Source of the DNA: Variovorax sp. TBS-050B
Lineage (GTDB): Bacteria > Pseudomonadota > Gammaproteobacteria > Burkholderiales > Burkholderiaceae_C
NCBI RefSeq assembly: GCF_029893635.1
Contig: NZ_JARXYR010000002.1
Location: 1,401,001 to 1,465,000 of the forward strand
Reading direction: 5' to 3'
DNA: 64,000 nt
Of the stretch, positions 1-64,000 are shown piece by piece (positions within the stretch are counted from its first letter, which is position 1; every line of letters starts with the position of its first letter). A program made the position numbers and the translations under genes. The notes below the pieces were generated by a model. The model was not told the DNA's origin and ran no database searches. It was given only the letters and a program-made list of their open reading frames with translations.

Positions 1-470
1 CCGACGCGCGCATGGCGATCGACATCCGCTCCGACGACATGGCCTCGCTGCTCGAGACCGAGAAGAAGATCCTCGCCGCCATCGACGAAGCGGTGGCCGA
101 GGAGAACAAGCGCTGGAACGTGGGCACGCTGAGCGCGAGCAACAAGCTGATCGGCGACCGCCCGGGCGGTCGCACGCCGCCGGATTCGGTGATCGTCGAG
201 GCGGCCACGCGCTCGAACACCGCCTTCGGCCACAAGACCCTGCTGCGCGGCGGCAGCACCGACGCCAACGTGCCGATGTCCTACGGCGTGCCCGCGATCA
301 TCATCGGCGGCGGCGGCAAGGCCGCGGGCTTCCATGCGCTGAGCGAGTCGATCGACGTGACAGATGCATGGAAGGGCGCGCAGAATTCGCTCGTGACGGT
401 GCTCGGCCTCGTCGGCGTGCAAGGGGTGAGCCCCGCGCTGCTGCCCAAGCGCCCGGCGCGTACCAAGTAA
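1..470 (+). CDS. M20-family metallopeptidase, C-terminal part (5' truncated)
   Basis: The reading frame is open from the left edge (first full codon at base 3) and ends with TAA at 468-470, so only the last ~155 residues are present. The visible part is the C-terminal half of the catalytic domain of M20/M25 zinc peptidases. It shows the GGSTDANVPMS segment, which in this family precedes the last metal-binding His, and GFHALSE, which carries that His. These enzymes are usually aminoacyl-tripeptidases, dipeptidases or amidohydrolases in the cytoplasm. The N-terminal metal ligands and the dimerisation insert lie outside the window, so substrate cannot be inferred. Confidence 0.85.
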   Translation, partial: DARMAIDIRSDDMASLLETEKKILAAIDEAVAEENKRWNVGTLSASNKLIGDRPGGRTPPDSVIVEAATRSNTAFGHKTLLRGGSTDANVPMSYGVPAIIIGGGGKAAGFHALSESIDVTDAWKGAQNSLVTVLGLVGVQGVSPALLPKRPARTK

Positions 471-574
471 TTTGTCACGCTCCCGCCCTCGCAAGGGGCG
501 GTTGCATCCGGCCCTCGCCCCCGCCGGGCTCAGAATGCCGGCGGTTCTTTGACATACCTCGGAAGGAAACGGAC

Positions 575-1027
575 ATGGGAATGCTCGACTCGGTACTCGG
601 CCAGGTGCTCGGAGGCGCGGCCTCTCCACAGTCCTCGCAAGGCGCGGGCATGGGCGAGCTCGGCGGCCTCGCCGGCGTGCTCGGCAGCCTGCTGGCCAAC
701 AACGGCAGCCAGGGCGGCCTCGGCGGGCTGGTCTCCAAGTTCGAGCAGGCCGGCATGGGCGACGTGGTCGGCTCCTGGATCGGCACCGGCGAGAACCGGC
801 CGGTCTCGGGCGACCAGGTGCAGGACGCGCTCGGCAGCGACACGATCGCCAACATCGCCGCGAAGCTCGGCATCAACGCCCAGACGCTGCTGCCGATGCT
901 CGCGACCATGCTGCCGGTGCTCATCGACAGGCTGACGCCCCACGGCAAGCTGCCGGCGCAGGGGGTGGACAACCCGAACGACCTGCTGGCCACGCTGGGC
1001 GGCCTGCTGCAGAACCGGCAGCCGTGA
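575..1027 (+). CDS. YidB-like DUF937 protein
   Basis: A 150-residue protein of the DUF937/YidB family. It has a short N-terminal helix (MGMLDSVLGQVLGG), a glycine-rich low-complexity stretch (about residues 20-50), then a conserved helical part containing SWIGTGENRPVSG and a leucine-rich end. The start is the ATG at 575, preceded by a GGAAGGA ribosome-binding site at 561-567; the frame is open upstream but that part looks non-coding. No enzymatic motif or export signal is visible and the family's function is not established. A clear rho-independent terminator follows, so it is probably a single-gene transcript. Confidence 0.8.
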   Translation: MGMLDSVLGQVLGGAASPQSSQGAGMGELGGLAGVLGSLLANNGSQGGLGGLVSKFEQAGMGDVVGSWIGTGENRPVSGDQVQDALGSDTIANIAAKLGINAQTLLPMLATMLPVLIDRLTPHGKLPAQGVDNPNDLLATLGGLLQNRQP

Positions 1028-1053
1028 GCCGCTGCCACCGCTGCTGCCACACC

Positions 1054-1078
1054 GCGCCCGGGAGGGCGCTTTTTTTTT
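1054..1078 (+). terminator. Rho-independent terminator
   Basis: A six-base-pair GC stem (GCGCCC 1054-1059 with GGGCGC 1064-1069, loop GGGA) is followed by nine Ts at 1070-1078. It ends the yidB-like transcript and separates it from the MFS gene that starts 14 bases later. Confidence 0.85.
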
Positions 1079-1092
1079 CCCGCCCCCTCGCC

Positions 1093-2268
1093 ATGAACCG
1101 CAACCTCTGGCTCCTCGCCATCTGCCAGGGCCTGTTCCTCACGAACAACGTCACCTTCATCGCGATCAACGGCCTGGTCGGCCTGAGCATCGCGCCGCGC
1201 GGCTGGATGGCCACGCTGCCGGTGATGGGCTACGTGGTGGGCGGCGCGCTCGCCACCGGACTCGTGGCGCGCACGCAGCAGCGCTTCGGCCGCCGCGGCT
1301 CGTTCCAGATCGGACTGGCCGTGGCGTTCGGCTCGGCGCTGCTGTGCGCCTTCGCGGCGATCTCGAAGAACTTCTGGCTGCTGTGCTTCGCCACCGTGGT
1401 GGCCGGCTACTACGCGGCCAATGCGAGCCTCTACCGCTTCGCGGCGGCCGAGCTTGCGGTGCCGGCCTGGCGCGAGAAGGCGGTCTCGCTGGTGATGGCC
1501 GGCGGGCTGATCGGCGCGGTGGCGGGCCCGAACCTCGCGGCCGCCACGCGCGAGGCGCTGGCGGTGCCGTTCGCGGGCGCCTACCTCGCGCTGGCGGCGG
1601 TGGCGCTGCTCGCGATGCTGTTCATGCGCTTCATCGAGTTTCCGCCGGCACCGCCGCGCCGGCAGGGCGCGGCCGGCCGCCCGCTGGGCGAGATCATGCG
1701 GCAGCCGGTCTTCATCGTCGCGGCGGCCGCGGGTGCGCTGGGCTTCGGCGTGATGAACCTGCTGATGGCCGCCACGCCGATCGCGATGCAGATCTGCAGC
1801 CTGCCGTTCTCGGATGCCGCACTGGTGCTCGAGTGGCATGTGATCGGCATGTTCGCGCCGGGCTTCTTCACCGGCCATCTGATCCGCCGCTTCGGCGCGC
1901 TGCCGGTGATGGGCGTGGGGCTGGTGCTCAACTTCGCCTGCATCGCGATCGCGCTCTCGGGCGTGGACCTGCACCACTTCCTCGCGGCGCTGTTCCTGCT
2001 CGGCGTGGGCTGGAACTTCCTGTTCACCGGCAGCACCACGCTCTCGCTCACCGCGTACACGCCGGAAGAACGCGACCGTGCCCAGGGCGCGCTCAACTTC
2101 TGCGTGTTCGGCACGCTCGCGCTGAGCTCGTTCGCCTCGGGCGTGCTGGTGACCACCCAGGGCTGGCAGCTGCTGAACTACGGCTCGCTGGTGCCGGTGG
2201 CGATCACCGGCGCCGCGCTGCTGTGGCTCGGGCAGCGCAACCGGCGCGCAGCGGCCGCGAACGCCTGA
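1093..2268 (+). CDS. MFS transporter
   Basis: A 391-residue polytopic inner-membrane protein with about twelve hydrophobic segments and the major-facilitator loop pattern between helices 2 and 3 (RTQQRFGRRGSFQ). The last loop and C-terminus are short and basic (GQRNRRAAAANA). I chose the ATG at 1093 because the upstream in-frame residues overlap the terminator and include a Cys/His stretch that does not look like a membrane protein start. It resembles the YfcJ/YhhS-like MFS exporters of Burkholderiales; the substrate is not predictable. It stands alone between a terminator and the convergent peptidase gene, whose stop is 12 bases away. Confidence 0.85.
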   Translation: MNRNLWLLAICQGLFLTNNVTFIAINGLVGLSIAPRGWMATLPVMGYVVGGALATGLVARTQQRFGRRGSFQIGLAVAFGSALLCAFAAISKNFWLLCFATVVAGYYAANASLYRFAAAELAVPAWREKAVSLVMAGGLIGAVAGPNLAAATREALAVPFAGAYLALAAVALLAMLFMRFIEFPPAPPRRQGAAGRPLGEIMRQPVFIVAAAAGALGFGVMNLLMAATPIAMQICSLPFSDAALVLEWHVIGMFAPGFFTGHLIRRFGALPVMGVGLVLNFACIAIALSGVDLHHFLAALFLLGVGWNFLFTGSTTLSLTAYTPEERDRAQGALNFCVFGTLALSSFASGVLVTTQGWQLLNYGSLVPVAITGAALLWLGQRNRRAAAANA

Positions 2269-2280
2269 GACCCGGCCGCT

Positions 2281-3783
<1,503 letters not shown>

Positions 3784-3881
3784 CGGGGTTCTCCGCGCGG
3801 AAGGAAAAAGGAGGAAAAGCGCATTTTGCGCCCGGCCGCGACCCCGCGTAGAGTGCGGTGATCTCAACCCGAAAGCGCACT

Positions 3882-4673
3882 GTGAGCAAGGCATCATCGA
3901 CTCGGAACCCGGCGATCCGGGTGGGCATCGGCGGCTGGACCTACGAGCCCTGGCGCGACAACTTCTATCCCAAGGGGCTCGCGCACGCGAAGGAGTTGAG
4001 CTATGCGAGCCGCAAGGTCAGCGCCATCGAGGTCAACGGCACCTACTACAGCACCTTCAAGCCCGAGACCTTCCGCAAGTGGCACGACGAGGCGCCCGAG
4101 GACTTCGTGTTCTCGATGAAGGCCTCGCGCTTCTCGACCAACCGCAAGGTGCTCGCCACCGCGGGCGAATCGATCGAGCGCTTCATCGACAGCGGCGTGA
4201 GCGAACTGGGCGACAAGCTCGGGCCCATCGTGTGGCAGTTCATGCCCACGAAGCAGTTCGATGCCGAGGACTTCGAGGCCTTTCTCGCGCTGCTGCCGAA
4301 GAAGGAGGGCAGCCGCACCCTGCGCCACGTGATGGACGTGCGCCACGAGAGCTTCATCGTGCCGGCCTACCGGGCGCTCGCGAAGAAGTACAAGGTGTCG
4401 ACCGTGTTCACCGATGCCGACAAGTTTCCCTCGTTCGAGGAGCCCGAGGGCGACGTGGCCTATGCACGGCTCATGATGGCCGACGCCAAGCAGAAGACCG
4501 GCTACGCGCCGAAGGCGCTCGACGCCTGGGCCGAGCGTGCGCGCGGATGGACCACCGCGCCGAAGAAGCGCGAGGTGTTCGTCTACTTCATCAACGGCGC
4601 CAAGGAAAAGGCACCGGCCGCGGCCGGTGCCCTGCTGGAGCGCCTGGGATGGACCCCGCCCGCGGCGGCTTAG
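3882..4673 (+). CDS. DUF72 family protein (YecE-like)
   Basis: A 263-residue protein of the DUF72/YecE family, a TIM-barrel fold of unknown function. It shows the family's N-terminal VGIGGWTYEPW signature, the NGTYYSTFKPETFRKW strand-helix and a FVYFINGAKEKAP segment near the end. GTG at 3882 is used as the start because it gives a normal N-terminus; another in-frame GTG at 3858 would add eight residues and neither has a strong ribosome-binding site. The gene is divergent from the dipeptidase, sharing about 100 bases of promoter space. Confidence 0.82.
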   Translation: MSKASSTRNPAIRVGIGGWTYEPWRDNFYPKGLAHAKELSYASRKVSAIEVNGTYYSTFKPETFRKWHDEAPEDFVFSMKASRFSTNRKVLATAGESIERFIDSGVSELGDKLGPIVWQFMPTKQFDAEDFEAFLALLPKKEGSRTLRHVMDVRHESFIVPAYRALAKKYKVSTVFTDADKFPSFEEPEGDVAYARLMMADAKQKTGYAPKALDAWAERARGWTTAPKKREVFVYFINGAKEKAPAAAGALLERLGWTPPAAA

Positions 4674-4778
4674 CGGGCCTGCGGGCGCCGCCGGGCCGCT
4701 CCCAAGGCGGCCCGCGCCTCCCCCTCGGGGGGTGGCGTTACACGCAGCGAAGCGGAGTGAAAAGCCGGGGGGCCGTGG
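4674..4778. other. GC-rich convergent intergenic spacer with hairpin
   Basis: The 105 bases between the convergent DUF72 and bactofilin genes hold an eight-base-pair stem (CGGGCCGC 4692-4699 with GCGGCCCG 4707-4714) followed by a C-run/G-run pair (4719-4732) that can also fold. There is no T-tract. It may work as a shared terminator, or be a member of a second intergenic repeat family that is not otherwise clear in this window. Confidence 0.4.
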
Positions 4779-5300
4779 TCAAGCTGCGGCTTGCAGTGCC
4801 GGCTTGGCGCCGAAGCTGATCTCGCCGGAAATCTGGCCGCCTTCCTCGATCACGATTTTGCCGTAGCGGATCTTGCCCGTGACCTTGCCGGTCGAGTGGA
4901 TCACGAGCTTCTCGCGCACCGTGAGGTTGCCGTCGAAGATGCCGCGGATCTCGGCGATGTCGATCTCGGCCGAGCCCTTGAACTCGCCCTGTTCGGCGAT
5001 CTGCATCAGGCGCGAGTCCATGGTCGCTTCGACCAGGCCTTCGACGACGAGCGTGTCGCAGTCGGTGATCTCGACGCCCTTCAGCTTGATGTTCGGGCCG
5101 ACCGTGAGCTTGCTGCCACCTTCCTTCGCGGCGGCGGGAGCGGGCGCCGCGCCGAGACCACCTTGCTGGGCCGTGAGCGACGAGGGATTGACGGGCGAAC
5201 CCGAGAGATTGGTGCCCGAGCCCACCAGCGGCGCGGGGCGGGAGGTCAACGAATCGCTGTCACGATCACGCTTGCCGAAAAAGGGGGACTGTGTGGCCAA
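4779..5300 (-). CDS. Bactofilin-family cytoskeletal protein
   Basis: A 173-residue bactofilin (DUF583): a disordered Ser/Pro/Ala-rich N-terminus to about residue 60, then a regular beta-helix repeat region (for example GVEITDCDTLVVEG and GKVTGKIRYGKIVIEEGG) and a short C-terminal tail. Bactofilins polymerise into filaments that scaffold cell-shape, polarity or envelope factors at the inner membrane. I chose a TTG start at 5300 because an AGGAG ribosome-binding site sits about seven bases upstream; another TTG at 5318 would place that site inside the gene. No M23 peptidase gene is next to it, unlike many bactofilin loci. Confidence 0.85.
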   Translation of the reverse strand: MATQSPFFGKRDRDSDSLTSRPAPLVGSGTNLSGSPVNPSSLTAQQGGLGAAPAPAAAKEGGSKLTVGPNIKLKGVEITDCDTLVVEGLVEATMDSRLMQIAEQGEFKGSAEIDIAEIRGIFDGNLTVREKLVIHSTGKVTGKIRYGKIVIEEGGQISGEISFGAKPALQAAA

Positions 5301-5441
5301 TGGGGAGCTCCTCAACAAAGCGACTATCGTAAGAACGCGTCCGCGGCCCGCGGCACTTCATTGCGCAATAAACGTAACCGAATAAGTCCCTGCCACGCCG
5401 CATGGCCACAATGGCGATTCACGTGACCCCGGCATCCCCAG

Positions 5442-6359
5442 ATGACACGACCGCACACCGATTCCACCGCCCGGACCTTCGCCGTCTCCTCGGACACCGA
5501 CTCGCGCTTCGACAAGCCCGCCTCCGGCTGGCGGCGCAGCCTCTTCACGGTGATCTTCGAGGCCGACACGCGCGCCGGGCTGATGTTCGACCTCGCGCTG
5601 ATCGCGGTGATCGTGACCAGCGTGCTGGTCGTGATCCTCGACAGCGTGCAATCGATCCGCGAGCAATGGCGGCCGCTCTTCAACAGCTTCGAATGGGTGT
5701 TCACCATTCTTTTCACGCTCGAGTACATCGCGCGGCTCGCGTGCGTGAACCGGCCGCTGCGCTATGCGCTGAGCTTCTACGGCGTGATCGACCTGCTCGC
5801 GCTGCTGCCGACCTACCTGGTGGCGTTCGCGCCCGAGCTCGCCTACCTCATCGACGTGCGCGTGCTGCGGCTTCTGCGCGTGTTCCGCATCTTCAAGCTC
5901 TCGCGCTACTCGGTCGAATACCGCGCGCTGGTCTCCGCCGTGGCCGCGAGCCGGCGCAAGATCATCGTGTTCGTGGGCTTCGTGACGCTGGTGGTGCTGG
6001 TGATGGGCACGCTGATGTACGTGGTCGAGGGGCCGCAGCACGGCTTCACGAGCATCCCGACGGCGATCTACTGGGCGATCTCGACCATGGCCACGGTGGG
6101 CTTCGGCGATCTGGTGCCGAAGACCGACCTCGGCCGCGCGATCGCCTCGGTGATGATGCTGCTGGGCTGGGGCGTGCTGGCGGTGCCGACGGGCATCGTC
6201 ACCGCCGAGATGGCGCGCCGCGGGCCCGACGACGAGGGCGTGCCGCTCGGCGGCCGCGGCATCCTGGCCATGACGCCACCGCCCGCCGCGCCGCCGCGTC
6301 GGCTCACGCCGGCAGCCAGGCGACGCGCCCTTCTGCAGCATCGTCGAGGCGGGCGATGA
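5442..6359 (+). CDS. Voltage-gated potassium channel (six-TM)
   Basis: A 305-residue ion channel of the Kv-type superfamily. After ~35 cytoplasmic residues there are six membrane segments. The fourth carries the voltage-sensor arginines at three-residue spacing (RVLRLLRVFRIFK). The pore loop has the K+ selectivity filter TVGFGD within TMATVGFGDLVP, followed by the last helix with a glycine hinge (LLGWGVLAVPTG). The last 19 codons overlap the 3' end of the convergent yigZ gene by 56 bases and encode a basic tail that may be accidental read-through. No ligand-binding C-terminal domain is fused, so gating is probably by voltage alone. Confidence 0.9.
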   Translation: MTRPHTDSTARTFAVSSDTDSRFDKPASGWRRSLFTVIFEADTRAGLMFDLALIAVIVTSVLVVILDSVQSIREQWRPLFNSFEWVFTILFTLEYIARLACVNRPLRYALSFYGVIDLLALLPTYLVAFAPELAYLIDVRVLRLLRVFRIFKLSRYSVEYRALVSAVAASRRKIIVFVGFVTLVVLVMGTLMYVVEGPQHGFTSIPTAIYWAISTMATVGFGDLVPKTDLGRAIASVMMLLGWGVLAVPTGIVTAEMARRGPDDEGVPLGGRGILAMTPPPAAPPRRLTPAARRRALLQHRRGGR

Positions 6360-6891
6360 AGGCGTCGGCCTCGGGCGCGGGAAGCCGGAACGCGAAGCGC
6401 ACCGCATCGCCGTGGTCCACGTCCTCGAGCACCGCGCCGGCCGCCGCGAGTTCGCGCCGCACCAGGCCCTCCAGCGCATAGGACACGGCGCAGCACAGGC
6501 TGCGCTGGCGCACCAGCGGCACCAGCGCGGCGCCGAGCAGTGCCTGCGCCACCGCATCGGTGTAGGCGCGCACCAGTCCGCCGGCGCCGAGCTTCACGCC
6601 GCCGAAGTAGCGCACCACCGTCGCGAGCGCGCCTTCGATCTGCTGGTGCCGCAGCACCTCGAGCATCGGCCGGCCCGCGGTGCCGCCCGGCTCGCCGTCG
6701 TCGTTGGCGGCCGACGCGCCGCCGGCCATCAGCGCCCAGCACACGTGCGCCGCCGCAGGGTGCGCGGCACGCAGGGCGGCGACCACGGCCTGCGCGGCCG
6801 CGCGATCGGCCACGGGCTGCACGCAGCCGATGAAGCGGCTCTTCCTGACGACCAGGTCGCTGTGGACCGGCTGCGCCAGCGTGAAGCTCAT
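6304..6891 (-). CDS. yigZ: YigZ/IMPACT family protein
   Basis: A 195-residue protein of the IMPACT (UPF0029/YigZ) family. It has the N-terminal domain signature KSRFIGCVQPV, a central DDGEPGGTAGRPMLE motif, VVRYFGGVKLGAGGLVRAY, and a short C-terminal ferredoxin-like domain. The family is linked to translation regulation and is highly conserved, but its bacterial biochemistry is unclear. Its ATG overlaps the metW stop codon by four bases (6888-6891), so it is translated from the metX-metW message. The 3' end overlaps the K+ channel gene on the other strand. Confidence 0.88.
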   Translation of the reverse strand: MSFTLAQPVHSDLVVRKSRFIGCVQPVADRAAAQAVVAALRAAHPAAAHVCWALMAGGASAANDDGEPGGTAGRPMLEVLRHQQIEGALATVVRYFGGVKLGAGGLVRAYTDAVAQALLGAALVPLVRQRSLCCAVSYALEGLVRRELAAAGAVLEDVDHGDAVRFAFRLPAPEADAFIARLDDAAEGRVAWLPA

Positions 6892-7475
6892 CCGCCCCGC
6901 TCGAACTTGAACACCGCCGTGCCCGCGCGCGCATTGGGCAGCCAGCGCACCGGGCGGCCTTCCTGCAGCCCGAAGGCATCGAGCACGCGCAGCCGGTTCT
7001 TCTGCGCCAGCACTTCGAAGTCCTTGAAGGTGCCGACGCGGATGTTGGGCGTGTCGTACCACTGGTAGGGCAGCCGGCGCGTCACGGGCATGCGGCCGCG
7101 CGCGATGCTGATGCGGTTCGGCCAGTGCGCGAAGTTCGGGAAGGCGACGATGCCGATGCGGCCCACGCGCGCGGTCTCGCGCAGCATGACCTCGGCGTTG
7201 CGCAGGTGCTGCAGCGTGTCGATCTGCAGCACCACGTCGAAGGAGGCGTCGTCGAACATCGCGAGGCCTTCGTCGAGGTTGAGCTGGATCACGTCGACGC
7301 CGCGGCGGATGCACTGCAGCACGTTGCCGTCGGCGATCTCCACGCCGTAGCCGCTGCAGCCGCGCTCGCGCTGCAGCAGGTCGAGCAGGGCGCCGTCGCC
7401 GCAGCCGAGGTCGAGCACGCGCGCGCCCTCGGGCACGAGCGAGGCGATGAGGCGCTGGGTCTCGATGTCGCTCAT
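6888..7475 (-). CDS. metW: Methionine biosynthesis protein MetW
   Basis: A 195-residue class I SAM-dependent methyltransferase-fold protein. Motif I is [13 protein letters not shown] at residues ~21-33, followed by [11 protein letters not shown] and [13 protein letters not shown], and a conserved [20 protein letters not shown] stretch diagnostic of MetW. In several proteobacteria MetW is the required partner of MetX in homoserine acylation. It overlaps metX by four bases upstream and yigZ by four bases downstream, which indicates coupled translation and stoichiometric expression with MetX. Confidence 0.93.
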
Positions 7476-8638
7476 TGCGCGATCTCCTGCGCCACGCGCT
7501 CGAAGTAGGAGCGCACCACGCCCATGTAGCGCACGTCGTCGAGCAGGAAGGCGTCGTGCCCGTGCGGCGCGTCGATCTCGGCATAGCTCACGTTGCGGCG
7601 GTTGTCGAGCAGCGCCTTCACGAGTTCGCGGCTGCGTGCGGGGGAGAAGCGCCAGTCGGTCTTGAAGCTCACGAGCAGGAACTTGGCGGTGGCACGCGCC
7701 AGCGCCTCGCTGAGGTTGCCGCCGTGCGCGCGGGCCGGGTCGAAGTAGTCGAGCGCGCGCGTGATCAGCAGGTAGGTGTTGGCGTCGAAGTACTCGCTGA
7801 ACTTGTCGCCCTGGTAGCGCAGGTAGCTCTCGATCTGGAACTCGATCTCCTGCGTGGAGTAGCGGTAGTCCTGCCCCGGCAGCGTCTCGCCTTCGACCGC
7901 ATTGCGCAGGATGCGCCCGAACTTCTCGTTCATGACGTCGTCGCTGAGGTAGGTGATGTGGCCGATCATGCGCGCGATGCGCAGGCCGCGCTTGGGCACC
8001 ACGCCGTGCTCGTAGAAATGGCCGCCGTGGAAGTCGGGGTCGGTCACGATGGCGCGGCGCGCCACTTCGTTGAAGGCGATGTTCTCGGCCGTGAGGTTGG
8101 GCGCGCTCGCCACCACCACGGCATGGCGCACGCGCTCGGGGTACTGCAGCGTCCACGACAGCGCCTGCATGCCGCCCAGGCTGCCGCCCATGACGGCCGC
8201 GAGCGTGCGGATGCCGAGCGCGTCGAGCAGCGCGGCCTGGGCATCGACCCAGTCTTCGACCGTCACCACGGGAAAGTCGGCGCCGTACACGCGGCCGGTG
8301 GCCGGGTTGACGTGCATCGGTCCGGTGGAGCCGAAGCAGGAGCCGAGGTTGTTCACGCCGATCACGAAGAAGCGGTCGGTGTCGACCGGCTTGCCCGGTC
8401 CCACCATGTTGTCCCACCAGCCCTCGGAGCGGGCCTGTCCCTCGTAGGTGCCCGCGACGTGGTGCGAGGCATTGAGCGCATGGCACACCAGCACCGCGTT
8501 GCTGCGCGCAGCGTTCAGCGTGCCGTAGGTCTCGTAGGCGAGCGTGTAGCCGGCCAGCGAGGCGCCGCTGCGCAGGGCCAGCGGACCCGCGAACTGCATC
8601 GACTGCGCAGTGACGACCAATGGAGTTGACGACGACAT
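7472..8638 (-). CDS. metX: Homoserine O-acyltransferase MetX
   Basis: A 388-residue alpha/beta-hydrolase-fold enzyme that acylates homoserine in the first committed step of methionine synthesis. The nucleophile Ser lies in GGSLGGMQ (about residue 152), the catalytic Asp and His near the C-terminus ([10 protein letters not shown]). The segment [13 protein letters not shown] matches Burkholderiales MetX proteins that have been reassigned as succinyl-CoA users, so O-succinyltransferase activity is more likely than O-acetyl, though this is inferred from family knowledge. The start is the ATG at 8638. Upstream are a terminator hairpin ending about six bases before the start codon and a SAM-II-like aptamer, so expression should fall when SAM is abundant. 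Confidence 0.93.
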
Positions 8639-8643
8639 GAATG

Positions 8644-8675
8644 AAAAAACCCGGCTCGCCAAAAACGGGCCGGGT
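8644..8675 (-). terminator. Attenuator terminator of the metX riboswitch
   Basis: On the minus strand a ten-base-pair stem (bases 8666-8675 with 8649-8658, one G-U pair) with a T-rich loop is followed by six Ts (8644-8649), ending six bases before the metX ATG. Its position between the SAM-II-like aptamer and the coding region makes it the probable expression platform: premature termination when SAM is bound. Confidence 0.8.
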
Positions 8676-8689
8676 CGATCGCCAACGGA

Positions 8690-8741
8690 CTGTCTTTAGC
8701 TGAATTTATAAAGCGCCCGCAAGCTGAAGCAAATCGGCGCA
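8690..8741 (-). promoter_or_regulatory. SAM-II-like riboswitch upstream of metX
   Basis: Read on the minus strand, the leader has the layout of the SAM-II aptamer: a GCGCC stem strand followed by GATTT, a loop, CTTGCGGGCGC (GGCGC closes the first stem), an A/T-rich linker TTTATAAATTCA, and the conserved 3' GCTAAAG that forms the pseudoknot half. The match to the known SAM-II consensus runs over the whole ~50-base aptamer and it sits directly before a methionine gene. A TATACT -10 element at 8748-8753 would start transcription at about base 8741, the first aptamer base. The call is from pattern and context; no covariance search was run. Confidence 0.82.
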
Positions 8742-8747
8742 AGGCGG

Positions 8748-8753
8748 AGTATA
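8748..8753 (-). promoter_or_regulatory. Probable -10 element of the metX leader
   Basis: TATACT on the minus strand, seven bases upstream of the first base of the SAM-II-like aptamer. No convincing -35 hexamer is seen at 17 bases because the upstream sequence is part of a dispersed repeat. Confidence 0.5.
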
Positions 8754-8848
8754 GCCCCCAGGCTGCGCGCAGTTCGCGTCGCTTTCGGCAACTCCCTTGG
8801 AAGGGCGGCAGCACCGGCGGCCCGGCAGAGCCGGTTCCGCGGTGTTCC
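8754..8848. repeat. Dispersed intergenic repeat, copy 1
   Basis: One of four copies in the window of a ~90-base GC-rich element. In this orientation it runs from AGCCCCCAGGCTGCGCGC through GTCGCTTTCGGCAAC to CGGTTCCGCGGTGTTCC. It fills nearly all of the space between the manganese-exporter gene and the metX leader. Inner parts can fold (CCGGC..GCCGG). It contains no open reading frame of note. Confidence 0.7.
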
Positions 8849-8862
8849 CGCGAGCCCCCTTC

Positions 8863-9429
8863 TTACGGCCAGCCAATGATCATGAGAACGCCAAGCACGA
8901 GGAAGATCGCGGCCGAGATGCCGTGCACCAGCTTGATCGGCACGCGCCGCACGATGCGCTCGCCGAGCCACACCACGGGCGCATTGGCCAGCATCATTCC
9001 GAGCGTGGTGCCCACCACCACCCAGAGGTAGGCCTCGGTGAAGCGCGCGGCCAGCATGACGGTGGCGATCTGCGTCTTGTCGCCCATCTCGGCGAGGAAG
9101 AAGGCGACCAGCGTGGTGCCGAAGACGCCGTAGTGCGACGCGGCCGGCGCATCGTCGTCGTCGAGCTTGTCGGGAATGAGCATCCAGGCCGCCATCGCGA
9201 TGAAGGAGCCGCCGAGGATCCAGCGCAGCACCTCGGGGCCGAGCCAGCGCGTGATGTAGTTGCCGACGGCGCCGGCCAGCGCATGGTTGACGACGGTGGC
9301 GACGAAGATTCCGAAGACGATCGGCCAGGGTTTTCTGAAACGGGCCGCGAGCAGCAGGGCCAGCAACTGGGTCTTGTCGCCCATTTCGGCGAGCGCAACA
9401 ACGCCGGTTGCAACGAGAAAAGCTTCCAT
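8863..9429 (-). CDS. TMEM165/GDT1 (UPF0016) family manganese exporter
   Basis: A 188-residue inner-membrane protein with six predicted helices arranged as two inverted repeats. Each repeat carries the family signature E-x-G-D-K-T (AEMGDKTQLLA near residue 15 and AEMGDKTQIAT near residue 120), the cation-binding residues. Bacterial members export Mn2+. The start is the ATG at 9429; the longer frame upstream lies in the riboswitch expression platform. A yybP-ykoY-like Mn2+ riboswitch precedes the gene, which independently supports manganese as the substrate. Confidence 0.92.
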   Translation of the reverse strand: MEAFLVATGVVALAEMGDKTQLLALLLAARFRKPWPIVFGIFVATVVNHALAGAVGNYITRWLGPEVLRWILGGSFIAMAAWMLIPDKLDDDDAPAASHYGVFGTTLVAFFLAEMGDKTQIATVMLAARFTEAYLWVVVGTTLGMMLANAPVVWLGERIVRRVPIKLVHGISAAIFLVLGVLMIIGWP

Positions 9430-9444
9430 GAAAAAGGGTTCCTT

Positions 9445-9505
9445 GGCCGAAGGACGCAATTGACCGTGCAACACCTTCGGCCGAATTTCCCGAAGCTGCA
9501 CGGTC
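9445..9505 (-). promoter_or_regulatory. Riboswitch expression platform with two exclusive helices
   Basis: A perfect nine-base-pair hairpin (GGCCGAAGG/CCTTCGGCC, 9474-9482 with 9445-9453) lies just upstream of the AAGGA ribosome-binding site and start codon. A competing perfect nine-base-pair helix (GACCGTGCA/TGCACGGTC, 9462-9470 with 9497-9505) shares its 5' strand with the end of the aptamer and would break the first. This is the two-state arrangement expected for a switch that opens the ribosome-binding site or an early terminator on Mn2+ binding. Confidence 0.72.
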
Positions 9506-9614
9506 AAAGGTCTCGCCAGGTGAATCCACTGCACGCGCCATGTCCCGTGTGGGGCAGGACAAGTCTGTTGACGCGGGCCCTTCTCGCGATGGAAGGCGGC
9601 TACTCCCCAATGAC
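9503..9614 (-). promoter_or_regulatory. yybP-ykoY-like manganese riboswitch
   Basis: The minus-strand leader has the conserved landmarks of the yybP-ykoY family in the right order: GGGGAGTAGCC near the 5' end (complement of 9598-9608), GGGCCCGCGTCAACAGACTTG (the two conserved internal loops) and GGCGAGACC near the 3' end (about 9509-9517). GTCA and TGAC close the basal stem. It leads directly into a UPF0016 manganese exporter gene, the classical target. Assigned by eye; a covariance-model search would settle it. Confidence 0.88.
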
Positions 9615-9621
9615 GCGGCGG

Positions 9622-9627
9622 ATTGTA
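9622..9627 (-). promoter_or_regulatory. Probable -10 element of the manganese riboswitch transcript
   Basis: TACAAT on the minus strand, about eight bases before the 5' end of the aptamer. The -35 region is not convincing. Just upstream is a GGGG/CCCC hairpin with loop TTCT (9640-9651) of unknown role. Confidence 0.5.
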
Positions 9628-9879
9628 CCTGCTCGGCCTGGGGTTCTCCCCAATATTGCAAGCGTGCGCTAACTTTTATTGGTTTCGAGGACGCTGCCGG
9701 ATGCGGCAAATTCCTGCTTGCATTTCATGTATTTCACCCATAATGCACGAGCCTCCCTCTTCAATTTGCCGAGGAGGCAGTTCGGTGATCGGTCAGTTTC
9801 GCGCAGCTCGACGGCTCGTTTGAGTGGTGCTTTCGGGACTCCGTCGCTTTTCTTGCTTTGTGTTTATAGGAGTCCCTGG

Positions 9880-10416
9880 ATGGGCAACAAACTGTACGTC
9901 GGCAACCTGCCTTACTCGGTGCGCGACGGTGATCTCGAACAGGCTTTCGGACAATTCGGCTCGGTGACCAGCGCCAAGGTCATGATGGAGCGCGACACGG
10001 GCCGCTCGAAGGGCTTCGGCTTCGTCGAGATGGGAAGCGACGCGGAAGCGCAAGCCGCCATCAACGGCATGAACGGCCAGCCCCTCGGCGGCCGCAGCGT
10101 CGTCGTCAATGAAGCACGTCCGATGGAAGCGCGTCCCCCGCGCAGCGGCGGCTACGGCGGCGGCGGTGGTGGTGGTTATGGCGGCGGTGGTGGTGGCGGC
10201 TACGGCGGCGGCGGCGGCGGTGGTGGTGGCGGCTACGGTGGTGGCGGCGGTGGCCGCTCCGGCGGTGGCGGCGGCTACGGCGGCGGTGGTCGCAGTGGCG
10301 GCGGCGGTGGTGGTGGCGACGGCGGTTTCCGCAGCCCCTACGGCGCCGGTCCGCGCGGCGGTGGCCGTTCGGGCGGTGGCGGCGGCTACGGCGGCGGCGG
10401 CAACAGCGGCTACTGA
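9880..10416 (+). CDS. Glycine-rich RRM RNA-binding protein
   Basis: A 178-residue protein: one RNA-recognition motif (about residues 1-82) with RNP2 LYVGNL and RNP1 KGFGFVEM, then a C-terminal tail of almost pure Gly with spaced Tyr, Arg and Ser. This is the bacterial Rbp type, usually cold- or stress-regulated, with RNA-binding aromatic residues intact. The ATG at 9880 is preceded by TAGGAGT at 9867-9873. The upstream 200 bases (9679-9879) are untranslated and contain a possible CGACGG/CCGTCG stem (9808-9846), perhaps a cold-sensing leader. The tail is built of GGCGGCGGTGGT-like repeats, prone to length variation. Confidence 0.92.
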   Translation: MGNKLYVGNLPYSVRDGDLEQAFGQFGSVTSAKVMMERDTGRSKGFGFVEMGSDAEAQAAINGMNGQPLGGRSVVVNEARPMEARPPRSGGYGGGGGGGYGGGGGGGYGGGGGGGGGGYGGGGGGRSGGGGGYGGGGRSGGGGGGGDGGFRSPYGAGPRGGGRSGGGGGYGGGGNSGY

Positions 10417-10436
10417 TCCTCAGCGCCGAAAACGAC

Positions 10437-10460
10437 AAAGGCTCCCTCGGGAGCCTTTTT
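10437..10460. terminator. Bidirectional rho-independent terminator
   Basis: A nine-base-pair stem (AAAGGCTCC 10437-10445 with GGAGCCTTT 10450-10458) with As before and Ts after it. It lies between the convergent RRM and short-chain dehydrogenase genes and can serve both strands. Confidence 0.88.
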
Positions 10461-10484
10461 CATTGACGCGCGGGCCGGGCCGGC

Positions 10485-11270
10485 TCAGGCTTCGCCGCTG
10501 CGCTTCTTGCGGCCGCGGCCCTGCACGGCCCGGTCGAACAGCGCGTTCGGCAACAGGCGCATCAGCTTGGCGATCACGCCCATTTGCCACGGGATCACGC
10601 GGTAGCTGCGGCCGGCCTCGATGGTTTGCAGCGCCTGCTGCGCGAAATCCTCGGCCTGCATCAGGAACGGCATGCCGTAACGGTTGCCGCGCGTGAGCGG
10701 GGTGTCGATGTAGCCCGGGCAGATCGTCACGACCTTGACGCCGCTGCCGTGCAGTTCGCCGCGCAGGCTTTCGCAGTACGCCACCACGCCGGCCTTGCTC
10801 GCGCAGTACGCACCGTGGCCCGGCAGGCCGCGGATCGCCGCCACGCTGGCGATGCCGACCAGCCGCCCGCTGCCGCGCTGCCGCATGGCGGCGACGAAGG
10901 GATGGAAGGTGGCCATCAGGCCCACGTTGTTGGTGGCGAAAGTGCGCGCCATCACGTCGATGTCCTCGCGCGCCACGGTGTCGATGCCCACGCTGATGCC
11001 GGCGTTGGCGATCACCACGTCCGGCAGGCCCTGGCCTTCGATGCAGGCGGTGCCGGCGGCCACGATGCTGTCGGTCTGCGCGACGTCAGCGCTGTAGATC
11101 CGGTAGCGCGCCGCGTCGAGCCGGCGTTCGGCGGCCCAGGCTTCGATCTCCGCCGTGCGGCGCGCGACCAGCGCCAGCCGGTAGCCGGCTTCGTAGAAGC
11201 GCGCCGCCAGCGCCTGCCCGATGCCGCTCGACGCGCCGGTGATGAAGACGAGCGGCGCGGGGGCGTTCAT
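10485..11270 (-). CDS. Short-chain dehydrogenase/reductase
   Basis: A 261-residue classical SDR. It has the nucleotide-binding TGASSGIG at residues ~11-18, NAG (ANAGISVG), the catalytic Ser in GIASVAA and YxxxK in AYCASKAG, followed by PGYIDTPLT. A basic C-terminal tail (GRGRKKRSGE) suggests membrane or surface association. Its ATG overlaps the lptC stop by four bases (11267-11270), so it belongs to the LPS operon kdsD-kdsC-lptC. The position where lptA is usually found is occupied by this gene. Substrate unknown. Confidence 0.85.
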   Translation of the reverse strand: MNAPAPLVFITGASSGIGQALAARFYEAGYRLALVARRTAEIEAWAAERRLDAARYRIYSADVAQTDSIVAAGTACIEGQGLPDVVIANAGISVGIDTVAREDIDVMARTFATNNVGLMATFHPFVAAMRQRGSGRLVGIASVAAIRGLPGHGAYCASKAGVVAYCESLRGELHGSGVKVVTICPGYIDTPLTRGNRYGMPFLMQAEDFAQQALQTIEAGRSYRVIPWQMGVIAKLMRLLPNALFDRAVQGRGRKKRSGEA

Positions 11271-11902
11271 CGCTTGCCGGGCGCGGCCGACGGCACCAGC
11301 AGACCGCGCACGCGGCCGGTCAGGTTGGCCACGCCGCTGAGGTTGTCGTAGTCGAGGTTGTCGGCGGTGAACTGGTCGGTGCCGCGGATCAGCGTGACCG
11401 GCTTGTTCGAGGTGACGCGTTCGCTGTCGAGGTAGGCGTGCAGGAACTCGCCGCGGAACTCGAGCCGCGGCGTGCTCTTGCCATTCGCTTGCACGGCCGG
11501 GTCGCGGATGACGATGGCGTTGCCGAACAGCTGGATCTCGCTGCCGTCCGAATTCGACAGCCCGCGGTTGGCGGTGGCGCGCGTGGTGAAACCCTCCGGC
11601 GAGACGGAGCGCACGCGCACGTCGTCGACCTCGATGGTGTCGGTGTCGGGATAGTGCCGGCCTTCCTTGCCGTGGAGTTCGCTGCGCAGGTCGCCGTTGG
11701 GCAGGTAGTTCTTGATCACGAAGCCGCGCATGAAATAGTCGGGCTCGTGGGTGGGCGCGGCCTTGGCGGTGGGCTCGAGCAGCTTGGGCGCGTTGCGCAC
11801 CAGCCAGTAGGTGCCGAGCGCGACCGCCGCCGTCAGGATGATCGGCAGGTAGATCGTGGCGCGATCGAGCACGTCGCGCAGCAGGTCCCAGGCGCGCTTC
11901 AT
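11267..11902 (-). CDS. lptC: LPS export ABC transporter periplasmic protein LptC
   Basis: A 211-residue bitopic protein: a short cytoplasmic N-terminus, one membrane helix (about residues 18-36), then a periplasmic beta-jellyroll (DYFMRGFVIKNYLPNGDL, DNLDYDNLSGVANLTGRVRG). LptC passes lipopolysaccharide from LptBFG to LptA. It overlaps kdsC by four bases and the dehydrogenase by four bases, which means tight co-translation. lptA and lptB are not adjacent here. Confidence 0.9.
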   Translation of the reverse strand: MKRAWDLLRDVLDRATIYLPIILTAAVALGTYWLVRNAPKLLEPTAKAAPTHEPDYFMRGFVIKNYLPNGDLRSELHGKEGRHYPDTDTIEVDDVRVRSVSPEGFTTRATANRGLSNSDGSEIQLFGNAIVIRDPAVQANGKSTPRLEFRGEFLHAYLDSERVTSNKPVTLIRGTDQFTADNLDYDNLSGVANLTGRVRGLLVPSAAPGKR

Positions 11903-12447
11903 TGCGTCGGGCCCCGGGCGGCGTCGAGCAGGCGTCGGTACTGGCCGCAGGCGGTCAGCAGCAGGTCGCAGAATTCGCGCGCCGCGCCTTCGCCGCCGCG
12001 CGCGCGCGTGACGTAATGCACCGCATCGCGCACTTCGGCATGGGCATTGGCCGGCGCCGCGGCGAAGCCGACGCGCGCGAGCACCGGCAGGTCGGGCCAG
12101 TCGTCGCCGATGGCCGCGGCCTGGTGCCAGCCGAAGCCGAGCTGTTCGAGCATGGCCTCGGCCGCCGGCAGCTTGGCCTCGGTGCCGTAGCGCACATGCT
12201 CGATGCCCAGCGCCTCGAGCCGCACGCGCAGCGGCTTGGAGTCGCGCCCGGTGATGACGGCCGGCGTGATGCCGGCCAGGCGCAGCAGCTTGAGGCCGTA
12301 GCCGTCGAGGATGCTGAAGCGCTTGAGCGTCTCGCCGTGCTCGGTGAAGTAGACGCCGCCGTCGGTCAGCACGCCGTCGATGTCGAAGAAGGCGATGCGC
12401 ACGTCCTGCGCGGCGAGCAGGGTCTCGGCCTGGAAGTCGAGGGGCAT
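11899..12447 (-). CDS. kdsC: 3-deoxy-D-manno-octulosonate 8-phosphate phosphatase
   Basis: A 182-residue HAD-superfamily phosphatase of the C0 (capless) KdsC type. Motif I is FFDIDGVLTDG, motif II VITGRDS, and motif III-IV includes GDDWPDLPVL (KdsC usually has GDDxxDLP). It removes phosphate from KDO-8-P in the KDO branch of LPS synthesis. The start codon shares one base with the stop of kdsD at 12447, so the pair is translationally coupled and catalyses successive pathway steps. Confidence 0.93.
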   Translation of the reverse strand: MPLDFQAETLLAAQDVRIAFFDIDGVLTDGGVYFTEHGETLKRFSILDGYGLKLLRLAGITPAVITGRDSKPLRVRLEALGIEHVRYGTEAKLPAAEAMLEQLGFGWHQAAAIGDDWPDLPVLARVGFAAAPANAHAEVRDAVHYVTRARGGEGAAREFCDLLLTACGQYRRLLDAARGPTQ

Positions 12448-13445
12448 CAGATGACCTTCGCGCGCATCAGGTCGTTGATGCTGAGCGCGCCGATCAGCAG
12501 GCCCGCCGGGTCGACGATGAGCACGCTGGTGATGCGGTGCTCTTCCATCAGCTCGGCCGCCTCGGCCGCCAGCGCGTCGGCGCGCAGGGTGCGCGGTCCC
12601 GGGTGCATCACGTCGGCGGCCGTCAGGCCGCGCAGGTCGCCGCCGGTCTCGACCTGGCGGCGCAGGTCGCCGTCGGTGAAGATGCCGATGGCGCGGCCCT
12701 GTGCATCGACCACGGCAGTGGCGCCCAGGCCCTTGGAACTCATCTCGCGCATCAGCTCGCTGAGCGTGGCGGTGGGCGGCACGCGCGGCACGTCGTCGCC
12801 CGAGCGCATGACGTCGCTCACATGGGTGAGCAGCTTGCGGCCGAGCGCGCCGCCGGGATGCGAGCGCGCGAAGTCTTCCGAGCCGAAGCCGCGCGCATCG
12901 AGCAGCGCCACGGCCAGCGCGTCGCCCATCGCCATCTGGGCGGTGGTGCTGGCGGTGGGGGCGAGGTTGAGCGGGCAGGCTTCCTTGGCGACGCCGGCAT
13001 CGATCACGATGTCCGCATGGCGCGCCAGGGTGGAATCGAGGCGCCCGGTGATCGCGATCAGCGGCACGCCCTGGCGCTTGACCACCGGCAGGATCACGGT
13101 GAGCTCGTCGACCTCGCCGCTGTTGGAGATGGCGAGCACCAGGTCGACCGACTTGATCATGCCGAGGTCGCCGTGGCTGGCCTCGGCCGGATGGACGAAC
13201 ATCGCGGGCGTGCCGGTGGAGGCGAGCGTGGCGGCGATCTTGCGGCCGACGTGGCCGCTCTTGCCCATGCCCATCACGACCACGCGGCCGCGCACTTCGA
13301 GGATCTTGCGGACCGCGTCGACGAAGCTCGGGCCCACGCGCGACTTGAGGCCGATCACGGCTTCGGATTCGATGTCGAAAGTGGCGCGCGCCCGCGCGAG
13401 GATGGCGTCGGCGTCGACCGCGGGGGGCAGGGGAGCGGAACTCAT
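12447..13445 (-). CDS. kdsD: Arabinose-5-phosphate isomerase (KpsF/GutQ family)
   Basis: A 332-residue protein: a SIS sugar-isomerase domain (about residues 40-175, with MGMGKSGHVGRKIAATLASTG and AISNSGEVDE) followed by two CBS domains (about 205-330). It makes D-arabinose 5-phosphate from ribulose 5-phosphate, the first KDO precursor. It is the first gene of the leftward operon with kdsC, lptC and the dehydrogenase and is divergent from the Kef-type antiporter with about 100 bases between them. Confidence 0.94.
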   Translation of the reverse strand: MSSAPLPPAVDADAILARARATFDIESEAVIGLKSRVGPSFVDAVRKILEVRGRVVVMGMGKSGHVGRKIAATLASTGTPAMFVHPAEASHGDLGMIKSVDLVLAISNSGEVDELTVILPVVKRQGVPLIAITGRLDSTLARHADIVIDAGVAKEACPLNLAPTASTTAQMAMGDALAVALLDARGFGSEDFARSHPGGALGRKLLTHVSDVMRSGDDVPRVPPTATLSELMREMSSKGLGATAVVDAQGRAIGIFTDGDLRRQVETGGDLRGLTAADVMHPGPRTLRADALAAEAAELMEEHRITSVLIVDPAGLLIGALSINDLMRAKVI

Positions 13446-13547
13446 CGGCGGATTTTACGGGCCGGCCGTCCGGGCGCACCGTTTAGCGCCCCGGCAGCCG
13501 CCGCGGGGCACGGACATTGCTGTAGTCCTTTGCACTAGCATCCAGCC

Positions 13548-15530
13548 ATGTCTTCGTTCGATCTCACGCTGTTGTACTTGCTCGCCGCGGTGATCGGCGT
13601 GGTGGTCTGCCGTTCGCTCAAGCTGCCGCCGATGCTCGGCTACCTCTCGGCCGGGGTGCTGATCGGGCCGCATGCGCTGGCGCTGGCGCAGAACTCCGAG
13701 GCGATCAGCCACCTGGGCGAGTTCGGCGTGGTGTTCCTGATGTTCGTGATCGGGCTGGAATTCAGCCTGCCCAAGCTGCGCGCGATGCGCAGGCATGTGT
13801 TCGGGCTCGGCATGCTGCAGGTGCTGCTGACCATGGCGATCGCCACCGCGGGCGCGCTGCTGATCGCCACCTGGCTGCCGCCGGCCTGGCAGCTGGGCTG
13901 GCAGACCGCGCTGGCGCTCTCGGGTGCGCTGACCATGAGCAGCACGGCGATCGTGGTGAAGCTGATGGCCGAGCGGCTCGAACTGGAGAGCGAGCACGGC
14001 AAGCGCGTGATGGGCGTGCTGCTGTTCCAGGATCTGGCGGTGGTGCCGCTGCTGGTGCTGATTCCCGCCCTGGGCGCGCCGCCCGAGACGCTGGCCACCG
14101 CGATCGGCCTGGCGCTGGTGAAGGCGGTGGTGCTGATCGGCATCCTGCTCTACGGCGGCCCGCGCATCATGCGCTGGTGGCTCACGCTGGTCGCGCGGCG
14201 TCGCAGCGAGGAGCTCTTCATCCTGAACGTGCTGCTGATCACGCTGGGGCTGGCCTGGCTCACCGAACTCGCGGGGCTGAGCCTTGCGCTCGGCGCCTTC
14301 ATCGCGGGCATGCTGGTGTCGGAGACCGAGTACAAGCACCAGGTCGAGACCGACATCCGCCCGTTCCACGACGTGCTGCTGGGCCTCTTCTTCATCACCG
14401 TGGGCATGACGCTCGACTGGCACATCGTGGTGGAGCGGTGGGCGCTGGTCGGGGTGCTGCTGGTGCTGCCGCTGGCGTTCAAGCTGGCGCTGGTCACGCT
14501 GCTGGCGCGGGTGCTCGGCGCCACCGCGGGCGTGTCGCTGCGCACCGGGCTCTACCTCGCGCAGGCCGGCGAGTTCGGCTTCGTGCTGCTCGCGCTGGCC
14601 CAGTCGCGCAGCCTGCTGCCGGAGTGGCTCGCGCATCCGGTGCTGGCGTCGATGGTGCTGTCGATGCTCGCCACGCCGTTCATCGTGATGTACACCAATG
14701 CGATCGTGCGCAAGCTGGTGGCGAGCGACTGGCTGCAGCAGTCGCTGCAGATGACCACCATCGCGCGCAAGACCATCAACACCGCGCAGCACGTGATCAT
14801 CTGCGGCTACGGGCGCTGCGGCCAGAACCTGGCGCGCATCCTGGAGCGCGAGGGCATTCCGTACATGGCGCTGGACCTCGACCCCGACCGCGTGCGCCAG
14901 GCCGCGTCGGCGGGCGATTCGGTGGTGTTCGGCGACGCGGCCCGGCTGCAGGCGCTGATGGCGGCGGGGCTGGCGCGCGCCAGCGCAGTGGTCGTGACCT
15001 ACCTCGACGTGCCCGGCGCGATGAAGGTGCTGGCCAACACGCGCGCCCATGCGCCGCAGGTGCCGGTGATCGTGCGCACGCAGGACGACCTCGACCTGGA
15101 GAAGCTGCAGGCCGCCGGCGCGACCGAGGTGGTGCCCGAAGCCATCGAGGGCTCGCTGATGCTCGCGAGCCATGCGCTGGCGCTGGTCGGGGTGCCGATG
15201 CGGCGCGTGATCCGCGTGGTGCAGGACCAGCGCGATGCGCGCTACAAGCTGCTGCGCGGGTACTTCCACGGCGCCGACGACGACAACGCCGACGAACTCG
15301 ACCACGAGCGGCTCAACACCTTCACGCTGAACCCGGGCGCGCGCGCGATCGGCCAGACGCTCGAGCGGCTCGCGCTCGACACGCTGGGCGTGCGCATCGC
15401 GAGCCTGCGCCGCCACGGGCATGCCCAACCCCTCAGCGGCAGCACGGTGCTGTCCGACGGCGACACGCTGGTGCTCTCGGGCAAGCCGGCCGCGATCGCG
15501 GTCGCCATCGAAAGGCTGCAGAAGGGCTGA
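13548..15530 (+). CDS. Kef-type monovalent cation:proton antiporter
   Basis: A 660-residue CPA2-family protein. It has twelve or so membrane segments of a Na+/H+ exchanger domain (about residues 5-375), then a cytoplasmic RCK/TrkA-N domain starting with HVIICGYGRCGQNLARILE and a TrkA-C domain at the end. The layout is that of KefB/KefC, glutathione-gated K+ efflux systems, but the subtype cannot be told from sequence alone. No KefF/KefG quinone reductase gene is next to it. Divergent association with kdsD is common in betaproteobacteria. Confidence 0.9.
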   Translation: MSSFDLTLLYLLAAVIGVVVCRSLKLPPMLGYLSAGVLIGPHALALAQNSEAISHLGEFGVVFLMFVIGLEFSLPKLRAMRRHVFGLGMLQVLLTMAIATAGALLIATWLPPAWQLGWQTALALSGALTMSSTAIVVKLMAERLELESEHGKRVMGVLLFQDLAVVPLLVLIPALGAPPETLATAIGLALVKAVVLIGILLYGGPRIMRWWLTLVARRRSEELFILNVLLITLGLAWLTELAGLSLALGAFIAGMLVSETEYKHQVETDIRPFHDVLLGLFFITVGMTLDWHIVVERWALVGVLLVLPLAFKLALVTLLARVLGATAGVSLRTGLYLAQAGEFGFVLLALAQSRSLLPEWLAHPVLASMVLSMLATPFIVMYTNAIVRKLVASDWLQQSLQMTTIARKTINTAQHVIICGYGRCGQNLARILEREGIPYMALDLDPDRVRQAASAGDSVVFGDAARLQALMAAGLARASAVVVTYLDVPGAMKVLANTRAHAPQVPVIVRTQDDLDLEKLQAAGATEVVPEAIEGSLMLASHALALVGVPMRRVIRVVQDQRDARYKLLRGYFHGADDDNADELDHERLNTFTLNPGARAIGQTLERLALDTLGVRIASLRRHGHAQPLSGSTVLSDGDTLVLSGKPAAIAVAIERLQKG

Positions 15531-15551
15531 CCGGCCGGTTGCCGGTCCCTA

Positions 15552-16514
15552 TCAGTTCAGCAGCGTCGGATTGCGCTTTTCCTCTTCGAGGCGCTGCTGC
15601 CGGCGCACCGCCTCGCACTGGGCATGGGGCTTGAATTCGGGCTTCAGGCATTGCGCGGCCATGCACTGGGCGCGCGCGATGAAGTTGCGGTCGCCGCACA
15701 GCGCCATCGGCTCGGCAGGCGCCGCCGGTGCGGCGGACGGCACCGGTGCCGCTGCGGCCGGTGCAGGCGCGGGCGCGGGCTGGTCGGGCTGCGCCGGGGC
15801 CGCAGCGGCCGGCTTGCGCGACTTGGCCGTGCCGGCGGCCGGCTTGGGCGCGGCGGGTGGTGCACTGGGCGGCGCGGGCTCCGCTGCGGCGACAGCCGTT
15901 TCCATTCCCAGGCCGTCCGGCCCAGCGGCGGAATCCGGCAGCGCGGCAGGCGGCGCGGGCGAGGCCGCCGGTGCCACGGCGGGCGCGGCGGCGGCCGGCG
16001 TGTCGACCGCAGCCTCTTCCACCCGCGTGCCCTTGCCGTAGCCATACCAGCCGGCCACGATCATCACCAGCGCCACCGCCAGCAGCGCCAGCCACAGCCC
16101 CAGCACGCGCGAGCGCAGCGGCGGCTTTTCCTTCGGTCGGCGCTGCTTGGCTTCGGTGCCCGCGTCCCGCGCCGCCGCGCGCCGGGCCGAGCGTTGCTCG
16201 CGCGACTCGCGCGGCCGCGCCGAGGGACGCCTTGCCGCGCCCGTCCCGAGGATCACGGTCTGCTCGCCCGCGCCGATGGCGGTCGAGGTGCCGAAGGCCA
16301 CGCGCGCGCCGCCCTCCTCGAAGAGCGCGCCGGGCATCGTGGGTGCCCGCAATTGCGCGGGTGCGGTGGCCGCCCATTCACGCTCCGACCGGCTGCGCGG
16401 CGCGGGGGCGGGGCTCGGGCCCGGCGCGGCGGATGCGAGCGAGCCGCCGCACTGCTTGCAGAAATTCGCGCCCTCGCGGTTTTCCGCGCTGCAGACCGGG
16501 CAGATCAAGGCCAT
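15552..16514 (-). CDS. Zinc-ribbon membrane protein, Pro/Ala rich
   Basis: A 320-residue protein with a small N-terminal zinc ribbon (CPVCSAENREGANFCKQCGG, two CxxC pairs), a low-complexity basic linker, one membrane helix at about residues 135-155 (LGLWLALLAVALVMIVAGWYG), a long Ala/Pro-rich region and a conserved C-terminal piece with four Cys (LCGDRNFIARAQCMAAQC, AQCEAVRRQ). Its function is unknown; the layout suggests a membrane-anchored protein with cytoplasmic zinc ribbon and extracytoplasmic Cys-rich end. It converges on the Kef-type gene, 21 bases apart. Confidence 0.72.
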   Translation of the reverse strand: MALICPVCSAENREGANFCKQCGGSLASAAPGPSPAPAPRSRSEREWAATAPAQLRAPTMPGALFEEGGARVAFGTSTAIGAGEQTVILGTGAARRPSARPRESREQRSARRAAARDAGTEAKQRRPKEKPPLRSRVLGLWLALLAVALVMIVAGWYGYGKGTRVEEAAVDTPAAAAPAVAPAASPAPPAALPDSAAGPDGLGMETAVAAAEPAPPSAPPAAPKPAAGTAKSRKPAAAAPAQPDQPAPAPAPAAAAPVPSAAPAAPAEPMALCGDRNFIARAQCMAAQCLKPEFKPHAQCEAVRRQQRLEEEKRNPTLLN

Positions 16515-16606
16515 GACGACTGACTTCTAGAAAACGTTTTTATTCAGGAGAACTGGCGGCAGAGAACCGCCTGGCCCGTGCTGCGAATCGATCGGAAATC
16601 GACGGC

Positions 16607-17068
16607 TCAGGTCACCGCGACGCGCTTGGAGCGGTGCGCCATGCGCTTGGCGATCACCGCGCCGAGCCCCATCGCGAGCTCGAGCGCGAGGTTGGGTTGC
16701 CGGTTCGACATCTCGGCGAAGCGGATGGCGGTGAGGCGCCACACGCGGCCCGCGCCGGTGACCACCACGTTGGCCGAATGCGGTTCGCGCGAGAAGAACG
16801 AACCCTCGCCCACGACCGCGCCGGCCATGAGCACGGCGAGCTTCATCTGCTCCTTGCTGCTCACGCGGTGCACGCTGATCGCGCCGCTCTCGACGAAGAA
16901 GACCGAGCGGTCGTGCGTGCCCTGCTCGATCAGGATGTCGCCCACGCTGGTGTCGATGGCCTGCAGGTAGCCCGCCAACGTTTCCCATTGCTGCACGTTG
17001 AGCGTGAGCGCAAAGGCGTCGTTGCTGTTGTTGTCCGCGATGGCGCGGCTCAGGTTCTGGATGGTCAT
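16607..17068 (-). CDS. Stand-alone cyclic-nucleotide-binding domain protein
   Basis: A 153-residue Crp-type effector domain (beta-roll, about residues 20-140) with GDILIEQGTHDRSVFFVESGAI and the phosphate-binding-cassette-like VVGEGSFFSREPHSANVV. There is no helix-turn-helix, so it is not itself a DNA-binding regulator; it may sense a nucleotide and act on a partner. The Arg of the canonical cassette (GExA..RxA) is not in its usual place, so ligand binding is uncertain. The ~90 bases between it and the zinc-ribbon gene show nothing else. Confidence 0.75.
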   Translation of the reverse strand: MTIQNLSRAIADNNSNDAFALTLNVQQWETLAGYLQAIDTSVGDILIEQGTHDRSVFFVESGAISVHRVSSKEQMKLAVLMAGAVVGEGSFFSREPHSANVVVTGAGRVWRLTAIRFAEMSNRQPNLALELAMGLGAVIAKRMAHRSKRVAVT

Positions 17069-17159
17069 GCTTTTCTCAACCCCCGCATTGCTGCCGGGAG
17101 TATCCGCGAAGCATGCGGGTTTCGACTACAACTCTTTACGTTTTCGCGGCGCGGTGTCT

Positions 17160-18566
17160 CTATTTACCGATGCAGAAGCGCGAAAAGATGACGCCGAGCA
17201 GATCGTCCGCGCCGAACTCGCCGGTGATTTCGTTGAGCGCGTTCTGCGCCAGGCGCAGTTCCTCGGCCAGCAGGTCGAGCGACTGGGCCTGGGCCGCGAG
17301 GTGGGCGGCGGCCATGGCGAGATGGGTGTCGACGCGCGCCAGCGCCTGCACGTGGCGGGCGCGCGCGAGGTAGGTGCCTTCGGGCACGGCCTGCCAGCCC
17401 GCCATCGCGAGCAGTTGCTCGCGCAGGGCCTCGATGCCGAGGCCGGTCTTGGCCGACAGGGCAATGCCTTCGTTCGGTGCGGCGACCGGCGCGGCATCCT
17501 GCTTGTTCCAGACGTGGAGCACCGGCACGGCGGCGGGCAGCTTCTGTTGCAGGCCGCGCAGGATCTCGGCGTCGGCGGCGGCATAGTCGTCCTGCCCGGC
17601 GCGCGTCAGGTCGTGCAGGAACAGCACCGCGTCGGCACTCTCGATCTGGCCCCAGGCGCGCGCCACGCCGATCTGCTCGACCTCGTCGCTGCTCTCGCGC
17701 AGGCCGGCGGTGTCGGCCACGTGCAGCGGCACGCCGTGGATCTGGATGGTCTGCGAGACCACGTCGCGCGTGGTGCCGGCCACCGCGCTCACGATCGCGA
17801 GCTCGGCACCCGCGAGCGCGTTGAGCAGCGAACTCTTGCCCGCGTTGGGCTGCCCGGCGATCACCACCTTGATGCCCTCGCGCAGCAGCGCCCCCTGGCG
17901 CGCGCGCTGCTGTACCGCCGCGAGCTGCGCCTGCAGCGCGGCGAGTTGGCCGGCGGCATCGGCCTTCTGCAGGAAGTCGATCTCCTCCTCGGGAAAGTCG
18001 AGCGTGGCCTCGACCAGCATGCGCAGATGGATCAGCGCATCGCGCAGCGTGTGGATCTCGCGCGAGAAGGCGCCCGAGAGCGAGCGCCCGGCGCTGCGCG
18101 CGGCGGCCTCGGTGCTCGCGTCGATCAGGTCGGCGATGGCCTCGGCCTGCGCGAGGTCGATCTTGCCGTTGAGGAAGGCGCGCTGGCTGAATTCGCCGGG
18201 CTCGGCCACGCGCAGGCCGGGCAGGCGCGGCCGGCCGCTGACCGGATCGGGTTCGGCCGCCGCCGCCAGGCAGCGCGCGAGCAGCAGCTGCAGCACGACC
18301 GCGCCGCCGTGCGCCTGCAGTTCGAGCACGTCCTCGCCGGTGAAGGAGTGCGGCGAGGGGAAGTGGATCGCGAGGCCATGGTCGATCGGCGTGCCGTCGG
18401 CGTCGCGAAAGGGCAGGTAGGTGGCCTCGCGCGGCTTGAGCGCCCGGCCGCAGATCGCGTCGATCAGCGGCGCGAGCCGCGCGCCCGAGACGCGCACGAT
18501 GCCCACCGCACCGCGCCCCGGGGCGGTGGCGACGGCGGCGATGGGGTCGGTGGTGCGGGCGAGCAT
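17160..18566 (-). CDS. mnmE: tRNA modification GTPase MnmE
   Basis: A complete 468-residue MnmE (TrmE). It has an N-terminal tetrahydrofolate-binding domain, a helical domain, and an inserted G domain with the P-loop [15 protein letters not shown]2 [20 protein letters not shown] and NKQD, ending in the invariant FCIGK whose Cys is required for modification. With MnmG it adds the carboxymethylaminomethyl group to wobble U34; mnmG starts at the right end of this window. It follows yidC on the same strand, separated by a 90-base dispersed repeat. Confidence 0.96.
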
Positions 18567-18590
18567 GGACTGCCTTGCAGTTTCAAGAGT

Positions 18591-18681
18591 ACCGCGGAAC
18601 TGGCTTTGCCAGGCCGCTGGTACTGCCCCCGGCAGGGGGTTGGCGGAGCGACACGAAGTGCGCGCAGCCTGGGGGCGAGCC
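18591..18681. repeat. Dispersed intergenic repeat, copy 2
   Basis: The same element as at 8754-8848 in the opposite orientation, from ACCGCGGAACTGGC to GCAGCCTGGGGGCGAGCC, filling the yidC-mnmE gap. Similarity to copy 1 covers the full length, with the middle part (TTGGCGGAGCGACACGAAG) nearly the same as in copy 3. Confidence 0.7.
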
Positions 18682-18683
18682 TG

Positions 18684-20378
18684 TTACTTGCCAAGCACGC
18701 CGAGGCGCTTGTTGATGAACCACTGCTGCGCGATCGACAGCACGTTGTTCGTGATCCAGTACAGCACCAGGCCGGCCGGGAAGAAGATGAACATCACGCT
18801 GAACGCGAGCGGCATGATCCACATCAGCTTGGCCTGCATCGGATCGGGCGGCGTCGGGTTGAGCCAGGTCTGGAACAGCGAGGTCAGCGTCATCACGATC
18901 GGCAGGATGTACCAGGGATCGGGCGCCGAGAGGTCGGTGATCCAGCCGATCCACGGCGCATGGCGCATCTCGACCGAGGACAGCAGCACCCAGTAGAGCG
19001 CGATGAACACCGGGATCTGGATAAGGATCGGGAAGCAGCCGCCCATCGGGTTGACCTTTTCCTCGCGGTAGATCCGCATCATCTCCTGCTGCATCTCCTG
19101 CGGCTTGTCCTTGAGCCGCTCGCGCATTTCCATGATCTTGGGGTTGATGGCCTTCATCTTGGCCATGCTCGCGTAAGCCTTGGCGTTGAGCCAGTAGAAG
19201 GCCGCCTTCAGCAGCACCACCAGCGCCACGATCGCCCAGCCCCAGTTGCCGAGGATGCCGTGCAGCTGGTTCAGCAGCCAGTACAGCGGCTTGGAGATGA
19301 TCGCGAAGATGCCGTAGTCCTTCACGAGGTCGAGGCCGGGCGCGATCGCCTCGAGCTTCTTCTCTTCCTCGGGACCGGCGAACAGCGCCGTGTTCACGAC
19401 CTGGGTCTGGCCCGGCGCGATCTGCGGCACGGTGGCCACCATTGCGATGGTGAACAGGTTGTCGCCCAGGTCCTTCACGCGGAACTCGCGCTTGAGCTGC
19501 TCGCTCGCCGGGTCGCCCTTGAGCAGCCAGGCCGAGACGAAGTAGTGCTGCACCATCGCGATCCAGCCGTCGTTGGCGGGCGGCGGCGGCTCGACCTTGC
19601 CCTTGGCGATGTCCTTGAAGTCGAGCTTGTGGAACTTCTTCTCGTTGGTGTACGCCGCAGGACCGGTGAAGGTGTTGGTGCCGAACATCGTGCTCGAGGC
19701 CACGGTGCCGTGGCGCAGCAGCTGCAGGTAGAGCTGCGCGTCGCGCGGCTGGTCGCCCACGTTGACGATTTCATGGCGCACGCGGATCGCGTAGTCGCCG
19801 CGCTGGAACACGTAGGTCTTGATGTACTTGAGGCCGCCCGCGGGTTCGCTCTCGAAGCTCACCTCCAGCGTGTTCTGTCCCTCGGCCATCTCGCGCGGAC
19901 CGGCCTTGGGCTTCATCGGCGTCAGGTGGGTGGGAAAGCGCTCGCCGCCCGCCTGGTTCAGCAGGCCGGTCTGGGCCACGTAGCGCGTGGCCGGCGAGCT
20001 GTTGTCGAACAGCACCACGTGCTTGGTGCGGTCGGCCTCGTCGTACTTCAGCAGTTCGAGATGGTTGACGGTCGCGCCCTCGCTGTCGATCGACGCCTTG
20101 AACAGGTCGGTGGTCACGCTGACCTGCTCGCGCGGCGCGGCCGCGGCCGCCTGCGTGGGCACGGCGCCTGCGCCGGCACCCGAGGCCGGGGCGGCGGCCG
20201 GCACGCTGCTGCCGGCGGCGGGGGCGCTGGCCGCCGGTGCGTTGCCGGCCACGGCGGCGGGCTTGGTCGACGGCAGGAAGGTCGGCTTGTTGCCGTTGAA
20301 GATCTGCCACTGGTCCCACAGGAGCACCAGCGAGAAACCAAAGATCACCCACAGGATCGTGCGGCGTATATCGTTCAT
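18684..20378 (-). CDS. yidC: Membrane protein insertase YidC
   Basis: A 564-residue proteobacterial YidC: a first membrane helix (RRTILWVIFGFSLVLLW), an Ala/Pro-rich linker, a large periplasmic beta domain (about residues 90-340), then the conserved five-helix insertase core (from about residue 350) with the CPMGGCFPILIQIPVFIALY-type segment, here NPMGGCFPILIQIPVF. It inserts inner-membrane proteins with and without SecYEG. The ATG at 20378 overlaps the yidD stop by four bases. It lies in the classical rpmH-rnpA-yidD-yidC-mnmE order. Confidence 0.96.
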   Translation of the reverse strand: MNDIRRTILWVIFGFSLVLLWDQWQIFNGNKPTFLPSTKPAAVAGNAPAASAPAAGSSVPAAAPASGAGAGAVPTQAAAAAPREQVSVTTDLFKASIDSEGATVNHLELLKYDEADRTKHVVLFDNSSPATRYVAQTGLLNQAGGERFPTHLTPMKPKAGPREMAEGQNTLEVSFESEPAGGLKYIKTYVFQRGDYAIRVRHEIVNVGDQPRDAQLYLQLLRHGTVASSTMFGTNTFTGPAAYTNEKKFHKLDFKDIAKGKVEPPPPANDGWIAMVQHYFVSAWLLKGDPASEQLKREFRVKDLGDNLFTIAMVATVPQIAPGQTQVVNTALFAGPEEEKKLEAIAPGLDLVKDYGIFAIISKPLYWLLNQLHGILGNWGWAIVALVVLLKAAFYWLNAKAYASMAKMKAINPKIMEMRERLKDKPQEMQQEMMRIYREEKVNPMGGCFPILIQIPVFIALYWVLLSSVEMRHAPWIGWITDLSAPDPWYILPIVMTLTSLFQTWLNPTPPDPMQAKLMWIMPLAFSVMFIFFPAGLVLYWITNNVLSIAQQWFINKRLGVLGK

Positions 20379-20662
20379 GACGAAGACTTCTTGTCGGAGG
20401 GGAGAAGAGACGAAAACAGCGAGCCTGAGCCCCCAGTGCGACGCTGTGATTTCGGTGGAACCGGATCGTGCCCGCCCTGGCACCAGGGCTGGCAGCGCGC
20501 GATGCGGTGCAGGGTGAGGTAGCTGCCCTTGAGCGCGCCGTGGGTTTCGAGCGCCTCGATCGAATAGACGGAGCAGGTCGGCTCGAAGCGGCACGACTGG
20601 CCGAGCCACGGGCTCAGCAGCAGGCGATAGCCCTTGACCAGCGCGATCAGCAGGCGCTTCAT
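20375..20662 (-). CDS. yidD: Membrane protein insertion efficiency factor YidD
   Basis: A 95-residue YidD/UPF0161 protein with the diagnostic YRLLLSPWLGQSCRFEPTCS and three conserved Cys (SCRFEPTCSVYS, ARCQPWCQGG). It is a small amphipathic membrane-associated protein that helps YidC-dependent insertion. It overlaps rnpA and yidC by four bases each. Confidence 0.94.
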   Translation of the reverse strand: MKRLLIALVKGYRLLLSPWLGQSCRFEPTCSVYSIEALETHGALKGSYLTLHRIARCQPWCQGGHDPVPPKSQRRTGGSGSLFSSLLPSDKKSSS

Positions 20663-21057
20663 GGTGCGGGTGCCGATGGCGGGCGCGCGGCGCGCGCCAG
20701 CAATTGCTGCAGCTCGGCACGCACCGCCGCCTTGAGCTTGTCGGAGGTGGCGCTCACGAATTCCTTGCGGTCGAAGGCGGCGCGCAGCCGCACCACGTGC
20801 GCCGCATGCGGCAGTACAGCGCCCTGCGCCGCGCTCACCGCGTAGACCTGGCGCTTGATCGCATTGCGCGTGACCGCGCGGCGCGCCCAGCGCTTGGGCA
20901 CCATCGCGCCGATCCAGACATCGTCGGACCCAAACAAAGGCTGCGCGCTCGACGTGGTGTCGAGCGCGCAGCGATGCAATGCGAAATGCGCGGTGCGCGC
21001 CACGGTGGCACCTGCGAGGACGGCCTGGAACTGCGCGCGGGTCTTGAGCCGCTGCAT
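20659..21057 (-). CDS. rnpA: Ribonuclease P protein component
   Basis: A 132-residue protein starting MQRLKTRAQFQAVL, with the conserved RNA-binding core at VPKRWARRAVTRNAIKRQVYA (RNR-like motif). It is the basic protein subunit that helps the catalytic RNase P RNA mature tRNA 5' ends. A longer upstream frame exists but would overlap rpmH. It lies 89 bases after rpmH and overlaps yidD by four bases. Confidence 0.93.
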   Translation of the reverse strand: MQRLKTRAQFQAVLAGATVARTAHFALHRCALDTTSSAQPLFGSDDVWIGAMVPKRWARRAVTRNAIKRQVYAVSAAQGAVLPHAAHVVRLRAAFDRKEFVSATSDKLKAAVRAELQQLLARAARPPSAPAP

Positions 21058-21146
21058 GGAAGCCGGGCCGGACGCGCCGGGAACGCTGGCTGCGGAAGCC
21101 GGCGCTGGCGGTTCGGCTGCTGGCAACGGCAGAGGAACGGCTGCCG

Positions 21147-21281
21147 TCAGACGGCCAGGCGCTTGCGGCCCTTGGCGCGGCGTGCGTTGATGACGGCACG
21201 GCCGCCGCGGGTCTTCATGCGGACCAGGAAGCCGTGGGTACGGGCGCGGCGGACTTTGGAAGCTTGGTAAGTGCGTTTCAT
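21147..21281 (-). CDS. rpmH: 50S ribosomal protein L34
   Basis: A 44-residue complete L34: [18 protein letters not shown], then the basic [24 protein letters not shown] end. It is the first gene of the leftward rpmH-rnpA-yidD-yidC-mnmE run and diverges from dnaA, as in many bacteria. The ORF is short and in many tracks is missed. Confidence 0.97.
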
Positions 21282-21428
21282 GATGAGATTTCCTGCTGGT
21301 TCCCCCGATATCCGCGCTGTTCCCGGTCGGCTGGTGGGCCGGACCGGTCATGCGGGCGCTGGGAGCGTTTTTCGACTTTGTTCGAACGAACCCCGAAAGA
21401 CGCAATGAGGTTTTCAGGGAAACCCGAA

Positions 21429-21457
21429 ATTATCGCAAACATTCGGCCCAACGCCAA
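21429..21457 (-). promoter_or_regulatory. Probable rpmH promoter
   Basis: On the minus strand TTGGCG (21452-21457) and GATAAT (21429-21434) are separated by exactly 17 bases, which fits a sigma-70 promoter about 140 bases upstream of rpmH. Confidence 0.6.
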
Positions 21458-21500
21458 ACTTCGAGTGCGATTGCGGGGCTTTTATGCGCGCGCCCGGGGA

Positions 21501-21559
21501 TGTGGATAAGGTTTTGACAAGTTAGAATGCAGGCCGCCTTGCAGCAGAGAATATCCACA
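21501..21559. promoter_or_regulatory. DnaA boxes upstream of dnaA
   Basis: A perfect DnaA box (TGTGGATAA, 21501-21509, i.e. TTATCCACA on the other strand) and an eight-of-nine match (ATATCCACA, 21551-21559) lie 50-110 bases upstream of dnaA, in a locally A/T-rich stretch (CAATACATATACCAAAAAA). They fit autoregulation of dnaA and could also be part of an origin. Only two boxes are visible and there is no TAG repeat, so I rank the region at 50.4 kb higher as oriC. The rest of the 21282-21609 gap holds the rpmH leader and promoter. Confidence 0.75.
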
Positions 21560-21609
21560 ATACATATACCAAAAAATGGACGAGGGACGCACCACTTTTT
21601 CACCCACCC

Positions 21610-22989
<1,380 letters not shown>

Positions 22990-23085
22990 CCCCCGCACGA
23001 ATGTCATCGGGAATGCGCCTCGCAACAGCGGAGAATGGCGCCTTACCAGCGGATTCGAAGAGATAGAAGAGAAGAGGAAGAAGAC

Positions 23086-24192
23086 ATGATCGTTTTGAAG
23101 GCAACCCAAGACAAAGTCCTCGCCGCGCTGCAGTCGGTGGCGGGCATCGTGGAACGGCGCCATACGCTGCCGATCCTCGCGAACGTGCTGATCCGCAAGA
23201 CGGGAGGGCAGATCCAGCTGACCACCAGCGACCTGGAGATCCAGATCCGCACCACGGCCGAACTCGGCGGCGACGAAGGCAACTTCACCACCACCATCGG
23301 CGCGCGCAAGCTGATCGACATCCTGCGCACCATGCCGGCCGACCAGACCGTGAGCCTCGAATCGAGCGCGAGCAAGCTGGTGCTCAAGGGCGGCAAGAGC
23401 CGCTTCACGCTGCAGTCGCTGCCGGCGGAAGACTTTCCGCTGGTGCAGGAAGCCGCCAACTTCGGTCCGGTCTTCAGCGTGCCGCAGAAGACGCTGAAGG
23501 ACCTGCTCTCGCAGGTCTCGTTCGCGATGGCGGTGCACGACATCCGCTACTACCTCAACGGCATCCTGTTCGTGGCCGAGGGCAAGCAGCTGAGCCTGGT
23601 CGCGACCGACGGCCACCGCCTGGCCTTCGCTTCGGCCACGCTCGACGTCGAGGTGCCGCGCCAGGAAGTGATCCTGCCGCGCAAGACCGTGCTCGAGATG
23701 CAGCGCCTGCTGTCCGATGCCGAGGGCGCGATCGAGATGCAGTTCGCGAACAACCAGGCCAAGTTCAGCTTCGGCGGCATGGAGTTCGTCACCAAGCTGG
23801 TCGAGGGCAAGTTCCCCGACTACAACCGCGTGATCCCCAAGAACCACAAGAACTCGGTCACGCTCGGCCGCGCGCCGCTGCTCGCGAGCCTGCAGCGCAC
23901 CGCCATCCTGACCAGCGAGAAGTTCAAGGGCGTGCGCCTGAACATCGAGCCCGGCACGCTGCGCATCGCATCGAACAACGCCGAGCAGGAAGAGGCGCAG
24001 GACGAGCTCGACATCGACTACGGCGGCGACGCCATCGAGATCGGCTTCAACGTGACCTACCTGATCGACGCCCTCGCGAACATGGGCCAGGACATGGTCA
24101 AGCTGGACCTGGCCGACTCGAACAGCTCGGCGCTGCTGACCATCCCCGAGAACTCGACCTTCAAGTACGTCGTGATGCCGATGCGGATCTGA
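23086..24192 (+). CDS. dnaN: DNA polymerase III sliding clamp (beta subunit)
   Basis: A complete 368-residue beta clamp with three repeated folds. It begins MIVLKATQDKVLAALQSV and ends with the conserved YVVMPMRI. The ATG at 23086 has the AGAGGAAGAAG ribosome-binding site just upstream; an in-frame ATG at 23035 lies in the spacer and is unlikely to be used. It follows dnaA by 96 bases and is closed by a strong terminator. Confidence 0.98.
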   Translation: MIVLKATQDKVLAALQSVAGIVERRHTLPILANVLIRKTGGQIQLTTSDLEIQIRTTAELGGDEGNFTTTIGARKLIDILRTMPADQTVSLESSASKLVLKGGKSRFTLQSLPAEDFPLVQEAANFGPVFSVPQKTLKDLLSQVSFAMAVHDIRYYLNGILFVAEGKQLSLVATDGHRLAFASATLDVEVPRQEVILPRKTVLEMQRLLSDAEGAIEMQFANNQAKFSFGGMEFVTKLVEGKFPDYNRVIPKNHKNSVTLGRAPLLASLQRTAILTSEKFKGVRLNIEPGTLRIASNNAEQEEAQDELDIDYGGDAIEIGFNVTYLIDALANMGQDMVKLDLADSNSSALLTIPENSTFKYVVMPMRI

Positions 24193-24214
24193 GCGACAGC
24201 ACAGCCAGCGCTTG

Positions 24215-24250
24215 GCGCAAACCCGCGGACCGCCGCGGGTTTGCGCTTTC
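24215..24250 (+). terminator. Strong hairpin after dnaN
   Basis: A perfect 14-base-pair stem (24215-24228 with 24233-24246, loop ACCG) followed by TTT. It separates dnaA-dnaN from gyrB, which therefore probably has its own promoter. Confidence 0.8.
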
Positions 24251-24311
24251 AAGAGGCAGAAAAAACCGATTCCGCCAGCCCGGAAAATTTCGTGAATGCC
24301 GTGAGAGATAG

Positions 24312-26948
<2,637 letters not shown>

Positions 26949-26999
26949 CGGCTGCGGCGCAGCGACGCCCGCCCGTGGGGCGGCGCGTCGCGCCCGCGC

Positions 27000-27254
27000 C
27001 TAGCGCATGCGCACCGGCATGCCGCCCTGGAGCATGCGCGCCACGCGCGCCAACCCGCCCGTGCCGCTGGCGGCGCGTCCCACCAGCGCGCCGCCGGCGG
27101 CGCCCGCGAGCACGCGGCGCGGCAGCGAGCGGCTGCGGCCGGCGGTCAGCAGCAGCAACAGCCCGGCGCCGAGCACGGCAAGGTGCTCGCCCGGAAAGTC
27201 GGGACGCCGGGCGTCCATCTGCTGGAGTTGCTTGATCTTCGATCCGATGGTCAT
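27000..27254 (-). CDS. Small hypothetical membrane protein
   Basis: An 84-residue protein, MTIGSKIKQLQQMDARRPDFPGEHLAVLGAG then a short hydrophobic stretch (LAVLGAGLLLLLTAG) and a Gly/Ala/Arg-rich tail. The ATG at 27254 has AAGGAG upstream at good spacing; an alternate upstream frame is not convincing. It converges on gyrB. No family is recognised. The 297 bases between it and the next gene hold its promoter side, a small A/T hairpin repeat and a possible ACGAGGA/TCCTCGT stem (about 27454-27472). Confidence 0.6.
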   Translation of the reverse strand: MTIGSKIKQLQQMDARRPDFPGEHLAVLGAGLLLLLTAGRSRSLPRRVLAGAAGGALVGRAASGTGGLARVARMLQGGMPVRMR

Positions 27255-27423
27255 TTGAAAGCTCCTTTTCTGTGTGAACTTCTTCTTAACCATCGGGCCG
27301 GTGCACCGGTGTAGGCGTCGACCCCATGCGACGCACCGCTTCGGACGGACGGCCCGCGTGCTCAGGGTTTTCACATAGCCAAGCGTTACAAAAGGTTCCG
27401 GGGCGCGTCACACCAGCGTCACC

Positions 27424-27442
27424 AGCTATTAAAACAATAGCT
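27424..27442. repeat. Short A/T hairpin repeat, copy 1
   Basis: AGCTATT and AATAGCT flank AAAAC, a perfect seven-base-pair hairpin. Related short sequences sit at 28800-28816 and 62628-62643. Such GCTAT...ATAGC elements are frequent between genes in Comamonadaceae; their role is unknown. Confidence 0.55.
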
Positions 27443-27551
27443 TACAGACGGTTGACGAGGATGCTTCCTCGTAAACGCTATATCTAGCACCACTCTTGCT
27501 AAGCAAAATCCTCGACGGATTCACGTCACCCTTATCGAGGACATCGAAGCA

Positions 27552-28073
27552 ATGAACCTTATGCGTCTACGGCAGCCCCTCGCTGTCCTGATGGTTGGCG
27601 GCACGGCAGCAGTCCTCGGGGCGCTCAGCCTCCCGGCGCAGGCCTTCTCGAACCCCCCGATCCAGATGGCGCAGGGCGTCGAATACATGTGCGGCGGCAC
27701 GAACAAGACCGAAGCCGCGTTCATGCAGATGGTGGCGCCACGCTGGGCCGCGACGCTCGAATTCGGCATCAACGACAGCAAGCAGAAGGGCCAGTTCCCG
27801 GCGCGCGCCAAGGTCCAGGTGCGCGAGAAGTACACCGGCCGTGCGGTCATGGAGGCCCAGTCGCAGGGCCCCTACATGCTCGCGCGGCTCGATCCCGGCG
27901 CCTACGACGTGAACGTCACGCTCGGCGGGCTGACGCTCACGCAGACGCTGACGGTGATCGCAGGCGTGCCCGCCCGTGCGGTCTTCCTGTGGCCGTCGAA
28001 CTTCGACATGGCCTCGGTGCTGCCGCCCGCCCCCGAGACGCAGGCGCTGGCGCAGACCGCCGCCGCACGCTGA
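27552..28073 (+). CDS. Secreted protein of unknown function, tandem paralog A
   Basis: A 173-residue protein with a signal peptide (basic start, hydrophobic core, cleavage near QAFSN). The mature part begins NPPIQMAQGVEYMCGG and has VAPRWAATLEFGI, GPYMLARLDPGAYDVNV and FLWPSNFDMAS. The last part looks like a carboxypeptidase-regulatory or similar beta-sandwich. It is a clear paralog of the next gene (shared NPPI.M, EYM.GG, VAPRW.AT, MLARLDPG and FLWP...DMAS). Paralog A has an extra Cys in the EYMCGG loop. Periplasmic or secreted, function unknown. Confidence 0.8.
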   Translation: MNLMRLRQPLAVLMVGGTAAVLGALSLPAQAFSNPPIQMAQGVEYMCGGTNKTEAAFMQMVAPRWAATLEFGINDSKQKGQFPARAKVQVREKYTGRAVMEAQSQGPYMLARLDPGAYDVNVTLGGLTLTQTLTVIAGVPARAVFLWPSNFDMASVLPPAPETQALAQTAAAR

Positions 28074-28214
28074 GCGCCCGCCGCACTTCCTCCCGTCGCT
28101 GCCGGGCTTGCGGCCCGGGTCCGTTCAGCCTTGTCTAAGCATGGCGCCGCACAGTGGCGCCGTGGCGTTCTTCTTTTCGCCACGTTCACCGACAAGGAAG
28201 AAAGGATCCAGACC

Positions 28215-28706
28215 ATGAACACCCGGACTTCATCTTTGCGCATGGGCCCCCTGGCGGCCGCCGTGCTTGGCGGCGCGGTTCTTCTCGGCGCGCTCGCCTC
28301 GCCGGCCATGGCGGCGGTCAATCCGCCAATCCACATGACCCACGGCATCGAATACATGAGCGGCGGCATCGGCAGCGACGAGGCCAAGCTCATGGAAACC
28401 GTGGCGCCGCGCTGGCCCGCGACCTTCGAGTTCGCGATCAAGGACCACAAGGGCGCGGAATTCGCCTCCGACGTGCATCTGACCGTGCGCGATGGTACCG
28501 GCACCGCGCTGCTCGACGACGTGGTGGCGGCCGGGCCGTTCATGCTCGCCCGGCTCGATCCGGGCACCTACGAAGTGGAGGCCCGCTTGCGCGGCAACAC
28601 GCTCAGGCAGACGCTGCACGTGATGCCGGGCGCGCCGGCGCGGCTCGAATTCCTGTGGCCCGCGGGCACCGACATGGCCTCGGCCGGCACGGGCGCGGTG
28701 CGGTAG
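28215..28706 (+). CDS. Secreted protein of unknown function, tandem paralog B
   Basis: A 163-residue paralog of the previous gene, with its own signal peptide (LAAAVLGGAVLLGALASPAMA) and the same mature layout: NPPIHMTHGIEYMSGG, VAPRWPATFEF, GPFMLARLDPGTYEVEA and FLWPAGTDMAS. The Cys of paralog A is replaced by Ser. The ATG at 28215 has AAGGA upstream. The two genes are 141 bases apart with their own leader, so both may be separately regulated. Confidence 0.8.
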   Translation: MNTRTSSLRMGPLAAAVLGGAVLLGALASPAMAAVNPPIHMTHGIEYMSGGIGSDEAKLMETVAPRWPATFEFAIKDHKGAEFASDVHLTVRDGTGTALLDDVVAAGPFMLARLDPGTYEVEARLRGNTLRQTLHVMPGAPARLEFLWPAGTDMASAGTGAVR

Positions 28707-28799
28707 GCCCTTCTTTCGCCCGCCCGGCGGCAGCGCGGGCGCCGCACTAGAATCCTGCGGTCCGGCTCGCGTGCAGCGCCCGCGATCCGGGCGCCCGAC

Positions 28800-28816
28800 G
28801 CTATAGAAAAAATAGC
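28800..28816. repeat. Short A/T hairpin repeat, copy 2
   Basis: GCTAT and ATAGC flank AGAAAAA, related to the element at 27424-27442. It lies in the gap before the metallophosphoesterase gene. Confidence 0.45.
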
Positions 28817-28902
28817 TGGCGACGGGCGGGGAGGTGCCTTGAACGCACGGCATGCGGCTTGCAGATACCGCATCCCGGGCAGCGCCCGTTCCCTTTGCCC
28901 CC

Positions 28903-30090
28903 ATGCCCATACGCCCCCTGAGCGTCCTGACCGCGCTCCTGCATGTCTACATCGCGCTGCGCCTGCTGCCGGCGCTGGCCATGCTCACGCCCGCGTGGCC
29001 GCTGGCGCTCGCAGCGCTGGCGGTCTCGGCCGCCACGATCCCGCTGCCCTTCGTCTCGCGCCGTGCCGAGCGCAGCGCCACCGCGCGCCAAGTGCTGCAG
29101 TGGACCGGGCTGATCAGCATGGGCTGGTTCTCGTCCACCTTCGTGCTGACGCTGGTGCGCGACGCAGGGCTGCTGCTGGCGTGGGCGGCCGCTTCCGTGG
29201 CCGGTTGGGCCGTGCCGTGGCAGGCGGTGCTGCCGTGGAGCGCCCTGGCGGTGCTGGCGCTGGCGACGGCGGTGTCGGTGGTGGGCTTTCTCAACGCCCG
29301 GCGGACGGCCGGCGTGAAGCGCGTCGAGGTGCCGATCCGCGGCTTGCCCGCGGCGCTCGAGGGCTTCACGATCGCACAGATCAGCGACATCCACGTCGGC
29401 CCGACGATCCGCAGCGGCTACATCCAGCGCATCGTCGACACGGTGAACCGGCTCGGCGCCGACGCGATCGCGATCACCGGCGACCTCGTCGACGGCACGG
29501 TGGCCGAGCTGCGCGAACACATCGCGCCGCTGGCCGGGCTGCGCGCCCGGCACGGCACCTTCGTCGTCACCGGCAACCACGAGTACTACGCGGGCGCGCA
29601 CGCCTGGATCGACGAACTGCGGCGGCTCGGGCTGACGGTGCTGCTCAACGAGCACGTGGTGCTGCAGACGCGCAACGTGCGCGGCGCCCAGACCGACGAG
29701 GAACTGTTCGAAAGCCAGCTGGTGCTCGCGGGCGTGACGGATTTCACCGCCGGCCATTTCGACGCCGCGCATGCCAGCGATCCGCAGCTCGCGCTCTTCG
29801 ACGCGCCGCCGCTGGTGCACACCCGCGTGCTGCTCGCGCACCAGCCGCGCAGCGCGCCGTCGGCCGCACTCGCGGGCTACCAGCTACAGCTGTCGGGCCA
29901 TACGCACGGGGGCCAGTTCTTTCCCTGGAACCTGTTCGTGCCGATGCAGCAGCCCTTCACCGCCGGGCTGCACCGGCTGCACGACATGTGGATCTACGTG
30001 AGCCGCGGCACCGGCTACTGGGGGCCGCCGAAGCGGTTCGGCGCGCCTTCGGAAATCACGCTGGTGACGCTCATCGCCGCGCGCGATTGA
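28903..30090 (+). CDS. Membrane-bound metallophosphoesterase (YkuE-like)
   Basis: A 395-residue protein: about four membrane segments at the N-terminus (to residue ~145), then a calcineurin-type phosphoesterase domain with DIHVG, GDLVDG, GNHEYY and GHTHGGQ in order, so all metal ligands are present. The C-terminus ends PSEITLVTLIAARD. I chose the ATG at 28903, because the in-frame ATG at 28852 adds residues with no family character. The domain is predicted to face the periplasm or cytoplasm; topology is uncertain. YkuE-like enzymes act on membrane-linked nucleotides or phospholipids. Confidence 0.85.
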   Translation: MPIRPLSVLTALLHVYIALRLLPALAMLTPAWPLALAALAVSAATIPLPFVSRRAERSATARQVLQWTGLISMGWFSSTFVLTLVRDAGLLLAWAAASVAGWAVPWQAVLPWSALAVLALATAVSVVGFLNARRTAGVKRVEVPIRGLPAALEGFTIAQISDIHVGPTIRSGYIQRIVDTVNRLGADAIAITGDLVDGTVAELREHIAPLAGLRARHGTFVVTGNHEYYAGAHAWIDELRRLGLTVLLNEHVVLQTRNVRGAQTDEELFESQLVLAGVTDFTAGHFDAAHASDPQLALFDAPPLVHTRVLLAHQPRSAPSAALAGYQLQLSGHTHGGQFFPWNLFVPMQQPFTAGLHRLHDMWIYVSRGTGYWGPPKRFGAPSEITLVTLIAARD

Positions 30091-30247
30091 GACCAAAGTT
30101 TTTCTTCGCAGCAGCAAATCCGGCGCCGCGCCGGTTCTGTTGAAGAAGTCCTACCCGCGGACATGGCAATAGCCTCGACGCAAAGCGCGGCCGGCGACGG
30201 AAAGTAAATATCAAGACCTTTCGTCATCTGACCTAGTAAATCACGTC

Positions 30248-30820
30248 ATGAAAAAACAACGGTCGGCATTCTTCGCGGCCGCCGTGCTCGCGGCCCTCCT
30301 GGGGCTCGCCGGCACGGACGCGCAGGCCTTCGAGGACGGTACACGCGGCATCTACTTCGAGGGCGGCCGCGCACCGCATGGCGACCAGGGCGCCACCAAC
30401 TCGGCCAGCGTGGGCCTCACGCTGCCCTGGTCCCCGCACGGGGTGCGCGAAGGTGCGCTGACCTCGTACTGGGACCTGTTCGCGAGCCAGTGGCATGCGC
30501 CCGGCATCGGCGGCGGCTCGCACAACTACACCCAGCTCGGCGCGATCTACACCTGGCGCTACCGTTTCGACGGCGGACGCTCGCCCTGGTTTGCCGAAGC
30601 CGGCGTCGGCGCCACGCTGATGGACCGCCTCTACCGCTCGCCCGACCGCAGCTTCAGCACCACCTTCCAGTTCACCGAGGTGCTCGGCGTGGGACGCAGC
30701 TTCGGCGACAACGGCCGCCACGAACTGGCGCTGCGCGTGCAGCACTTCTCGAACGCGGGCATCAAGAAGCCGAACCCGGGCGAGAACTTCGTCCGGCTGC
30801 GCTACACCTACCACTTCTAG
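30248..30820 (+). CDS. pagL: Lipid A 3-O-deacylase (PagL-type)
   Basis: A 190-residue outer-membrane beta-barrel protein. It has a signal peptide (MKKQRSAFFAAAVLAALLGLA, cleavage near DAQAF) and ends in F, as for BAM-assembled porins. The PagL catalytic motif HFSNAGIKKPNPGEN holds the active-site His and Ser. It removes a fatty acid from lipid A 3-position, lowering endotoxicity. Eight beta strands are consistent with the length. It converges with the UPF0104 gene and the two stop codons overlap by four bases. Confidence 0.88.
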   Translation: MKKQRSAFFAAAVLAALLGLAGTDAQAFEDGTRGIYFEGGRAPHGDQGATNSASVGLTLPWSPHGVREGALTSYWDLFASQWHAPGIGGGSHNYTQLGAIYTWRYRFDGGRSPWFAEAGVGATLMDRLYRSPDRSFSTTFQFTEVLGVGRSFGDNGRHELALRVQHFSNAGIKKPNPGENFVRLRYTYHF

Positions 30821-31803
30821 TGCGAAGGGTGGCGCCTGCGCCAGTGCCGGGCGCGCAGCTCGGTGGCGAAGTAGGCGAGCGTGGCGACCGCCAGCGGCAG
30901 CAGGTAGTAGAGCCCGCGGTACACCAGCAGCACGCCGAGCAGACGGCCCTGCGGCACGTCGTTCGAGAGCAGCGCGATGAACACGGCCTCGAGCACGCCG
31001 AGCCCCGCCGGCACGTGCGTGACCACGCCCGCGACCGCGGCCACGAGCAGCACCGCGAGCACCGCGTGGTAGGCCACCTGGCCCTGCAGCAGCACCCAGA
31101 TCACGCTCGCGATCACCGACCAGTTGAGGCAGGACAGCACCAGCTGCAGCAGCGCCATGCGCAGCGTGGGCACCTTGAACGAATGGCGCCGCAGGCGGAA
31201 CACATGGCCGCTCGCCAGTGCGCACAGCAGCAGGTAGGCCGCCGCCACCAGCAGCAGCGCTGCGCCCAGCACCTGCAGGCCGGTGTTGCCCACGCGCCAT
31301 TCGGGCGGCAGTTCCAGCGGCCAGAAGCAGAAGGCCGCACCCGCCACCACCAGGTAGCCGAGCCAGTTGGTCAACATGCTGAAGCCGAGCACGCGCGTGA
31401 TGATGCCGTTCGACAGCCCGAGCCGCGAATAGAGCCGGTAGCGGAAGGCCACGCCGCCCACCAGTGACCCGAGGTTCAGGTTGAAGGCGTAGCTGATGAA
31501 GGTCACGCCCATCACGGTGCGCGTGCCGAGCGCATGGTGCGTGAGATGCCGCCCGAGCAGGTCGTAGGTGCTGTAGATCGCGAAGCTCGCCGCAGCCAGC
31601 AGGCCCGCGAGCAGCAGCGTGGAAGCGGGCAGGGCGCGCATCGCGTCGAAGACTTCCTGCCAGTCGATGGCGCGCGCCTGGCTCACGAGCAGCCAGCCGA
31701 TCAGGCCGAAGAAGGCCCAGGCCCCGATGCGGCGCAGCCACGGCCACCAGGGCCGGTGCGCGCCCCGGCCCGTGCCGAGGGCATGGACGGGTGCGGGGCT
31801 CAC
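30817..31803 (-). CDS. UPF0104 (LPG synthase-like) membrane protein
   Basis: A 328-residue polytopic membrane protein of the UPF0104/lysylphosphatidylglycerol synthase transmembrane family with eight or so helices and the conserved SYAFNLNLGSLVGG and THVPAGLGVLEAVFI. It lacks the C-terminal aminoacyl-transfer domain, so lysylation is not implied. Its GTG start at 31803 overlaps the clsB stop by four bases. This family frequently sits with cardiolipin synthase and phosphodiesterase-like EEP genes, as here, and may be a lipid transporter. Confidence 0.82.
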   Translation of the reverse strand: MSPAPVHALGTGRGAHRPWWPWLRRIGAWAFFGLIGWLLVSQARAIDWQEVFDAMRALPASTLLLAGLLAAASFAIYSTYDLLGRHLTHHALGTRTVMGVTFISYAFNLNLGSLVGGVAFRYRLYSRLGLSNGIITRVLGFSMLTNWLGYLVVAGAAFCFWPLELPPEWRVGNTGLQVLGAALLLVAAAYLLLCALASGHVFRLRRHSFKVPTLRMALLQLVLSCLNWSVIASVIWVLLQGQVAYHAVLAVLLVAAVAGVVTHVPAGLGVLEAVFIALLSNDVPQGRLLGVLLVYRGLYYLLPLAVATLAYFATELRARHWRRRHPSH

Positions 31804-33065
31804 GCCGCCTCCGTGGTCTGGGTCGCGCCGTTGTCGCCGGTCTTGCCGCGCTGCTTCTCGGCCAGGTCGGTGGCCTCGGCCAGCGTGAGCCGCGGCACCT
31901 GGCGCGGCAGCCAGCCCAGCCACGAGGGATACCAGCGCAGGAAGTGGAAGATGAAGAAGCTGCGCACCAGCCGCCAGCCGCTCCAGCCGGTCTCGAGATC
32001 GGCTTCGTGGATGCGCTTGCAGCTCTCGCGCATCAGCGTGTCCATGCGCTCCCAGAGCAGCTGGTTGAAGGCCCTGTCGCGCGCGATCACGTTGGCTTCG
32101 AGGTTGAGCGACAGGCTCAGCGGATCGAGGTTGCTCGAACCCACCGTGGTCCAGCGATCGTCCATCAGCGCGATCTTGGCGTGCAGCGGCCGGTCGCAGT
32201 ATTCGTAGATGCGCACGCCCGCATGCAGCAGGTGGTGGTAGAGCATGCTGGCGGCGGTCTTGACGATCGGCATGTCGGGCTCGCCCTGCAGGATGAGCCG
32301 CACGTCCACGCCGCGGCGCGCCGCGCGGCGCAGTTCCTTGATGATGCGGTAACCCGGAAAGAAGTAGGCATTGGCGATCACGATGCGCGTGCGCGCGGCG
32401 CGGATCGCGGCCAGGTAGTGGCGCTCGATGTCGTTGGTGTGGCGGCGGTTGTCGCGCGTGACGAACATCGCCTCCACCTCGCCCACGGCCGCGCGCGTGA
32501 CCGGCGGCGCCTGCTGCAGGCGGCGGCGGAACCAGCGCGGCCCCTTGTCGCCGAGCGCGATCGCGCGCAGCACGAACTGGTGGATCTGCGCCACGATGGG
32601 CCCGGCCAGCGCCACCGCATAGTCCTGCTTGGCCTTGGGACCGAAGTCGAGCAGATGGTCGGCCGAATAGTTGATGCCGCCCACGAAGGCAACCTCGCCG
32701 TCGATCACCACGATCTTGCGGTGCATGCGCCGGAACACGTTGAGCCGCTGGCCGAGCACGCGCGAGCCGGGATCGAACACCCGCACCTTCACGCCGACGG
32801 CGCTCAGGCCCTCGATGAACTCGCGCGAGAGATCGGGCGAGCCGAAGCCGTCCACCATCAGGTCGACCTTGACGCCGCGCTGCGCCGCCGCGCGCATTGC
32901 CGCATGCAGCTGGAGCCCGACCTTGTCCTCGAACAGGATGAAGGTCTCGATGATGACCTCGCGCTTCGCCTGCCGGATCGCGTCGAACACGCGAGGAAAG
33001 AACTCCTCGCCGTTCTCCAGCAGTTCGATGCGGTTGCCGCCGACCCAACGGGCGCTGTCGTTCAT
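31800..33065 (-). CDS. clsB: Cardiolipin synthase ClsB
   Basis: A 421-residue phospholipase D superfamily protein without an N-terminal membrane anchor, which fits ClsB rather than ClsA. Two HKD motifs are present: [18 protein letters not shown] and [18 protein letters not shown]. It makes cardiolipin from phosphatidylglycerol at the inner membrane. It follows the EEP gene (start 33065, stop of EEP 33076) and is coupled by a four-base overlap to the UPF0104 gene. Confidence 0.93.
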
Positions 33066-33075
33066 TGCAGGCACC

Positions 33076-33859
33076 TCAGAGGTCGATGGTCGCCACCAGC
33101 GGCGCATGGTCCGACAGGTGCGACCAGGGCCGGCGCGGCAGCACCACGGGCGCATGCACGCCCGCGTTGCGCACGTAGATGCGGTCGAGCGGCAGCAGCG
33201 GAAAGCGCGAAGGGAAGGTCTTGGCGGCCGTGCCGTTCGCCGCCACGAACACCTCGCGCAGCGAAGCGCCTTCCTCCAGCACGCGGTGCGCGCGGCCGCG
33301 CCAGTCGTTGAAGTCGCCGGCCACGATCAGCGGCGCGTCGGCCGGCACTTCGTCGCGCACGATGTGGCAGAGCAGTTCGAGCTGCTGCTGCCGGTGCGCT
33401 TCGGCCAGGCCGAGGTGCGCGCAGATCGCATGCACGTCCACCGTGCGGCCCGGCAGCCGCAGCACGCAATGCAGCAGGCCGCGCTTCTCGGGGACCGGCG
33501 ACCGAGACGTCGTGGTTGCGGTAGTGCACGATCGGAAACTTCGACAGCACCGCATTGCCGTGATGGCCGCGCGGGTACACCGCGTTGCGGCCGTAGGCGA
33601 ACTGCGGCCACATGGTGTCGGCCAGGAATTCATAGTGCGGCGCCTCCGGCCAGTTGCTCACCTTGCGCGAATGGCGCGAATGCGTGCCGAGCACCTCCTG
33701 CAGGAACACCACGTCGGCGCCCACCGTGCGCACCGCATCGCGCAGCTCCGGCAGGATGAACTTGCGGTTCAGCGCGGTGAAGCCCTTGTGGGTGTTCACC
33801 GTCATGACCTTGAGCGTGGTCGGCGCCGCCGTGGCAAGAGGGATCGGGGAGGAAGACAT
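33076..33859 (-). pseudogene. Endonuclease/exonuclease/phosphatase family protein, frameshifted
   Basis: Two frames together give one EEP-domain protein of ~260 residues. The N-terminal frame (from ATG at 33859) gives [26 protein letters not shown] and [11 protein letters not shown], then goes wrong after DVSVAGP. The other frame continues with [24 protein letters not shown] and SDHAPLVAT. The switch maps to a run of four Gs at 33490-33493; removing one G restores GPEKRG. All catalytic residues (Glu of LQE, GDFND, SDHAP) are intact otherwise. Either a homopolymer sequencing error or a recent inactivation. It is the first gene of EEP-clsB-UPF0104, with a probable role in phospholipid turnover. 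Confidence 0.85.
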
Positions 33860-33895
33860 GTTTCATGCGGTTGTACGTTGCCGCACGGCGCCTGA

Positions 33896-33965
33896 CTGTA
33901 GGAACGCGCCACCTTCTTCGCGGCCTGCCGGCTGCCTTGCGGCACGGGACGGCCGGTTCCTACAG
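33896..33965. repeat. REP-like inverted repeat
   Basis: Arms CTGTAGGAAC (33896-33905) and GTTCCTACAG (33956-33965) are perfectly complementary over ten bases, with a GC-rich inner part containing GCCGGC...GGCCGG that can fold further. It recalls Pseudomonas REP elements (TGTAGGA arms). It lies in the 217-base gap between the divergent EEP gene and a secreted-protein gene; no other copy was seen in the window. Confidence 0.6.
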
Positions 33966-34076
33966 CCAGGGCTGCCCCACCCCGACACGGCCCGGTTTCG
34001 GCCCCTCCTACGGTGAATTCAGGGTCACGAACAGGCCCCGCTTTCTCCAACCCTCTTTCGTCCCAAGGAACACACC

Positions 34077-34505
34077 ATGAAGCAACGAATCCTCCAGGCC
34101 ACGGCCCTGGCCGGCCTGATGGCCATGGCCGGCGCCGCGATGGCGCAGGCCACCTCGATCCCCGCGCAGCCCGACCCGGCCCTGGGCGGCCAGGCCAGCA
34201 CGCAGACGCCCGCCGGCGCGCCCAACCCGCCCCAGCGGCCCGACGGGAGCATGCCGGTCTCGCGCGAGGCGGTGAAGGCCGAGGCCCGCGCCCACAACCG
34301 CAACAACATCAACAACCCGGTGCCGAAGGGCGAGGTCACGACCACCGTGAACGGCCAGCCCAATGCGCTGCCGCAGCCCACGGGCGAGATGTCGCGTGCG
34401 CAGGTGAGCATGATGGCGCGCAAGGTCAAGCCGCAGTTCGGCGAGCGCGGCGAACGCCCGGACGTGCCGACGAACCCGACCGACAGGACGGGCACGCCGC
34501 AATAA
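34077..34505 (+). CDS. Secreted small hypothetical protein
   Basis: A 142-residue protein with a signal peptide (LQATALAGLMAMAGAAMAQ). The mature part is polar and probably disordered, rich in Pro, Asn, Gln, with segments SREAVKAEARAHNRNN and NPVPKGEVTTT resembling the DUF4148-type periplasmic proteins that are abundant in Burkholderiales. Function unknown. It is followed by a shared terminator. Confidence 0.65.
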   Translation: MKQRILQATALAGLMAMAGAAMAQATSIPAQPDPALGGQASTQTPAGAPNPPQRPDGSMPVSREAVKAEARAHNRNNINNPVPKGEVTTTVNGQPNALPQPTGEMSRAQVSMMARKVKPQFGERGERPDVPTNPTDRTGTPQ

Positions 34506-34530
34506 CCGGCGGCGCGTGAACGGCAACAAA

Positions 34531-34563
34531 AAAGCCCGCGGTGCACGATGCATCGCGGGCTTT
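34531..34563. terminator. Bidirectional rho-independent terminator
   Basis: AAAGCCCGCG (34531-34540) and CGCGGGCTTT (34554-34563) form a ten-base-pair stem with A-tract before and T-tract after it. It lies between the convergent secreted-protein and LTXXQ genes. Confidence 0.85.
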
Positions 34564-34603
34564 TCGTCGTCCCGGCGCCCCCCGGGGCTGCCGGTGGTCC
34601 GGT

Positions 34604-35173
34604 TCAGCTCTTGGCGGGCGCGGCGCCCTGGCCATCATGGCCGCGGTGGCCATGGTGCCCGCGGTGGCCGTGCATGCGCAGCGTTTCGGCGTCGAAGGTC
34701 TTCTGCTGCTCGGGCGTGAGCGCGGCATAGAAGGTCTTGGTGGCTTCCGCACGCTTGGCGAAGCGCGCGCTGCGCTCGGCCTGGCGGGCCTGCATGCGCT
34801 CCAGGCGCTCGGGCGTGGTGAGCTTGGCGAACTCGGCACGGTCCATGCGCTGCGGGCGCGCACCGGCCGGCGGCTGGGTCGAGGCGGTGAAGCTGCTCCA
34901 GGCGCTTTCCTGCGAGGCGCTGAGCTGGAGCTTTTCCTTCAGTGCCGCGAGGCGCTGGGCGCGGCGCGCCTGCATGCGTTCCATGCGCTGCTGCGGGTCC
35001 ATGCGCTGCGCGTGCTGCGCCTTGGGCGCGGCGGTAGCGTCGGCCGGGGCCACGGCCGCGGGCGGGGTGGAGACGGCGGCCGGGGTCTGCGTTTGCGCGA
35101 AAGCGCCCGACGAGGCGAAGGCGGCCGAACCGAGCAGGCTGGCCCAGACGATGCGTTGGCGAAGAGAGATCAT
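34604..35173 (-). CDS. Spy/CpxP-like LTXXQ periplasmic protein
   Basis: A 189-residue periplasmic protein: signal peptide (SLLGSAAFASSGAFAQ), an Ala/Pro-rich stretch, then long charged helices with LSASQ and LTPEQQ, the LTxxQ-type motifs of Spy/CpxP chaperones. Its C-terminal end is rich in His and Gly (MHGHRGHHGHRGHDGQG), which could bind metal. Spy-like proteins protect periplasmic proteins in envelope stress. The start is the ATG at 35173; the upstream 100 bases show a good GGAAG ribosome-binding site and no other gene. Confidence 0.8.
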   Translation of the reverse strand: MISLRQRIVWASLLGSAAFASSGAFAQTQTPAAVSTPPAAVAPADATAAPKAQHAQRMDPQQRMERMQARRAQRLAALKEKLQLSASQESAWSSFTASTQPPAGARPQRMDRAEFAKLTTPERLERMQARQAERSARFAKRAEATKTFYAALTPEQQKTFDAETLRMHGHRGHHGHRGHDGQGAAPAKS

Positions 35174-35303
35174 GAGAAGTGCTTCCTTTCGAAGAACTCT
35201 GCGGCCAGGCGGCAGCAGATGGATCGAAGTGTGGAAGCGTTCTGTATCGCCCGCGTGAGCCGACCGTGAGCGTGCGTAAAGAATCATGAACCCGGCGGCC
35301 GCC

Positions 35304-36404
35304 TCACTTGGGCCGCGGCGGCTTCAGGCCGCGGTCCGGCGGCTGCAGCTTGCCCGAGCGCAGCTCGCCCACCGCGAGCGCCACGGCCCGCGCCACGTTG
35401 CGCACTTCTTCCTGCACGTCGGCGTCGGCGTCCAGCGCATCGTGGCTGGTGGCATAGGGCTCGTAGTAGCCGACGTAGCGGTCAAGCCGCGCCTGCGCGC
35501 CCGCATCGATCAGGCCCATCCAGTCGAGCCAGTCCGACAGGTTGCGGCGCACGCTCTCGATGCCGGCCACGTCGCCGTGCACCACCAGGCCGTAGACGCG
35601 GCCGGCCAGGTGCTTGGGATAGCCCCAGCCTTCGAGTTCCAGGGCCTTGGCCTCCTCGGGCTTCTTGCCGTGGGTGCTGGTGGGATCGGGGTTGCCGCCG
35701 TCGGCGCAGACCAGCCGGTCGGCCATGAGCTTGAGCGGGCTGGCCGACTGGTACCAGTGCGTGGGCGTGAACAGCATCACGCCGTGCGCCGCGACCCAGC
35801 GCTCGTAGATCTCGTTCATCCAGTCGCCGGTCTGGCGCATCGCATGGTTGGGATAGCAACTGCAGGGCCAGTGGCACAGCGGCATCGCGGTGGAGACGCA
35901 GCCCTTGCACGGATGGATGTGGCGCCCGTACTCGGAGGTGAGCAGGCTCAGGTCGAGCACGTCGACCTCGATGCCGCAGCCTTCGAGCACCTCGCGCGCG
36001 AGCTGCACCAGCCGCCAGGTCTTCGAGATCTCGCCGGGGCAGGTGCGGTCGTTGCGCGGCGAGCCGTTGACCAGCAGCACCCGCGAGCGCGTCTGCGGCC
36101 GGCCCCAGGCGGCCTGGGCCGCGTCGATGCGCGCCCTGGCTTCGAGCCAGTCGACCGAAAGTTCGTAGTCCGGATCGGCGTAACCGGGGCCGGCCTTGCG
36201 CGTGACCGGCGCCTTGCGGCCTTCGTCGTAGGCCTGCCAGGCGATGCGTTCGATGCGCTGCAGCGCCTCGTGCTCGGCCTGGAAGGCCGGATCCTGGAAA
36301 GGCTGCATGAAACGCGCGTGGAACTGCTCGCGCTGCAGGTTGCCGGGCGCCTGGCCCTTGCGGACCTCGGGCACCCGGCGCGCGGGGGGCGTGCTGGAGG
36401 GCAT
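35304..36404 (-). CDS. Flavodoxin-fold NAD(P)H-dependent oxidoreductase
   Basis: A 366-residue protein. After a ~120-residue N-terminal region of its own there is a flavodoxin-like domain: VLLVNGSPRNDRTC (FMN phosphate loop), FTPTHWYQSASPLKLMADR and GRVYGLVVHGDVAG. A Cys-rich segment (CKGCVSTAMPLCHWPCSCYP) may bind a metal or disulfide. The NADPH-dependent FMN reductase family is a fair guess, but the substrate is unknown. Monocistronic on the minus strand; a terminator is not obvious. Confidence 0.8.
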   Translation of the reverse strand: MPSSTPPARRVPEVRKGQAPGNLQREQFHARFMQPFQDPAFQAEHEALQRIERIAWQAYDEGRKAPVTRKAGPGYADPDYELSVDWLEARARIDAAQAAWGRPQTRSRVLLVNGSPRNDRTCPGEISKTWRLVQLAREVLEGCGIEVDVLDLSLLTSEYGRHIHPCKGCVSTAMPLCHWPCSCYPNHAMRQTGDWMNEIYERWVAAHGVMLFTPTHWYQSASPLKLMADRLVCADGGNPDPTSTHGKKPEEAKALELEGWGYPKHLAGRVYGLVVHGDVAGIESVRRNLSDWLDWMGLIDAGAQARLDRYVGYYEPYATSHDALDADADVQEEVRNVARAVALAVGELRSGKLQPPDRGLKPPRPK

Positions 36405-36478
36405 GGCCTCAATCTAGGCCGCCGCCGCGCGCCCGTGAGCCGCACGGCCCGCCGAATTCCGGTAGGCCGGCGACTACA

Positions 36479-37378
36479 TCAGCGTCCGAACCGGCCGCTC
36501 TGGAAGTCGTGCACCGCCTGCGTCACTTCCTCCCGGGTGTTCATCACGAAGGGGCCGTACTGCGCGATCGGCTCGTTGAGCGGCTTGCCCGCGATCAGCA
36601 GCGCACGTGCCGGGCTGTGGTTGGTGGCGCCCGCGCGCAGCACGATGCCGTCGCTGCCCGGGTCGTTGGCGAGGATGGCCATGCGGCGCGTGGGCACCTC
36701 GCTGCCGGCGATCCAGACCGATTCGCGGAAGACGTACACCAGCGCATTGCGGTCGTCGGCGAGCGGCTGGGCGAACTCCGCGCCCGGCGGCAGGGTGATG
36801 TCGAGGTAGAGCGGCTCGGTCTGCTCGCGCCGCACCGCACCCTTGATGCCGTGGCTCTCGCCGGCGATCACGCGCACGTGCACGCCGGCGGCGGTGGTGT
36901 ATTCGGGAATCTCCTCGCTCTGGATGTCGCGGTACCAGGGCTCGCGCATCTTGTCCTTCGCGGGCAGGTTGAGCCAGAGCTGAAAGCCTTCCATCAGGCC
37001 TTCCTCCTGCTCGGGCAGTTCGCTGTGCACCAGCCCGCGGCCGGCGGTCATCCACTGCACGCCGCCGTTCTGCAGCAGCCCCTCGTGGCCGGCGCTGTCG
37101 CGGTGGCGCATGCGGCCCGCGATCATGTAGGTGACGGTCTCGAAGCCGCGGTGCGGATGGCTCGGGAAGCCGCCGATGTAGTCGCCGGGGTTGTCGCTGC
37201 CGAAGGCATCGAGCATCAGGTAGGGATCGAGCCGCTTCTGCAGCGGCTGCTGCAGCACGCGCGTGAGCTTGACGCCGTCGCCGTCGCTGGTGGAAACACC
37301 GGCCACGATGTGGTCGATGCCGCGCGGCGTGGCCACGGGGTCGGTGGGGTGGTGGGGGTGGTGGTTCGCGTTCGTCAT
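36479..37378 (-). CDS. Pirin family protein
   Basis: A 299-residue bicupin of the pirin/YhhW family. The metal ligands are in the N-terminal cupin: HPHRGFETVTYM and HSELPEQ (three His and a Glu). The second cupin has degenerated. Members include quercetin dioxygenases and redox-sensitive regulators. The start is MTNANHHPHH, with a His-rich start. It is 60 bases upstream of the acetyltransferase gene on the same strand but not overlapping. Confidence 0.88.
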   Translation of the reverse strand: MTNANHHPHHPTDPVATPRGIDHIVAGVSTSDGDGVKLTRVLQQPLQKRLDPYLMLDAFGSDNPGDYIGGFPSHPHRGFETVTYMIAGRMRHRDSAGHEGLLQNGGVQWMTAGRGLVHSELPEQEEGLMEGFQLWLNLPAKDKMREPWYRDIQSEEIPEYTTAAGVHVRVIAGESHGIKGAVRREQTEPLYLDITLPPGAEFAQPLADDRNALVYVFRESVWIAGSEVPTRRMAILANDPGSDGIVLRAGATNHSPARALLIAGKPLNEPIAQYGPFVMNTREEVTQAVHDFQSGRFGR

Positions 37379-37445
37379 GCGGCCATGGTGGCACCAACGC
37401 GCCGACCGCGCCACCTGTGGGGGATGCCGGCCGGCGCGCGCCCGT

Positions 37446-38198
37446 TCAGCGCGGCCACTGCTGCCGCTGCCAGTAGCGGTACTGCCAGCGCGTGGCGAAG
37501 CCGGCACGCCGGTAGAGCGCATGGGCTGCCGGGTTCTGCGCATCGACCTGCAGGAACACGCGCTCGACGCCGCGCGCGAGCGCCGCTTCGGCCAGGCCCG
37601 CGAGCACGCGGCCGGCCAGCCCGCGGCCGCGCTGCGAGGCATCGGTGCGCATGCCGTGCACGCTGGCCCAGCCGTGGCCAAAGGCCATGGCGCCCGCGGC
37701 GACGGTGCGGCGGCCTTCGCGCACGCTCGCGTAGAGCGAGCCCGCCGCGCGCGAGAGCGCCCGCACCCGGTGCGCGCCGTCCACCGGATCGAAGCCCTCG
37801 CCGAGGAACAGCGCGGCCCAGGCCTCGTCGGGCGTGGCTTCGACCTCGGCCAGCTTCGCATCGGCCGCCGCCACCGCGCGCATGCGCCGCGCAGTGCCGA
37901 TCTGCACGCAGGTGGGCGAATCGCCGACGTAATGCCGCCGCTCGAGTTCGGCGCGCAGGCCGTCGAAGCAGGCTTCGTCCGCGATCCGCAGCAGCGGCAC
38001 CAGCTGGCGGCTGTCGTAGCGGTCCTCGATGCGGTCGAGCGTGCGTTCGCGCACTTCGGCGTGCGCCAGCGGCACGGCCGACTTCGCGCGCTTGACGGAG
38101 CCTTCATCGAAGGGCAGCAGCCAGCCATCGAGCTCCTCGACGGCCGCGGGCGACACCGCCGCCACCGTGGCGCGCTCGATGGCTTCGACGTCGTTCAT
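37446..38198 (-). CDS. GNAT-family N-acetyltransferase
   Basis: A 250-residue protein. The C-terminal third is a GNAT fold with acetyl-CoA loop motif RTDASQRGRGLAGRVLAGL and the last strand VFLQVDAQNPAAHALYRRAGF; the N-terminal part has another, degenerate GNAT-like half. The substrate is unknown. Its ATG overlaps the transglycosylase gene stop by four bases (38195-38198), so it is translated from that message. Confidence 0.83.
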   Translation of the reverse strand: MNDVEAIERATVAAVSPAAVEELDGWLLPFDEGSVKRAKSAVPLAHAEVRERTLDRIEDRYDSRQLVPLLRIADEACFDGLRAELERRHYVGDSPTCVQIGTARRMRAVAAADAKLAEVEATPDEAWAALFLGEGFDPVDGAHRVRALSRAAGSLYASVREGRRTVAAGAMAFGHGWASVHGMRTDASQRGRGLAGRVLAGLAEAALARGVERVFLQVDAQNPAAHALYRRAGFATRWQYRYWQRQQWPR

Positions 38199-39463
38199 GG
38201 CGTGGCTTCCGGCGCGGCGAACTTCGCGCTCGCCACCTTCTTGAGCAGCACCTCGCGTTGGGCACGGCTGATGCCGCGCACGCTCTCGGCCACCCACTTC
38301 GTGCGCGCGGGATCGATCTGGCCGTCGCGCCGCCACTGCTCGAGCACCGCCTGCGGCTTGTGCAGCATGGCCGCGAGCCACACCGCCTGCGCCGGATCGA
38401 GGTTGCGCGCCGGCCGCTTGAAGTAGCGCCGGGCGGCGGCTTCGGCGCCGCAGAGGTTGCCGCCCCACGGCGCGTTGTCGAGGTAGAGCTGCAGGATGCG
38501 CGCCTTGCCGAGCGTCTGCTCCATCTCGACCGCGTAGAGCAGCTCGCGCAGCTTGCGTTCGGCCGTGCGCTCGCTGCCGGTCACGAGCATCTTGGCGAGC
38601 TGCTGCGTGAGCGTGCTGCCGCCGCGCATGGGCTGGCCTTCCTTCTGGTTGTTGTGGACCGAGGCCACGATCTCGGTCAGGTCATAGCCGGCATGCGTGA
38701 AGAAGCGCTGGTCCTCGGCCGCGATCACGGCGCGGGCGAGCCAGCTGTCGTTGGCGAGCTTCGAGGGCGGCCCGCAACTCGTGCGGGCGCCGAGCATGGC
38801 CTCGGTGCCGAGCCCTTCGACGCTGAACTGGCTCACCACCGGCTGCACGCCGAAGGTCGCCTCGGGCAGCAGCAGCTGCCCGCGCAGCGCGAGCGTGCCG
38901 CCGATGCGCGCGCGCTGCAGCTCGGGCAGGTCGGGCGCGAGCACCGCGTACCAGCGTGCGATCGGCGCGTCCTTGATGTCGGCGGAGAGCTGCAGGTTCT
39001 TGAGCGCGAGCCGGCCTTCCCAGGTGCCCTGCAGCACCTCCTGCGCGCCGGCCTTGCGCGGCGTGGCCACGAGCGTGCCGGCCAGGGTGTTGCCCTCGCG
39101 CCGCACGGTGACGACCAGCGCGTCGACCTGGATCGGCTGCGCGCCGAGCGCCTGCACTTCGGCCCGGCAGGGCGCGCAGCGAAGTTCCAGGCCGCCGAAG
39201 GCTTCCTTCCAGGCCACGTCGACGCGGCCGAAGCGGGTGTCGAGCGAGCGGCCGTCGAGGCGCGGTGCGAACCACTTCGATGTCGCGAGGCGCAGCGCCG
39301 TCGGCACGCCGACTTCCAGATGCAGCGGGCCGAACCTGAGCGTTCCCGCCCATTCGCCCGCGGCGGGCGCCAGCGTGAACCGGGCGATCAGGAAAATCGC
39401 CACCAATGCTGTCACCACCAGGGCCAACAGGCCGTAAATCGCAGATCTCAGGGTCGTGTTCAC
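38195..39463 (-). CDS. Peptidoglycan glycosyltransferase (GT51) with N-terminal AsmA-like region
   Basis: A 422-residue protein with one N-terminal membrane helix (about residues 10-30). The stretch to about residue 230 is a beta-rich region with AsmA/DUF748-like look (DVAWKEAFGGLELRC, ALKNLQLSADI). The GT51 glycosyltransferase domain follows: IAAEDQRFFTHAGYD holds the catalytic Glu (about residue 249) and RGGSTLTQQLAKM the second. There is no transpeptidase domain, so it polymerises lipid II only, like MtgA, but is nearly twice MtgA's length because of the extra region. GTG start at 39463. It is next to the exosortase set. Confidence 0.82.
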   Translation of the reverse strand: MNTTLRSAIYGLLALVVTALVAIFLIARFTLAPAAGEWAGTLRFGPLHLEVGVPTALRLATSKWFAPRLDGRSLDTRFGRVDVAWKEAFGGLELRCAPCRAEVQALGAQPIQVDALVVTVRREGNTLAGTLVATPRKAGAQEVLQGTWEGRLALKNLQLSADIKDAPIARWYAVLAPDLPELQRARIGGTLALRGQLLLPEATFGVQPVVSQFSVEGLGTEAMLGARTSCGPPSKLANDSWLARAVIAAEDQRFFTHAGYDLTEIVASVHNNQKEGQPMRGGSTLTQQLAKMLVTGSERTAERKLRELLYAVEMEQTLGKARILQLYLDNAPWGGNLCGAEAAARRYFKRPARNLDPAQAVWLAAMLHKPQAVLEQWRRDGQIDPARTKWVAESVRGISRAQREVLLKKVASAKFAAPEATP

Positions 39464-39470
39464 AAAACTC

Positions 39471-40040
39471 TCACAGGGGTCTCGCCACCGTCACGGCTTG
39501 CCAGGGACCGGTCGACCGCCCGCTGGCCGCCGCCCAGTACCAGACTGAAGTGTCCGTGAAAGCCGTGCCTTCGGCATCGACTATGCGCTCGCAGACGCGG
39601 ATCTTTTGCGTGCTGTGCCGTTGCGCAACAAAACAGCGCCACAGCCGCTCTTCGGCATCGCGTTCGAGCCGCGCCTGTGCGATGCGCCAGCCGAGCGCGC
39701 GGTAGCAGTCGGCCGCGGGATGCAGCATGCGCGTGGGCCGGTCGACCGCACGCATCACGACCATCTGGCGGCCGTCGGTCATGCGGCCGATGGCGCCCGG
39801 GAAACGCTCGGCGAAGCGCTGCTCGACCTCGCCGAGCGCCATCGGCCGCAGCGGCGCGCCGTCCCACTCGCGCGGCCACTCGACGGCGGAGGCGGCCGCC
39901 ACCGGTACCGCCGGGGCCCGCAGCGCAGCCCCCGTGGACCACAGCAGGCAGGCCAGCATGGCCAGCGCGAAGGCCGCCTTGTGGCCGATGCGGTTGAGGA
40001 AATGGTTCGCGAACAGCGCTTCAAAGAACCGTGTCGACAT
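39471..40040 (-). CDS. EpsI-like exosortase-associated protein
   Basis: A 189-residue protein with an N-terminal membrane helix (AAFALAMLACLLWS) and a periplasmic domain like EpsI/DUF3485: MLHPAADCYRALGWRI holds the family's HxP..C...GW pattern, and SVWYWAAASG closes the fold. EpsI-type proteins accompany exosortases. The gene overlaps the exosortase gene by 20 bases and is seven bases from the transglycosylase gene, so all are probably in one operon. Confidence 0.78.
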   Translation of the reverse strand: MSTRFFEALFANHFLNRIGHKAAFALAMLACLLWSTGAALRAPAVPVAAASAVEWPREWDGAPLRPMALGEVEQRFAERFPGAIGRMTDGRQMVVMRAVDRPTRMLHPAADCYRALGWRIAQARLERDAEERLWRCFVAQRHSTQKIRVCERIVDAEGTAFTDTSVWYWAAASGRSTGPWQAVTVARPL

Positions 40041-40950
40041 GGCGGCCTCCTTCGGTGGTGATCAGGCCCGGGATCGACGGCTCGGCCGCCTCGGGACGGT
40101 GGCGCACGGGCGCCATCAGGCGCGCGATGCCCGCGCAGACGGCGGCCAGCACCAGCAGCCCGAGCGCCTGGTGCGCCCAGGGCGCGAGCGGCTGGCCCGC
40201 CCCTTCAAAAGCCACCAGCACGGCGTTGCGCAGCACGTTGCCCGCGAGCACCAGCAGCCCCACCAGCGGCAGCCGGCGCAGGAAGGCGCGGTCGCTGCGG
40301 CGCGCCCAGAGCGCCACCGCACAGGCCGTGAAATAGCCGAGCCAGACCATCTGCACGCCCGAGCAGGGCGTATCGACGATCACCAGCCGGCCGTCGACGA
40401 GCAGGCTGCTGCCTTCGCGCGCCACGCTGAAGCCCGGCGCCAGCAGCCAGCGGCTGGCCTCGGCCGTGAGCACGCGCAGCGGAAAGCCCGCATAGAACTG
40501 CAGCGACGACAACAGCGGCAGCGCCAGCACTGCGAGCCCCGCGACCGGCAGCGCGGCCACGCGCCGCGGCAGGAAGGCGAGCAGGCCGCAGGCGAGCGCC
40601 AGCACCGCCACCAGCCCCGCCGCGAGCGGCGGCAGCGCAGGCAGCGCGCCCAGGCCCGTGCGCAGCAGCGTCGCAAGCACCGTGCCGCCGCCGGCGAGCG
40701 CGAGCCAGCCCAGCCGCGGCGCGGCGCGCAGCTCGCGCCGGCAGTGCCAGGCGAGCAGCGCCAGCGCGGCGAGCGCCAGCAGGCCCAGCGGATCGTCGGA
40801 ACCGTCGCGCATGCGCCGCACCATCCAGGCCCAGGTGGGCGCGAGCGCGGCGAACTGCAGCGCGAGCCAGCCGGCCGCCGGTGCGCGGTCGATGTGGATG
40901 CCCCAATCCACCAAGCGCGGATGGCGGTGGGCGAGCGTGGCCAGGGCCAT
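40021..40950 (-). CDS. Exosortase/archaeosortase family transpeptidase
   Basis: A 309-residue membrane protein with about eight helices. The exosortase active-site set is complete: Cys in TPCSGVQMVW (about residue 195), Arg in GNVLRNAVLVAFE (about residue 240) and His in PWAHQALG. Exosortases cleave PEP-CTERM tails and may transfer the substrate to another molecule. Its context, one VIT-domain substrate and an EpsI-like partner, matches the small single-target exosortase systems (XrtQ-like by my recollection of the nomenclature; not verified). Confidence 0.88.
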   Translation of the reverse strand: MALATLAHRHPRLVDWGIHIDRAPAAGWLALQFAALAPTWAWMVRRMRDGSDDPLGLLALAALALLAWHCRRELRAAPRLGWLALAGGGTVLATLLRTGLGALPALPPLAAGLVAVLALACGLLAFLPRRVAALPVAGLAVLALPLLSSLQFYAGFPLRVLTAEASRWLLAPGFSVAREGSSLLVDGRLVIVDTPCSGVQMVWLGYFTACAVALWARRSDRAFLRRLPLVGLLVLAGNVLRNAVLVAFEGAGQPLAPWAHQALGLLVLAAVCAGIARLMAPVRHRPEAAEPSIPGLITTEGGRHVDTVL

Positions 40951-40991
40951 GGGATTCTTCTCCTTGGTTCTGTGGGTCGAGGGCGTGCCGC

Positions 40992-43049
40992 TCACGCGGT
41001 GAAGCGGCGCGGATCGTTGCGGCGCGCACGGCGGCGCAGCATCGCGAGCATCGACAGCACCACGGCGATCGCGCCCAGCGTCTCGGGCTCGGGCGTGCTC
41101 GGCACCTCGGCGCCGAGCGCCAGCTCGCTCACGCCCTGCGGCAGCGGCTGGTTCACGTCCACGCTGTTCTGCGGCGCGGCATTGCGCACCACCTGGTCCA
41201 CCGCGATGAAGCTGGTGTACTGCGTGAGCAGGCTGTACTTGAGGCCGAGCTCGGTGATGCGCTCCTTGAAGGCGGTGCCGCCCTCGAGCGCTTCCTGGTC
41301 ACTCAGGCTCTGGATGCGGTGGCGCGCCCACAGCGTGCGCAGCGCGGCGGTGTCCTGGCGCATGCGCGGCTCGATCTTCAGTTCGCGGCGGTAGGGGCCT
41401 TCGGGGCCGCGGCCTTCGACGATCACGCGCCCGCGCGCCTCGCCGCGCCACTTGCCGAACACGATCACCGGCCGTTCGCCGAGCACGTCGGGCAGGGCCT
41501 CGGGCTCCACGTCGTACACATCGAGTCCGCCGAAGCTGAGCTTCACGTTGGTGAGCACCGGCGACTCCACCATGCGGCGGAAGCGCGCGGCCTGCTCGGG
41601 CGCCTGCACCGGGTCGGTGATGATGAAGGGCTCGCCCATGCCGGCGCGCGCGATGCCTTCCATGAGGCTGCGGTTCACCGACGAACCGATGCCGAAGGCG
41701 AACACGTTGGCCTTCGACAGGTTCCTGCGCACGAGCTCAAAGGCTTCGCGCTCCACCGTCACGTAGCCGTCGGTCACCAGCACCACGGTGCGCGAGACGT
41801 TCTCCTCCTTCGGCTCCGCATACACGCGCTTGAGCGCGGGAATCAGCTCGGTGCTGCCCGAGCCGCCGTAGTTCTGGATGGTGGCGAGCGCCTGCGCGAT
41901 GTTGGCGCGCGTGGCCGGCACCGACTTGGGCGAGAGCATCTTGTTGCTGCCCGAGAACAGCAGCACGTTGAAGGTGTCGCTCGGCCGCAGGCCGCCGATC
42001 AGGCGCTCGAGCACGGTCTTGGCGGTGTCGAGCGGAAAGCCGTGCATCGAGCCCGAGATGTCGACCACGAAGATGTAGTCGCGCGGCGAGATGGCGCTCG
42101 CGGCCACGGCCTTGGGCGGCTCGACCATGGCGAGGAAGAAGTTCTCGCTGCCGCCGTCCGGACCCTGGCCCTTGTAGAGCATCAGGCCCGATTCGATCTT
42201 CTCGCCCGCGAGCCGGTAGTCGAGCACGAAGTCGCGGTTGTCGGCGGGGCGGCCGTCGGCCACCAGCGCGACCTCGGCATGGCGGTCCTCGTCGCTCTTC
42301 TTCACCTCGATGGCATGGGTGGCCGAGCGCACTTCCTTCAACCCCATCGGCGTCTCGATGCTGGCGCGAAGGCTGAAGCCGGTCGCGGGCGCCACGCCCG
42401 CGCGCAGCGTGGGCTGCGCCACCCACCGGGCCTGGGCGTTCTCCGACTGCGGGCTGTTGTAGCGCGGACCGACCACGGTGGGAAACACGAAGGCGTAGTT
42501 GCCCGACTGCGGCACCAGCAGCTCGGTGTAGCGCAGTTCCACCTTCACCTCGTCGCCGGGCAGGATGTTGGCGACGTTCATCTGGAACACGTTCGGCAGG
42601 TGCTGCTCGAGCAGCGCGGCGGTCTTGCCTTCCTTCTTCGCGCTGTCGTACTCGATCTGCGCCTGCTGCTTCTCGCGGATCTGCGCGGTGATCAGCCGGT
42701 CGGCCAGCCGCACGTTGAGTCCGCTGACCGCGGCCTTGGTCGAACCCGGAAAGACGTACTTCGCCTCGATCGCGCGCTGGCCTTCGTTGCGGTAGGTCTG
42801 CGTCACGGTCACGTCGGCGATGACGCCGGAGATCTTCACCGCCACCTCGGTGTCCTTGAGCGGCAGGCGGTCGACCGCGGGGTCGTCGCTCTTGACGAAG
42901 AAATACGGGCTCTCGGTCTTCAGCCGCGGCCCGGGCGCTTCCTGCGCATGCACCGGGTTCAGGCTGAGCGCGACGAAGCCGGCGGTGGCCAGGCTCACGG
43001 TGGCGAGCCAGAGCCAGCGGCCGGGACGGGTGGGGGTGTGGGCTTCCAT
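40992..43049 (-). CDS. VIT/VWA-domain protein with PEP-CTERM-type sorting signal
   Basis: A 685-residue exported protein: signal peptide (WLATVSLATAGFVALSLNPVHAQ), a VIT (inter-alpha-trypsin) domain (about residues 55-180), a VWA domain (about 320-490) with an intact MIDAS start DISGS (about residue 328), then a C-terminal tail with PEPETLG (from residue ~653), a hydrophobic helix and an Arg-rich end (RRRARRN). That tail is a PEP-CTERM-type signal for the adjacent exosortase, 42 bases downstream. It may bind metal-dependent partners at the cell surface. An in-frame ATG at 43091 is also possible; I prefer 43049 by signal-peptide shape. Confidence 0.9.
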   Translation of the reverse strand: MEAHTPTRPGRWLWLATVSLATAGFVALSLNPVHAQEAPGPRLKTESPYFFVKSDDPAVDRLPLKDTEVAVKISGVIADVTVTQTYRNEGQRAIEAKYVFPGSTKAAVSGLNVRLADRLITAQIREKQQAQIEYDSAKKEGKTAALLEQHLPNVFQMNVANILPGDEVKVELRYTELLVPQSGNYAFVFPTVVGPRYNSPQSENAQARWVAQPTLRAGVAPATGFSLRASIETPMGLKEVRSATHAIEVKKSDEDRHAEVALVADGRPADNRDFVLDYRLAGEKIESGLMLYKGQGPDGGSENFFLAMVEPPKAVAASAISPRDYIFVVDISGSMHGFPLDTAKTVLERLIGGLRPSDTFNVLLFSGSNKMLSPKSVPATRANIAQALATIQNYGGSGSTELIPALKRVYAEPKEENVSRTVVLVTDGYVTVEREAFELVRRNLSKANVFAFGIGSSVNRSLMEGIARAGMGEPFIITDPVQAPEQAARFRRMVESPVLTNVKLSFGGLDVYDVEPEALPDVLGERPVIVFGKWRGEARGRVIVEGRGPEGPYRRELKIEPRMRQDTAALRTLWARHRIQSLSDQEALEGGTAFKERITELGLKYSLLTQYTSFIAVDQVVRNAAPQNSVDVNQPLPQGVSELALGAEVPSTPEPETLGAIAVVLSMLAMLRRRARRNDPRRFTA

Positions 43050-43156
43050 GGCGGTGGTGTGGGTGTCCGTGCGAACTTGCACGGCCGCCACTGTCGGCGC
43101 GGCCCGAGAAGGCAGTTGGAAGACTTCTTGAAGTCCGCGGCGCGCGATGCAGCCTT

Positions 43157-43172
43157 GTGTGAAGTCCGTGTG
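43157..43172. promoter_or_regulatory. cre-tag (CreB binding site) upstream of creD
   Basis: GTGAA-N6-GTGAA (43157-43172), which on the other strand is TTCAC-N6-TTCAC, the known CreB/BlrA binding pattern. It lies 92 bases upstream of the creD start. A second degenerate copy, TTCAC-N6-TTCGG, is at 43191-43206. The site also lies within the start region of the divergent VIT/VWA gene, which could share control. Confidence 0.85.
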
Positions 43173-43263
43173 AAGTCCGCCGGCGTCGGGCCTTCACACG
43201 GACTTCGGACCGCGCCGCGAGCATCGCCGCTCCACACACACACATACGCCGAGGAGAAAGACG

Positions 43264-44698
43264 ATGTCGCAAATGCTGAAGGCCCTGCAGGGGTCGATGC
43301 TCACCAAGGTCGCGGGGCTGCTGCTGCTCACGCTGCTGCTGTGCATTCCGCTCGCGGAGATCGATTCGATCAACCGCGAACGCGGGCGCAGCCAGCGCGA
43401 GGCCGCGGCCGAACTCGCCGCCACCTACGCGGGCCCCCAGACCGTGGTGGGCCCGCTGCTGCTGGTGCCGTACGTCGAGCGCTGGCTGGAGCACGGTGCG
43501 CGACGCGAAGGGCAAGGTGACCGGCCAGGAGCCGCGCAGCAAGGAGATGGCGCACGTGGTGTTTCCCGACAAGCTGCACATCGACGGTTCGATGGCGCCG
43601 CAGGAGCGCTACCGCGGCATCTTCCGGATTCCGTTCTACACGCTCGACGCCACGCTCGGCGGCGGCTTCACCGCCTTCGATCCGGCCTCGGTCTCGCACA
43701 GCGAAGCCGATTCGAGGATCGAGTTCAAGGCGCCGTTCGTCATCTTCAGCGTGAGCGACCTGCGCGGCATCGACGGCTCGCCGACCATCGCCATGGCCGG
43801 CGAGGCGCTGCGCTTCCGGCAGCGCGTGCCCGGCATCGCGGACGACGCGGCGCTCGCCGGCGGCATCCATGCGCCGCTCTCGGGCGCGGCGCTCGCGGCG
43901 TGGAACGCCAGGCAGCCGATCGCATTCGAGATGAAGCTCGGCCTCGTCGGGCAGGACACGCTCTCGATGGTGCCGATCGCCGAGCAGACCACCGCGCACC
44001 TGCGCTCGCCCTGGGCGCATCCGAGCTTCGGCGGCCGCTTCCTCGCCACGCAGCGCGAGGTGACGCCGCAGGGCTTCGATGCGCACTGGCGCGTCTCGTC
44101 GCTCGTGACCTCGGCGCGCGAGCAGGTGCGCACGGCGCTCGGCGGCGGCACGCGGCAGCAGCCGCTGGTGCTGCAGAGCTTCGACGTCTCGCTCGCGCAG
44201 CCGGTCAACGTGTATTCGATGAGCACGCGCGCGGGCAAGTACGGTGCGCTCTTCATCGGCCTGGTGATCATGGCGGCCTTCATGTTCGAGCTGTTCCGCC
44301 GCCAGCGCATGCATCCGGTGCAGTACGGCCTGGTCGGCCTGTCGATCGCGCTCTTCTTCCTGCTGCTGCTCGCACTGTCGGAAAAGCTCGCGTTCTGGAT
44401 CGCCTACGGCGCCGCGGCGGGCGCGAGCGTGCTGCTGCTGGCTGTCTATTTCAGCGCCGTGCTGCGCAGCTGGAAACGCGGCGCGGGCTTCGCCGCCTAT
44501 GTCGCGGTACTCTATGGCGCGCTCTACGGCCTGCTGGCCTCGGAAAGCAATGCATTGCTGCTCGGTGCCCTGCTGACATTCGGCATGCTCGCGGCGCTGA
44601 TGCTCGCGACCCGCAAGGTCGACTGGTACGCGCTGGGCGGCGGGAACCGCGAGGCCGGCGAGCCGGTCTCACCGGCTGCGGCCGGCGCGGCGGTGTAA
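43264..44698 (+). pseudogene. creD: Inner-membrane protein CreD, frameshifted
   Basis: Two frames together make a full-length CreD (~477 residues). The first part, from ATG at 43264, gives one membrane helix (VAGLLLLTLLLCIPLAEID), RSQREAAAELAATYAGPQTVVGPLL and VERWLE, then derails. The other frame continues from VRDAKGKVTGQEPRSKEMAHVVFPD to five or six C-terminal helices and TAA at 44696. The switch is near 43490-43497 (bases GAGCACGGTG); removing one base restores a CreD-like reading. It is the classical CreBC target, and its loss or gain alters beta-lactam and envelope-stress responses. mrcA follows 48 bases later. Confidence 0.85.
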
Positions 44699-44746
44699 CC
44701 GATGCTACCGAGTGTTTTTCTTCTTACCTGCTGATCTGATCTCCTC

Positions 44747-47143
44747 ATGGACGAACCCTCTCCTTCCACCGACACCCCCGGCGCGCAGCGCGCGCTGCGG
44801 CTGCGGCGCATCGCACGGTGGAGCGCCATCGCGGCGGGCTGCGGCGCGCTGGTGCTGCTGGTGGCCGCCACGGTCACCGTGGCCGTCATCTACCCGCGCC
44901 TGCCCGACATTTCCGAACTCGCCGACTACCGGCCCAAGCTGCCGCTGCGCGTGTACACGGCCGAAGGCACGCTGATCGGCGAGTTCGGCGAGGAGCGGCG
45001 CACGCTCACGCCCTTCGCGAGCATTCCGAAGGTCATGAAGGACGCGGTGCTCGCGGTGGAGGACGCGCGCTTCTACGAGCACGGCGGCGTCGACTACAAG
45101 GGCTTCCTGCGCGCGGCGGTGGCGAGCCTGAAGGGCGGGCGCAAGCAGGGCGCCTCGACCATCACGATGCAGGTGGCGCGCAACGTCTACCTGAGTTCGG
45201 AGCGCACGCTGAGCCGCAAGACCTACGAGATCCTGCTCGCGCTGCGGCTCGAGCAGCAGCTCACGAAGGACCAGATCCTCGAGATCTACCTGAACCAGAT
45301 CTACCTCGGCAACCGCGCCTACGGTTTCGCGGCCGCGTCGGAGGCCTACTTCGGCAAGCCGCTCGCCAGCATCACGACCGCCGAGGCCGCGATGCTCGCC
45401 GGGCTGCCCAAGGCGCCGGGCGCGAACAACCCGGTGGCCAATCCGCGGCGCGCGCGTGCGCGCCAGCTCTACGTGATCGACCGCATGCAGGAGACCGGCT
45501 TCATCACCGCCGAGCAGGCCGCCGCCGCCAAGAAGGAAGAACTGCATCTGCGCGACGCGGCCGACCCGGACCGCCTGCATGCCGAGTACGTGGCCGAGAC
45601 GGTGCGGCAGATGATGTACGCGCAGTACGGCGAGAGCATCTACACCAGCGGCATGAAGGTCTACACCTCGCTGGTCGCGGCCGACCAGGCCGCGGCGTAT
45701 AAGGCGCTGCGCAAGGGCATCATGGACTACGAGCGGCGCCAGCCCTACCGCGGGCCCGAGAAGTTCGTCGACCTGCCCGACGATCCGAAGGAGCTCGACG
45801 ACGCCGTGGACGATGCGCTCGCCGAACACCCCGACAACGGCGACGTGATGGCCGCGGTGGTGCTGCAGGCCGGTCCGAAGGAGATCGAGGCGGTGCGCGC
45901 CAACGGCGAGGCCGTGCAGATCACGGGCGAAGGCTTGCGGCCCGCGCAGTCTGGACTGGCCGCGAAGGCACCGCCGAACATCAAGATCCGCCGCGGCGCG
46001 GTGATCCGCGTGGCGCGCACGCCGAAGAACACCTGGGAGATCACGCAGCTGCCCGAGGTGGAAGGCGCCTTCATCGCGATGGACCCGCGCACCGGCGCGA
46101 TCAAGTCGCTGGTCGGCGGCTTCGACTACGGCAAGAACAAGTTCAACCACGTCACGCAGGCCTGGCGCCAGCCGGGCTCGAGCTTCAAGCCCTTCATCTA
46201 CTCGGCCGCGCTGGAGAAGGGCTTCACGCCCGCCACCATCGTGAACGACGCGCCGCTTCATTTCGACGCCGGCACCAACGGCGGCCAGGCCTGGGACCCG
46301 AAGAATTTCGACGGCGGCTTCGAAGGCCCGATGCCGCTGCGCACCGCGCTGATGAAGTCGAAGAACCTGGTGACCATCCGCATCCTGCAGTCCATCGGCA
46401 CCGGCTATGCGCAGGACTGGATCACCAGGTTCGGCTTCGACAAGGACAAGCACCCGGCCTACCTGCCGATGGCGCTCGGCGCCGGCTCGGTCACGCCGAT
46501 GCAGATGGCGACCGCCTACTCGGTGTTCGCGAACGGCGGCTACCGCGTCAATCCGTACCTGGTCACGCGCATCACCGACCTGCGCGACAAGGTGCTGCTC
46601 GAGACCGATCCGCCGGTGCTCGACGAGAGCCGCCGCGCGATCCCGCAGCGCAACGCCTTCATCATGGATTCGCTGCTGCAGAGCGTGGTGCGCGGCGGCA
46701 CCGCGGCGCGTGCGCACCAGGCGCTAAAGCGCGACGACCTCTACGGCAAGACCGGCACCACCAACGATTCCTTCGACACCTGGTTCGCTGGCTTCCAGCC
46801 CACGACCGTGGGCATCGCCTGGATCGGCTACGACACGCCGCGCCAGCTCGGCGTGCGCGGCGAGACCGGCGGCAGCCTGAGCCTGCCGATCTGGATCGGC
46901 TACATGCAGTCGGCGCTCAAGGGCGTGCCGGTGGCGCAGCTGCCCGAGCCGCCGGGCGTGGTCAACATCGACGGCGAATGGTATTTCGACGAGTTCACGC
47001 CGGGGCACAACATCGCGAGCCTGGGCGTCGAGCCCGTCGAGGTGCAGCAGCCGCAGGAGCAGCAGCCACCGCAGGAACTGGTGCCGCTCGGCCCGCCGCC
47101 GCAGCCGGAAGAGCGCAACCGCATCCTCGATTTCTTCCGGTAA
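44747..47143 (+). CDS. mrcA: Penicillin-binding protein 1A
   Basis: A 798-residue class A bifunctional PBP. It has an N-terminal membrane helix, a GT51 domain with AVEDARFYEHGGVDYKG and KQGASTITMQVARNVYL, an OB-like insert, then a transpeptidase domain with the Ser-x-x-Lys in PGSSFKPFIYS, SxN in MKSKNLVT and KTG in LYGKTGTTNDS. It polymerises and cross-links peptidoglycan. It is 48 bases behind creD on the same strand, so it may be driven by the same cre-tag promoter, which would tie PBP1A level to CreBC signalling. Confidence 0.96.
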   Translation: MDEPSPSTDTPGAQRALRLRRIARWSAIAAGCGALVLLVAATVTVAVIYPRLPDISELADYRPKLPLRVYTAEGTLIGEFGEERRTLTPFASIPKVMKDAVLAVEDARFYEHGGVDYKGFLRAAVASLKGGRKQGASTITMQVARNVYLSSERTLSRKTYEILLALRLEQQLTKDQILEIYLNQIYLGNRAYGFAAASEAYFGKPLASITTAEAAMLAGLPKAPGANNPVANPRRARARQLYVIDRMQETGFITAEQAAAAKKEELHLRDAADPDRLHAEYVAETVRQMMYAQYGESIYTSGMKVYTSLVAADQAAAYKALRKGIMDYERRQPYRGPEKFVDLPDDPKELDDAVDDALAEHPDNGDVMAAVVLQAGPKEIEAVRANGEAVQITGEGLRPAQSGLAAKAPPNIKIRRGAVIRVARTPKNTWEITQLPEVEGAFIAMDPRTGAIKSLVGGFDYGKNKFNHVTQAWRQPGSSFKPFIYSAALEKGFTPATIVNDAPLHFDAGTNGGQAWDPKNFDGGFEGPMPLRTALMKSKNLVTIRILQSIGTGYAQDWITRFGFDKDKHPAYLPMALGAGSVTPMQMATAYSVFANGGYRVNPYLVTRITDLRDKVLLETDPPVLDESRRAIPQRNAFIMDSLLQSVVRGGTAARAHQALKRDDLYGKTGTTNDSFDTWFAGFQPTTVGIAWIGYDTPRQLGVRGETGGSLSLPIWIGYMQSALKGVPVAQLPEPPGVVNIDGEWYFDEFTPGHNIASLGVEPVEVQQPQEQQPPQELVPLGPPPQPEERNRILDFFR

Positions 47144-47235
47144 CAGGCCGCGGCGCGGGCGGCCGGATGGCGCCGCGCCGGGTCTCTACACTCGGCGCAG
47201 TCCATTCCGTTCGTTCCGCCTCTCATCCCCGCTTC

Positions 47236-47841
47236 ATGGAAATCCTCACCCTGGTGGCGCTGATCGCCATCGGCGCCTACCTGCTCAAGTCCCACGAGCA
47301 GCGCAAGCGCATCGTGCTGCTCGCCGGCCATCTCGGCAACCACCAGATCGAAAGGCTGATGGAGACGCTCACCGAAGGCTACCTGCGCTGCCTCGGCGAG
47401 GACGACCCGGCGCGCCGCGAGCAGATCTGGCGCATGCTCGACGCCACCGAGGAAAAGCTCTCGGCCGAATTCGACAGCTTCGTGGCCGGCTTCGCGCGCG
47501 TCGACGGTGCGCAGACGCGCGTGAGCAAGCTGCCGATCGCGCTTCCCTTCGCGGACCGGCTGTGGCCGGGCGCCACCTTCGACCTGCGCGACGCGCTGGC
47601 CATCCATGCGCGCGGCATCGCCGAGACCATGCGCAACGAAGCCGGCCGCACGCCCAAGAGCAAGGCCTACACCATGTCGGCCGAGCTGTTCCTGATGCAG
47701 CACACCTGCCACTGGTTCTGCAAGTCGAAGGCGGTGGCCTCGGCGCGCATGCTGGCGCGGCACCAGACCTCGTACGAGCAGTTGCTCGGCGCCGTGAGCC
47801 CGGCGACGCGGCGGGCCTATGGCGCGCTGACCGGCCAGTGA
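47236..47841 (+). CDS. Hypothetical protein with N-terminal membrane helix
   Basis: A 201-residue protein: a short membrane helix at the start (ILTLVALIAIGAYLLK), then a charged, mostly helical part (ERLMETLTEGYLRCLGEDDPARREQIW) with AELFLMQHTCHWFCKSKA near the end. The last has two Cys and two His, but no known metal-site spacing. It matches nothing I recognise. It lies 92 bases behind mrcA and may be part of the same transcript. Confidence 0.65.
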   Translation: MEILTLVALIAIGAYLLKSHEQRKRIVLLAGHLGNHQIERLMETLTEGYLRCLGEDDPARREQIWRMLDATEEKLSAEFDSFVAGFARVDGAQTRVSKLPIALPFADRLWPGATFDLRDALAIHARGIAETMRNEAGRTPKSKAYTMSAELFLMQHTCHWFCKSKAVASARMLARHQTSYEQLLGAVSPATRRAYGALTGQ

Positions 47842-47876
47842 GCGGCGCCTGAACCACGGCTGCCGCGCCGGCGCCT

Positions 47877-49316
47877 TCAGTGGTGCGGCGCGAGCGGCAA
47901 CGTGAGGGTCGCGACGGCGCCGCCGCGCGCCGCGTTGCCGAGCTCGATGCGCCCGCGGTGCAGCGCGGCGATCTCCTTCACGAAGGCAAGCCCGAGGCCG
48001 GTGCTCTTCTTCTGGCTGTGCGGCCGCGCGAGCGAATAGAACTTCTGGAACACCTTCTCCTGCGCGTAGTCGGGAATGCCCGGCCCGCGGTCGCGCACGG
48101 TCACGCGCGCCAGCCTGGAGGTGGCTTCCAGCGTCAGCAGCACCTCGCTGTCGGGCGGCGAGAAATCGATCGCGTTGTCCAGCAGGTTGCTGATCGCGCG
48201 GCGCAGCAGGAAGGGGTCGCCCTCGGTGCCGGCATCGGCGCGGATGTTCGTGCGCACGCGGATGTTGCGCTTGGCCGCGGCGGCCTCGGCACTGGCCGCG
48301 ATGTCGGCGATCAGCGGTCCGAGCGCCACCGGCTCGGTGCGGTCGAGCCCGCGCCGCGTCTCGAGCGCGGTGAGCTCCATCATGCGGTCGACGATCTCCT
48401 GGATGCGCTGCGTCTCGCGCTCGATGTTCTTCAGGAAATGCTCGCGCTCCGCATGCGGCATCGAGGGCTCCTGCAGCAGCTCGGCCGCGCCGCGGATCGC
48501 CGACAGCGGGCTCTTCACCTCGTGCGTGAAGGTCTGCACGTAGTCGGCCACGTAGTTGCGCCCGGTCAGCGTGTCGCGCATCTCGCTGAAGCCTGTGCGC
48601 ACCGCATCGACGGCACGGCGCGCCATGCGCGCGAGGCTCAGGCTGCGCTGCGCGCGCACCCAGGTCCAGTAGTCGGAAATCAGTCCGAAGGGCCGCACCA
48701 GCCAGACCGAGACGATCACCGCGAGCAGCAGCAGCGCGAGGCCGGAGCCCACGCCCACCCAGAGGGTGCGGGCGCGCGCATCCTCGACGAACTGGCCGAA
48801 GCTCTGCACCGGCTTGCCCACGCTGACCATGCCGACGATCTCGTTGTTCCAGCGGATCGGCGCGCCCACGTACATCACCGAGGTGCGCGGATCGTCCTCG
48901 ACGTCGCGCGTGGTGCGCGCGCCGTACAGGCCGGCCAGCGTGCGCCGCACGTCGCTCCACTGCGAATAGTCGGCGCCGAGGTGCCTGCCGAGCGAATCGA
49001 ACATCACGCGCCCGCTGCGGTCGGTGACGTAGACGCGCAGCTCGACGCGGTTCTTGTGCAGGTTGTAGATCTGCGCCGAGAACTCGCGTCCGTAGACGCT
49101 GCGGAACAGCGGCTCGAGCCGCGCGGCGTTGATCGCGCCCGCGATCACGTCCTGCTCGACCAGGCTCGCGAGCAGCTGCGAGGTCTCGACCAGCGATTCC
49201 TCGGCCGATTCGCGGTAGCGCGGATCGATGTCGGAGACCACGCGGTGCAGCAGAAATGCGATGCCGGCCGTGTAGATCAGCAGGATGCCGATGAATATCC
49301 GCGTGCGCCGGGTCAT
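47877..49316 (-). CDS. creC: Sensor histidine kinase CreC
   Basis: A 479-residue two-helix sensor kinase with a periplasmic domain (about residues 30-185, with FSAQIYNLHKNRVELRVYVTD and DPRTSVMYVGAPI), a HisKA domain with the phospho-acceptor His in TFTHEVKSPLSAIRGAAELL, and a HATPase domain (NLLDNAIDFSP, DRGPGIPDYAQEKVFQKFYS, STGLGLAFVKEIA). Similarity to E. coli CreC extends over the whole length, including VMYV.API and the NY..QYV..HE(L/V)KSPL region. It is separated from creB by a 184-base repeat-filled gap. Confidence 0.9.
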   Translation of the reverse strand: MTRRTRIFIGILLIYTAGIAFLLHRVVSDIDPRYRESAEESLVETSQLLASLVEQDVIAGAINAARLEPLFRSVYGREFSAQIYNLHKNRVELRVYVTDRSGRVMFDSLGRHLGADYSQWSDVRRTLAGLYGARTTRDVEDDPRTSVMYVGAPIRWNNEIVGMVSVGKPVQSFGQFVEDARARTLWVGVGSGLALLLLAVIVSVWLVRPFGLISDYWTWVRAQRSLSLARMARRAVDAVRTGFSEMRDTLTGRNYVADYVQTFTHEVKSPLSAIRGAAELLQEPSMPHAEREHFLKNIERETQRIQEIVDRMMELTALETRRGLDRTEPVALGPLIADIAASAEAAAAKRNIRVRTNIRADAGTEGDPFLLRRAISNLLDNAIDFSPPDSEVLLTLEATSRLARVTVRDRGPGIPDYAQEKVFQKFYSLARPHSQKKSTGLGLAFVKEIAALHRGRIELGNAARGGAVATLTLPLAPHH

Positions 49317-49318
49317 CT

Positions 49319-49475
49319 GGCTCTCCCCCAGGCTTCGCGCACTTCGTGTCGCTTCGCCAACCCCCTTCCGGGGGCAACACCTGCGGCCCGGCTGAGCCGG
49401 TTCCGCGGTGTTCCTTGGCTCTTCCCCCTCCGGGGCAATACCTGCGGCCCGGCGGAGCCGGTTCCGCGGTGTTCC
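49319..49475. repeat. Dispersed intergenic repeat, copy 3 with a tandem half copy
   Basis: A full copy of the element (49319-49414; CTCTCCCCCAGGCTTCGCGC to CGGTTCCGCGGTGTTCC) followed by a partial duplicate of its last half (49421-49475; CCTGCGGCCCGGCGGAGCCGG and then the same end). It occupies the whole creB-creC gap, in the middle of what is usually a tightly coupled pair. Confidence 0.75.
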
Positions 49476-49500
49476 GCGGCGGGGGAGGCCGGGGGGGCGC

Positions 49501-50283
49501 TCATGCGGGGGGTGGGAGTTCTTCGTTGAGTGCGTAGCCGGTGCCGCGCAGCGTGCGGATCGGCTCGACCTCGGGGGCGATGGCCTTGAGCTTGGCGCGC
49601 AGGGTCTTCACGTGGGCGTCGACGGTGCGGTCGAAGCTGTCGCTGGCGTCGTCCCAGACCAGCTGCAGCAGCTCGTCGCGCGTGAAGACGCGGCCCGGGC
49701 GCTGCACCAGCAGGCGCAGCAGGCCGTACTCGTAGCGCGAGAGTTCGAGCAGGCGGCCGTAATAGCGGATCTGCATGCGCTCGGTGTCCAGCGCGAAAGG
49801 CGTTGCGGGGGGCTGAGCGGGCGCAGGCGGCGCCGCGGGCGCATTTTGAGGGGGGCCCCCGTGGCCGGTTGCCACGGGCGCGCCTGGGGCCGCTCGTGCG
49901 CTGCGCCGGAGGATGGTGCGCACCCGCGCCACCAGCTCGCGCGGCGAAAACGGCTTGGCGACGTAGTCGTCGGCGCCGAGTTCCAGCCCCACCACGCGAT
50001 CGATCTCGTCGCTGCGCGCGGTGAGGAACAGCATGGGCACCTCCGCGCCGCCCTGCGACTGGTTGAGCGCACGCAGCCGCTTGAAGAGCTCGAAGCCGTT
50101 GAGATCGGGCAGGCCCACGTCGAGGATGGCGAGCGCCGGCGCTTCCTTGGCGAATTCGGCGATCGCCGCTTCCGCGGTGGCGCACCAGACCGGCGTGAAG
50201 CCGTCGCTGCGCAGCACGTACTGCAGCGTGTCGGCAATGCCCGATTCGTCCTCGGCGATCAGGATCCGCGGTTTGAAGCTCAT
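49501..50283 (-). CDS. creB: Response regulator CreB
   Basis: A 260-residue OmpR-type regulator. Receiver domain with ILIAEDESGIADTLQYVLRSDGF, the phospho-acceptor Asp in LAILDVGLPDLNGFELF, LFLTARSDEIDR and KPFSPRE; a C-terminal winged helix with RYEYGLLRLLVQRPGRVFTRDELLQ and GTGYALNEEL. Similarity to E. coli CreB covers both domains. An Ala/Pro linker (about residues 135-165) is longer than in E. coli. CreB binds the cre-tag TTCAC-N6-TTCAC, of which a perfect copy is upstream of creD 6.3 kb away. Confidence 0.9.
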   Translation of the reverse strand: MSFKPRILIAEDESGIADTLQYVLRSDGFTPVWCATAEAAIAEFAKEAPALAILDVGLPDLNGFELFKRLRALNQSQGGAEVPMLFLTARSDEIDRVVGLELGADDYVAKPFSPRELVARVRTILRRSARAAPGAPVATGHGGPPQNAPAAPPAPAQPPATPFALDTERMQIRYYGRLLELSRYEYGLLRLLVQRPGRVFTRDELLQLVWDDASDSFDRTVDAHVKTLRAKLKAIAPEVEPIRTLRGTGYALNEELPPPA

Positions 50284-50852
50284 CCCCGGATGTTAGCGAG
50301 GCGGCATCGTGCGGCCGGCCCTCGCGGGACCCGTGGCGCCGTGGACACGGCGCGGCCCTTCGCGGCTTTTTTTCTTCGGCCGGGCGCTGGCTCCGTATTC
50401 TTCTCTTATCTCTTTTATTCAAATTAGTAGTAGTAGATAAGGGCAGCACCCGCCTGTGGACAGGCTGCTTTTTTCCTTCTGCGACAGTCACTTGTCATAC
50501 GTCTGTCACTGTGCGCAGCCGCGCTTCCGTGCTGTCGCGCCAAAAGGGACAACATCGCCGCGCCGGTCCGCCCTGTGGATAACCGCCCGCTTGTGCCGGA
50601 AATCTCCCCAGAGTTGTCCTTTGACAGCGTCGTCGAAATCTGCGAAAGACAACTTTGGTGGCAAGTAATCCATTGCCGCTTATTTGGGCAGACTGTAGAT
50701 TCGCCTTTCAAATCAAAGACTTGCAACGCTCTTACAAAGTAGTGCGAGTGTTATCCACAGAGTTGCCCAAGCTTTGTGGGGAGAACCGGCACCGGAACCT
50801 TCGGTGACCGGTCCGAACGAACCTTGTCCTTCAACCAGCGGAAATTTCGAAC
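50284..50852. other. Candidate chromosomal replication origin (oriC)
   Basis: This 569-base gap holds no gene. From left to right: an A/T-rich tract (50395-50424), four TAG triplets (50425-50436) that read 3'-GAT-5' away from the DnaA box, as in the DnaA-trio of the origin-unwinding element; a degenerate DnaA box TGTGGACAG (50455-50463); two perfect DnaA boxes TGTGGATAA (50574-50582) and TTATCCACA (50751-50759); and a consensus IHF site AATCAAAGACTTG (50711-50723). Genes on each side diverge (creB left, TerB-like right). This is the layout expected of oriC. It is 29 kb from dnaA, so confirmation by GC skew or initiation mapping is needed. The promoter for creB also must lie here. Confidence 0.7.
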
Positions 50853-51809
50853 GTGACCACTTCCGAGACCCGGGCCATCCTGACCCTCAGCCTGCTGGCT
50901 GCCTTCGCCGACGGCGACAAACACGAACGAGAACGCGCCGAGATCAAGCGCATCGCCGAAGGTCTGTCGCAGGCCGACGGCGTGAACCTGCCCACGCTCT
51001 ACCAGGACGTGCTGATGAAGCGCGTGTCGCTCGCCTCGGCCGCCGGCGAGCTCCAGAGCAGCGAATCGAAGCACCTGGCCTATGAAATGGCGGTCTGCGT
51101 CTGCGATGCCGACGGCACGCAGTCGGAGGCGGAGCGCATGTTCCTGGCGGACCTGCGCACCTCGCTCGGGCTCGATGCCTCGGCGGCGCAGTTCACGCAG
51201 CAGGCGGAGGCGATCGCCGCGGTGCCGGTCTCAACCGGCGCCGTGGCGGCGGCGGCGCCTGCGGCAGCGGTGGCCGGCGCGGCCGCGGCGGTCGACGGCG
51301 CGGAGATCGACAAGTCGATCCTGAACGCCGCGATCCTCAACGGCGCACTCGAACTGCTGCCCGAGACGCTTTCGACCATGGCCATCATTCCGCTGCAGAT
51401 GAAGCTGGTCTACGGCATCGGCAAGCGCTATGGCTACGAGCTCGACAGCGGTCATGTGAAGGACTTCCTCGCCACGGTCGGCGTGGGCCTGACCTCGCAG
51501 TACCTGGAGCAGGCGGGCCGCAAGCTGCTCGGCGGCCTGCTCGGCAGGATGGGCGGCGGCATGCTGCGCGGCCTCGGCAACCAGGCGGTGAGCTCCGGCA
51601 TGAGCTTCGCGTCGACCTACGCGCTCGGCCACGTCGCCAAGCGCTACTACGCCGGCGGCCGCACGCTCTCGACGCAGATGCTCAAGGACACCTTCGCCGG
51701 CGTGGTGCAGGAAGGCAAGGGCCTGCAGACGCAGTACCTGCCCGCCATCCAGGAAAAGGCCCGCACCCTCGACACCGCCAAGGTACTGGCGATGGTCCGC
51801 GGCGCCTGA
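50853..51809 (+). CDS. TerB-like/DUF697 domain protein
   Basis: A 318-residue protein. The N-terminal ~120 residues look like TerB (ILTLSLLAAFADGDKHERERAEIKRIAE, FADGD and D-x-D-G-x-x-x-x-E repeats such as CDADGTQSEAE that may bind metal), followed by an Ala-rich linker and a hydrophobic C-terminal DUF697-like region with IIPLQMKLVYGIGKRYGYEL and glycine-rich LLGGLLGRMGGGMLRGLG. The family is linked to stress and tellurite-resistance protein complexes; role unknown. GTG start with a plausible upstream GGAAA. It is the first gene to the right of the proposed oriC. Confidence 0.78.
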   Translation: MTTSETRAILTLSLLAAFADGDKHERERAEIKRIAEGLSQADGVNLPTLYQDVLMKRVSLASAAGELQSSESKHLAYEMAVCVCDADGTQSEAERMFLADLRTSLGLDASAAQFTQQAEAIAAVPVSTGAVAAAAPAAAVAGAAAAVDGAEIDKSILNAAILNGALELLPETLSTMAIIPLQMKLVYGIGKRYGYELDSGHVKDFLATVGVGLTSQYLEQAGRKLLGGLLGRMGGGMLRGLGNQAVSSGMSFASTYALGHVAKRYYAGGRTLSTQMLKDTFAGVVQEGKGLQTQYLPAIQEKARTLDTAKVLAMVRGA

Positions 51810-51855
51810 GCCGAACGGGGACCGGCCGCGCGCAAGCGCCGGCCCCATCCCAGAG

Positions 51856-51948
51856 ACACCGTGGAACCGGCTCCGCCGGGCCACCGGTGTCGCCCCCGGT
51901 GAGCGGGTAGGCGCAGCGACACGCAGTGCGCGAAGCCTGGGGGAGAGC
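51856..51948. repeat. Dispersed intergenic repeat, copy 4
   Basis: Same element, in the orientation of copy 2: ACACCGTGGAACCGGCTCC to GAAGCCTGGGGGAGAGC. It lies between the convergent TerB-like and cueR genes and could work as terminator for both. Confidence 0.7.
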
Positions 51949-52415
51949 TAGTTCGCCAGGTCGTCGAGGATGGGGCAGTCGGGGCGCGCATCGCCATGGC
52001 AGCAGTGCACCAGGTGTGCGAGCGTGTTGCGCATCGCCTGCATGTCGGCGATGCGCTGCTCCAGTTCGCCGAGGTGCTTCTGCGCGATGCGCTTCACGCT
52101 GGCACTGGTGCGGCGGCGGTTGTGCCACAGCCCCACGAGTTCGGCGATCTCCTCCATCGAGAAGCCGAGATCGCGCGAACGCTTGATGAAGCGCAGCGTG
52201 TGGATGTCGGCCTCGCCGTACTGGCGATAGCCGCTCTCGGTGCGCGCCACCGCGGGCAGCAGGCCGAGGCCCTCGTAGTGCCGCACCATGCGCGCCGACA
52301 CGCCCGAGCGCCGCGCGGCCTCGCCGATCGCCACATTCGCCGCAGCGCCCACCGGACGACCTTCGCCCTGACGGGCTGCGGTGCGAGCCCCTTCGGGCGG
52401 CCGGGCGGGGCTCAT
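51948..52415 (-). CDS. cueR: MerR-family copper-responsive regulator CueR
   Basis: A 155-residue MerR protein: helix-turn-helix with IGEAARRSGVSARMVRHYEGLGLL and a C-terminal metal site CCHGDARPDCPILDDL, whose two Cys pattern is that of CueR (Cu+, Ag+). The ATG at 52415 overlaps the copZ stop by four bases, giving an N-terminal extension of ~27 residues relative to E. coli CueR; a GTG at 52334 would give a normal start. CueR should activate copZ-cueR and the divergent copA gene. Confidence 0.9.
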   Translation of the reverse strand: MSPARPPEGARTAARQGEGRPVGAAANVAIGEAARRSGVSARMVRHYEGLGLLPAVARTESGYRQYGEADIHTLRFIKRSRDLGFSMEEIAELVGLWHNRRRTSASVKRIAQKHLGELEQRIADMQAMRNTLAHLVHCCHGDARPDCPILDDLAN

Positions 52416-52606
52416 TGCACCTTGTAGCCCGCGTTCTCGATCGCGGCCACGATGTCCTGGCGCGGCTGCTCGCTCAGCACGTCCACGTGGCCGGTTTCGA
52501 GGTCGACCGTGACCTGCGCTTCGGGATCGACCGTCTGCACCGCGTTCTGCACTGCGTTCACGCAGTGGCCGCAGCTCATGCCCGAGACCTGGAATTTCTG
52601 GCTCAT
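52412..52606 (-). CDS. copZ: Copper chaperone CopZ-type heavy-metal protein
   Basis: A 64-residue HMA domain with MSCGHCVNAVQNAV, the copper-binding CxxC. It is a cytoplasmic Cu+ carrier that delivers to CopA. First gene of copZ-cueR, coupled by an ATGA overlap. A TTGACA (complement of 52668-52673) with a MerR-like inverted repeat lies upstream on its strand. Confidence 0.9.
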   Translation of the reverse strand: MSQKFQVSGMSCGHCVNAVQNAVQTVDPEAQVTVDLETGHVDVLSEQPRQDIVAAIENAGYKVQ

Positions 52607-52704
52607 CGTCGTGGCTCCTTGATGATGGTGGAAGTGAAAGGAGCCGCCAGTTTGAACCCTCTCACGATGTCAATGTCCAGCACAGGGGCACTGCGCACGG
52701 TGGC

Positions 52705-52735
52705 TTGACCTTGCCATGGTGTGAGACCTTAGCCT
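52705..52735 (+). promoter_or_regulatory. CueR-type copA promoter (19-base spacer)
   Basis: TTGACC (52705-52710) and TAGCCT (52730-52735) are 19 bases apart, the overlong spacer typical of MerR-activated promoters. The spacer has the imperfect inverted repeat CCTTGCC..GTGTGAG of CueR operators. It is 42 bases from the copA ATG. Confidence 0.72.
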
Positions 52736-52777
52736 CCGGGGCATGGAAAATCACCAACTCCCCGGCCTCGCAACACC

Positions 52778-54997
52778 ATGAGCACACTCGATCTTTCCGT
52801 CGGCGGCATGACCTGCGCCTCGTGCGTGATGCGCGTCGAACGCGCGCTCAAGAGCGTGCCCGGCGTGCAGGAGGTCAGCGTGAACCTGGCCACCGAATCG
52901 GCGCGCATCGTCGCGGCCGACGACCACGACATCGATGCGCGCCTGCGCCGCGCCATCCGCAGCGCCGGCTACGAACCGCGCGCGGCGAACGGTGCCGATG
53001 CGCTGGCGGCCGAGCCCTCGCGCTGGCAGGGCTTCGGCCCGGTGGCGGCCGGCCTGCTGCTGTCGCTGCCATTGATGGCGCCGATGCTCGGCGGCCTCTG
53101 GGGGCAGGACTGGATGCTGCCGCCGTGGGTGCAACTGCTGCTCGCGGCGCCGGTGCAGTTCTGGCTCGGCGCGCGCTTCTACCGCGCGGGCTGGCATGCC
53201 GCGCGGGCCGGCACCGGCAACATGGACCTGCTGGTCGCGCTCGGCACCAGCGCCGCCTTCGGCCTGTCGCTCTGGCTCTGGTGGCGCGCAGCCACCGGCG
53301 AACATGCGGGCCACGGCATGGGGATGCCGCACCTCTATTTCGAAGCCTCGGCCGTGGTGATCACGCTGGTGCTGCTCGGCAAGTGGCTCGAGGCGCGCGC
53401 GAAGCGCCAGGCCACGTCCGCGATCCGCGCGCTGCAGCAGTTGCGGCCAGAGGTGGCGCACCTCGTCGGCCCGCGCGGTGTGGAGAGCGACGTGCCGCTG
53501 GCCGAAGTGATGGTCGGCGACCGGCTCGCGGTGCGCCCTGGCGAACGCGTGCCGGCCGATGCACGCGTGATCGAAGGCCATTCCGAGGTCGACGAGTCGA
53601 TGCTCACGGGCGAGCCGCTGCCGGTGCCCAAGGGCCCGGGGCAGGCGCTCACGGGCGGTGCGGTCAACGGCGACGGCCGCCTGGTGGTGGAAGTGGCCGC
53701 GGTCGGTTCGGAGAGCGTGCTCGCGCGCATCATCCGCCTGGTCGAGGATGCGCAGGCCGCGAAGGCGCCGATCCAGCGGCTGGTGGACAAGGTCGCGGCG
53801 GTGTTCGTGCCGGTGGTGCTCGTGGTCGCGTTGGCCACGCTGGCCGCATGGCTGTTCGCGGGTGCGGAGATCGAAGCCGCGCTGATCCATGCCGTGGCCG
53901 TGCTGGTGATCGCCTGTCCCTGTGCGCTGGGCCTCGCGACGCCGGTGGCGGTGATGGCCGGCACCGGCGTGGCCGCGCGCCGCGGCATCCTGGTGAAGGA
54001 TGCGCGCGCGCTGGAGCTGGCGCACCGCGTCGACACCGTGGCCTTCGACAAGACCGGCACGCTGACCGTCGGCCGCCCGGTGCTCACGGCGCTGGTGCCC
54101 GCGACCGATGGCGAGGGCGAGGAACGACGACTGCTCGCCATCGCCGCCAGCCTGCAGGGCGGCAGCGAGCATCCGCTCGCGCGTGCGGTGCTCGCGGCAG
54201 CGGCCGCACGCGGCGTGCAGCCGCCGCCGCTCGGCGCGATGCAGGCGCTGCCGGGCCGCGGCGTGCAGGGCGAGGTCGAGGGCCACCGCTGGGCGATCGC
54301 GAGCCTGCGCTGGTGCGCCGAGCTCGGCGCGCTGCCCGATGCCGCAAAGCTCGAGGCACTGCATGCGCAAGGGGCGACCGTCTCCGCGCTGCTGCGTTTC
54401 GACGAAGAAGCAGGCGCACCCCGCGTGACGGCGTTGCTCGCCTTTGCCGACGAGCCCAAGCCGGAAGCCGCGCAGGCGATCCGCAGCCTGCGTGCGCGCG
54501 GCCTGCGCGTGGTGATGATCTCGGGCGACAACCGTCGCGCGGCCGAGGCGATGGCGGCACGGCTCGGCATTGCCGCGGCCGACGTGCGTGCGGAAGTGCT
54601 GCCGGGCGACAAGGCCGCGCAGGTGGCGGCGCTGCGGCGCGACGGCCATGTGGTCGCGATGGTCGGCGATGGCGCCAACGATGCACCCGCACTCGCCGCG
54701 GCCGACGTGGGCATGGCGATGGCGCCCGCCGGCGGCGGCACCGACGTGGCGATGGAGGCCGCGGGCATCACGCTGATGCGCGGCGACCTCGCGCTCGTGG
54801 CCGAGGCGCTCGAACTCTCGGGCCGCACGGTCGCGAAGATCCGCCAGAACCTGTTCTGGGCCTTTGCCTACAACGTGGCCGGCATTCCGCTCGCGGCGCT
54901 CGGCTGGCTCAGCCCGGTGGTGGCGGGCGCGGCGATGGCGCTGTCGAGCGTGAGCGTCATGGCCAATGCGCTGCTGCTGCGGCGCTGGAAGCCCTGA
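52778..54997 (+). CDS. copA: Copper-exporting P1B-type ATPase CopA
   Basis: A 739-residue P1B-1 ATPase: one N-terminal HMA domain ([13 protein letters not shown]), eight membrane helices, the CPC metal motif in [12 protein letters not shown], phosphorylation DKTGTLT, TGE in [10 protein letters not shown] (SEHPLARA) and GDGANDAPA. Exports Cu+ from the cytoplasm. It is divergent from copZ-cueR and shares their regulatory gap. Confidence 0.96.
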
Positions 54998-55008
54998 GCG
55001 GCCTTCCT

Positions 55009-55491
55009 TCAGTCCAGCAGCAGCGCGAGCAGGTGGTCGTCGACGTAGTCGGCTTCGCCTGCGCGCTTGTAGAACTTGCGCAGGATGCCTTCGCGCTCGA
55101 AGCCGAGCTTCTCGTAGAAGCGCAGCCCGGCGGCGTTGTCGGCCTCGGCATAGAGCTCGATGCGCTTCACGCCCTCGGCCCGGAGCCGTTCGATCGCATC
55201 GGCCACCATCGCCTGGGCGATGCCCCGGCCGTGCAGCGCGGGATCGACCGCGAGCGTGCCGAAGCAGGCCACGTGGCGCACGCGGCCCGGGTAGCGCGCG
55301 GCGCGGTAGAAGCCCGCGATGCGGCCATCGACCTCGTAGACATGGAAGCTGCGGCTCGCGACCAGTTCCTCGAAGATCGGGCGGAAGTCGTCGAGCGGCA
55401 TCGGGTCGTAGCCCAGGAAGGGCACGACCTTCTCGTGCATGTAGATCGTGAAGACCGCTTCGAGGTCCCGGGGTTCGGCAAGCCTGCGCAT
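55009..55491 (-). CDS. GNAT-family N-acetyltransferase
   Basis: A 160-residue single-domain GNAT with VDPALHGRGIAQAMVADAI (acetyl-CoA loop) and LYAEADNAAGLRFYEKLGFERE. Substrate unknown. It starts MRRLAEPRD (ATG at 55491) or from the ATG at 55503. Convergent with copA, stop codons 11 bases apart. Confidence 0.85.
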   Translation of the reverse strand: MRRLAEPRDLEAVFTIYMHEKVVPFLGYDPMPLDDFRPIFEELVASRSFHVYEVDGRIAGFYRAARYPGRVRHVACFGTLAVDPALHGRGIAQAMVADAIERLRAEGVKRIELYAEADNAAGLRFYEKLGFEREGILRKFYKRAGEADYVDDHLLALLLD

Positions 55492-55529
55492 GGCAGCGAG
55501 CATACACAGGCACTGTGCGACGGCGGACC

Positions 55530-56780
55530 TCAGCGCTCGTCGGCGCGGCTCGCCACCAGCACGGCGTTGGTGCCGCCGAAGGCGAAGGAGTTCGACAGCA
55601 CATGGCGCAGCGCCGGCGCCTCGCGTGCGCTGCCGCGCACGAAGTCGAGATCGAAGGCCGCGTCGGGCTGCGCCAGGTGGGCCGTGGGAGGCACCAGCCC
55701 GCGCGCCAGCGCGCGCAGCGCGGCCACGAGTTCGATCGCGCCGCCGCCGCCGAGCGCATGGCCGTGGATCGCCTTGGTGGCGCTCACCGGCACCCCGCGG
55801 CCGAACACGGCGGCGAGCGATGCCGCCTCGGCCGCATCGCCGGCGCCGGTGGCGGTGCCGTGCGCGTTCACATGCCCGATCTGCGCCGCGTCGAGGCCCG
55901 CATCGCGCAGCGCCGCGCGCATCGTGCGCACCTGGCCGGCGGCATCGGGCTGGGTGATGTGGGTGGCGTCGCACTGGGTGGCGTAGCCCGCGAGCACGAA
56001 GGGCGTGGCATCGCCCGCGCCGCGGGCACGCGCATGGACGGGCGATTCGAGCACCAGCGCGGCGGCGCCCTCGCCGAGCGCGAAGCCGGCGCGGTCGGCC
56101 GCGAAGGGCCGGCAGGCGCGTTCCGGCGCGCCCGGCGGCGGCGGTGCGGTGACGCGCATCGCATGCCAGCTCGCCATCACGCCGGGCGTGAGCATGGCGT
56201 CGTGGCCACCCGCGATGGCCACGTCGATCCAGCCGCCGCGGATCGCGCGCATGGCCTCGCCGATCGCCACGGCCGAGGAAGCGCAGGCGCAGGCATAGGC
56301 GATCGCGGCGCCCTGGGCACCGAACTGCAGCGCCAGCTCCGCCACCGCCGCGTTGGGCATCACCGTGAGCACGGTGGTGGGCCGCATGCGGCGCCGCTCG
56401 GCATAGAGCGCGCGGCAGCCGTCGTCGAAGGCCGCCGCGCCCGCGAGGCCGCTGCCCCAGAAGATGCCGAGCCGCACCGGATCGACCTGGCCCGCCTGCA
56501 GCCCGGCCTGTTCGACCGCATCGCGCGCGGCGGCGAGCGCCATCGCGGTGCCGCGGTCGAGCGGCAGGCGCGAGCTGCTGCGCACCGTGTCGGCCTGGAA
56601 GGCATCGCAGGCCGCCACCGCGAGTTCTGCGGCATCGAGACCCGCGATGCCGAGCGCCTGGGCGCGCACAGCGGAGCGGCCGTGAAAAAGGGCGTCGTCG
56701 AAAGCCTCGACCGTGTGGCCGATCGGCGTGACGAAGCCCAGCCCCGTCACGCGCACGGGCTGCGCCGCAGCGCCGCTCAC
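55530..56780 (-). CDS. Beta-ketoacyl-ACP synthase (KS)
   Basis: A 416-residue KAS I/II-type condensing enzyme. The catalytic triad is complete: Cys in YACACASSAV (about residue 165), His in VNAHGTATG, His in KAIHGHALGGGG. A C-terminal SNSFAFGGTNAVL is typical. GTG start overlaps the ACP stop by four bases. It works with the adjacent ACP, in a three-gene set that includes a hydrolase. It is not near fabD/fabG/acpP/fabF, so it is separate from primary fatty-acid synthesis. Confidence 0.9.
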   Translation of the reverse strand: MSGAAAQPVRVTGLGFVTPIGHTVEAFDDALFHGRSAVRAQALGIAGLDAAELAVAACDAFQADTVRSSSRLPLDRGTAMALAAARDAVEQAGLQAGQVDPVRLGIFWGSGLAGAAAFDDGCRALYAERRRMRPTTVLTVMPNAAVAELALQFGAQGAAIAYACACASSAVAIGEAMRAIRGGWIDVAIAGGHDAMLTPGVMASWHAMRVTAPPPPGAPERACRPFAADRAGFALGEGAAALVLESPVHARARGAGDATPFVLAGYATQCDATHITQPDAAGQVRTMRAALRDAGLDAAQIGHVNAHGTATGAGDAAEAASLAAVFGRGVPVSATKAIHGHALGGGGAIELVAALRALARGLVPPTAHLAQPDAAFDLDFVRGSAREAPALRHVLSNSFAFGGTNAVLVASRADER

Positions 56781-57067
56781 GCGGCCGCGGCCAGGGGCGC
56801 CTCGACCTCGCAGCGGATCTGCGTGTCGATCGCCTCGCACAGGCGCTGCAGCGTGATGCCGGCCTCGCGCGGATCGAGCCGGTCCTCGGGCAGGCGCAGG
56901 TGGAAGGCGTCTTCCACCGCGAAGACGAATTCCATCAACGCGAGCGAATCGAGGCCGAGCTCGGACAGGGCGGTGCCCGGCGTGACGACGTCGGGAACCA
57001 CGTGGAACTGGTTCACGAGGATGGCCGCGATGCTGTTGAAGATGGGGGGCGAGAGGGTGGAGGGCAT
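56777..57067 (-). CDS. Acyl carrier protein
   Basis: A 96-residue ACP with the phosphopantetheine-site motif LGLDSLALMEFVF (Ser at about residue 40). It has a longer N-terminal and C-terminal part than AcpP, and is less acidic. It overlaps the KS gene by four bases and follows the hydrolase gene by 19 bases, so a co-transcribed set is likely. Confidence 0.88.
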   Translation of the reverse strand: MPSTLSPPIFNSIAAILVNQFHVVPDVVTPGTALSELGLDSLALMEFVFAVEDAFHLRLPEDRLDPREAGITLQRLCEAIDTQIRCEVEAPLAAAA

Positions 57068-57086
57068 GGCTTTACTGGTCCGTGTT

Positions 57087-57956
57087 TCAGGCGGGAGGGA
57101 GATGCATGGCCGGCGGCAGGCCGTGGGCCACGGCATCGGCGAAGGCGACCGTCTCGCGCGCCACCTGGCGCTGGTCGTTGTCGATGGTGATCATGTGGTA
57201 GCTGTCGGCCAGCACCACGCTGCGGAAGTCGCGGCAGCCGCGCAGGCCGCGTGCGAGCAGGCCGAGGTTCGCGAGGCTGGCCACCTCGTCGTCGCGCGCA
57301 TGCAGCGCGAGCACGCTGCCGCACTGCACGCGGTGCAGGTTGCGCCGCACGTGGCGGATCAGCCGCTCGTGCTCGCGCAGGTGGCCGGTGCCGATGACCG
57401 CGCTGCCGGCGCTCGACACCTTGCGGTGGCGCAGCTCGCGTTCGATCCAGGCGCGCACGCGCTCGTTCTTCACGCCGTAGGGCGCGCGCTCGCGGTACTG
57501 CCAGAGCCGGCCGAGCGGCGTGTGCAGCGCGAGCGGCAGCAGCATGCGCGTGCGCGGCACGGCCCAGCCGTCGAAGCGCAGCGTGGTCGACATCAGCACC
57601 AGCGCATCGACCTGGTCGGCGCCGCAGCGGATCGCCGCGCCGAGCGCGAGCGAGGCACCGGCCGAGAGCCCCACGAGCACGACGCGTTCGTGCTGCCGCC
57701 GAAGCAGCTGCACCTCGGCCGCGATCGCGGCGAGCCACTGCTCGTAGCGCGTGGGCTGCGCGAGCGGCGCGGCGGCATCGAAGGAGTAGCCGCGAAGGCG
57801 CAGCGGCCGCACCGGATGGCCGCGCGCGGCGAGCGCCGACTGCACGGTCAGCAGCTCGTCAGGCGTGCTGCATAAACCATGCAGCAGCACGATGGCCGTG
57901 TGGCGCACCGCGGGGTGCACCACGCTCAGCAGGCCGGAAGCTTCGCGGGCGCTCAT
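57087..57956 (-). CDS. Alpha/beta hydrolase (esterase/thioesterase type)
   Basis: A 289-residue serine hydrolase: IVLLHGLCSTPDE (oxyanion loop), nucleophile Ser in VGLSAGASLAL, Asp in LHARDDEVAS and His in DSYHMIT. It resembles carboxylesterases such as Est30. It is the first gene of a hydrolase-ACP-KS set; a natural guess is release or editing of an acyl chain carried by that ACP. No signal peptide. Confidence 0.86.
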   Translation of the reverse strand: MSAREASGLLSVVHPAVRHTAIVLLHGLCSTPDELLTVQSALAARGHPVRPLRLRGYSFDAAAPLAQPTRYEQWLAAIAAEVQLLRRQHERVVLVGLSAGASLALGAAIRCGADQVDALVLMSTTLRFDGWAVPRTRMLLPLALHTPLGRLWQYRERAPYGVKNERVRAWIERELRHRKVSSAGSAVIGTGHLREHERLIRHVRRNLHRVQCGSVLALHARDDEVASLANLGLLARGLRGCRDFRSVVLADSYHMITIDNDQRQVARETVAFADAVAHGLPPAMHLPPA

Positions 57957-58070
57957 CGGGGGGCCGGGGGCTGCTGTCGTATGCTCATGGCGCGTTTATC
58001 GCCGGGGTGTGCTGACCGGCTGCTGACCCTCCTTCGCGCAAGAATAGTCACCTCCAACCACACACACACC

Positions 58071-58760
58071 ATGCGAATCCTCCTTGTCGAAGACGACGCC
58101 GTGCTGCGCGACGTGATGCTGCGCAGCCTCGCGGATGCGGGCCACCGGGTCGACGTGTCGACCAACGTCGAGGACGCCGACCACCTCTGGCGCGTGCAGC
58201 CCTTCGATGCGGTGCTGCTCGACCTCAACCTGCCGGCCACGGCCAGCCCCACCAGCGGGCTCGCGAGCGGGCTCCATGCGCTGCGCCAGGCGCGTGCGCG
58301 CGGCGACCGCACGCCGGTGCTGGTGCTGACCGCGCGCGGCCGAACGGAGGAGCGCATCGCGGGCCTCGACGCCGGCGCCGACGACTACCTCGGCAAACCC
58401 TTCGACCTCGCGGAGGTGGAGGCGCGGCTGCGCGCGCTGGTGCGGCGCGCCAAGGGCACCGAGGACATCGTGCTGCTCGGCCAGCTCAAGCTCGACCGCA
58501 AGGCGCGGCGCTTCTCGACCGCGAGCGGGCCGCTGGACCTGCCGGCGCGCGAGTTCGAGGTGCTCTGGGAGCTGATGAGCCCGCCCGGGCGCACGGTGAG
58601 CAAGCGGGCGCTGTCGGACAAGCTCTCGAGCTTCGACGAATCGCTCGGCGACAACGCGCTCGAGGCCTTCATCTCGCGGCTGCGCAAGAAGCTCGTGGGA
58701 TCGGGCGCGGGCATTCGCACGCTGCGCGGCATCGGCTACCTGCTCGAAGCCGAGGCGTGA
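58071..58760 (+). CDS. OmpR-family response regulator (TctD/QseB-like)
   Basis: A 229-residue response regulator with ILLVEDDAVLRDVML, Asp acceptor in DAVLLDLNLPA, Lys in GKPFDLAEVE and an OmpR-type winged helix (REFEVLWELMSPPGRTVSKRAL, RTLRGIGYLL). An insertion after the Asp (residues ~60-75, ATASPTSGLASG) lengthens the beta3-alpha3 loop. ATG at 58071; the kinase gene overlaps by four bases. Divergent from the hydrolase-ACP-KS set. Confidence 0.9.
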   Translation: MRILLVEDDAVLRDVMLRSLADAGHRVDVSTNVEDADHLWRVQPFDAVLLDLNLPATASPTSGLASGLHALRQARARGDRTPVLVLTARGRTEERIAGLDAGADDYLGKPFDLAEVEARLRALVRRAKGTEDIVLLGQLKLDRKARRFSTASGPLDLPAREFEVLWELMSPPGRTVSKRALSDKLSSFDESLGDNALEAFISRLRKKLVGSGAGIRTLRGIGYLLEAEA

Positions 58761-60178
58761 GCGCCGCTCCCTTCCGCAGTGCGCCGCGCCGCGACGCCGT
58801 GCCGTCGCTCACGCGGCGCGTGCTGCGCAACGTGCTGGTGCCGCTCGCGCTGACCTGGATGGTGGGCGCGGTGATCGCGCTGGTGATCGCCAACTACTTT
58901 TCGGAACAGGCCTTCGACCGCAGCATGCTCGACGACGCCTATGCGATCTCGGCCAACGTGCAGGCCGGCGAACGCGGCGTGGAGCTGCTGCTGTCGCCGC
59001 GCGAGATGGCCACGGTGCTGTTCGACCAGGTCGACAAGGTCTACTTCGCGGTGCAGCGCCTCGACGGCACGCTGATCTCGGGCCACGGCGGCCTGAGCGC
59101 GGCACTGCCGGAGAAGGGCGCTCGCTACCGTTTTTCCGACACCACCTACGACGGCAAGGCGCTGCGCGCGGTGGTGCTGGAGCCCGGCGTCGATCCCGCA
59201 CTGGCGACGCCCTACCGCATCGTGGTCGCGCAGACAACGCTGAGCCGCACGGCGCTGGTGCGGCGGCTGCTGGGCTATGCGCTTGCGCCGCAGGTGCTGC
59301 TGCTGACGCTGCTCGCGGCATGGCTCTGGCACGGCATCCGGCGCGACCTGCGCCCGCTCGGCGATCTGCAGCAGGCGCTCGATCGGCGCGACGTGCACGA
59401 TCTCTCGCCGGTGGCGGTGGTCCGCACCTCGCGCGAGATCCAGCGGCTCGGCGATGCGGTCAACGCGCTGTTCGACCGGCTCAACCACAGCGTGCGCGCG
59501 CAGCGCGAATTCGTCGGCAACGTGGCGCACGAGCTGCGCACGCCGCTCGCCGGCATTCGCGCGCTGGCCGAGTACGGTCTCGCGCAGCCCGACGCGGCCG
59601 TGTGGCGCGAGCAGCTCGCACGCGTGGCCGAGCGGCAGGCGCGTGCGAGCCATCTGATCGACCAGCTGCTGGCGCTGGCGCTCGCCGACGAGGCGCGCAC
59701 GAGCCTCGCGCGCGATGCGGTGCGGCTCGACGTGCTGGCCGAGCAGGCCGTGCTGCGGCACCTGGCGCGTGCCGACACGCTGGGCGTGGACCTCGGCGCG
59801 CGCGGGCTCGACGACGGCGTGACGGTGCTCGCGAACGAGGCGCTGGTGGAGGGCATCCTCGACAACCTGATCGACAACGCGCTGCGCTATGGCGGCCGCA
59901 CCATCACGGTCGAGCTCGCGGGCCGCACGCTGAGCGTGATCGACGACGGCCCGGGCATTCCGATCGAGGCCCGGCACGACCTGATGCGGCGCTGGGCGCA
60001 GGGTCCCGACGGCCAGAAGCTGGGGCAGGGCTCGGGCCTCGGGCTCTCGATCGTCGCGCGCTATGCGGAGCTGCTGGGTGCCGAGCTGCGGCTGGAGGCG
60101 GCCGAGCCCGCGGGCCTGCGCGCGAGCGTGGCCTTCGCGCCGATGCGGCAGCCGTCGCTTCAGGCCAGCGTCGGATAG
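58757..60178 (+). CDS. Sensor histidine kinase (TctE-like)
   Basis: A 473-residue two-helix sensor kinase with a periplasmic 2CSK_N-type domain (about residues 50-170), HAMP-like linker, His box NVAHELRTPLAGIRAL, N box LIDNALRYGG, and GSGLGLSIVARYAELLG. GTG start at 58757 overlaps the regulator stop. The input is unknown. Last 19 bases overlap the end of the convergent nemA-like gene. Confidence 0.88.
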   Translation: MSAAPFRSAPRRDAVPSLTRRVLRNVLVPLALTWMVGAVIALVIANYFSEQAFDRSMLDDAYAISANVQAGERGVELLLSPREMATVLFDQVDKVYFAVQRLDGTLISGHGGLSAALPEKGARYRFSDTTYDGKALRAVVLEPGVDPALATPYRIVVAQTTLSRTALVRRLLGYALAPQVLLLTLLAAWLWHGIRRDLRPLGDLQQALDRRDVHDLSPVAVVRTSREIQRLGDAVNALFDRLNHSVRAQREFVGNVAHELRTPLAGIRALAEYGLAQPDAAVWREQLARVAERQARASHLIDQLLALALADEARTSLARDAVRLDVLAEQAVLRHLARADTLGVDLGARGLDDGVTVLANEALVEGILDNLIDNALRYGGRTITVELAGRTLSVIDDGPGIPIEARHDLMRRWAQGPDGQKLGQGSGLGLSIVARYAELLGAELRLEAAEPAGLRASVAFAPMRQPSLQASVG

Positions 60179-61263
60179 TCGGTGTAGCCCTTGGCGCCGC
60201 CGCCGTACATCGTGGCCTTGTCGACCTCGTTGAGCGGCGCGTTCTCGCGCAGGCGGCGCACCAGGTCGGGGTTGGCGATGAAGGGCTTGCCGAAAGCCAC
60301 GAGATCGTCGCCTTCCTTCACGGCTTCCTCGGCGAGCGGCTTGTCGTAGCCGTTGTTCACCATCCATGCGGCCTGGCCGCCGGCCTGGCGGTAGGCGGCC
60401 TTGAGCGCTTCGTAGTCGAAGGGGCGGTCGGCGATCTCGCGCGGGCCGCCGGTGGCGCCTTCGATCACGTGGATGTACGCGAGGCCCAGCGGTGCGAGCT
60501 GCTTCACCACGTAGGTGAAGAGCGCCTGCGGATCCGAATCGTGCACGTCGTTGGCGGGCGTGACGGGCGAGAGGCGGATGCCGGTGCGGCCGCCGCCGAC
60601 CGCGTCGACCACGGCGCGCGTGGCCTCGAGCAGCAGGCGGGCGCGGTTCTCGATGCGGCCGCCGTAGTCGTCGGTGCGCTTGTTGCTGCCGTCCTTCAGG
60701 AACTGGTCGAGCAGGTAGCCGTTGGCGCCGTGCAGTTCCACGCCGTCGAAGCCCGCGGTCTCGACCGCGTTGCGCGCGGCCGCGGCATAGGCGTGGACAA
60801 TGCCCGGGATCTCTTCGGCGTCGAGCGCGCGCGGTTCGGAGGTCTCGACGAAGGTCGGCACGCCGTTCTTGATCAGCACGGTCTTGGTCTTGGCGGTGAT
60901 GGCCGAGGGTGCGACGGGCTTGCCGCCCCCGGGCTGCAGTTCGGGGTGGGAGACGCGGCCCACGTGCCAGAGCTGCACCACGATCTTGCCGCCCTTGGCA
61001 TGCACCGCGTCGGTCACGCGCTTCCATCCGTCGAGTTGCTCGGTGCCGTAGAGGCCGGGCACGTCGGCATAGCCCTGGCCCTGGTGGCTGATCGCGGTGG
61101 CTTCGGTGATGAGCAGGCCGGCCGAGGCGCGCTGCGCGTAGTAGGTCGCGGCCATCTCGGTCGGGATCGCGTTGGGCGAGCGGTTGCGCGTGAGCGGCGC
61201 CATCACGATGCGGTTGGCGAGCTGCAGGTCGCCGGCCTGGACGGGATCGAAGAGGGAGGGCAT
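60160..61263 (-). CDS. Old yellow enzyme family alkene reductase (NemA-type)
   Basis: A 367-residue FMN-dependent TIM-barrel with MAPLTRNRSPN, QLWHVGRVSHPELQPGG, and FDGVELHGANGYLLDQFL (His-Asn pair that binds the carbonyl of the substrate). Tyr proton donor is in the region AAARNAV. Reduces activated alkenes, N-ethylmaleimide or nitro esters with NAD(P)H. It is convergent with the kinase gene. Its 5' region has a CCGTGC/GCACGG hairpin (61321-61336). Confidence 0.9.
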   Translation of the reverse strand: MPSLFDPVQAGDLQLANRIVMAPLTRNRSPNAIPTEMAATYYAQRASAGLLITEATAISHQGQGYADVPGLYGTEQLDGWKRVTDAVHAKGGKIVVQLWHVGRVSHPELQPGGGKPVAPSAITAKTKTVLIKNGVPTFVETSEPRALDAEEIPGIVHAYAAAARNAVETAGFDGVELHGANGYLLDQFLKDGSNKRTDDYGGRIENRARLLLEATRAVVDAVGGGRTGIRLSPVTPANDVHDSDPQALFTYVVKQLAPLGLAYIHVIEGATGGPREIADRPFDYEALKAAYRQAGGQAAWMVNNGYDKPLAEEAVKEGDDLVAFGKPFIANPDLVRRLRENAPLNEVDKATMYGGGAKGYTDYPTLA

Positions 61264-61373
61264 GGGGTTGGACCAAGAGAGAGTGGAAAACAGGCGCGAG
61301 GCTATACCCCGGGCGCGAATCCGTGCTTTCGCACGGTTGTCCGATTACTGCTAGGTGCGATGCCGCGCGGCGC

Positions 61374-61399
61374 GAAAAAAAAGCCGCTGCATGCGGCTT
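61374..61399 (-). terminator. Rho-independent terminator after the GST gene
   Basis: On the minus strand a stem AGCCGC/GCGGCT with loop ATGCA (61398-61382) is followed by eight Ts (61375-61382). It lies about 75 bases beyond the GST stop. The bases between also hold a GCCGAAGGCG/CGCCTCGGC stem. Confidence 0.82.
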
Positions 61400-61471
61400 G
61401 GGGGGTGTGCGGGATCCCGCCGGAATCCCGCAGGGATGCCGAGGCGTTTGCCGCCTTCGGCAGGCTTCTTC

Positions 61472-62080
61472 TTACTTCAGCAGGCCTTCTGCCTTCATCG
61501 CTTCCTGAACGGCGGGGCGTGCCGCCACGCGTGCATGCCATGCCTGCACGTTCGGGAAGGCCGAGATGTCGACGCCGGTGGGCTTGGTCCAGTTGGTGAC
61601 GGTGAACAGGTAGCCGTCGGCCACGCTGAAATGTTCGCCCATCAGGTACTGCCGGTCGGCGAGCTGCCCGTCGAGCCACTGGTAGCGCGACTTGAGCTTG
61701 TCCCTGAAGATGGTCTTGGCTTCCTCGGGCATGGCTGCGTTGAACAGCGGGCTGAAGCCCTTGTGCATCTCGGTGCCGATGAAGGTCAGCCATTCCTGCA
61801 GGCGGTAGCGCTGCAGCGTGCCGGCCGCCGGTGCGAGGTTCTTGGTCGGTGCGAGGTCCGCGATGTACTGCACGATGGCCGGGCCTTCGCGCAGACGGGT
61901 GCCGTCGTCGAGCTCGAGCAGCGGCACGTAGCCCAGCGGATTGATCCCGTAGTAGTCGGTGCCGTCCTGCAGCTTGTGGCTCTTGGTGCTTGCGAGCACC
62001 GGCTCGAACGCGATCCCTGCCTCGTGCAGCGCGATGTGGGGCGAGAGCGAACAGGCACCGGGCGAGTAGTACAGCTTCAT
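61472..62080 (-). CDS. gstA: Glutathione S-transferase (beta class, GstA-like)
   Basis: A 202-residue GST with thioredoxin-fold N-terminus MKLYYSPGACSLSPHIAL (the Cys of the beta class in GACS), NPLGYVPLLEL (cis-Pro loop), and REGPAIVQYIADL (glutathione contact), then an all-helical domain. It conjugates or binds glutathione in detoxification. ATG at 62080; earlier frame looks like leader. Confidence 0.92.
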   Translation of the reverse strand: MKLYYSPGACSLSPHIALHEAGIAFEPVLASTKSHKLQDGTDYYGINPLGYVPLLELDDGTRLREGPAIVQYIADLAPTKNLAPAAGTLQRYRLQEWLTFIGTEMHKGFSPLFNAAMPEEAKTIFRDKLKSRYQWLDGQLADRQYLMGEHFSVADGYLFTVTNWTKPTGVDISAFPNVQAWHARVAARPAVQEAMKAEGLLK

Positions 62081-62277
62081 GCGATGGATCTCCAACGGAA
62101 TGTGTAAATGTGAATTGAATCGATGGACCGAGCGCGATGCTAGCGGTTTTGCGCGCGTCACGTTTTTGTCCTTTTTGTCCTACGGCGGCTCGCGCATGCC
62201 GACTATCAGGGGGCCGCGGGCGGATTTCTAAGCTTCTCCGCACAGCAGGCGACGGAGCCTGCTCAAGGAGTAATCAA

Positions 62278-62463
62278 ATGTTGAAATACGCGATCATCTT
62301 TGCAGTGATTTCTTTGGTGGCCGCCTTGCTCGGCTTCGGCGGCATCGCAGCCGGCGCGGCCGGCATTGCCAAGCTGCTGTTCGGCCTGTTCCTGGCCCTG
62401 GCGCTGCTGTTCGTGGTGCTGGCCGTGCTGGGCGTGGGTGCGGTGAAAAAGGCCATCGACTGA
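62278..62463 (+). CDS. DUF1328 (UPF0391) small membrane protein
   Basis: A 61-residue protein [29 protein letters not shown] with a second hydrophobic stretch ([22 protein letters not shown]): two membrane helices, as in the UPF0391 (YtjA-like) family. AAGGAG ribosome-binding site seven bases before the ATG. These small membrane proteins are often stress-induced; function unknown. Confidence 0.9.
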
Positions 62464-62639
62464 TGTCGCGGCCCGTTCCCCGCTGGCCGCGCATCCGCTC
62501 GCTCGGCCAGATGCTGCAGAGCCCCGCCCACCGCGTGGTGCGGGTGCTGCTCGTGACCCAGGCCCACTGGCAGGTGCCCGAGCCCCGCACGCGCGGGCAG
62601 GCGCGGGATCTCTCCGCCGGGCGTATGCTACTGAATTGA
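62463..62639 (+). CDS. Possible small basic protein (tentative)
   Basis: A 58-codon frame whose ATG shares one base with the stop of the DUF1328 gene (TGATG). The product ([19 protein letters not shown]...) is Arg-rich with no recognised family. TGATG junctions often mark translational coupling, but there is no homolog to support it and the GC-rich composition makes such chance frames common. Confidence 0.3.
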
Positions 62640-62668
62640 TAGCAAAAGGCCGCGCTGCTGCGGCCTTT
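62628..62668. repeat. A/T repeat copy 3 joined to a GC hairpin
   Basis: GCTACTGAATTGATAGC (62627-62643), related to the short A/T hairpin repeats at 27.4 and 28.8 kb, is followed by a nine-base-pair hairpin (AAAGGCCGC 62645-62653 with GCGGCCTTT 62660-62668). It may terminate the DUF1328 transcript. Between here and mnmG lies ATTAAAATCGG (62706-62716), a possible -10 region. Confidence 0.5.
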
Positions 62669-62760
62669 GGATTGCCCGTACAGCGGGCGCAGGCCGGCCC
62701 CGGCGATTAAAATCGGTGCCCCCTTTGCGCAGCGCACGCGTCAGTGGTGCGCCCCCTTTC

Positions 62761-64000
62761 ATGCTGTACCCCGAAGAATTCGATGTGATCGTCGTTGGCG
62801 GCGGCCACGCCGGCACCGAGGCCGCGCTCGCGTCCGCCCGCATGGGCGCCCGCACGCTGCTGCTGTCCCACAACATAGAGACGCTGGGGCAGATGAGCTG
62901 CAACCCGTCGATCGGCGGCATCGGCAAGGGCCACCTGGTGAAGGAGGTCGATGCGCTCGGCGGCGCGATGGCCATCGCGACCGACGAGGCCGGCATCCAG
63001 TTCCGCATCCTCAATTCGAGCAAGGGCCCGGCCGTGCGTGCGACCCGCGCCCAGGCCGACCGCGTGCTGTACAAGGCGGCGATCCGCCGGCGGCTCGAGA
63101 ACCAGCCGAACCTGAGCCTGTTCCAGCAGGCGGTCGACGACCTGATGATCGAGGGCGACCGGGTGGTGGGCGCGGTGACGCAGGTCGGCATCGCCTTCCG
63201 CGCGCGGGCCGTGGTGCTGACCGCCGGCACCTTCCTCGATGGCCGCATCCATGTGGGCCTCGACAACTACCAGGCGGGCCGCGCGGGCGATCCGCCGGCG
63301 GTGAGCCTGTCGGCGCGCCTCAAGGAACTGAAGCTGCCGCAGGGCCGCCTCAAGACCGGCACGCCGCCGCGGCTCGACGGTCGCAGCATCGACTTCTCGA
63401 AGTGCACCGAGCAGCCCGGCGACGGCATGCCGGGCGGGGCAGGGCCGATGCCGGTGTTCAGCTTCATGGGCCGCACCGACATGCATCCGCAGCAGATGCC
63501 CTGCTGGATCACGCACACCAATGCACGCACGCACGAGATCATCCGCTCGGGCTTCGACCGCAGCCCGATGTTCACCGGCAAGATCGACGGCGTGGGCCCG
63601 CGCTACTGCCCGAGCGTAGAAGACAAGATCAATCGCTTCGCCGACAAGGAAAGCCACCAGATCTTCCTCGAGCCCGAAGGGCTCACGACCAACGAGTACT
63701 ACCCGAACGGCATTTCGACCAGCCTGCCGTTCGACATCCAGTACCAGCTCGTGCGCTCGATGCCCGGGCTGGAGAACGCCCACATCCTGCGGCCGGGCTA
63801 TGCGATCGAGTACGACTACTTCGATCCGCGCGAGCTCAAGAGCAGCTTCGAGACGCGGTCGATCCAGGGCCTGTACTTCGCCGGGCAGATCAACGGCACC
63901 ACCGGCTACGAAGAAGCCGCGGCGCAGGGCCTGTTCGCGGGCATCAACGCGGCGCTGCAATGCCGCGGCGAGGCGCCCTGGCTGCCGCGCCGCGACGAGG
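62761..64000 (+). CDS. mnmG: tRNA uridine-5-carboxymethylaminomethyl modification enzyme MnmG (3' truncated)
   Basis: The frame starts at ATG 62761 ([22 protein letters not shown]) and is open to the right edge, giving the first ~413 of about 640 residues. It has the FAD-binding [35 protein letters not shown] [26 protein letters not shown] with the conserved Gly-Thr-Pro, and [21 protein letters not shown]. Works with MnmE on tRNA wobble uridine. It has no upstream partner; rsmG-parA-parB, its usual neighbours, would be beyond the window. Confidence 0.97.

What the first reader, a model, noticed from the sequence alone, without database searches (positions are those of the whole stretch)
50395..50760. 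Strong oriC candidate 29 kb from dnaA, with DnaA-trio, DnaA boxes and IHF site
Seen: four TAG triplets (50425-50436) next to an A/T-rich tract, 18 bases from a degenerate DnaA box (50455-50463), two perfect DnaA boxes (50574-50582, 50751-50759) and a perfect match to the IHF consensus (50711-50723), all in a 569-base gene-free gap with divergent flanking genes. Known: the TAG repeat (3'-GAT-5' from the box) is the DnaA-trio of the basal unwinding element; IHF sites occur in E. coli oriC. Inferred: this, rather than the dnaA-rpmH gap (one perfect and one near-perfect box), is the chromosomal origin. It would explain why mnmG lies 41 kb from dnaA.
Basis: partly seen in the sequence, partly recalled or inferred. 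Interest (0 to 1): 0.85.

Follow-up and report, generated by a model that had tools for sequence, protein, structure and literature searches.

The report
Relocated chromosome replication origin in Variovorax
The marked gap is very probably where this bacterium starts copying its main chromosome; the start site has moved about 29,000 bases from its ancestral place beside dnaA, and some close relatives carry extra well-kept copies of it, which makes them a natural test of how bacterial origins move and whether one chromosome can have two.

Summary
Confirmed and extended. All motifs are at the stated coordinates; the tract beside the TAG repeats holds the most A/T-rich 50 bp of the window. In 41 distinct aligned copies from relatives, TAGx4 is kept in 41, both strong DnaA boxes are perfect in 39 each, and the IHF consensus in 31. 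A 114-bp core profile hits this genome once, 97 of 100 congeneric genomes and 211 of 250 family genomes. Of the 30 best family loci, 18 have the core in the dnaA-dnaN gap, so the window's origin looks relocated. The own dnaA-dnaN gap is 96 bp without a core; five relatives that keep the core there have 268-286 bp. G075 has cores in both neighbourhoods. Unexpectedly, 35 of 100 congeners carry two to four cores; nine ectopic ones form one clade. Against: KOPS polarity flips 104 kb left of the gap, GC skew is uninformative, two published prediction thresholds are narrowly missed, and nothing here measures replication.

The parts
50284..50852 (.). gene-free gap, proposed oriC of the 4.93-Mb chromosome
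   Evidence: matched in 97 of 100 congeneric genomes, in part by its core only
50405..50515 (+). origin core found by profile R1, the only hit in the genome at E<=10
   Evidence: (C2:1451405-1451515, E 3.2e-26)
50395..50424 (+). A/T-rich tract, proposed unwinding element
   Evidence: G+C 0.23; holds the lowest-G+C 50-bp stretches of the window
50425..50436 (+). four TAG triplets, DnaA-trios (3'-GAT-5' read from the box)
   Evidence: kept in 41 of 41 aligned rows
50432..50440 (-). AGTAGATAA, 2-mismatch DnaA box overlapping the last trio
50455..50463 (-). weak DnaA box TGTGGACAG
   Evidence: TGTGGA.A. in 41 of 41 rows
50574..50582 (-). perfect DnaA box
   Evidence: perfect in 39 of 41 rows, within 1 mismatch in 41
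50711..50723 (+). IHF consensus site
   Evidence: consensus kept in 31 of 41 rows
50751..50759 (+). perfect DnaA box
   Evidence: perfect in 39 of 41 rows, within 1 mismatch in 41
49501..50283 (-). left neighbour: response regulator, above the NCBIfam cut-off for CreB
50853..51809 (+). right neighbour: TerB-like / DUF533 protein
   Evidence: no NCBIfam match
21501..21509 (-). perfect DnaA box upstream of dnaA, probably promoter control
21551..21559 (+). 1-mismatch DnaA box upstream of dnaA, same pair
21610..22989 (+). dnaA
22990..23085 (.). 96-bp dnaA-dnaN gap, usual place of the core in the family, without a core here; 23052-23085 looks like an A-rich scar (aligned by eye)
23086..24192 (+). 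dnaN (start taken from relatives; the ORF list begins at 23035)
62716..64000 (+). first part of mnmG (gidA); rsmG, parA and parB follow outside the window

Best explanation
The gap 50284-50852 is oriC of the main (4.93-Mb) chromosome. Inferred mechanism, by analogy with characterised origins: DnaA binds the strong boxes at 50574 and 50751, IHF bends the DNA at 50711, and a DnaA filament is guided through the weak box at 50455 onto the TAG trios of one strand, melting the A/T tract 50395-50424 so that helicase can be loaded. Supported by comparison: this is a relocated copy of the family's origin, whose usual place is the dnaA-dnaN gap. A copy came to lie between dnaA and parS; G075 still has cores in both neighbourhoods; in this lineage the dnaA-dnaN copy is gone, leaving a 96-bp gap with an A-rich scar. 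The separation from dnaA is therefore derived.
For: Motifs and their rarity. Position-specific conservation. One core in the own genome, 97 of 100 congeners, 211 of 250 family genomes in 106 of 115 genera, as expected of an origin. Of the 30 best family loci, 18 lie in the dnaA-dnaN gap, 6 by the TerB-like gene (4 of these in the own genus, the own genome included), 1 in the rpmH-dnaA gap, 5 beside none of the probed genes. In 40 congeners, 23 have the core about 29-58 kb from dnaA, in all 23 between dnaA and parS, and 16 directly behind dnaA; G035 cannot be placed. The dnaA-dnaN gap is 69-124 bp in the 20 group A genomes measured and 268-286 bp in the 5 group B genomes read; R1 finds no core in 21 of 22 group A gaps and a decayed one in G066. 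parS, rsmG, parA, parB about 14-18 kb away. A terminus near 4.0 Mb by KOPS gives arms of about 2.55 and 2.39 Mb.
Against: KOPS polarity switches at about 1,347.7 kb, 104 kb left of the gap; log-likelihood -25.1 there, -39.2 at dnaA, -42.3 at the gap. The sampled GC skew has its minimum near 1.9 Mb and an octamer score has tied minima. The gap has only two DnaA boxes within one mismatch and the trio spacer is 18 bp, beyond the published program limits of three boxes and 16 bp (PMC4403523, PMC8287927). Copies at the TerB site are not one clade: 46 fall together and 2 (L182, L185) with the tandem-array copies, so the move may have happened more than once. Only 33 of the 80 named TerB-gene loci have a match upstream of that gene. 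No replication data.
Confidence: 0.9

Rival explanations
1. The origin is at dnaA (dnaA-rpmH or dnaA-dnaN gap), and the 50.4-kb element is a DnaA-titrating or DnaA-inactivating site like E. coli datA.
For: Two DnaA boxes lie upstream of dnaA. datA, like this gap, is a non-coding DnaA-binding region at a conserved distance from oriC (PMC4585315, abstract). KOPS fits dnaA slightly better than the gap, -39.2 against -42.3.
Against: R1 finds no core near dnaA in the window. The upstream box pair is present whether or not the core is at dnaA. The element has trios and the most A/T-rich tract of the window, and its homologue is the single hit in many genomes of the family.
Confidence: 0.05
2. The origin is elsewhere, near 1.35 Mb of contig C2, where KOPS polarity flips.
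For: Log-likelihood favours 1,347.7 kb over the gap by 17 units; 10 plus and 0 minus KOPS in the 100 kb left of the gap.
Against: No R1 hit there; in the 324 kb examined the only DnaA boxes within one mismatch left of the window are one single site at 1,363,850. In G098, with the same oriC, the flip is displaced further still, 277 kb left of the gap copy, so it does not mark the core. KOPS near an origin may be under little selection (inference).
Confidence: 0.03
3. The gap is a DnaA-controlled double promoter for the divergent CreB-like and TerB-like genes.
For: The flanking genes diverge from the gap.
Against: The core occurs without these genes, in the dnaA-dnaN gap, the rpmH-dnaA gap and beside other genes.
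Confidence: 0.02

Closest known systems
Basal unwinding system (BUS) of B. subtilis and other origins (PMC8287927; abstract, section 13 and part 1 of section 14 read)
   Same: DnaA box, spacer, at least three contiguous 3'-GAT-5' trios, then an A/T tract, in that order.
   Different: Spacer 18 bp in the window and in 24 of 32 cores (14-19 overall), above the program's limit of 16; no tandem strong box beside the trios.
E. coli oriC (recalled)
   Same: Unwinding tract at one end, IHF site between DnaA boxes, origin separated from dnaA by tens of kb, mnmG not far.
   Different: Fewer strong boxes; here the separation from dnaA is a documented move within the genus.
dnaA-dnaN gap origins, as in the rest of this family and part of the bipartite B. 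subtilis and H. pylori origins (named as bipartite in PMC4403523; details recalled)
   Same: The same core sequence (R1).
   Different: Relocated, with an added right half (second strong box and IHF site) that the group B dnaA-dnaN copies lack: they match only to about query position 345-362 of 569.
Putative double origins in bacterial chromosomes (PMC4403523, whole text read)
   Same: More than one origin-like region per chromosome, no proof that both fire.
   Different: Not in the own genome, which has one core. In relatives the copies are homologous to each other and 9 sequenced ectopic cores form one clade; the paper's cases rest on box counts and Z-curves.
E. coli datA (PMC4585315, abstract read)
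   Same: For the ectopic copies in relatives: non-coding DnaA-box sites at a limited distance from oriC.
   Different: The ectopic cores keep trios and A/T tract, which titration would not need, and lack the right half with the IHF site.

Membership tests
DnaA-dependent chromosomal oriC | cluster of DnaA boxes in a non-coding gap | tested here: met
   two perfect and several 2-mismatch boxes in 569 bp
DnaA-dependent chromosomal oriC | A/T-rich unwinding element beside the boxes | tested here: met
   lowest-G+C stretch of the window
DnaA-dependent chromosomal oriC | conserved across relatives and present in the genome | tested here: met
DnaA-dependent chromosomal oriC | strand-composition switch at the site | tested here: inconclusive
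   GC skew uninformative; KOPS switch 104 kb away
DnaA-dependent chromosomal oriC | replication starts there in vivo | not testable with these tools
   needs marker-frequency data
[quoted passage not shown]
   two such boxes in the gap; this is a search filter, not a definition of oriC
Basal unwinding system (BUS) | at least three contiguous trios | tested here: met
   four TAG, kept in 41 of 41 rows
Basal unwinding system (BUS) | trios within 16 bp of a DnaA box with up to 2 mismatches | tested here: not met
   18 bp; so it works like a BUS but is not filed as a strict member of the program-defined set
Basal unwinding system (BUS) | DnaA separates the strands, depending on boxes and trios | not testable with these tools
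   biochemistry needed
datA-like site (rival) | separate from the functional oriC and promotes DnaA-ATP hydrolysis | not testable with these tools
   needs deletion and biochemistry; no other core is present in this genome to serve as oriC

The most novel reading that the evidence does not exclude
The Variovorax oriC is a duplicating and relocating module, and at least some of the 35 of 100 congeneric genomes with two to four cores start replication from more than one place on a single natural chromosome, or keep a conserved extra core as a dormant or back-up origin. In this window's genome the relocation is complete and a single core remains.
Probability: 0.2. Interest if true: 0.9.

Novelty: new variant of a known kind. 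Interest (0 to 1): 0.62.

Why it matters
It places the origin of a genus for which the usual rule (look beside dnaA) gives the wrong gap, and it shows an origin at several stages of a move: old place only, both neighbourhoods, new place only. Relatives with extra cores on one chromosome give a natural, directly testable set for the open question whether bacteria ever use two origins per chromosome, and for what keeps an ectopic core conserved.

Tried and rejected
GC skew from 99 samples of 20 kb, one every 50 kb: too weak; cumulative minimum near 1.9 Mb. Octamer score trained on the far arms: dominated by gene direction, near-tied minima at about 1.42 and 1.45 Mb. KOPS: clear arms, but the origin-side flip is displaced to the left in both genomes looked at; kept as evidence against. 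dnaA-rpmH gap as origin: rejected. Plasmid or phage source of the core: no match for 50395-50660 at E<=0.001 in PLSDB or INPHARED (those collections may leave out records very near the own genome). A core in the own genome at the place where five relatives have an ectopic one: none; a gene with a sub-threshold DUF7832 match is there. Single-strand fold of 50395-50470: z -1.9, 12 of 200 shuffles fold as well.

Literature: 8 searches showed no paper that locates oriC in Variovorax or describes extra homologous origin cores in this family, judged from listings. They cover open-licence PMC papers only; the DoriC database could not be consulted. Read beyond listings: PMC4403523 whole text; PMC8287927 abstract, section 13 and part 1 of section 14; PMC4585315 abstract; PMC7174701 passages.

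Full report
What is there. The A/T tract left of the TAG repeats includes the most A/T-rich 50 bp of the window. Perfect DnaA boxes are rare: 7 in the whole genome, 2 of them in this gap and 1 upstream of dnaA.

Conservation at the same junction. A search of 100 congeneric genomes with the gap found a match in 97, in part of them to the core only. A scan of named genomes with the flanking TerB-like protein kept 80 loci of 558 confirmed; 33 of these 80 have a match to the gap upstream of that gene, two of them (L189, L197) as tandem arrays, and 2 (Xenophilus, L206 and L212) have matches downstream of it; 45 have none. The aligned set had 52 sequences including the window; 13 minus-strand hits were left out, and removing exact duplicates and the two array loci left 41 distinct rows. 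In these, TAGx4 is kept in 41 of 41, the weak box TGTGGA.A. in 41 of 41, the two strong boxes are perfect in 39 of 41 each and within one mismatch in 41 of 41, and the IHF consensus is kept in 31 of 41. The mean majority fraction is 0.83-0.88 over 50395-50790 against 0.77 and 0.72 in the outer parts of the gap.

The core as a profile. From 32 cores (window, gap copies, dnaA-dnaN copies, second, ectopic and tandem copies, Xenophilus) I built a sequence-only profile R1 of 114 positions; some genomes counted below contributed to it. It hits the own genome once at E<=10, at the candidate, E 3.2e-26. In the family it hits 211 of 250 genomes and 106 of 115 genera at E<=0.001; 75 of 250 have two or three hits, by my count of the table. 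Neighbours of the 30 best loci: dnaA-dnaN gap 18 (one, L270, seen from the dnaN side only), TerB-like gene 6 (4 of the own genus, the own genome included, with the response regulator; 2 of another genus with the core on the other side of the gene), rpmH-dnaA gap 1, none of the probed genes 5. So the element behaves as the family's origin, and its usual place among these loci is the dnaA-dnaN gap.

The move. For 40 congeners chosen mostly for few contigs or several hits, dnaA was mapped and compared: 23 including the own genome (group A) have the core about 29-58 kb from dnaA, 16 (group B) directly behind dnaA, and G035 could not be placed because its dnaA is on another contig. Each of the 40 has two parS sites within one mismatch; in the 23 group A genomes, whose parS places are all listed, the core lies between dnaA and parS. 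I read 22 of the 23 group A dnaA-dnaN gaps: 20 could be measured, 69-124 bp, own 96; in G011 and G034 my pattern did not find the dnaA stop. The 5 group B gaps read are 268-286 bp. R1 finds nothing in 21 of these 22 group A gaps and a decayed core in G066, E 1.3e-4. The A-rich end of the group A gaps aligns by eye with the A/T tract of the group B origin. G075 has a core behind dnaA and a second one in the neighbourhood of the window's gap: a homologue of the window's response regulator is about 0.9 kb away on one side and a homologue of a gene of the window at about 58 kb is on the other; no TerB-like gene was found in that 4-kb stretch. G026 has its second core at a different place, which in own coordinates lies about 62 kb left of oriC. 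The simplest picture is duplication to a new place, coexistence, and loss of the old copy; how the duplication happens is unknown. The TerB-site copies are not one clade in the tree: 46 group together and 2 (L182, L185) join the tandem-array copies, so the move may have occurred more than once.

Extra cores. In the genus, 35 of 100 genomes have two to four R1 hits at E<=0.001, 62 have one, 3 have none (my count). Of the 35, 7 have them within about 6 kb (tandem arrays or near pairs), 10 about 30-34 kb apart, 16 far apart or on different contigs, and 2 (G010, G064) on two contigs of unclear relation. G037, G047, G066, G075 and G089 are single-contig genomes, and in G086, G093 and G098 the copies share one chromosome-sized contig. 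In nine genomes an ectopic core is 310-466 kb from oriC on the same contig (G037 362, G047 386, G098 371, G066 384, G089 466, G061 448, G045 396, G093 310, G016 401 kb; computed and contig lengths), on the dnaA side in the seven where dnaA was mapped; G086 has three ectopic cores 1.0-2.0 Mb away, on both sides. A tree of 73 cores puts the 9 ectopic cores read (one each from G037, G047, G066, G089, G093, G098, three from G086) in one clade, support 100/99, in 100% of 200 bootstrap trees. Five of them (G047, G089, G066, G098 and, through its homology with G047, G037) lie at one syntenic place, beside genes that in the own genome encode a xylose-binding protein and a dehydrogenase E1 subunit, where the own genome has no core; in G066 and G098 the core has opposite orientation against the same flank. 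Apart from two close pairs, the ectopic cores are only about 70-82% identical to each other, yet all 9 keep at least three TAG trios, and in the 5 where it was counted the strong box is within one mismatch. That suggests selection on the unwinding part. G085 and G001 carry tandem arrays of units that include the right half; the ectopic cores lack the right half.

Strand evidence. KOPS arms are clear (right arm 117 plus and 22 minus, left arm 19 plus and 78 minus), with the terminus near 4.0 Mb, which gives arms of about 2.55 and 2.39 Mb for an origin at the gap. Locally the switch is at about 1,347.7 kb, 104 kb left of the gap. In G098 the switch is near 300 kb, 277 kb left of its oriC; the ectopic core at 206 kb shows no divergent pattern, with 6 plus and 22 minus left of it and 3 plus and 8 minus between it and 300 kb, while 300-577 kb has 21 plus and 11 minus. 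This speaks against long-standing regular firing of that ectopic core and shows that KOPS cannot place the origin closely in these genomes. Both dnaA and the gap lie right of the flip, and dnaA fits slightly better (-39.2 against -42.3).

Mechanism. Shown: sequence, conservation, uniqueness in the genome, distribution of places. Inferred: DnaA loading from the strong boxes, IHF bending, a filament on the trios, melting of the A/T tract, helicase loading.

Verdict. The candidate is the chromosomal origin with about 0.9 confidence. As an origin it is of a known kind; what is new is its relocation, traced through relatives, and the extra conserved cores in close relatives, whose function is open.

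Noticed in passing
L238 (G085:C1:319000-327000), L239 (G001:C36:127500-134500), upstream of the TerB-like gene: Tandem arrays of three full origin-like units plus partial ones, about 0.6-1.8 kb apart, in two Variovorax genomes.
   Followed up: partly
G037, G047, G066, G089, G098 (L241, L244, L248, L246, L242): A conserved ectopic origin core at one syntenic place, inverted between G066 and G098; function open (dormant origin, DnaA control site or fossil).
   Followed up: partly
G086:C1:1190268, 6022327, 6827774 (L252-L254): Three ectopic cores besides oriC in one 7.9-Mb contig.
   Followed up: partly
C2:1347-1451 kb of the own genome; G098:C1:300-577 kb: KOPS polarity flips 104 kb and 277 kb to the dnaA side of oriC; unexplained, possibly weak selection near the origin or a memory of older origin places.
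   Followed up: partly
family search, e.g. G286:C1:1575088 and 1575460, G330:C13:18152 and 20270: 75 of 250 family genomes have two or three cores; several listed pairs are 0.4-10 kb apart, as in bipartite origins.
   Followed up: no
L279, L284, L271 (other genera of the family): Cores beside none of the probed genes have flanks that map to other places near the own origin (C2 about 1,479-1,481 kb; window about 34.7-36.7 kb), as if the origin wanders within the region.
   Followed up: partly
contig C1 of the own genome, 600,856 bases: Second large replicon without a perfect DnaA box and without an R1 hit; its origin was not looked for.
   Followed up: no
window 21501-21559: Conserved pair of DnaA boxes 50 bp apart upstream of dnaA in both groups, probably promoter autoregulation.
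   Followed up: partly
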